33,598 nucleotides of DNA, taken from positions 8,741-42,338 of the forward strand of contig JAHCMM010000243.1 of assembly GCA_019192515.1 (NCBI GenBank). Reading direction: 5' to 3'. Shown in pieces: positions 1 to 33,598 of this stretch. A model generated the notes under the pieces. That model made no database searches. It had not been told where the DNA came from and saw nothing but the letters and a program-made list of their open reading frames with translations. This DNA is from Cyclobacteriaceae bacterium SS2 (lineage in GTDB: Bacteria; Bacteroidota; Bacteroidia; Cytophagales; Cyclobacteriaceae). Made by a program: the position numbers and the translations under genes. Each line of letters starts with the position of its first letter. Position 1 is the stretch's first letter.

Positions 1-454
1 ACGACACGATGCCGGTGAGAAACTTTACAAAACCGGCGAGTCGATAGACAGGATCCCAAAAGATGATCACTTCAATAAGGTGAGTAAATCCGCAGAGCAA
101 AATGAATGCACTAAAAAGGATCAGAAATCTTTTGTAGGGTACTTTCTTCCGTTTGCTGAGAAAAAAAATTAAGAGCAGCGGAATGGATAGATAGGCTGTG
201 AAAATCAATGAATCAGCAATGATGGTGATCCAACCGTCCGTCTCGCTCCAGTTTCCGCAATACCACCTTGCTGGCCAGTTTTCTGTTTCAAATAATGAAG
301 CAAAATATCCACCTATGCTATTAGGTCCGGTAACAGCAGCTTGATTTACTTCACATAGTGCTATCTGATGTTGAGTCGGGATAAATTCTTGATCCTCTGC
401 TATCGTGACATTTAGGACATGAATAAGCAGACTAAGCAGAATGATTTTTTTCAT
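1..454 (-). CDS. Sensor protein (probably hybrid/histidine kinase) with N-terminal ethylene-receptor-type transmembrane domain; truncated by window edge
   Basis: Own translation from ATG at 454 (minus): MKKIILLSLLIHVLNVTIAEDQEFIPTQHQIALCEVNQAAVTGPNSIGGYFASLFETENWPARWYCGNWSETDGWITIIADSLIFTAYLSIPLLLIFFLSKRKKVPYKRFLILFSAFILLCGFTHLIEVIIFWDPVYRLAGFVKFLTGIVS; open to position 1; matches ETR1-type D-x6-Y-xxx-P ... I-xx-C-xxx-H pattern. Absent from ORF track because it has no stop in the window. Confidence 0.85.
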   Translation of the reverse strand, partial: MKKIILLSLLIHVLNVTIAEDQEFIPTQHQIALCEVNQAAVTGPNSIGGYFASLFETENWPARWYCGNWSETDGWITIIADSLIFTAYLSIPLLLIFFLSKRKKVPYKRFLILFSAFILLCGFTHLIEVIIFWDPVYRLAGFVKFLTGIVS

Positions 455-541
455 GACTTAGTTATCTTCAATTTATTACAATTTATGTAAAATTGAGCCG
501 TTTGAGAAGATTATAGATAATCCCGGCTGAAAATAGGTGTT

Positions 542-1375
542 TTACCTTATATTCAAATCAGTCTTTTCCGTGATTGTTTTTTTACCATAAAACAGGGTTG
601 CTTTCTCATTGAAAGCATTTTCATCATCGGTGGTTAGAAATTTTACAGAACCGGATTTTCTGAGCTTTTCCTCTATTTCAGGATGTCTGTTAAGATAGTC
701 AAAAAGGCTGTCTGCTACAATCTTTCCCTGGTCAATTATTTTGATGTTTGGGGGTAAAAATTGTTTAATCTTGGGAATAAGCAATGGGTAATGTGTGCAA
801 GCCAGGAGAAGCGTGTCAATTTTATCATCAGCCTTCAGAATGTGGTTCAGGTTTTTTTGCACAAAATAGTCGGCACCAGGCCCGTCCTGCTCTCCGTTTT
901 CTACCAGGGGCACCCACATCGGGCAGATCTCCTGACTGACCTTTAAATGGGGGAAAAACTTTTTGATTTCGATGAGATAGGACTCTGATTGAATGGTACC
1001 TCTGGTACCCAATATTCCAATATGTCCGGTGGAAGTTTGATTTCCGATGGTCTCTGTGGTAGGTCTGAGTACTCCAAGCACTCTTCGGTCCGGTGCTATT
1101 GTTGGCAGATCTTTTTGTTGTATGTTCCGCAATGCCTTGGCTGAAGCAGTATTACATGCTACAATGATGAGCGGACAACCCTGACTAAACAAGTATTTGA
1201 CAGACTGAAGTGTATATCGGTATATGGTCTCAAATGAGCGGGTACCATAAGGAGTTCGTGCATTATCGCCCAGGTAAAGAAATTCGTGGTTGGGTAGTTT
1301 CTCAACCAGAGATTTAAGCACTGTCAAGCCTCCATAGCCGGAATCAAATACACCAATTGGGCCCTTTTCAGCCAT
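542..1375 (-). CDS. murI: Glutamate racemase
   Basis: GVFDSGYGGLTVLK, YLGDNARTPYG, VACNTASA and LACTHYPLL motifs typical of MurI. Confidence 0.95.
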   Translation of the reverse strand: MAEKGPIGVFDSGYGGLTVLKSLVEKLPNHEFLYLGDNARTPYGTRSFETIYRYTLQSVKYLFSQGCPLIIVACNTASAKALRNIQQKDLPTIAPDRRVLGVLRPTTETIGNQTSTGHIGILGTRGTIQSESYLIEIKKFFPHLKVSQEICPMWVPLVENGEQDGPGADYFVQKNLNHILKADDKIDTLLLACTHYPLLIPKIKQFLPPNIKIIDQGKIVADSLFDYLNRHPEIEEKLRKSGSVKFLTTDDENAFNEKATLFYGKKTITEKTDLNIR

Positions 1376-1392
1376 AGAAAAACAGTGATTTT

Positions 1393-1935
1393 TTAGAAAG
1401 GTAACTGGTCAATGATTTCCTGCATTTTCCTGTCAGAATATCTGCCGGTCGTAGTCCAGATTATCTTTCCATCTTCATCAAGCAGATAGAAATAGGGGAT
1501 ATCTTTTTCATCAAAGCCCAGCGGAGCTTCATAATCTTTGACCTTGCCTTTATAGAAGAGCACGTAAGGCTCCAGTCTGCGGTCAATGGTCTTCTTCACC
1601 TTCTCCATGGTGGCCTTGTATGCTGGTCGTTTTGCACCGGTAAACATCGGCACAAAATAGAGATTGACATCATAGTTGATCTGAAAGATGCTGTTTTTAT
1701 CCGGATCCTGGATAAACTGGTTGTAAGCCGGGCTAAACCATGTTTTCAGATCATTTTCAGCTTTTTTTGAGAAGGCGATTCCTATGATCGTATGCTTACC
1801 TTTAGTGTCTTCCGGAAGGTTGATGAATTCGTTTTTAAGATTTTCACCCTCTATCAAGGGGAACTGATTCCCTACCTGAGCAGCGGATATAAATGATACT
1901 AAAAGGAGTATAACAAATGCTGAGTTCTTAAACAT
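1393..1935 (-). CDS. Secreted thioredoxin-fold-like protein of unknown function (no CxxC)
   Basis: Signal peptide MFKNSAFVILLLVSFISAAQ; FYLLDEDGKIIWTTTGRYSD resembles the C-terminal part of TlpA/AhpC-like proteins. Confidence 0.6.
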   Translation of the reverse strand: MFKNSAFVILLLVSFISAAQVGNQFPLIEGENLKNEFINLPEDTKGKHTIIGIAFSKKAENDLKTWFSPAYNQFIQDPDKNSIFQINYDVNLYFVPMFTGAKRPAYKATMEKVKKTIDRRLEPYVLFYKGKVKDYEAPLGFDEKDIPYFYLLDEDGKIIWTTTGRYSDRKMQEIIDQLPF

Positions 1936-2031
1936 GGTCTTAAAATTTGATGAAAGTTACGAAGTCTCCCGGAAACAACGGATTTGATGTGCCAAATAGT
2001 ATACTTAAATTTAGATGATAAAAAACTGAAT

Positions 2032-2304
2032 ATGAGAAACTTCATCGTTATCCCACTATTAATTCTCACTTTGATGGGATGTGATTCAGAGAAGGTGGAG
2101 CTTGAAGCTAAGCTGGTTGAAATGGAAATGATTGTTGAGCAAGCTAAAAAAGACGCAGAACATTCGGCTGCCCGGGCGATAAGAGCGCAGGCAATGGCTG
2201 AAGCTAATGCTGCTGAAGCTCTTCGGGCAGTGACAGATGCAGAAAAGCAGGTATCTGCATTACAAAAACAACTTGAGGCTTGTCAAAAAAGATCTTCAAA
2301 GTAA
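2032..2304 (+). CDS. Small lipoprotein with Ala/Glu-rich coiled coil
   Basis: Internal ATG at 2032 gives MRNFIVIPLLILTLMGCDSEK (lipobox LMGC), then heptad-like helix; the ORF start at 1984 is less likely. Confidence 0.65.
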   Translation: MRNFIVIPLLILTLMGCDSEKVELEAKLVEMEMIVEQAKKDAEHSAARAIRAQAMAEANAAEALRAVTDAEKQVSALQKQLEACQKRSSK

Positions 2305-2369
2305 TGCCTTATGACCAGGTATGGGGTTATGGTATTTGCTGTACATTTGATTGAAGCAACCTTATCCCT

Positions 2370-4439
2370 ATGAAGTATTCTATCATTTACTCCTTTCTTA
2401 TACTTTCATTAATAGCGAATGGTCAGCCTATAGTCCAGGTTAGTGAACAACTTAACAGCAAGGCGAGGGTAAGTATAATAGACAATCGATTCGAGGTGGA
2501 GTGGGATGCAGGAGACCAGACCATCGCGATCATTGAATTTGACCTGGCGCAAGAAGCCTCACTCATCAGATCGTTTCAGCTAAGAAAGGATGGGATAACC
2601 AAAACTGTTGCCCGGTCATTGGATCCGGCTTTTATCCTGACTGTGGGGAAGCGAAACCTGGAGCGAAATGGCTGGACAGTATTTTTTGATAAGGTCCATG
2701 AGCGGGACTATTTCAGTAGGCAAATGACACTTGACAAAAGCCATGTAGCTGTCAGCAGTAGTGGCAGCAGAACCTTCATCAGGATCTCTGATGTTAGTTT
2801 TGATGAGTTTAAAGGGCATCTGGAAATCACACTTTATAATGGAAGCCCATTATTAAATATTGCTGCTGTGGTATCTACCGATACAGATGGAAGAGCAATT
2901 ATTTATGATGCTGGACTCATTTCATCTGCTGAAAAGTGGAGTGCAATAAGCTGGATGGAAACGGATGGTCAGCTTAGGACGTCCGGACCGCTCCAGACAG
3001 GATCAAAGAACCTGGAAGTAAAGCATCGTGCCATCCTTGGGAGTCAACAAACGGGCAATATAGCTGTATTCCCACCCCCCCATCAATATTTCTATCCGCT
3101 GGATGAGGCCTTCAATCTCGAGTTTGTATGGCATGGCCAATATTACCGGGATTTTTACCCTGGTTATGGCATAGGGATACGGCACGAGCCAAAGGGGGAT
3201 TTACGATATGTTCCCTGGTTCAATTCACCACCTGGCACAAAGCAAAGGTTGAATTTCTTCGTACTGATCAGTGAGGAAGAAGCACCAAAAACCATTGAAA
3301 ATGTAAAGGATTATACACGTGGAGATGAATATAAGCCATTGCCTGGCTACAAAACATTTTCAAGTCATTTTCACAATGAGTTTATTATGAAAGTGGTATT
3401 GGCAGGCAAGCCCATACCCCCCAACCCTGAATTTGTTGATGTTTTTAAGTCGATGGGTGTAGATATCGTTCATTTGGGGGAGTTCCACTATACCGCTCAT
3501 CCCAAAGGACCTGACTCGCTTCGTCTGAAGGAGCTTAAGACTTTATTTGAAGAGTGCGAACGGCTTTCCGATGAGGAATTTCTTCTGTTGCCTGGCGAAG
3601 AACCCAATGTCCATCTTGGTGGGCATTGGATGCAGATTTTTCCCAAACCTGTTTACTGGGTGATGGATCGGAATGATGACATTCCATTTGTACAAAATGA
3701 TCCCACATATGGTAAAGTATATCACATTGGGTCTTCGGAGGAAATGTTAAAGCTCCTGGAGCTGGAAAATGGACTGGCGTGGACAGCACATCCCCGTATC
3801 AAAGGGTCCATCGGGTATCCAGACAAGTACAATACCGAGGAATTTTATCTTTCTGATCGGTTTTTAGGTGGTGCCTGGAAGCCTATGCCTGCTGATTTGT
3901 CTTATGATCGATTGGGGATCAGGGTGCTTGACCTGTTAGATGATATGAATAACTGGGGACAACCAAAACGGGTAATTGCTGAAGCAGACCTTTTTACTGT
4001 AACCCAGGAAAATGAAATGTGGGCCAACATGAATACCAATTACCTGATGCTTGACGAAATCCCGGGATTTTCAGATGGATGGAATGAAGTGTTGACTGCT
4101 CTGGAAAAAGGAAAGTTTTTTTCTACTACCGGGGAAGTACTCATTCCGGAGTTTTTGGTGAATGGGTCCCGTTTGGGAGAGGAGATAACACTTCGAAAGA
4201 ATGGACAAGCAGATATCCAATTTGAGGTAGACTGGACATTCCCATTGCAATATGCTGAGATTATTTCCGGAGATGGGAATAAAGTTTACAGAGATCGGAT
4301 AACCCTGGATGATACAACACCTTTTGGTCAGCAGGTCTTCAAAAAGAGCGTGAACCTGAAGGGAAGGAAATGGGTACGCCTGGAAGTTTGGGATTCAGCT
4401 GTTAACGGAGCTTTTACACAGGCTATTCCTATAAAGTAG
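2370..4439 (+). CDS. Secreted PHP-like putative metallohydrolase
   Basis: Signal peptide; HFHNEF, GEFHYTAHP, LLLPGEEPNVHLGGHW and LAWTAHPRIKG motifs resembling PHP-domain metal ligands. Confidence 0.55.
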   Translation: MKYSIIYSFLILSLIANGQPIVQVSEQLNSKARVSIIDNRFEVEWDAGDQTIAIIEFDLAQEASLIRSFQLRKDGITKTVARSLDPAFILTVGKRNLERNGWTVFFDKVHERDYFSRQMTLDKSHVAVSSSGSRTFIRISDVSFDEFKGHLEITLYNGSPLLNIAAVVSTDTDGRAIIYDAGLISSAEKWSAISWMETDGQLRTSGPLQTGSKNLEVKHRAILGSQQTGNIAVFPPPHQYFYPLDEAFNLEFVWHGQYYRDFYPGYGIGIRHEPKGDLRYVPWFNSPPGTKQRLNFFVLISEEEAPKTIENVKDYTRGDEYKPLPGYKTFSSHFHNEFIMKVVLAGKPIPPNPEFVDVFKSMGVDIVHLGEFHYTAHPKGPDSLRLKELKTLFEECERLSDEEFLLLPGEEPNVHLGGHWMQIFPKPVYWVMDRNDDIPFVQNDPTYGKVYHIGSSEEMLKLLELENGLAWTAHPRIKGSIGYPDKYNTEEFYLSDRFLGGAWKPMPADLSYDRLGIRVLDLLDDMNNWGQPKRVIAEADLFTVTQENEMWANMNTNYLMLDEIPGFSDGWNEVLTALEKGKFFSTTGEVLIPEFLVNGSRLGEEITLRKNGQADIQFEVDWTFPLQYAEIISGDGNKVYRDRITLDDTTPFGQQVFKKSVNLKGRKWVRLEVWDSAVNGAFTQAIPIK

Positions 4440-4446
4440 CGCTCAT

Positions 4447-5373
4447 TTATCTGTAGTAAGGCCTGCCCTTCTCAAAGGAATTGTCCCGAATGAAAATCGT
4501 TTCATTGCCATTTTCTATAAGATGGAATTCATGTTTGTTGACAAAAAACAGGTGAAGATCTGAGCCTTTCAGTTCGAAATCATATTCCTCTCCGAATGTT
4601 AATGGAATATCTGTCACTGGTTTACTCCCCTGGAGACTTACCCATTGAATTGTTTTTTGGTCAGGATTGATTTTGAGATAGGCTTTTCTCACAAGCTGTT
4701 CATCTGCGTCATATTGTTCCAGCTCCAGGGCATCTTCATAAATCTTGTTTATGGTCAGGCTCATCTTATCGGGAGACAGAAACCTGTCGTCCTCAAGAAC
4801 CTTTATCAATTGGGAAGCATCACTTTCAAAGCCTCCCGTATGATAAACTTTGGTAGCTACCAGAATCGCCTTTTCAAATTTCTCGACAATGGATTCAGCA
4901 TAGTTGGAGGTGCTGTCTTCATACGCTTTGGGTATGGACAGATACAGAAAAGATGCAGTGGAAGGCACTGCCCCATTTTTTATCTGGCTGATATCCTTTG
5001 CTTGCTGATAGGTACCTATACGGATTGTTTTTCCTTTGACCAATCTGCCTGAATTGTTCTGTGCTTCTTCAATATTGATGGTATAAGGATTGAGGTCACC
5101 AAACTGAAAGACTCGCTGCATATGCGTTCTGTCCTGGATTGCGCCGAGCTTTTCCGTAGAGATATTGCGGATCGTAGCTTTCAATGTTTTCGGATCGAAA
5201 TCAAACCGATTGTTCCACCATTCTTCGTCATCGATGTTGTAATAGTGATAGGTCAGTTTTTGCTCCAGCCACTCTGCTGTCTGCTGAAGCACAACAAGGT
5301 CTTCATCTTTACTTTGACTTATTAGAGCGAGAGGTAAAAGACTCAGGGATAAAAAGAACAGGCCGGATCTCAT
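4447..5373 (-). CDS. Hypothetical secreted protein
   Basis: 308-aa ORF with N-terminal signal peptide; convergent with the upstream gene (7-bp gap). Confidence 0.6.
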   Translation of the reverse strand: MRSGLFFLSLSLLPLALISQSKDEDLVVLQQTAEWLEQKLTYHYYNIDDEEWWNNRFDFDPKTLKATIRNISTEKLGAIQDRTHMQRVFQFGDLNPYTINIEEAQNNSGRLVKGKTIRIGTYQQAKDISQIKNGAVPSTASFLYLSIPKAYEDSTSNYAESIVEKFEKAILVATKVYHTGGFESDASQLIKVLEDDRFLSPDKMSLTINKIYEDALELEQYDADEQLVRKAYLKINPDQKTIQWVSLQGSKPVTDIPLTFGEEYDFELKGSDLHLFFVNKHEFHLIENGNETIFIRDNSFEKGRPYYR

Positions 5374-5485
5374 TTTATCAAGGTTGTGACGGTTGGCTAA
5401 AATTATAGATAATATCTTTAAACCTGGATTATGTATTAGATTTTCTATTGGATGATCCAGGTAAAAACGTTAGTATAATATTCAG

Positions 5486-6754
5486 ATGTTTCAAGATCCA
5501 TCGCCATTGGCAGAACGTATGCGACCCCGCTCCCTGGATGAGCTGGTTGGTCAGGAGCATTTGGTGGGTGAGAAGGGGGTGTTGAGAAAAACAATCCTCT
5601 CCGGAAAAGTGCCTTCCATGATCCTTTGGGGACCGCCAGGAACAGGTAAGACCACCCTGGCAAATATCATCGCCAACCAGGTAAAAGTGCCTTTTCATAC
5701 CTTAAGTGCGATCAGCTCAGGCGTGAAAGATGTACGCGAGGTGATCAATCAGATCAGACCAGGAAGCAAAGCCATCCTGTTTATCGATGAGATCCATCGG
5801 TTCAATAAGTCGCAGCAGGACGCCTTGCTGGGTGCCGTAGAAAAGGGGACCATCACACTGATTGGGGCTACTACGGAGAATCCAAGTTTTGAAGTAAATG
5901 GCGCCTTGCTCTCGCGATGCCAGGTCTATATGCTTAAGCATTTGGAGACCAGCCATTTGACTACCATCTGCGAAATGGCAATTCAGAAAGATGAGGAACT
6001 GAAGAAGATTGACGTAAAGCTGAAGGAAACGGAAGCACTGTTCAATCTATCCGGTGGGGATGCACGTAAGTTGCTAAATCTTCTTGAGCTGATCATCAAA
6101 GCCGAAGATGGTAAAAAAGTGGTCATTACAAATGAAAAGGCCATTGAAGCCGCTCAGCGGAAGACGGTATTGTATGATAAAAAAGGCGAGATGCATTATG
6201 ATATCATTTCTGCCTTTATCAAATCGATTCGCGGAAGTGACCCCAATGCCGCTGTTTATTACCTGGCCAGGATGATCGAAGGTGGTGAGGACGTGAAATT
6301 TATTGCCAGGAGGTTGGTGATCCTGGCATCGGAAGATATTGGAAATGCGAATCCCACCGCCCTCGTCATGGCCACCTCGGCTTTTCAGGCTGTCAATGTA
6401 ATCGGTTACCCGGAATCGAGAATTATTCTTTCACAGTGTGTGACTTATCTGGCCTCTTCTCCGAAGAGTAACGCCAGCTACAGAGCCATCAATGAAGCTC
6501 AAAGCATAGTTTCTAAAACCGGTGATCTGCCTGTTCCGATGGCTATTCGCAATGCACCCACCAAACTGATGAAAGACCAGGGTTATGGTCAGGGCTATCA
6601 GTATGCGCATAATCACGAAGGAAATTTTGCCGATATGGAGTTTCTGCCAGAGGAGATCAAGGGCACTACTTTCTACGATCCGGGACAGAATCCGCGAGAA
6701 GATGAGCTGAGAAAGTTCCTGCGTCATCGATGGAAGGAAAAATATGGATATTGA
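5486..6754 (+). CDS. rarA: Replication-associated recombination protein A (AAA+ ATPase)
   Basis: [34 protein letters not shown] (Walker A), [17 protein letters not shown] (Walker B), TTENPSFE. Confidence 0.95.
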
Positions 6755-6835
6755 AGCTGTGGGGTATTTTTGTTTGTGACAAACTAATACTAAATATATA
6801 TTTTTACCAAAATCGTAAAATTTTAACATGAGTGC

Positions 6836-8548
6836 ATGAGGCAATTCAATGATCTCTTAAACGTCATCGACGGGTATCTGGGCAGCGGAGCCTGGTTTGT
6901 TTATCTCCTTTTAGGTACCGGATTATTTTTCACCATATATCTTGGGTTTCCACAACTACGGTATTTCGGCTTTGCTATCAAAGTACTAAAAGGAAAGTTC
7001 GACAGGAAAGGAGATCAGGGAGATGCTTCACATTTTCAGGCTCTGGCCACCGCTCTGTCTGGGACAGTGGGGACAGGTAATATTGGTGGCGTAGCATTGG
7101 CTGTCCACCTTGGTGGGCCGGCTGCCTTGTTTTGGATGCTGGTCACAGCATTTCTGGGGATGACCACCAAGTTTGTGGAGGTGACGCTATCCCACAAATA
7201 CCGGGAAACCACTGAGGATGGCCTGATTGCCGGTGGACCCATGTACTACATGAAAAACAGGCTGAACATCAAGCTGAGCAACGGAAAAATCCTGAAAACC
7301 GGAGTCTGGCTTGGGGGAGTCTTTGCTGTGGCTACAATCTTTTCGTCTTTTGGTACGGGTAATTTGCCGCAGATCAACAACATCGCTAATTCTGTATTTA
7401 CGACTTTCGGTATCAAGCAGATCATCACCGGTGGAGTACTTACTGTTTTCCTGGCACTGGTCATCATCGGAGGGATCAAGCGAATTGTAAAAGTCACCGA
7501 GAAACTCGTGCCTTTGATGGCCGTGATCTATTTCATCGGTGCGCTTTCGGTGATACTGTTCAACTATGAAAATATTCTCCCCTCATTCATTTCTATCTTT
7601 TCGGATATCTTCACGGGAACTTCCGCAGTAGGAGGATTTCTGGGTGCCAATTTCGCTTTTGCTTTCAACAGGGGGGTAAACAGGGGATTGTTCTCCAATG
7701 AAGCTGGTCAGGGATCAGCTCCGATTGCACACGCTGCCGCCAGGGCTCATGAGCCGGTTTCCGAGGGTTTGGTAGCGATCCTCGAACCTTTCATAGACAC
7801 CATCATCATTTGTACCATCACGGGGCTTGTATTGCTGTCGTCCGGAGCCTGGTCCAACAAGTACGAAAACGAGTTTCAGTTTACGGATGTATTTGTGATG
7901 GAAAAGCTCTATGATGAAAGCAAGCTGGAAGACAGACAAAAGATCAAAAGCCATGTGCTGGGAACAAGCACAGAGAGATTTTATGACGGTACCCTGACCA
8001 TAGAGAACGGGATAGTAACCAATCCTTTGACCATAATAGCGGCGCATTCCTTTGCGGAAGATGTAAAAGTCTTCGAGGGAGAAAAGCTTTACTCGGGAAG
8101 TCTAAATGTTGTCAATGGGCAGATAGCCACCGAAAATGAAAATATCAGAATGATTGGTAAGTCACTACTGCACAGTGCTCCACTCACCACGATCGCCTTC
8201 AACATGGGATTCTTTGGGGACTTCGGGCAGTATATTGTGAGTATTGGATTGTTGCTGTTTGCTTTTTCCACTTCCATTTCCTGGTCATACTATGGAGGGC
8301 GGGCGACTTCCTATCTGTTTGGCTCCAAATACGAAATCTATTACAAGTTTGTGTACATCGTTGGATTCTTCCTTGCTTCATTTGCTGATACTACGATCAT
8401 CTGGACAGTGGCCAATATCACCATTGCCTTGATGACGATTCCAAACCTTGTCGGGCTTTTGTTGTTGCATAAAGAAATGAAATCCACAGTGAATCAATAT
8501 TGGAAAGACTTCAGTGAGGAATGGCCGGAAGAAAAAATTCCACGATAA
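6836..8548 (+). CDS. Sodium:alanine symporter family (AGCS) amino-acid transporter with an enlarged insertion
   Basis: [80 protein letters not shown]. Confidence 0.92.
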
Positions 8549-8630
8549 TTATTTTGCCAACCAAATAGTCATTCTTCCACTGATCACGATACTTGATGGC
8601 ATTTCGGTGAGGGACTGTTTTATTTGATTT

Positions 8631-10106
8631 ATGATGCGTAAAGGATTCAAGCTATTTATGGTTTGTGTGTTGATGGTATTTTCCTCAGAGGCACAGAAAA
8701 AGGTTGTTAAGAATATTAAAAAGTCTGTCAGTCAGCAGAATATAGAGTCACACATGTATTTCTATGCCTCGGATGAGTTGAGGGGAAGGAATACCGGCAC
8801 TATAGAAAACAGGATTGCTGCCAGGTACATTGCCGAAAGGTTCAGGGCTTATGGTGTAAATCCGGTAGATCAGCAGGGAGGTTTTTTTCAAGAGGTGGGA
8901 CTTACACGTACCAAAATCCCGAATAAAGCTCAGCTGGTGGTGGGTGATTCAGTATTTAACCTTTGGGACGACATGATATTTACAAGTCCTGCCAACCTGT
9001 CGATGGATTCTACCAGCTATGTTTTTATCGATTATGGAACTGCGGCTGACTTTGAAAATAAAGATTTTGAAGGGAAAGTCGCCATAGGGATTTATGCCTT
9101 ACCTCCCGAAGGTCAGCGTCTTGAAAGGGAAGAGATGGTTAGCATCCTGAAAGAAAAGGGTGCTGTAGCCCTGATGGAATTATACAGACCATCCAAGTTT
9201 GATTGGCCACTGCTAATCAATTATTTGTCAAATGACTCCTATGACCTCGAGGACAAGGAAGTGCAGGAAGAAAGCTTTCCGGTAGGTTGGATTGTGGATC
9301 CAAACCTTGAGCGATTAAGTTTTTTCAAGGAGTCAGAGGGTCTGAAAGTTTCCATAAACATTCAGGGTTCACAAATTGACAAACTGACTGTCCCTAACGT
9401 GGTAGGGTACATTGAGGGGACGGATCCGGATTTGAAAGATGAATACATTCTGATCTCAGCCCACCTGGATCATGTCGGAGTAAAAAATGTGGTGCCCGGT
9501 GAAGACTCTATCTACAATGGAGCCCGCGACAATGGCATTGGCATCACCAATATGCTGACCACCGCAGAGTACTTTGGTAAGAATCCGCCCAAAAGATCCT
9601 TGTTGTTTTTAGCATGCAATGCTGAAGAGGTAGGGCTTTTAGGGAGTGAATGGTATGCCGAGCATCCACTCGTGCCACTGCGAAAAACCGTCTACAACAT
9701 CAATACGGATACCGGAGGGTATAATGATGTGACCAAGATTACGATCGTTGGATTGAATCGTACCAATACTACCCCACAGCTGATTGAATCAGGCAAACCC
9801 TTTGGACTGACAGTGATTGATGACCAGGTGCCAGAGGAAAACCTGTATGAGCGCTCTGATAATGTAAGTTTTGCCCGAAAGGGTATCCCTGCGATCTCAT
9901 ATGATCCGGGATACACGGCCATGGATGATGAGATCAAAAAATATTATCATCAGCCCGGTGATGAGCCTCAGACCATAGACTACGATTATCTCACCAAATA
10001 CTGCAAAGCCTACATCTATGCAGTTTATCTTTTGTCTGAGATGGATAAACTCAAATGGACATCAGGAGATCCGTATGAGGAAGCAGGCAACCAGCTTTAC
10101 GAATAG
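8631..10106 (+). CDS. Secreted M28-family metallopeptidase
   Basis: Signal peptide; ISAHLDHVG, GARDNGIGITNMLTTAEYF, LLFLACNAEEVGLLGSEWYAEHP. Confidence 0.9.
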   Translation: MMRKGFKLFMVCVLMVFSSEAQKKVVKNIKKSVSQQNIESHMYFYASDELRGRNTGTIENRIAARYIAERFRAYGVNPVDQQGGFFQEVGLTRTKIPNKAQLVVGDSVFNLWDDMIFTSPANLSMDSTSYVFIDYGTAADFENKDFEGKVAIGIYALPPEGQRLEREEMVSILKEKGAVALMELYRPSKFDWPLLINYLSNDSYDLEDKEVQEESFPVGWIVDPNLERLSFFKESEGLKVSINIQGSQIDKLTVPNVVGYIEGTDPDLKDEYILISAHLDHVGVKNVVPGEDSIYNGARDNGIGITNMLTTAEYFGKNPPKRSLLFLACNAEEVGLLGSEWYAEHPLVPLRKTVYNINTDTGGYNDVTKITIVGLNRTNTTPQLIESGKPFGLTVIDDQVPEENLYERSDNVSFARKGIPAISYDPGYTAMDDEIKKYYHQPGDEPQTIDYDYLTKYCKAYIYAVYLLSEMDKLKWTSGDPYEEAGNQLYE

Positions 10107-10161
10107 GATTGGAATTCCTCCTGATGTAGTCAGGCTCCGCAATTATCCTTATCTTTAGATC

Positions 10162-11193
10162 ATGCGGCTTCTCACCCTGATCGTCCCTGTTGCTGGCATT
10201 GTTCTTTGGTTGGCATTTTCCCCCTCGGAGGATGTCAAACCTGCTACTCCAAAGATGAATGGGGCCAGTCTTGTGAATCCTCCAAGGGAGATCACTACCG
10301 AAAAGATGGCCGAACTCAGGAAAATCAATGTTGATTGGGTAGCTGTCATACCTTATGCTTTTGCGCAGTCCGGACTGCCGGAGGTCACCTTTAATCATGA
10401 GCGGCAATGGTGGGGGGAGCGAACAGAAGGTACGGGAAAATTGATCTCACAGGCACGGGAATGTGGCATGAAGATCATGCTGAAGCCTCATGTGTGGGTC
10501 AGGGGTGAGGGATGGACCGGTGATTTTACTTTGACAAGTGAAAAAGACTGGAAGGTATGGGAGGAGGATTTTTCGGAATATATTCTACATTTCGCTCGTC
10601 TAGCCGATTCCCTGAAAGTAGAACTTTTATGTATCGGTACTGAATATAGGATCCCGGCTAAGGAACGCCCTGAGTTTTGGCGGGGGCTGATCTCCGATGT
10701 ACGGCAGGTTTATAAGGGGAAGGTCACCTATGCATCCAACTGGGACAATTATATGAATATCACCTGGTGGAATGAGGTGGATTATATTGGGATAGATGCT
10801 TATTTCCCGCTGATAGAAAATGTAAATCCTACTACTGATCAATTAGTAAAAGCCTGGAAACCCATTGTGAAAGAGCTTGAATCCTTTTCGGAGAAGTGGG
10901 AAAAGCCCATCTTATTTACCGAATACGGATTTCAAAGTATGGACGGGGCTGCCGGCAGACACTGGGAGCTTGATAGGGAGCAAGTCCTCGTAAACGAAGA
11001 CCTTCAGGCCAATGCTTATGAGGCCACTTTTCAGTCTTTTATAGGAAAGCACTGGTATGCCGGAGGCTTTTTCTGGAAATGGTATTTTATGCAGCGTTCA
11101 CCCGATCGGTACACCACAGACTGGACCCCGCAAAACAAAAAAGCTGAACAAATAATTGCCAGGTGGTACAGACAAACGCCTGGTATTCAGTAG
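10162..11193 (+). CDS. GH113-like glycoside hydrolase (putative endo-mannanase type)
   Basis: TIM-barrel motifs: LLCIGTEYR (candidate acid/base Glu), VDYIGIDAYFPL, PILFTEYGFQS (candidate nucleophile Glu), GGFFWKWYF. Confidence 0.75.
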   Translation: MRLLTLIVPVAGIVLWLAFSPSEDVKPATPKMNGASLVNPPREITTEKMAELRKINVDWVAVIPYAFAQSGLPEVTFNHERQWWGERTEGTGKLISQARECGMKIMLKPHVWVRGEGWTGDFTLTSEKDWKVWEEDFSEYILHFARLADSLKVELLCIGTEYRIPAKERPEFWRGLISDVRQVYKGKVTYASNWDNYMNITWWNEVDYIGIDAYFPLIENVNPTTDQLVKAWKPIVKELESFSEKWEKPILFTEYGFQSMDGAAGRHWELDREQVLVNEDLQANAYEATFQSFIGKHWYAGGFFWKWYFMQRSPDRYTTDWTPQNKKAEQIIARWYRQTPGIQ

Positions 11194-11233
11194 GTTTTTG
11201 CATTTAGTGTGTATAAAATACATAAAAAGGATT

Positions 11234-11241
11234 TAGGTTTG
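11234..11241 (+). promoter_or_regulatory. Putative Bacteroidota -7 element (TAGGTTTG) upstream of the CAZyme/sulfatase operon
   Basis: Matches TAnnTTTG, 35 bp before ATG 11276; no clear -33 box recognised. Confidence 0.4.
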
Positions 11242-11275
11242 AGGATACACTGTAGTACTAGATAATATAAGCAAC

Positions 11276-13705
11276 ATGAAATTTATTCAATTCACCCTAT
11301 TGACCTGGCTGCTTTGCCATGCTGGTTTTGCTCAGAACTATGTAAAATCAAAACTGAGAAAGCAGGAAGCTCCCTCTAGTGAAGCTTTCCAATCCATGAC
11401 ATTCAATGGCGCCTGGTGCTGGTTTTCGGATCCTCGTGCTGTCTACTATGAGGGAAAGCACAAACGGACTTATGTTGGTTGGATAGACAATTACGGAGAT
11501 GTTCAAATTGGTTACTACGATCATACCACCGGTGAGATAGATTCTCGAGTGCTGTATGACAACCTCGAGATTGACGATCACAATAACCCGTCTGTCATGT
11601 TTGATGAGGATGGAAAGCTCATGGTCTTTTTCAACAATCATATGCTAGGTGTGAAGCCACTTTACATCGTCCGAGCCACAGAACCGGAGAGCATTGAAAG
11701 CTGGGAGCCCGTTCAGGAGCTTTACCTCAATGATGAGAAATTGAGTGATCTGGGTAGTATGAACCACACTTATACAAACCCGATCAAACTGTCTGCCGAA
11801 AATGGAAAGATCTTTCTTTTCTGGAGGGGCGTGGATGGAAAGCCAAGCTATTCCACATCGACTGACAATGGAAAAACCTGGGCGACAGGGAAGATCTTCT
11901 TCATGCCTGAGCGGAAATATTCTTTCAGAAGACCTTATACCAAAGTCTATTCCAATGGAGTGGACAAGATCCATTTTACCGTGACAGACGGCCACCCGCA
12001 TAAAGAGGACGCCAACAATATCTATTACATGTATTACCAGGGTGGCGCATTTTATAAAGCTGATGGTACCAAAATCAAAGAAATGGGAGGGGAGCCAGTG
12101 TTGCCTGAAGAAGCTGACCTGGTATACGATGCTGCCAAAGGGAAAGCCCGGGCCTGGAACTGGGAAATTGGTGAGACGGATGGCAAGCCTGTGATCGCTT
12201 ATACAAAATACCCTGATGAGCAAAATCATATCTATTGCTATGCCCGCTGGGACGGAAAACAATGGCTCAACTACGATTTGATCAATTCCGGGAGCTGGTT
12301 TCCACAGACCATTGAAGGGGTAGTGGAGCCTGAGCCCAACTATTCAGGTGGAATGAGCATTGATCATGAGAGCCCCGGGAGACTTTATTTGTCTGTGAAA
12401 CGAGACAGCATCTTTGAGATTGAGCAATGGGATACCAAAAATGGTGGCAAATCATGGACCGTGACTCCTGTCACAAAGGGTTCATCCAAAGACAATATCA
12501 GACCATTTGCAGTTAGGAATGCTGGTGAAGGAAACAAGCTTCAGTTTTTGTGGATGCAAAACACCAAATATCATCATTTCACTTATGGAAGCAGGATGAA
12601 AGACTGGGGGCTGCAATTCAAGGATAGGTATCAAACAGCTATCCAAATGAGTATGCCAATGAATTCGGTATCTGATCCGCTCTCAAAAGAAGGCGTGGTA
12701 GATATGATGCAACGCACAGCAGACTGGCATCTTTCCAACCCACGATACAGGTATGATCCTATCGACTGGCACTATGGGGCATTATATACCGGCATCAGGG
12801 CTTTGTATGAAGTCACCGGAGAAGACAGGTATCGCAATGAGCTGATCAACATCGGGCAGGCTGCAGACTGGAAACCACTCGATGACTTTTTGCATGCAGA
12901 CCGACTGACAATCATTGACAACTGGGCATGGCTATCCGGTATGATGGATGACCAGGAAATGATCGATAAGTCAAGATGGGCACTGGACATCCACATCGCC
13001 AGGGGCACAAAACATACGGATGTCAGGTTCAAGGACAACCCTTACAAATTCGAGTGGTGGACGTGGTGTGACGCTCTTTTCATGGCGCCTCCGTCTTTCG
13101 TTGAGATGTGGAAGCTTACCGGTGAGACCAAATATCTGGAGTACATGGATGAACAGTGGTGGAGGACTTCCGATTACCTCTACTCAGACGAAGACTCACT
13201 CTATTATCGGGATGACCGCTATTTTGACCGGTTGTCGGATAATGGCAAAAAGATCTTCTGGGCCCGTGGAAACGGATGGGTAATAGCCGGACTGGCGCGG
13301 ATACTGGAAGACCTTCCGGCAGATTATTCAGGTAGAGAAAAGCTGGAGCAGCAATACATGGAAATGGCCCATAAACTACTCAGGATCCAGGGGGCTGATG
13401 GCCTTTGGAGAGTGAGTCTGCATGACCCGGAATACCTGAATATGGGAGAGTCCAGTGGAAGCTCATTCTTCACTTTTGCTTTGGCGTGGGGACTCAACAA
13501 TAACATGATCGATCAAAAATATCGACCACAGGTAGAGAAAGCCTGGAAAGCACTTTGCAACAATGTGAATGAGGAAGGAAGGTTAGGGTACGTACAACAG
13601 GTGGCAGGTGATCCATACCCGTTCAAAGCGGATGAATCCCATGTGTATGCGACTGGTGCTTATTTATTAGCTGGCAAAGAAATGTTTAAACTTGCTGATA
13701 AGTAA
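11276..13705 (+). CDS. Secreted BNR-repeat domain fused to GH105-type unsaturated glucuronyl/rhamnogalacturonyl hydrolase
   Basis: N-terminal half with BNR/sialidase-like propeller segments (WFSDPRAVYYEGKHKRTYVGWIDNYGDVQIGYYDH, FLFWRGVDGKPSYSTSTDNGKTW); C-terminal half GH105-like (WWTWCDALFMAPPSFVEMWKLTGETKYLEYM, IFWARGNGWVIAGLARILEDLP). Confidence 0.85.
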   Translation: MKFIQFTLLTWLLCHAGFAQNYVKSKLRKQEAPSSEAFQSMTFNGAWCWFSDPRAVYYEGKHKRTYVGWIDNYGDVQIGYYDHTTGEIDSRVLYDNLEIDDHNNPSVMFDEDGKLMVFFNNHMLGVKPLYIVRATEPESIESWEPVQELYLNDEKLSDLGSMNHTYTNPIKLSAENGKIFLFWRGVDGKPSYSTSTDNGKTWATGKIFFMPERKYSFRRPYTKVYSNGVDKIHFTVTDGHPHKEDANNIYYMYYQGGAFYKADGTKIKEMGGEPVLPEEADLVYDAAKGKARAWNWEIGETDGKPVIAYTKYPDEQNHIYCYARWDGKQWLNYDLINSGSWFPQTIEGVVEPEPNYSGGMSIDHESPGRLYLSVKRDSIFEIEQWDTKNGGKSWTVTPVTKGSSKDNIRPFAVRNAGEGNKLQFLWMQNTKYHHFTYGSRMKDWGLQFKDRYQTAIQMSMPMNSVSDPLSKEGVVDMMQRTADWHLSNPRYRYDPIDWHYGALYTGIRALYEVTGEDRYRNELINIGQAADWKPLDDFLHADRLTIIDNWAWLSGMMDDQEMIDKSRWALDIHIARGTKHTDVRFKDNPYKFEWWTWCDALFMAPPSFVEMWKLTGETKYLEYMDEQWWRTSDYLYSDEDSLYYRDDRYFDRLSDNGKKIFWARGNGWVIAGLARILEDLPADYSGREKLEQQYMEMAHKLLRIQGADGLWRVSLHDPEYLNMGESSGSSFFTFALAWGLNNNMIDQKYRPQVEKAWKALCNNVNEEGRLGYVQQVAGDPYPFKADESHVYATGAYLLAGKEMFKLADK

Positions 13706-13722
13706 AACCCATTAACCCAATT

Positions 13723-15063
13723 ATGACTACATTTTTTTCCAGGTATCTCCTCATGCCTCTGCTGGCATGTGTGTTTGTCTATTTGTTCATTCACGGGTCT
13801 GTTGCCCAGGCTCAGCGACCAAACATACTCATCATCATTCCGGACGATCTGGGCTGGTCGGATGTGGGGTATCATGGCTCTGAGATCATGACACCCAATA
13901 TTGACAGGCTGGCCAGGACAGGGGTGAAGTTGGAGCAGCATTATGTAATGCCGACCTGTACACCAACCCGGGTGAGCCTGATCACCGGGAAATACCCAAG
14001 TCGCTATGGTGTCCTGGCTCCGGCTTACGGCGAGGTGATCGACCTGGGAGATGCTACATTGCCCTCTATTCTTTCTAAAAACGGATACTTCACAGCGCTG
14101 GTCGGGAAATGGCACATGGGTTCACCACCGTACACGCCGAAAAAGTATGGATTCCAGTCTACCTATGGCTATTTCGATGGGCAGATTGAGCCCTACACCC
14201 ATGAATACAAGACCGGTCGAAATTCGTGGCACCGCAACGATCAGCTGTTTGAGGAGGAAGGTCATGTGACAGATCTATTGACAGCAGAAGCCATTCGCAT
14301 CATTGAGAAAGATAGAAAAGAACCCTTCTTATTGTACCTGGCCCACCAGGTGCCGCATTCCCCGCTCAATGAGCCAGAGGAATGGACATCCAAATATGAT
14401 CATCTGTCTTTGGATCCATCACGTAAGCTATTTGCTGCCAGTGTCTCGCATATGGATGATGGGATCGGTCAGGTGATCGAGGCATTGGAGAGGACAGGAA
14501 AACGGGACAATACCCTGATCCTGGTATTGAGTGACAATGGTGCTCAGCATAGCTGGCAACACAGTACTCACTATCGAGGCGCCTACGCTGACAAGCCTCA
14601 CCTTGTGCTTGGAAACAACTACCCGCTACGAGGCTGGAAAGGGGAGGTCTATGAAGGTGGGATCCGTGTACCGGCATTAGCCAACTGGCCCGGTAAGTTG
14701 GAGCCAGGAACCGTCAATGTGCCGATCCACATGTCTGATTGGTTACCTACTTTATGTGGTCTGGTGGGTGCTGAAAAGGATCTCAAAAAGCTGAAGCTTG
14801 ATGGTCAGAACATTTGGGACATCGTGCAGGGTGACAGAGATTCCAATCATCCGCTCTACTGGAAAATCGCTCAGTCTTATGCTGTAAGAGATGGCGATTG
14901 GAAGCTGGTTGTGGATAGGAAAACGGAACGACAAGAGCTTTACAATCTCAAAGAAGATTTCAGGGAAGACCGGGATCTGAGCGAGGAAAATCCTGAAAAA
15001 GTTAAATATCTGAGCGAATTGCTGGAAAAATTTAAGGAAGGAGATCGGGAAAGAGCCGAATAG
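13723..15063 (+). CDS. Secreted S1-family sulfatase
   Basis: PNILIIIPDDLGWSDVGYHG, CTPTRVSLITGKYPSR (C-x-P-x-R formylglycine site), GKWHMG, SDNG. Confidence 0.95.
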   Translation: MTTFFSRYLLMPLLACVFVYLFIHGSVAQAQRPNILIIIPDDLGWSDVGYHGSEIMTPNIDRLARTGVKLEQHYVMPTCTPTRVSLITGKYPSRYGVLAPAYGEVIDLGDATLPSILSKNGYFTALVGKWHMGSPPYTPKKYGFQSTYGYFDGQIEPYTHEYKTGRNSWHRNDQLFEEEGHVTDLLTAEAIRIIEKDRKEPFLLYLAHQVPHSPLNEPEEWTSKYDHLSLDPSRKLFAASVSHMDDGIGQVIEALERTGKRDNTLILVLSDNGAQHSWQHSTHYRGAYADKPHLVLGNNYPLRGWKGEVYEGGIRVPALANWPGKLEPGTVNVPIHMSDWLPTLCGLVGAEKDLKKLKLDGQNIWDIVQGDRDSNHPLYWKIAQSYAVRDGDWKLVVDRKTERQELYNLKEDFREDRDLSEENPEKVKYLSELLEKFKEGDRERAE

Positions 15064-15103
15064 TCCGATCTTGCACTCATTATTCAATCAATCGGATTTT
15101 ACA

Positions 15104-16543
15104 ATGAGGCTATTAGGTATTTTATTTCTGGGTTTTCTTTTTAGTTGTGGAACAAACCAAACTGAGGTTGATGATATTTCACCTCTTTCGGTTACACCTG
15201 CACCACATCAGCTTACTTATCAGAAAATGGAGTTCGTCGGTTTCATCCATTTCACGGTAAATACCTTCACCAATAAAGAATGGGGTTACGGGGATGAGAA
15301 GCCAGCTATTTTCAATCCATCGGAGCTGAATACCGAGCAATGGGTGCTGGCAGCCAAAGCAGGCGGGATGAAAGAGCTGATCCTGACCGCCAAACACCAC
15401 GATGGGTTTTGTCTATGGCCCAGTAAATACACCGAACACAGTGTGAAAAACAGTCCTTACAAGGATGGAAAAGGCGATATCGTTCGGGAGTTTGTGGATG
15501 CCTGCCGCAAGCATGGCCTGAAAGTGGGCTTATACCTTTCGCCATGGGATCGAAATCACAAGGATTACGGCACTCCGGAATACATTACCTACTACCGAAA
15601 TCAACTGAAGGAGCTGCTTGCAGAATATGGTGAGATCAACGAGATCTGGTTTGACGGTGCCAATGGTGGTGACGGATATTACGGGGGTGCCAACGAAGAA
15701 AGACGAATTGACAGAAAGACGTACTACGATTGGCCGACTACTTTCAAGCTGGTCAAAGACCTTCAGCCCAATATCTCCATCTTTTCGGATGCCGGACCGG
15801 ACATCAGGTGGGTAGGGAATGAGCATGGCTACGCCGGAGAGACATTCTGGTCTCCCATCCATACTGACTCACTCGTGATTGGAGGTTCCAAACCTTCATA
15901 CCTCAACACCGGAGATCCTAACGGAAACAAGTGGATCATAGGCCAATGTGATGTATCCATTCGTCCGGGATGGTTTTATCACCCCAAAGAAGATAGCCTG
16001 GTAAAATCACCCGAGAAGCTGCTTGAGATCTATGACAGATCTGTTGGAAGAAATGGCGTGTTGTTACTGAATTTACCTCCGGACCGCAGAGGGCTGATCC
16101 ACGAAAATGATGTGGCTTCACTGAAAGATTTCAAGACGCTGGTAGACCGTCTCTTTGCCATGAACCTGGCCATCGGAAAGGTAAGAGCATCCAACACCCG
16201 GCTCAAGCATGATAAATTTGATCCGAACAATATCCTGGACGATGATCCTGAGTCTTATTGGGCTACGGATGATGACGTGATCGAGTCATCATTGATCGTG
16301 GAATTGAATGAGGCGGTAGATTTTGAGCGAATTGTTATCCAGGAGCCTATCAGGTTTGGTCAGCGGGTATCAGCCTTTAAAGTGCATGTGGAAAAAAATG
16401 GTCAGTGGGAATTGGTATATGAAGGCACTACCATTGGATATAAGCGAATCCTGGAAATAGAGCCTAACAACAGCAACCGGATCAAGCTGACGATTCTGGA
16501 TGCGCTCGGACCGCCGGCTATCTCCAATTTTGAGATCTACTGA
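15104..16543 (+). CDS. GH29-family alpha-L-fucosidase, lipoprotein, with C-terminal F5/8-type-C-like domain
   Basis: Internal ATG at 15104 gives MRLLGILFLGFLFSCGTNQ (lipobox); LILTAKHHDGFCLWPSKYTEHSV, EIWFDGANGG, VGRNGVLLLNLPPD; C-terminal NILDDDPESYWATDDD. Confidence 0.9.
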   Translation: MRLLGILFLGFLFSCGTNQTEVDDISPLSVTPAPHQLTYQKMEFVGFIHFTVNTFTNKEWGYGDEKPAIFNPSELNTEQWVLAAKAGGMKELILTAKHHDGFCLWPSKYTEHSVKNSPYKDGKGDIVREFVDACRKHGLKVGLYLSPWDRNHKDYGTPEYITYYRNQLKELLAEYGEINEIWFDGANGGDGYYGGANEERRIDRKTYYDWPTTFKLVKDLQPNISIFSDAGPDIRWVGNEHGYAGETFWSPIHTDSLVIGGSKPSYLNTGDPNGNKWIIGQCDVSIRPGWFYHPKEDSLVKSPEKLLEIYDRSVGRNGVLLLNLPPDRRGLIHENDVASLKDFKTLVDRLFAMNLAIGKVRASNTRLKHDKFDPNNILDDDPESYWATDDDVIESSLIVELNEAVDFERIVIQEPIRFGQRVSAFKVHVEKNGQWELVYEGTTIGYKRILEIEPNNSNRIKLTILDALGPPAISNFEIY

Positions 16544-16567
16544 CGGTAGCCAGACAAGGTTCGGCTA

Positions 16568-18127
16568 TTACCACGAAATCGGTCTGTAATCTTTCAGGAA
16601 CTGGCCACACCAGTGCTTCCCGGTATTGATCCCGTCAAATAGAGGGTCCAGCACCCGGGCAGCACCATCCACGATATCCAATGGTGGCTGGAAGTCATGG
16701 ACGTCGGCTTTCTTTTTAGCCAGCTCTGCAGGATCCTCGTCAGTGACCCATCCGGTATCCACGGCGTTCATGTAGATGCCGTATTTGGCAAAGTCAGAAG
16801 CCGATGTATGGGTCATCATGTTGAGCGCTGCTTTCGCCATGTTGGTATGAGGGTGGCGGTCTTCTTTGTGAAAGCGATGAAACTTCCCTTCCATGGCGGA
16901 CACGTTGATGATGTGTTTCATGCCGGTGTTGTCTCTTTTCATCACGTTTACCAGGCGGTTGCACAACACGAAAGGCGCCACGGAATTTACCAGCTGCACT
17001 TCAACCATCTCGGTGGTGTGAATTTCTCCCAGCTTCAACCTCCAGCTATTGGTTTTTCTCAGGTCCACCTGTTGTAGATCGGCATCCAGTTGCCCTTCGG
17101 GAAACACTTCTTCCGGCTTGAGCGAATTGTCTATCGAGTAAGGGATCTGGGAAAGCTGCGCAGAAGCGCTCAGCCCGATGCCAATTTGTTTGCCATGCCA
17201 GGAGACAGGGAGATTGCGGTTGGTGCCCATCATTTCCTTGCTCAAAATACCCAGTTCATTGAGGCAGGCGTGGTGATCCTTCAGGAGATCTTTTACCGCA
17301 GCAGGCAGCTCTGAGTACGCCCTTTCCTCATTGGGCATCAAGTGCTGATAGAATCCGGAAGGCCTGCGGACTGTCTGTGCAGCATTGTTGATCAGGACAT
17401 CCAGGCGATCATATTTTTCTTCGATGAAATTGCAGAACAGCTCCACGCTGGGGATGTGCCTGAGATCAAGGCCATGGATTTTGAGCCGATCACTCCATTC
17501 TGCATAATCCGGCTCCTTTGAGAACCTTATGGCCGAATCTACCGGAAATCGCGTGGTAGCAATCACCGTGGCACCGGCCCTCAACATCATGAGGGTAATG
17601 TGGTAACCGATCTTAAGCCTTGAACCGGTCACCAGCGCCACCTGGCTGGTGAGGTCTGCCGTCTGGAATCGCTTGGCATAGTTGAACTCCGCACAGGTCG
17701 GGCACATGGTGTCATAGAAATGATGCAGGCGGGTAAACTCCTCCTTGCAGACGTAGCAATTTCTGGGAGAGTTCAGCTCAGCACCCTGAAAGGATTCCAT
17801 CCCGGCCAGATCGATCATCTTGGGTGCAGTGAATACAAGCGCTTCTCGGGCACTTCTAATCCCGGTAGCATTGCGTGCCTCCTTATCCTTTGTGTTGATC
17901 TTTCTTTTCTCAGCTTTCTTCGCTTCTTTCCGGCGACGAAGAAACTCCTCCCTGCTGGGTCTGGATAGCAATCCGGCAGCCATGATCAGCTCCAGACGTT
18001 TGTCTTTAGGGATCTCAAAAATCCGGTTGGTCTCAGCATTCAGGGTATTCAACACCTGTATGCATTGCTCGATTTGCTCAGCACTGAGCTGCGTGCCGGG
18101 CATTGCTTCTTCGGAGAAAGCTGTCAT
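16568..18127 (-). CDS. SDR-fold protein with N-terminal extension and CxxC...CxxC zinc ribbon
   Basis: [22 protein letters not shown] followed by Rossmann [41 protein letters not shown] and NVSAMEG. Confidence 0.85.
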
Positions 18128-18228
18128 GTAATATCAAATTGTCGGCAAAAATAGTGATATGATAGGCTATATTTATAGGTCCTATTAAAATTGATATAGA
18201 AAGAAATACTTTAGCATAAACCCGGATT

Positions 18229-19413
18229 ATGAAAACCAACCTAACCACATTACTGGCTGTCTTGATTTTGTTTCAGGCGTGTAACCAGGCTGCAAAGAAC
18301 ACCGAATCTACAGCGTCAGAAGCATCTACCGCAACTGACAACCTCTGCATGGGCCATTACTGGACCGAAGAAGAGGCCAAAGAAAAGCTGAAGGAATTCG
18401 CTGCCACCTATGATGACCAGGCTTCCTGGGAGAAGCGGGCGAAAAGGATTCGGCAAGGCATCCTGGATGGATTGCAGTGGGACAAGATGCCGGAGGTGAA
18501 CAATGACTTTGACCTGATCGTCACCAAAACGATGGAGATGGATGGCTACATCATTGAAAATGTGGCCCTTGAGAGCTTTCCCGGGTTTTATATCACCGGA
18601 AACATCTATCGACCTACCAATGCCAAAGCAAAGAATCCTGCCATCCTTACGGCGCACGGCCACTGGGAAGACAGACGGTTTATGGAGGAGGTACAAAAGC
18701 GATGTGCCTATCTCGCTCGGGCAGGCGCCATTGTATTCATGTATGACATGATAGGCTATGGCGAAAGCAAGCAGACTACCCACAAGATGCCCCTGGCGCT
18801 GCTGCTCCAGACATGGAACAGCAAAAGAGTGTTGGATTACCTGCTTACCAGGGAAGATGTAGACCCTGACCGTATTGGGATGACCGGTGCATCAGGTGGA
18901 GGCACACAGACCTTTGTGCTCACCGCCATTGATGACAGGATCAAGGTATCCGTGCCGGCTGTCCAGGTTTCGGCGCACTTCTTTGGAGGCTGCGTGTGTG
19001 AGAGCGGTATGCCCATCCACAAGAGCAACGATCACCAGACCAACAATGTGGAGGTGGCTGCCCTGACGGCACCCAGGCCTTTGCTTTTGATCTCCGATGG
19101 TGACGACTGGACCAAAAATGTGCCCAAGGTGGAGTATCCCTACATCCGCAACATCTATAAGCTCTATGGCATTGAAGACAAAGTGGAGAGTGCCCACTTC
19201 CCCGACGAAGTGCATGACTATGGTGCGAACAAAAGAGTGCCGATGTACAGGTTCTTCGGGAAACACCTGGGCCTGAATGTACCCGAAGGCCCTATCAACG
19301 AAGATTTCATCAAAGTCCTCCCGAAAGAAGAGTTAAGTGTGCTCGCCGGCACGGAGTTACCCGAAGGCGCACTGAAAGGTGATGAGGCGGTGATAGCGTA
19401 TCTGGGGTTTTGA
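18229..19413 (+). CDS. Lipoprotein alpha/beta hydrolase (acetylxylan-esterase/dipeptidyl-peptidase-like)
   Basis: Lipobox LILFQAC; ILTAHGHWEDR, IGMTGASGGGTQTF (nucleophile elbow), LLLISDGDDWT, DEVHDYG. Confidence 0.85.
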   Translation: MKTNLTTLLAVLILFQACNQAAKNTESTASEASTATDNLCMGHYWTEEEAKEKLKEFAATYDDQASWEKRAKRIRQGILDGLQWDKMPEVNNDFDLIVTKTMEMDGYIIENVALESFPGFYITGNIYRPTNAKAKNPAILTAHGHWEDRRFMEEVQKRCAYLARAGAIVFMYDMIGYGESKQTTHKMPLALLLQTWNSKRVLDYLLTREDVDPDRIGMTGASGGGTQTFVLTAIDDRIKVSVPAVQVSAHFFGGCVCESGMPIHKSNDHQTNNVEVAALTAPRPLLLISDGDDWTKNVPKVEYPYIRNIYKLYGIEDKVESAHFPDEVHDYGANKRVPMYRFFGKHLGLNVPEGPINEDFIKVLPKEELSVLAGTELPEGALKGDEAVIAYLGF

Positions 19414-19445
19414 TTTTGCTAGGTCAGCGAACCGGAAACGAGCTA

Positions 19446-19634
19446 TTTATCATGGTGAAATTGATAATATGGTATAATGGCAATCGACCTTAGTACGTCA
19501 TTCCCTAGAGTCCCGATAGCTATCGGGGCGAGTAGGGAATCTATCGACTTACGTAAGACCTTCTAATCACCACAGACTCCCTGCCTGCCTAATCCGGAGG
19601 CAGGCTCGGCCTAAGGACCTCCAGGGAATGATGT
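19446..19634. repeat. REP-like palindromic repeat copy A, preceded by a remnant of a GIY-YIG gene 3' end
   Basis: Aligns with copy B (19955-20125). Contains CCCGATAGCTATCGGG (19512-19527), ATTCCCTA/TAGGGAAT (19500-19507/19533-19540), ACGTCATTCCCT (19495) / AGGGAATGATGT (19623); GGTGAAATTGATAATATGGTATAA = GEIDNMV*. Confidence 0.9.
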
Positions 19635-19681
19635 TTGGATTGTATATCTCCGTTTATATTTACAAGTAAGCCTGCCGTTTT

Positions 19682-19984
19682 ATGAGAGGTAAAGGAGGAT
19701 ACACCTATATCATGAGTAACTTAAGTCGCACTGTTCTTTATACTGGTGTTACATCAAACCTTTACGGCCGAGTGTATGACCATAAAAACCTGGAGGGGTC
19801 TGACTTTACAAAAATGTATAAATGCACCGACCTTGTTTACTATGAATTTCATGAGCGAATTGAAAGTGCAATCGAAAGAGAAAAGCAAATCAAGAAGTGG
19901 AACAGACTTTGGAAAGACAGAATGATAAAGAGATTCAATCCGGACTTAAGGGACTTATCAGGTGAGATTGATGATATGATATAA
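19682..19984 (+). CDS. Single-domain GIY-YIG nuclease family protein
   Basis: GGYTYIMSNLSRTVLYTGVTSNLYGRVYDHKN...YYEFHERIESAIEREKQIKKWNRLWK: GIY-YIG variants plus catalytic Arg and Glu. Confidence 0.93.
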   Translation: MRGKGGYTYIMSNLSRTVLYTGVTSNLYGRVYDHKNLEGSDFTKMYKCTDLVYYEFHERIESAIEREKQIKKWNRLWKDRMIKRFNPDLRDLSGEIDDMI

Positions 19985-20125
19985 TGGCAATCGTCCTTAG
20001 TACGTCATTCCCTAGAGTCCCGATAGCTATCGGGGCGAGTAGGGAATCTATCGACTTACCTTAAGACCTTCCTTCTAATCACGACAGATTCCCTGCTCGG
20101 TCTGAGGACCTCCAGGGAATGACGT
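19955..20125. repeat. REP-like palindromic repeat copy B, starting inside the GIY-YIG gene 3' end
   Basis: Perfect terminal inverted repeat ACGTCATTCCCT (20002-20013) / AGGGAATGACGT (20114-20125); inner palindrome 20019-20034; second hairpin ATTCCCTG...CAGGGAAT. Confidence 0.92.
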
Positions 20126-20193
20126 GCTGAAAGGTAAACACGTTATTAAAACTCATTCCCGTGAGCCTGGAAAGGCGAGCTTGCAGGCAGGTT

Positions 20194-20267
20194 GGGAATC
20201 TATTGAGCTTTAAACCAGAACCGAAGAAGCCATGATTCTCACAATTGTTCCTCCATATTTCAATAGT
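20194..20267. repeat. Dispersed repeat module D, copy 1
   Basis: GGGAATCTATTGAGCTTTAAACCAGAACCGAAGAAG...CACAATTGTTCCTCCATATTTCAATAGT, near-identical to 21464-21535. Confidence 0.8.
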
Positions 20268-20369
20268 CAATATCAAAATATTCTGTGAGTGGTGGTGGGT
20301 GGTTGTTAATCGCAAGGTTTTTGTTTTGTTTCATAACGGCACTTCATTGAAATCCGTTAGATCTGTGCT

Positions 20370-21194
20370 TTACCCACCAAAAACAACTTCCATTATCGCT
20401 GGCCCCCAATACTTCTTTGTAAAAAAATAAGTCGCCAGGATGAGGAAGGTAGTAGCACAAAACAAAATGATCACTGCAATTCCTTCACCCAATTTACTTT
20501 TGATCAATTTTTTCCGCTTTACAAAAAGCTCTGCTATTAGAAGATTTGGGACGTAAAAAAAGAAGTCCATAAAATAATCAAATGGTCCGGTAAAGTCACT
20601 TGTATGCCCTAACCTGTCCATGAATAAAAACCAAAAACCGTACTCCATGCGGTAAAGCCAGGAGCCAATTGTTAGGGCAAATAATCGGATGGCCCATGCC
20701 CGGTGACTTTCAAAATTTCCTGACCGGGCAAATAGGATGGTATTGAGGGCCACCACAAACGTGAGTACGCCATAACCTGTAAAACCAATATCCATCCAAA
20801 AGCCGCCGATGGTTCCCTTGACTAAAATGAAAATCAGTCCGCCGATAGCGGTAATGAGAGAAGCTGAGACATATATCCGGCCAATCCACCTGTGAAAAGT
20901 GGGATACCTCAACCTCACCGGATCAAGCAACTGAATACATCCCAGGATAAGAATGATCCCTCCTGCAGCAAAGTGCAATCCTATGCCTGCAGTCGCACTC
21001 CTGGTTTGGGTATCGTGCAAACCCGGCAATACTTCATTCCATTGTGAAGTATTGCCCTGAGCCAGGGAAACAAAATAGAATGCCAAAATATAAAGCCCAA
21101 AGAGCAACGCACTTATCCAGACCGTGATGACCAGCAATTTGAGCATGAATCGCAGCAGTACACCAGCCTTAAAATCAGAAATAACTTGATCCAT
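20370..21194 (-). CDS. DUF2306-type integral membrane protein
   Basis: Multiple TM helices; YPTFHRWIGRIYVSASLITAIGGL, FESHRAWAIRLFALTIGSWLYRMEYGFW. Confidence 0.8.
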   Translation of the reverse strand: MDQVISDFKAGVLLRFMLKLLVITVWISALLFGLYILAFYFVSLAQGNTSQWNEVLPGLHDTQTRSATAGIGLHFAAGGIILILGCIQLLDPVRLRYPTFHRWIGRIYVSASLITAIGGLIFILVKGTIGGFWMDIGFTGYGVLTFVVALNTILFARSGNFESHRAWAIRLFALTIGSWLYRMEYGFWFLFMDRLGHTSDFTGPFDYFMDFFFYVPNLLIAELFVKRKKLIKSKLGEGIAVIILFCATTFLILATYFFTKKYWGPAIMEVVFGG

Positions 21195-21280
21195 AAAACG
21201 ACAGCAGAATTTGCTTATAAAGTAAATTTATTTGTGCGTAACGAATCACTACTTTTCGGACAAATGCTATTAAATATCCG

Positions 21281-21362
21281 ACTTAGCTGCTCGACATGTT
21301 CCGAAGGGCATGTCGTGGGATAGATAGTTGGGAATTTCCTGATTCCCTTTCCCACAACTTCC
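21281..21362. repeat. 82-bp hairpin-rich dispersed repeat, copy 1
   Basis: 79/82 matches with 22384-22465; contains CGACATG...CATGTCG and GGGAAT...ATTCCC. Confidence 0.9.
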
Positions 21363-21392
21363 TTTGCTTATCTGTATAATCATACCTAAGAG

Positions 21393-21535
21393 AATAATAT
21401 GATATAATGACAATCGACCTTAGTACGTCATTCCCTAGAGCCCCGATAGCTATCGGGGCGAGTAGGGAATCTATCGAGCTTTAGACAGGAACCGAAGAAG
21501 GGACACTCACAATCGTTCCTCCATATTTCAATAGT
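21393..21535. repeat. REP-like repeat copy C (hairpin 1 only) joined to module D copy 2
   Basis: AATAATATGATATAATGACAATCGACCTTAGTACGTCATTCCCTAGAGCCCCGATAGCTATCGGGG (18-bp palindrome 21441-21458), then GAGCTTTAGACAGGAACCGAAGAAG... Confidence 0.88.
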
Positions 21536-22118
21536 TTATCAGTAGAAGCAAGGGTTTTGTTTTTGCACACTGGCCGTTATGAAACCCGGGTGAAATCGAG
21601 CATTTATTTTCAGACGAAATCCTGGAAAATTGAATAGTCTATCACGGCGGCTGGGGAAAATTGGCGGGCTGCTTGCGGGGAGCTGTGTTGCAGGAGGTTG
21701 GCCTTGTGGGAGGCGAGTGGTGTGTAGGCCGTGCACTTATTAAATTTTCCAAGGGCTTTTTGTTTCGTTTTTGGCCCATCAAAAATGAAAGCCCCCTGGC
21801 AAGGGTGGAAATTGCCTATAATTGAATAAATAAACTAGAAAAGACTACAGCTTAATATATCTTCTCACATCTCCATAAAACCACTATTTACTATAGCTTA
21901 ACCACTTTGAATTTAGCTTGTACTTAATCACCCTTTGTCTTCAGTCTAAACAAGAGGTTTTTGCTTTGTTACATACCGGCTCTTGCAATGAAATACGTTA
22001 GATTTACTACAAGGGTATTTACCGGTTAAAGTGAAATGGGGCACTTTACTCAATTGTTGTAGCCCATTTGGAATTCAGAATTGACATCAGCTATTGAAGA
22101 ATAATTAAAGAACTTGAT

Positions 22119-22322
22119 ATGAACTATTGGAACATCTTTTATGGAATTGCAACTATACTGGTAGTAGTAACTGTGGCTATGAAAATTTTACATCTTCCCG
22201 GATCAGGAACTGCGGATTTAGTTGGGAACATTACATTCATCTTAGTCTTTTTGGGAATGGTATTGCAGAACTCTAAACTAAAGAAGCGAATTAAGGAGCT
22301 TGAACATAATCAGGCTTCCTGA
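22119..22322 (+). CDS. Small two-TM protein, possibly GldL-N-terminus-like
   Basis: MNYWNIFYGIATILVVVTVAMKILHLPGSGTADLVGNITFILVFLGMVLQNSKLKKRIKELEHN; helix, amphipathic turn, helix, coiled-coil tail. Confidence 0.6.
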   Translation: MNYWNIFYGIATILVVVTVAMKILHLPGSGTADLVGNITFILVFLGMVLQNSKLKKRIKELEHNQAS

Positions 22323-22383
22323 TGACCTGGGTGAAACTCAATGACTATCTACTTTCAATTCTTTGTGGACCGTATCGGACTAC

Positions 22384-22465
22384 ACTTAGCTTCTCGACAT
22401 GTTCCGAAGGGCATGTCGTGGGATAGATAGTTGGGAATCTCCTGATTCCCTTTTCCACAACTTCC
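22384..22465. repeat. 82-bp hairpin-rich dispersed repeat, copy 2
   Basis: Near-identical to 21281-21362 (3 mismatches by eye). Confidence 0.9.
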
Positions 22466-22624
22466 ACCCTAAGATCGTTGGAGTTTGCAACTTCAACGAA
22501 TAGAAAAGCAGAAAGCATAAAAATTAAAATCTATCAGGAAGGGTGGGAGCCGTTAAATAGTACCTTTCCTAAAACCACTATTTACCATATCTTTGGGATT
22601 TATTTTTACAGCTGGTTCTTAATG

Positions 22625-22659
22625 AAAACCCCTCGCATCAATAGGAAGTGAGGGGTTTT
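22625..22659. terminator. Putative intrinsic terminator
   Basis: AAAACCCCTC...GAGGGGTTTT perfect 10-bp stem followed by CTTTT. Confidence 0.7.
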
Positions 22660-22752
22660 CTTTTGATACATACCTGTTTGAATGGGGGTTTTATGTAAAT
22701 TGTTTATACATAGATAATGGTACTAATCTCATTTATATAAATCTAAATAAAG

Positions 22753-24504
22753 TTGAGCACAACTATAGACACTCCTCTTTTTCAAGAAAGGCCTAAAATC
22801 TGTTGCCTTGATTTAAATTCAGAAGATTTTAAAATTATAGTTGAGTCAGGATTTAATGTGGTTCAAGGGACACTTGGTAGCAAAATTAGGGTTCCAAATC
22901 AATCTGGTTACGACAGCCATCAATTATTATTAAACTTTGAGCTACCAGTTAATTTGCACGAATTTGATATTTTAATAATTGAATTAGCAAATCATAAAAC
23001 CCGGGACTATAAACTATCAGAACATATCAGAAAGAATCATACTGGAAATTCCTCAACCTATATAAGAAGTAGCTTTCCGGAAACCGTATTTGACCCAAGG
23101 CCAGCTGGAAGTCATTTTTTAAAAGAAAGATTGGAAAAGTTTGGTGATAAATTTCTATTGTTAATAATATTTACAGTTGGTGAATATGAAATAGAGTATG
23201 AGACAGTAGCAACCACAAAGTACAGCACGGAGTCTCAAGGATTTCGACGATATAATATATACTCACTTACTGGAGGAAGCCCACTCAAATCGGTTAAATA
23301 TGGTAAGGAAATCAAGGTAGCTGATTCCATTCGTCAAGACCTAAAAAATTTATTAGAAGAAAACATTGATTCAACTTATTATAGTCAAACTTTTTACCAT
23401 CCTTCAATATGGGAAAATGATAAGAATAAACCGGATCCAAGATATTTGCCATTATTATTAAATTCAAGTAATGAGATTGTTTCAATTTATGAGAAAAGAA
23501 ATAATTCAGCAGTTTTTTATTTTCCTCAAATCAAATTTAAGGGGGAGTTTCTCAAATCATTTTTAAATAAAATAGGTCCAGGTATTTATCCAAATCTTTT
23601 CCCTTTTTCTACATCTTTTGTTTGGAAGAATAGTAGCCCATTTTGGCTACCTAATTATGAACGTTTAGAGAGTAAGAGACGAATTATCGAGAAAGAGTTT
23701 GATATAAAACTTAAAGCTATTGATCATGAAATTGAATCTAACCATAATCATTTCTCTTACCTACACGAAATTTTAACTGAAACAGGAGATAGCTTAGTTG
23801 AGTCATTGATCAAATTTTTAAAATGGCTTGGTTTTTCAAATGTTGTAAAGCATGATGAAAAGGACGGTGGAAAGTTGCTTGAAGAAGATATTCAAATTGG
23901 CATGGATAATGGAATTTTAATAATTGAATGTAAAGGAATAGGAGGAACCTCCACAGACTCTGATTGTAGCCAAATTTCAAAAATAAAGCACAGAAGATGT
24001 AGAGAGAGAGGAAGCTTTGATGTGTTTGCTCTATATATCGTAAATCATCAACGATATTTATCACCCCTTCAAAGAAAAAACCCACCTTTCACTTTAAACC
24101 AAATTCAGGATGCTGAGAATGATGAACGTGGTCTCTTAACTACTTGGCAACTCTTTAATGTGTTCAGGGAGATCGAAGATGGGATACTTTCAAAAGAGGA
24201 GGTCCGTGAATCTTTTTTGTCATTTGGCCATGTGAAGTTTAGACCTTCAAATCTTGTATTAATCGGTGAACCTAAGGAATTATTCAAAAAGGGTGTTGTA
24301 TGCATTTTAATTTTAACAAATAAAGAAATCAGTATTGGAGATGAAGTCTTTATTGAAAGAGATGGGACATTTAGATGTCTAAAAATTGAAGGGATTCAAA
24401 TAAATGACCAGCCAGTTCCTTCTGCCAAGAATGGGGAGGTAGGAATAATGTTGAGTGATTCTGTTAAAAAGAATTGTAAGATTTGGAAAAAATTGAAAAG
24501 GTAA
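22753..24504 (+). CDS. Putative multidomain PD-(D/E)XK nuclease: N-terminal sensor-like domain, central nuclease, C-terminal EF-Tu-domain-2-like barrel
   Basis: LGFSNVVKHDEKDGGKLLEEDIQIGMDNGILIIECKG (D...ECK signature); C-terminus KEISIGDEVFIERDGTFRCLKIEGIQINDQPVPSAKNGEVGIML resembles translation-factor domain 2; TTG start. Confidence 0.75.
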   Translation: MSTTIDTPLFQERPKICCLDLNSEDFKIIVESGFNVVQGTLGSKIRVPNQSGYDSHQLLLNFELPVNLHEFDILIIELANHKTRDYKLSEHIRKNHTGNSSTYIRSSFPETVFDPRPAGSHFLKERLEKFGDKFLLLIIFTVGEYEIEYETVATTKYSTESQGFRRYNIYSLTGGSPLKSVKYGKEIKVADSIRQDLKNLLEENIDSTYYSQTFYHPSIWENDKNKPDPRYLPLLLNSSNEIVSIYEKRNNSAVFYFPQIKFKGEFLKSFLNKIGPGIYPNLFPFSTSFVWKNSSPFWLPNYERLESKRRIIEKEFDIKLKAIDHEIESNHNHFSYLHEILTETGDSLVESLIKFLKWLGFSNVVKHDEKDGGKLLEEDIQIGMDNGILIIECKGIGGTSTDSDCSQISKIKHRRCRERGSFDVFALYIVNHQRYLSPLQRKNPPFTLNQIQDAENDERGLLTTWQLFNVFREIEDGILSKEEVRESFLSFGHVKFRPSNLVLIGEPKELFKKGVVCILILTNKEISIGDEVFIERDGTFRCLKIEGIQINDQPVPSAKNGEVGIMLSDSVKKNCKIWKKLKR

Positions 24505-24526
24505 CTGAAAAGATTATTACTATGTA

Positions 24527-25486
24527 ATGAATATTGTCAAGGATATATGGAATTGGATACTTAGAAATGTGTCAAACCTAATAGGTTTCTTAGGATTAAT
24601 TGCAACTATATATTTTGGAGCATTTTATATACCTGATTATTTAGAAGAAATAAAATCAGAGAAAATCAGGACAATAAATAAAGAACTAGTTAGAACCACC
24701 AAGGAATTAATCTTTAATGATACAACATTTGAAGCTGTTGATATTAAAGTTTTAATTGATTCAAAAAAAATTACATATGGGATTGAATATCCATTTAATG
24801 CAATTCAATTGCTTTTTTTTGTACAGGAATCTTTCATGGAAGACAGTTATTTACCTCTCTCTAGAAGGAAAGAGCTCTTTGATAAAATTGAGCTTCTTAA
24901 ATCAAATCTGAAAGTGAATGATAACAGGCCCCCAAAATCATCTTTTTTAGGTACACTTGATCTTCTTTCCATATTGTCTGCATCACTATCCGTAATTATT
25001 GCAATTATTGCTTTTATAAGCTTATATCGAAAAAGACAACTTGAGAAGGCAAAGGAGGAAGAATTGACCACACTTGAGGAACAAGCTATAAATGAGTCTT
25101 CCTCATTTGATAGACATAGAAAGTTTGAATCAAATCTAACTGAGACTTTAAGTAGTATAGAAGGTGTAAAAGTTTTAAGTAAAATTCAAAGAACAGGAAT
25201 TGATATTTGCTTCACCTTTCGCGATAGGACTTTCTATGTTGAAGTAAAGAATTTAAATCGATCTAAAGTAGCTCAAAGTTCTGTTGCAAATTTCCTTTTG
25301 TTAATGAATGAATATGAAGGTATTGGCCTTTTCGTATATAACACAGAGCTTACTCAAATGGCTAAAAAAAGAATTAATGAATTTAATAAGTTTTCGACCT
25401 CTATGGTTTATCCGATTAGAGTACAAAATCCAAAAGACAAAAGAAGAATTTTAAATCTACTAGAAACTATTTCTTCTTCCACATAG
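24527..25486 (+). CDS. Membrane-anchored putative PD-(D/E)XK nuclease (two TM helices, extracytoplasmic domain, cytosolic nuclease)
   Basis: TM1 NLIGFLGLIATIYFGAFYI; TM2 LLSILSASLSVIIAIIAFISLY; C-terminal RTGIDICFTFRDRTFYVEVKN (D...EVK signature). Confidence 0.75.
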   Translation: MNIVKDIWNWILRNVSNLIGFLGLIATIYFGAFYIPDYLEEIKSEKIRTINKELVRTTKELIFNDTTFEAVDIKVLIDSKKITYGIEYPFNAIQLLFFVQESFMEDSYLPLSRRKELFDKIELLKSNLKVNDNRPPKSSFLGTLDLLSILSASLSVIIAIIAFISLYRKRQLEKAKEEELTTLEEQAINESSSFDRHRKFESNLTETLSSIEGVKVLSKIQRTGIDICFTFRDRTFYVEVKNLNRSKVAQSSVANFLLLMNEYEGIGLFVYNTELTQMAKKRINEFNKFSTSMVYPIRVQNPKDKRRILNLLETISSST

Positions 25487-25724
25487 GGACTTAGAACTTC
25501 ATTCATGATAGTCTAACATTAAATTTTTTAATTGATAATGTCCAATCTTGGCCATCTCACCCTTGCCATCCCCTAGCTAGCCACAAGTATTAGCCAGTGT
25601 GGGTTGGATGGTGTGTGACTTATGCCCGTCAAACTTAACTCCCCCCCTTTCTCATCTCGAGAATCCCCTCCTAAAAAACTTCTTCACCAGTTCGCTTAAA
25701 AACACCCTGCCGGAGATACTTTCA

Positions 25725-25834
25725 AAACCTGCGCAGACTTCGATCAAAGTCTGCGCAGGTTTTGCTCAAAGTCTGCACGGGTTTTAACGAAAGTCTGCGC
25801 AGACTTTCACTGATGTCTGCGCAGACTTTTTTTG
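25725..25834. repeat. Five-unit tandem array, 22-bp period, palindromic core CTGCGCAG
   Basis: Units at 25725, 25747, 25769, 25791, 25813; consensus AAGTCTGCGCAGACTTTnnnnn; perfect 17-bp inverted arms 25724-25740/25747-25763; perfect 20-bp palindrome 25789-25808; ends in T-run. Confidence 0.92.
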
Positions 25835-26314
25835 TATCCTCTTTTAGTCAGTATAATGACTAGCCTGAGGTCTATTCAGAACCACACAAAACTGTCTCGA
25901 TTTGGGAATTTTTATTCAAAATGAGAAAGGTGAAAGGGAAGGTTTAAGCCATTTTTCTCTAAGCTCTCTAACCTTATCATTAAACGATTACATAGCACGG
26001 TAGGATGCGTTATCAGATACTTTTTTCAGTAAATGGCAGATAAATTAATTATTTTGTCTCATAGACCGTTTTGGCACCCTTTGTGGAATAATTATTGCAC
26101 GCTTTTTATTGTCTGTAGACTTGTCGAAAAAGCGCATTCGACCGCTTAACAAGCTAAAGCCCAGCAAACGTCTCACTGTCCCCAGCAAGACCAAGCAAAG
26201 CAGAAATTTAGAGAAACCATTATTGGTGGATAAGCTCCGGTAGGCATTACCACGCTTTCGTCCCAGTCCCAATAGGTGCAATCTGACGCCAGCCGCGTGA
26301 TAGCAAGTGAAGCC

Positions 26315-26336
26315 TGCCTGCCTATGTTGGCAGGCA
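26315..26336. repeat. Hairpin TGCCTGCC/GGCAGGCA upstream of HU-like gene
   Basis: Perfect 8-bp arms, 6-nt loop. Confidence 0.75.
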
Positions 26337-26372
26337 CTTAAATCAATTGTTTAATTTTTAAATTTTAAAGTT

Positions 26373-26792
26373 ATGTCAATACTGTTTAAAGCTGTACCCA
26401 AAGGTCAACCGGGAGTGGTTGGCGGAGGTACTATTAAGTATTATGCAGGAATCATTCGAGAGCAACCCGTCAAGTTACGGAAGTTTGCTTCAGAGATTGC
26501 GAAAATGAGTTCATTGACTACTTCCGATGTATTTGCTGTGTTGGAGTCATTCTTAGAACGCTTGCATACCTATATGGAAGAAGGTCGCATCATTCAATTA
26601 GGTGATTTGGGTAGTTTCTCACCTTACCTCGCAAGTAAGGCAGAGGATTCACCCAGAGAGGTGGATCTGCACTCGATCACCAAAATGAGGGTTGGCTTTC
26701 GTCCAAGCAAGGAGCTTAGAAAGCGATTATCGGTGGTGGAATTCCTTAAACAAGGAACGGATACCGATGGAACTGAATCCATAGCCCCTTGA
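26373..26792 (+). CDS. HU-like DNA-binding protein
   Basis: KLRKFASEIAKMSSLTTSDVFAVLESFLERLHTYMEEGRIIQLGDLGSFSP: HU/IHF-type fold typical of Bacteroidota HU-related proteins. Confidence 0.85.
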   Translation: MSILFKAVPKGQPGVVGGGTIKYYAGIIREQPVKLRKFASEIAKMSSLTTSDVFAVLESFLERLHTYMEEGRIIQLGDLGSFSPYLASKAEDSPREVDLHSITKMRVGFRPSKELRKRLSVVEFLKQGTDTDGTESIAP

Positions 26793-26818
26793 TAGTATCA
26801 ATGTTGTCATTGTTTACT

Positions 26819-26888
26819 GAGGCCCGACCTGGCTAAGCGTACCTCCGATTTGATCGGAACCGCTAAACCAGGAAGGGTCTCTTTTTTT
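26819..26888 (+). terminator. Intrinsic terminator after HU-like gene
   Basis: CCTGGCTAAGCG...CCGATttgATCGG...CGCTAAACCAGG stem then TCTCTTTTTTTA. Confidence 0.8.
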
Positions 26889-27017
26889 ACCTTTTAATCC
26901 CTCATGAATCAGCCCTACTCCAACACTGCATTTCCTCTCTTTAAATTAATGAATCAGTTTCCTGGAATGTTTATTTGAAGGGAAGCTAAAGGGTGGGGGT
27001 CATTACTGAGATTGCGT

Positions 27018-27025
27018 ATATTTGA
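27018..27025 (+). promoter_or_regulatory. Putative -7 element TATATTTG immediately before the antitoxin-like ATG
   Basis: gcgTATATTTGatatATG; the same arrangement (cgTATCTTTGatatATG) precedes the gene at 28850. Confidence 0.45.
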
Positions 27026-27028
27026 TAT

Positions 27029-27202
27029 ATGAGGAAGCATAAGGTTTTAGAAACAGTTCAACTAATGCCGGATGATTTTAATCTGGATGAATTAATTGAA
27101 AAAGTAATCTTTATTGAAAAGGTTGAACAAGGAATTAAACAAGGAGAAGAGGGAAAGGTTGTTTCCCATGATCAGGTCAAAGATATGGTGAAAAAATGGT
27201 GA
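27029..27202 (+). CDS. Small antitoxin-like protein (57 aa), upstream of truncated toxin
   Basis: Own translation MRKHKVLETVQLMPDDFNLDELIEKVIFIEKVEQGIKQGEEGKVVSHDQVKDMVKKW*; below ORF-track size limit; overlaps the toxin start. Confidence 0.65.
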   Translation: MRKHKVLETVQLMPDDFNLDELIEKVIFIEKVEQGIKQGEEGKVVSHDQVKDMVKKW

Positions 27203-27255
27203 AAATTATTTGGTCAGAACTGTCCATTGATGACCTAAGAAACATTCACTATTAA
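27196..27255 (+). pseudogene. Truncated ParE/RelE-like toxin remnant
   Basis: MVKIIWSELSIDDLRNIHY*: matches the toxin N-terminal pattern of 27541-27846 (MVKVIWTKKAFSQLERAVKYI), then stops. Confidence 0.65.
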
Positions 27256-27364
27256 ATACCTAAAGGTAAAATATGCATGGACTGGCGTCACCCTCCATCA
27301 TTATCAAAACTAAATTTGAGTATGGCGGAACAGACATCATCCACTGATTTGTTATCTTAGTCTT

Positions 27365-27553
27365 ATGGAATCTAAATTAAAAGAACATCTCGTTCAGATT
27401 GCAGATCGAATAACTCCTGAGTCAACTTTAGAAGATGTTTATGAACAGCTTTCATTGCTGGCTGATATTGAAGAGTCTGAGGAACAAGAAATGAATGGAG
27501 AAACTTTAACCCAAAAAGAAGTAGAAGAAAAATCTAAAGGGTGGTTAAAGTAA
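27365..27553 (+). CDS. Antitoxin-like protein of a ParE/RelE-type TA pair
   Basis: 62 aa acidic ORF overlapping the downstream toxin; same layout as 27029-27202. Confidence 0.7.
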   Translation: MESKLKEHLVQIADRITPESTLEDVYEQLSLLADIEESEEQEMNGETLTQKEVEEKSKGWLK

Positions 27554-27846
27554 TCTGGACCAAAAAGGCATTCAGTCAGTTAGAGCGGGCAGTTAAATAC
27601 ATTAGAGATGAACAAGGCTTATCATATGCTGAGATTGTCCTTTCAAAAATCCTGACTTCAACTCAGTTACTTGAGAAATCTCCAAAAATGGGGACAATTG
27701 AACCTTTATTAGAACATAAAAAATCTGAATACCGATTTCTTATAGTATGGAGCTATAAAATAATCTACAGAACCACCGAAAATAAAGCAGTTATTTCCCG
27801 GGTTTTTCATACTTCACGAAATCCTAAAAAGCTTAAAGGAATTTAG
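27541..27846 (+). CDS. RelE/ParE-family toxin
   Basis: GTG start; VIWTKKAFSQLERAVKYI, SPKMGTIEPLLEHKKSEYRFLIVWSYKIIYRTTENKAVISRVFHTSRNP. Confidence 0.88.
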   Translation: MVKVIWTKKAFSQLERAVKYIRDEQGLSYAEIVLSKILTSTQLLEKSPKMGTIEPLLEHKKSEYRFLIVWSYKIIYRTTENKAVISRVFHTSRNPKKLKGI

Positions 27847-27886
27847 CTGGAGTAAGGAAGTATTTAATCCTTAGGTTTGCTCCCAA

Positions 27887-28807
27887 ATGAAAACAGCTTT
27901 ATCCTTCCTTCTCACACTTTTGGTTTTAATTGGCCAGGCACAAGACAAGAAAGTCTGCATCACGGTGGATGATCTGCCTACGGTCTCCTATGGAGTGGGA
28001 GGCTATGACCATCGGCTTCAGATCACCGATGGGATCATTGAGGCCTTCAAAGCCTTTGGCGTTCCGGCGATCGGATATGTGAATGAAACCAAACTCTACC
28101 AACTGGGTAAGCCGGATCCCTCTGAGGTGGAGCTGCTGGAAAAGTGGCTCAGCAATGGGCTGGAGCTGGGCAACCACACCTACGCTCATCTAAACTATCA
28201 CGAGGTGACTTTTGAGGAATTCACCGCAAACATCTTGAAGGGGGAGCGTGTCACTAAGCCGCTGGCGGAGCGGTATCAGTCCCCGTACAAATATTTCCGG
28301 CATCCCTATCTGAGGATTGGGCTCCGACAGTCACAGGTCGACTCGCTTCAATCCTTTTTGGCTACCCATGGGTACATCGAATCGCCCGTCACCATAGACA
28401 ATGATGATTACCTGTTTGCGGTGGCCTATGCCAGGGCATATAAAAAGGACGACCAGTCGCTGATGGAAAGGATTGCTACGGATTACATCGATTACATGGA
28501 AGCGAAACTGGTCTATTTTGAGCAGCAATCGATCCGGCTTTTTGGCAGGCCGATGGATCAGACCTTGCTCATCCACGCCAATTATCTGAATGCACGGCAT
28601 CTGAAGGACCTGCTGAAGGTGTACCGGCATCATGGCTATGCCTTTGTCTCACAATCCGAGGTACTTAAGGACGAGGCCTATCAGCACCCGGTCACGAAGC
28701 ATGGCAACTGGGGTATCTCGTGGATCGACCGGTGGGCTATCAGTGAGGGTAAAAGCGGAGACTTCTTTGAGGGTGATCCGGCAGTGCCGGGGTATATTCG
28801 GGAGTAG
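27887..28807 (+). CDS. Polysaccharide deacetylase family protein (NodB-like)
   Basis: Signal peptide; VCITVDDLP, LGNHTYAHLNYHEV, YFRHPYLRIG. Confidence 0.88.
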   Translation: MKTALSFLLTLLVLIGQAQDKKVCITVDDLPTVSYGVGGYDHRLQITDGIIEAFKAFGVPAIGYVNETKLYQLGKPDPSEVELLEKWLSNGLELGNHTYAHLNYHEVTFEEFTANILKGERVTKPLAERYQSPYKYFRHPYLRIGLRQSQVDSLQSFLATHGYIESPVTIDNDDYLFAVAYARAYKKDDQSLMERIATDYIDYMEAKLVYFEQQSIRLFGRPMDQTLLIHANYLNARHLKDLLKVYRHHGYAFVSQSEVLKDEAYQHPVTKHGNWGISWIDRWAISEGKSGDFFEGDPAVPGYIRE

Positions 28808-28849
28808 GTGGAATGGACTGATTTTGATCTGTTTTCGTATCTTTGATAT

Positions 28850-29038
28850 ATGAGCAGAGAAGAAGTAAAAACAGCGATCAACCGACTTTTGGACAATTCA
28901 TCTGAAGAGGTTCTTCAGGAGGTTTTTGATTACTTGAAGTCAGTTGAAGGAAAACCCAATGAGGCTGTAAAGATTTCGCAAAATCTCAGAACCATCTTAA
29001 AGGAGGATCAAGAACTTCTTGAAAGGTTGGCTCAATGA
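28850..29038 (+). CDS. Antitoxin-like small protein preceding Doc
   Basis: 62 aa, overlaps the 29035 start; MSREEVKTAINRLLDNSSEEVLQEVFDYLKSVE. Confidence 0.75.
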   Translation: MSREEVKTAINRLLDNSSEEVLQEVFDYLKSVEGKPNEAVKISQNLRTILKEDQELLERLAQ

Positions 29039-29412
29039 TTTCAAGAAATGAGGTTATTGAGATCCATTCTATTCTAATAGAACGCTTTGGTGGATCGAAT
29101 GGGATTCGTGATAATGACCTTTTGGACTCAGCCTTGAACAGGCCCTATCAAATGTTTGACGGGAAAGAACTTTATCCAACACCAATAGCAAAAGCTGCTG
29201 CTATTATTGAAAGCATAGTAAAAAATCATCCATTCATTGACGGGAACAAAAGGACTGGTTATGTACTTGCGAGACTTATTTTGATGAATGAGAATATTGA
29301 TATCCTGGCAAACCAGGAGCAGAAATATCAATTTGTAATTTCAATTTCAACCGGTGACCTCACTTTTGAAGAAATAAAAGATTGGCTCGAAAAGAACCAT
29401 CGTCAAACGTGA
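29035..29412 (+). CDS. doc: Fic/Doc-family toxin
   Basis: HPFIDGNKRTGYVLARLIL Fic motif; GIRDNDLLDSALNRP. Confidence 0.92.
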   Translation: MISRNEVIEIHSILIERFGGSNGIRDNDLLDSALNRPYQMFDGKELYPTPIAKAAAIIESIVKNHPFIDGNKRTGYVLARLILMNENIDILANQEQKYQFVISISTGDLTFEEIKDWLEKNHRQT

Positions 29413-29472
29413 GCCAAAGACGATAGCTGATCACCTTTATTTCCGCAGAGGCCTATACGTTAGTTTAGCGTT

Positions 29473-29533
29473 GAGACTTATTCGAAGGTGATCCGGCGGT
29501 GCCGGGGTATATTGTGGAGTAGGCTGAATAGAG
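29473..29533. repeat. Duplicated 3' end of the polysaccharide deacetylase gene (homologous to 28758-28818)
   Basis: TTATTCGAAGGTGATCCGGCGGTGCCGGGGTATATTGTGGAGTAG = LFEGDPAVPGYIVE* versus FFEGDPAVPGYIRE* at the real gene end. Confidence 0.88.
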
Positions 29534-29596
29534 CTAAATTCCTGTTCAATTAATCTGAGTTCGACGTTAGCACTTAACAAAAAACCTTTACCGTCA

Positions 29597-29624
29597 CTAC
29601 GCTTTCGCCGAAGCTTCAGCGTAG
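29597..29624. repeat. Hairpin CTACGCT...AGCGTAG in non-coding repeat-like DNA
   Basis: CTACGCTTTCGCCGAAGCTTCAGCGTAG. Confidence 0.6.
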
Positions 29625-29951
29625 GCGCACAGAGCCCTTCTTAAGGGAAAGAATGTGGGCAATCAAGGCTTCCAACACGCCTGCTTATGACGTGTTCGAA
29701 CCTGTGCGGTGGGTCCCCTGTAGGGGTCTCGGGGGCGTGCGATGGCCTTCCCTCACCCCTGCCTAAAGGCATCCCTAAAGGGACCAGCCCCACATCTTAC
29801 AGTTTGTGTGTTTTGGAAAAAAATCACCTCTCTGAATGACAGTTTTTTTGTTTTTACCAGAATCCTACTCAGGTTAATTAAACCGCATGTAATTTTCCAC
29901 CTCACACACCATCATTTTCAAAACTTACCAACTTGCAATAGATTGCAGGTC

Positions 29952-31364
29952 ATGATTTTTAACCCAACACCTCGACCTTACTGGATTTTTGTGCTTGCGT
30001 GCCTGATCACTTTTGCTTCCGGTAACGCCTATTCTCAACCCAATAAACCCAACATCATCTACATCATGGCCGATGACCTCGGCTATGGTGATCTGGGCTG
30101 CTTCGGTCAGAAGTTGATGAAGACACCCAACATTGACAAGCTGGCTTCGCAGGGCGTCTTGTTTACCCAGGCTTATGCAGGTGGCCCGGTTTGCACACCT
30201 TCCCGCAGCGTGCTGATGACGGGGCTGCACAACGGACATACCCCGGCAAGGGACAACATTCCACACTATCATACCTATCTGCAGAAAGATGATGTGACGC
30301 TGGCAGAGACCTTGAAGACAGTTGGTTACCGGACCGGCGGCCTTGGCAAATGGTCATTAGGCGATCCGGGCACTGCAGGGGATGCCACCAACCAGGGGTT
30401 TGATATGTGGCTGGGCTACCAGAACCAGGACCATGCCCATTACTACTATCCGGAATACCTCGACGACAGCTACCGGGCGGAAAATGACTTTAAGCTGGGG
30501 CTGCCAGGCAATACGGAGTCCAGGGAATTCTACAGCCATGACCTGTTGACCGATCGTGCCCTGCAATTTATCCGGGATGCTAACCAGGATCTGTTTTTCC
30601 TATATGTGGCTTTCACGCTCCCTCACTTTTCCAGCAAAAAAGAAGATCCCGATGGATTGACAGTCCCGACCACCGAGCCGTACTCAAACGAGAGCTGGCC
30701 GGAGAAAGCCAAAAAATACGCTTCCATGGTCCACATGCTGGACAGGGATGTAGGGAAGATCGTAGACCTGGTAGATCGGCTGGGGCTATCGGATCAGACA
30801 TTGATCGTGTTTACCAGCGACAATGGCGGGCATCATGACGTATGGGAGGGCTTTGATACCAGTGGCCCGCTCAGGGGTTTTAAAAGAGATCTTACAGAAG
30901 GTGGGATCCGGGTTCCTTTGATCGTACGATGGCCCGGAACCGCCCCGCAAGGAGTAATAAGTAATGAAGTGATTGCTTTCCAGGACATGCATCCGACCTT
31001 TGCTGCCATTGCAGGGGCTCAAACACCCGCCAATCTTGATGGCATCAACATCAGCGAAGCATTGAAAGGCCAGAAGCTTTCTTCCGGGCGACCTTATCTG
31101 TATTGGGACTATGGACACAACAGAGATCAATACAACCAGGCCGTGAGAATGGGTGACTGGAAAGGAATCCGGATGGGCCAGGGAAGTAAAATCGCCTTGT
31201 ATGACCTCACGTCTGACCTGGGAGAAGAGCAGGACGTGGCCAAAAAGCACCCTGATATTGTACAAAAGATCGAGGCCATTATGGAAGAGGCGTTTACCCC
31301 CAGCAGTCGGTATGAGGTGGGCAGGCCATATACCGGAGGCCCCATATGGAAAAAGAACAAATAA
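29952..31364 (+). CDS. Secreted S1-family sulfatase
   Basis: Likely start ATG 29952 (MIFNPTPRPYWIFVLACLITFASGNAYSQ); PNIIYIMADDLGYGDLGCFG, CTPSRSVLMTG. Confidence 0.93.
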   Translation: MIFNPTPRPYWIFVLACLITFASGNAYSQPNKPNIIYIMADDLGYGDLGCFGQKLMKTPNIDKLASQGVLFTQAYAGGPVCTPSRSVLMTGLHNGHTPARDNIPHYHTYLQKDDVTLAETLKTVGYRTGGLGKWSLGDPGTAGDATNQGFDMWLGYQNQDHAHYYYPEYLDDSYRAENDFKLGLPGNTESREFYSHDLLTDRALQFIRDANQDLFFLYVAFTLPHFSSKKEDPDGLTVPTTEPYSNESWPEKAKKYASMVHMLDRDVGKIVDLVDRLGLSDQTLIVFTSDNGGHHDVWEGFDTSGPLRGFKRDLTEGGIRVPLIVRWPGTAPQGVISNEVIAFQDMHPTFAAIAGAQTPANLDGINISEALKGQKLSSGRPYLYWDYGHNRDQYNQAVRMGDWKGIRMGQGSKIALYDLTSDLGEEQDVAKKHPDIVQKIEAIMEEAFTPSSRYEVGRPYTGGPIWKKNK

Positions 31365-31377
31365 ACTCCCCCAAAAA

Positions 31378-32838
31378 ATGATTGAAAGACTACCTTATCT
31401 GATGATGCTCATCCTTTTGATGAGCTGCACTGATATTGAAAAAAAGACCCCACAAAGCACAAAGCCAAACATCGTCCTCATCGTCGCGGATGACCTCGGA
31501 TGGGCAGATCTTGGGTTTACCGGGAGTGACCTTTTTGAAACTCCCAACATAGATCAGCTGGCCAAAGAGGGCATGTATTTCAGTAACTTTTACTCAGCCA
31601 GCCCGGTCTGCTCGCCTACCAGGGCCTCCATTTTGACCGGAAAATATCCCGCCCGGCTGAAGATGACCACCCACTATGAGAATTCGGAAGATTACTGGAG
31701 AAATAAGGGTCGCGACATGACGGAGTATAACACAAGGCTGGTCCAGCCGAAAACGGTCGGTAACCTTCCTCAATCAGAAATCACCATTGCCGAGTATCTG
31801 AAAGAGCAGGGTTATTTCACGGCTCACATTGGGAAATGGCACCTTGGAAACTTTGAACATTACCCGGAAAACCAGGGCTTTGATGTGAATGTCGGTGGGA
31901 CTGCCTGGGGCGCGCCTGATACGTATTGGTACCCCTGGACAGGCAACAACTTCCAAAAGCAGATCCGCTACATCCCCGGATTGGTGCTGGGAGCTGACTC
32001 CGGAGCATACTTGCCAGACCGATTGACGGATAAGGCGCTGGAGGTGATTGAGCAAAAGAAAGCCGATCCATTTTTCCTTCACCTCAATTTTCACATCCCC
32101 CACACACCCATGGAGGGCAAGCAGCAGCTGGTGGATTATTTCAGCAAGAAGATCAAGCCGGGAATGAAAGACACCAACCCTGTGTATGCAGCCATGATCA
32201 AGACCATGGATGAGAATGTGGGCCGGATGTTGACAGGGCTGGAGCAGGCTGGAATCACTTCCAATACCATCGTGATGTTTTTGTCTGACAATGGCGGACG
32301 AGTGGGAGAGTTTCAGCAATGGGAGACGGTAGCTAACAATGCTCCGCTGAGATCTGGTAAAGGATCGCTCTACGAAGGCGGGATCAGGGTTCCGTTGATC
32401 ATCAAATGGCCCGGAAAAATCAATGCGGGCAGTGTCAGCGATGTGCCCCTGATCACCAATGATCTATTTCCCACCATTGCCGGGATGGTGTCGGGCCAAG
32501 CAGCGGATACCGACGGGCTCTCCATGATGCCCTTGTTGCAGGAGCCATCAGGAGATCTGGGAAGAGAGGAGATTTTCTGGCATTACCCACATTATTATAC
32601 CACTACCACACCCGCCAGTGCTGTTCGTCGGGGCAAATGGAAGCTGATCCAGTACTTTGAAGGCGACCAGGTAGAGTTGTACGACCTGGAGCAGGACCTG
32701 GGTGAAGAAAAGGACGTGAGCAAAGATTTCCCGGAGGTGGCAGCGGAGTTGAAGCAATCGCTGGAAGCCTGGCTGAAGGGTGTGGAGGCACAACTACCGG
32801 AGGTTAATCCAAAGTATGATCCGAAGGCGGGAAATTAA
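31378..32838 (+). CDS. S1-family sulfatase, lipoprotein
   Basis: Likely start ATG 31378 (MIERLPYLMMLILLMSCTD, lipobox); PNIVLIVADDLGWADLGFTG, CSPTRASILTGKYPAR. Confidence 0.93.
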   Translation: MIERLPYLMMLILLMSCTDIEKKTPQSTKPNIVLIVADDLGWADLGFTGSDLFETPNIDQLAKEGMYFSNFYSASPVCSPTRASILTGKYPARLKMTTHYENSEDYWRNKGRDMTEYNTRLVQPKTVGNLPQSEITIAEYLKEQGYFTAHIGKWHLGNFEHYPENQGFDVNVGGTAWGAPDTYWYPWTGNNFQKQIRYIPGLVLGADSGAYLPDRLTDKALEVIEQKKADPFFLHLNFHIPHTPMEGKQQLVDYFSKKIKPGMKDTNPVYAAMIKTMDENVGRMLTGLEQAGITSNTIVMFLSDNGGRVGEFQQWETVANNAPLRSGKGSLYEGGIRVPLIIKWPGKINAGSVSDVPLITNDLFPTIAGMVSGQAADTDGLSMMPLLQEPSGDLGREEIFWHYPHYYTTTTPASAVRRGKWKLIQYFEGDQVELYDLEQDLGEEKDVSKDFPEVAAELKQSLEAWLKGVEAQLPEVNPKYDPKAGN

Positions 32839-33262
32839 CTGGGGGCCTGAATTCTGAAATGACAACACTTTCTAAGTCATGTGGGCCGGAAAGGAATAAG
32901 CCACTAATGCTAAATATTATATTTTAATAAAGCCACGGATTCACAAATCACTTTCAACCATAGCTGTCCTAAATAAGTAGTACTGACTTTTGTTACACAG
33001 TTATTGCATAATCTGGAAGGTAAATATTTCAAATTATCACAAATTATTCTGACAAGGTCAGAATAGGGTGGGGAAATACTGTGTTTCAGTCGGATATTCG
33101 AGCAATTCTTTTTTCTATATCTACTTTCCTCGATCCATTCGTGCATTAGTGGCCAGTCAATGGATACAAATAGGATAAGACCACGGATTCACCAATCACA
33201 TTCAGCCATAATGTCACTCCTTCGGAGTTTAATTTTGTATTGATGAGATTTCTACAATCCTG

Positions 33263-33381
33263 TCATCCCTTCGGGATTCGTATTGTACGCAGTTTAGCCA
33301 AAACTCCTAGATTAATGTTTATCGATCTTAACTGACCAGTTTGCTAAAGAGAATAGGCCAGGATTAATCCCGAAGGGATGA
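33263..33381. repeat. Inverted repeat pair TCATCCCTTCGGGATT / AATCCCGAAGGGATGA
   Basis: Perfect 16-bp arms at 33263-33278 and 33366-33381; each arm is itself an ATCCC-TTC-GGGAT hairpin. Confidence 0.85.
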
Positions 33382-33598
33382 TACTATTATAGATGCTAGA
33401 TCGAATAAAATATCAAAACCCCGAAGGCCTGCCTGGCCCTTTAGATTTAGCTGTCCATAAAAAGTTCTATTTTCAAGTGTTCTTAAGAGATTAAGAAAGC
33501 AGAGGTGAACTGGCCTGCCTGCTAGATGTAATTATCTAACTACCGAATTAGTCCTCTGCCTTCTAATTGAACGGACCATTTAGAATTATAGGCTTTTA

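Follow-up and report, generated by a model that had tools for sequence, protein, structure and literature searches.

The open reading frame ORF1, located in the 33,598-nucleotide stretch of DNA that was analysed as a whole (the window), was identified as a candidate member of a mobile family without a name, whose proteins would act as anti-phage nucleases from a single gene, and judging from comparative evidence this assignment is probably correct. In the best explanation, a glutamine-amidotransferase-like N-terminal domain would sense a phage product or a ligand made during infection, a PD-(D/E)XK core (D379, E392 and K394) would then cut nucleic acid, and a C-terminal barrel resembling those of TrhP and of EF-Tu domain 2 would dock the protein either on the substrate or on some target in the cell, the outcome being an aborted infection or destruction of the invader. 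The family, of about 580 amino acids, is found in several phage types as well as in bacteria, and its sensor-nuclease-barrel architecture, for which the four curated libraries tested gave no counterpart, appears to be new. As a compact single gene with catalytic residues that can be named, ORF1 is a target for the plaque assay. It also raises the question whether a barrel from proteins of tRNA modification and translation steers defence nucleases to RNA.

Organization of the exchangeable locus

ORF1 (positions 22753 to 24504, plus strand) starts with TTG and encodes a three-domain PD-(D/E)XK protein of 583 amino acids from an uncharacterised family, and ORF2 (24527 to 25486, plus strand) starts with ATG and encodes 319 amino acids with two transmembrane segments and a C-terminal Mrr_cat domain. 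The two genes are aligned on the same strand with a gap of 22 bp, and their GC contents of 0.326 (ORF1) and 0.297 (ORF2), against 0.457 in the flanks, agree with the original prediction of two adjacent AT-rich genes. The low-GC stretch covers about 22.6 to 25.5 kb of the window. An in-frame stop is located a few codons upstream from the TTG, and the first in-frame ATG does not appear before residue 386; the exact start is slightly uncertain, although the alignment of relatives begins at about residue 10. Just upstream of ORF1, a terminator-like inverted repeat is followed by T-rich sequence (22621 to 22663, plus strand).

The surrounding zone is rich in repeats, as had been predicted. Five tandem 22-nt units with the palindrome core CTGCGCAG are located just downstream of ORF2 (25702 to 25829), and this array is partially conserved in the sister species. 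An 82-nt repeat is present upstream of the cassette in two copies of 96% identity (21281 to 21362 and 22384 to 22465), the second of which ends about 220 bp short of the left edge of the cassette. A search of the window for RNA elements and tRNAs detected none. By eye, ParE/RelE-like and Doc/Fic-like toxin genes were recognised at 27541 to 27846 and 29035 to 29412.

Comparison with the sister species (G001) defined the edges of an exchangeable segment (22687 to 25647): homology ends at 22686 and comes back at 25648, while the flanks show about 95% identity across much of their extent. Between the same flanks, G001 carries PDC-M49A (E 8e-290) and PDC-M49B (E 3e-39), both listed in PADLOC as phage-defence candidates, together with further genes, indicating that the locus is an exchange slot. 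The stretch from an esterase-like gene to the gene for a 274-aa membrane protein also differs in content between G001 (L145, G001:C11:121000-138000) and the window, indicating, besides the PDC-M49 swap, that this zone is plastic. The HU-HIG region (window positions about 25894 to 26870) is multicopy in G001.

The exchange of the cassette implies that ORF1 and ORF2 share one slot, and this fits a functional pair as well as two independent effectors. ORF2 contains GIDICFTFRDRTFYVEVKN and carries hydrophobic segments at residues of about 15-36 and 139-168, separated by a loop of about 100 residues; its residues 199-287 narrowly passed the Pfam threshold for Mrr_cat (PF04471; 21.7 versus a cut-off of 21 bits, E 2.3e-4), in agreement with the prediction of a two-TM protein with a nuclease-type domain. 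The short gap, the common strand, the shared low GC and the joint replacement as one segment between the sister species would all suit a single two-component defence system, in which ORF2 serves as a membrane-tethered partner or effector. This arrangement is nevertheless quite improbable, because a relative of ORF2 adjoins none of the 84 other ORF1 loci, where the ORF1 relatives stand solo or with varying neighbours, and because relatives of ORF2 are near-absent; one, at L011, shares 21% identity mainly in the TM half and belongs to a genome (G004) without ORF1. The two-gene module of the original prediction was thus not borne out as a conserved unit, and ORF2 may be a second, independent membrane-tethered effector of the Mrr type within the cassette of ORF1. 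A 75-residue match to ORF2 at L095 looks spurious.

Predicted architecture of ORF1

The AlphaFold model of ORF1, predicted from the alignment, showed a pLDDT of 91 and a full-length pTM of 0.55, indicating that the single domains are reliable while their packing is uncertain. By prediction, the order is a glutamine-amidotransferase-like N-terminal domain, a long helix, a restriction-endonuclease (REase)-like core and a C-terminal barrel. The N-terminal domain (22774 to 23652, plus strand; residues of about 8-300) was assigned from the model and Foldseek to a class-I glutamine-amidotransferase-like fold; modelled in isolation, it gave a pLDDT of 92.7 and a pTM of 0.81. Its Foldseek matches in the PDB were class-I glutamine amidotransferases (E 4e-4 and above, target-normalised TM about 0.4-0.5), including lin1909, GMP synthetase and aminodeoxychorismate synthase. 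Within the family, E70, Y149, G184, P258 and W291 of this domain are invariant and an NLHE motif is near-invariant, whereas a conserved Cys, the expected nucleophile of class-I amidotransferases, is missing: no Cys of the domain is invariant or near-invariant. The long helix (23656 to 23778, plus strand; residues 302-342) probably forms a coiled coil in the model.

The REase-like core (23782 to 24222, plus strand; residues 344-490), delimited by the model and by conservation, includes EEDIQIGMDNGILIIECKG as residues 377-395. D379, E392 and K394, together with Q407 and K410, are kept in 68/68 full-length family sequences, and E378 is among the 25 invariant columns of the 68-sequence alignment, whose members share 27-54% identity with ORF1. 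Foldseek against BFVD returned restriction-endonuclease and Mrr matches (E 3e-4 to 8e-3). Both the D...ExK signature and the REase-like fold place ORF1 in the PD-(D/E)XK superfamily as a putative nuclease, and the nuclease-like signature noticed in the original prediction is confirmed at the level of structure prediction. A search by sequence among solved structures gave no credible relative of ORF1; the myosin light-chain matches were due to chance and disappeared with a larger alignment.

The C-terminal barrel (24226 to 24501, plus strand; residues 492-583) was first noticed as a translation-factor-like stretch, and this stretch is indeed present. The top Foldseek matches of ORF1 in the PDB were mostly EF-Tu, IF2 and eIF5B; the output gives no residue ranges, and these matches are assigned to the barrel on the basis of two other results. 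The profile of the ORF1 family matched U32 (TrhP-type, Pfam Peptidase_U32) proteins at profile positions of about 497-578 in more than 20 genomes, and hhalign with the barrel alone gave 97.3% for the C-termini of U32/TrhP proteins (E 1.9e-11) and 88.3% for the domain 2 of translation GTPases, while pieces of the N-terminal domain, used as controls, did not exceed 0.6%. These profile comparisons relate the barrel by homology to that of the U32 (TrhP-type) tRNA-hydroxylation proteins and, more remotely, to EF-Tu domain 2. The same barrel was also detected at the end of a HEPN_MAE_28990 protein (PF18737, E 1.5e-11) in a genome belonging to the same order as that of the window (L099:715-1755), and ORF1-type barrels are possibly portable among conflict effectors. 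The search for HEPN-barrel relatives detected none in viral contigs and one partial match, mainly to the HEPN part, in plasmids.

DNA is the default substrate of the PD-(D/E)XK fold, and by analogy RNA should be regarded as a serious alternative for ORF1, because its barrel is kin to the tRNA-modifying TrhP family and is reused on a HEPN protein. As a sub-case of the best explanation, ORF1 would then be an RNA-targeting abortive-infection nuclease that backs up restriction-modification (R-M) systems in the manner of PrrC, its core being led by the barrel to tRNA or to the translation machinery. The closest barrel relatives are U32 C-termini and TrhP acts on tRNA (PMC6599085), most toxin domains of the HEPN type are RNases (PMC3710099), and copies of the family are found inside the R-M operons at L020 and L022. 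However, most PD-(D/E)XK nucleases cleave DNA, a barrel of such a widespread fold may also have protein or DNA as its ligand, the likeness to EF-Tu domain 2 is remote, and two relatives, L098 and L009 (Fusobacterium vincentii), of 406-444 amino acids, have the nuclease core and are devoid of the barrel. We consider an RNA target less likely than not. The more specific proposal of a novel abortive-infection class, in which a non-catalytic amidotransferase-like domain senses the trigger, the barrel aims a PD-(D/E)XK nuclease at tRNA or the translation machinery, and the same barrel is a portable module also used by HEPN effectors, is rather unlikely. The likelihoods given for RNA and DNA targets are divisions within the defence reading and overlap with that of the best explanation. 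The translation-linked surveillance proposed in the original prediction is suggestive only: the barrel alone is behind this idea, and the N-terminal domain is amidotransferase-like, not a known translation sensor.

Distribution and genomic settings of the ORF1 family

Besides the window, about 84 loci from at least 12 phyla encode relatives of ORF1. Tblastn and pattern scans located such relatives in a phage record, 61 genome loci, 16 viral contigs and plasmids of Synechocystis, Klebsiella, Serratia and Pantoea. In the viral scan, the single-sequence query gave no match and the alignment query gave all 16. Full-length relatives share 27-55% identity with ORF1, and dN/dS ranged from 0.08 to 0.32 across 11 close pairs, showing purifying selection in sequence comparison. 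The spread is patchy: an ORF1 match was found in 1/59 genomes of the near-relatives set, namely the genome of the window itself, and full-length copies in 2/395 genomes of Bacteroidia. A blastn search of complete E. coli genomes with two viral-contig copies found no relative, although more distant copies are possible.

No family in Pfam, PADLOC, NCBIfam or PHROG matched ORF1, and neither ORF1 nor ORF2 matched the PADLOC 2023 defence profiles, even at E 10. Matches of the relatives to the profile libraries were weak and scattered, those to PADLOC being three, each in a single member. Family proteins were labelled 'hypothetical protein' wherever annotation was seen, and a literature search by protein accession gave no result. 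In the family tree the phylum labels are clustered, with 12 changes against the least possible 11, so that rampant transfer between phyla is borne out only in part; the supported clade including the window is a mix of Bacteroidota, Planctomycetota and Thermodesulfobacteriota. Frameshifts or internal breaks split the copies at L040, L072, L075 and L077, a state that fits cargo under turnover.

Several genomic settings of the relatives are cargo sites of the defence type. At L077, L078, L084 and L088, the relative is located between the genes for portal gpQ and replication protein gpA of P2-like phages, an interval known from Rousset et al. as an anti-phage hotspot (PMC9122126). A repressor of the S24/cI type adjoins the relative in 7 loci, in three P1-like phage-plasmids it occupies a common site adjoining ddrB, and at L006 it lies just downstream of pifA. 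At L020 and L022 it lies between the genes for an NgoPII-type restriction enzyme (PF09521) and a C5 methylase, where the junctions overlap or measure 4 bp; at L063 and L064 it is followed by a C5 methylase gene and a gene that is Vsr-like by eye. The gpQ-gpA, cI-adjacent, R-M and pifA positions, taken together with the PDC-M49 swap, identify these loci as defence-type cargo sites, and the defence role raised in the original prediction is strongly suggested by this context. A tyrosine integrase was found within 8 genes in about 10/60 genome loci, to be read against a rough comparison: genomes of the window's relatives, at a size of about 5 Mb, contain some 8 integrase matches each. The PADLOC scan of neighbours says nothing beyond methylases, since redundant methylase models fill its list.

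The R-M settings and the REase-like core also raise the possibility that ORF1 cuts foreign DNA, either as the restriction endonuclease within an R-M system or as a type IV (modification-dependent) enzyme, with the barrel or the N-terminal domain reading marks on the DNA; the modification-dependent form would itself be a sub-case of anti-phage defence. The adjoining NgoPII-type or C5 methylases at the four loci above are in line with this possibility, yet L020 and L022 already have a dedicated restriction enzyme, and the C5 methylase family PF00145 was matched by only 3/134 immediate neighbours, which does not support a type II enzyme with a constant cognate methylase. To our knowledge, neither amidotransferase-like nor TrhP-like domains are readers of modified bases, which counts against a type IV enzyme. 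A restriction or type IV function is possible but less likely than not.

Many chromosomal loci have adjoining genes without a recognisable defence gene, and some relatives adjoin replication genes and a toxin-antitoxin pair. Such positions on plasmids and prophages would be expected of a maintenance gene or another accessory function outside defence; prophage cargo can serve other functions, and PDC-M49 is a mere candidate itself. A function of this kind is improbable, given that the family occupies several unrelated element types and R-M operons, that the copies in P2-like phages are at the site of the old/tin exclusion genes, and that a PADLOC candidate takes the slot in the sister genome. 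The anti-phage nuclease is thus retained as the best explanation.

Comparison with known systems

Shedu (SduA, DUF4263) is an anti-phage system of a single gene, whose product combines a sensing region at the N-terminus with a PD-(D/E)XK nuclease. ORF1 resembles it in this single-gene plan, and differs in the amidotransferase-like N-terminal domain and the additional C-terminal barrel. Identification of ORF1 as Shedu was rejected, as no DUF4263/SduA match was obtained in Pfam or PADLOC and none is listed for the relatives. Among Mrr-type nucleases (PF04471), it is ORF2 that reached the family cut-off, with two TM segments added, whereas ORF1 showed no match to this family.

The barrel connects ORF1 with three other groups. 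In U32 peptidase/TrhP (YegQ) proteins the barrel is homologous, but ORF1 has the nuclease core in place of the U32 catalytic domain. With EF-Tu, IF2 and LepA, ORF1 shares the barrel fold and a weak profile similarity to domain 2 (PF03144, below the Pfam cut-off); unlike these translation GTPases, it matches no GTPase family and its N-terminal domain is amidotransferase-like. The HEPN_MAE_28990-type protein likewise joins the barrel to an effector domain of conflict systems, in this case HEPN instead of PD-(D/E)XK, and no amidotransferase-like domain was seen in it. Finally, the ORF1 relatives at L020 and L022, as putative nucleases, are comparable to PrrC, the anticodon nuclease of EcoprrI, in their accessory position within an R-M operon, even though PrrC is composed of an ABC-ATPase plus HEPN.
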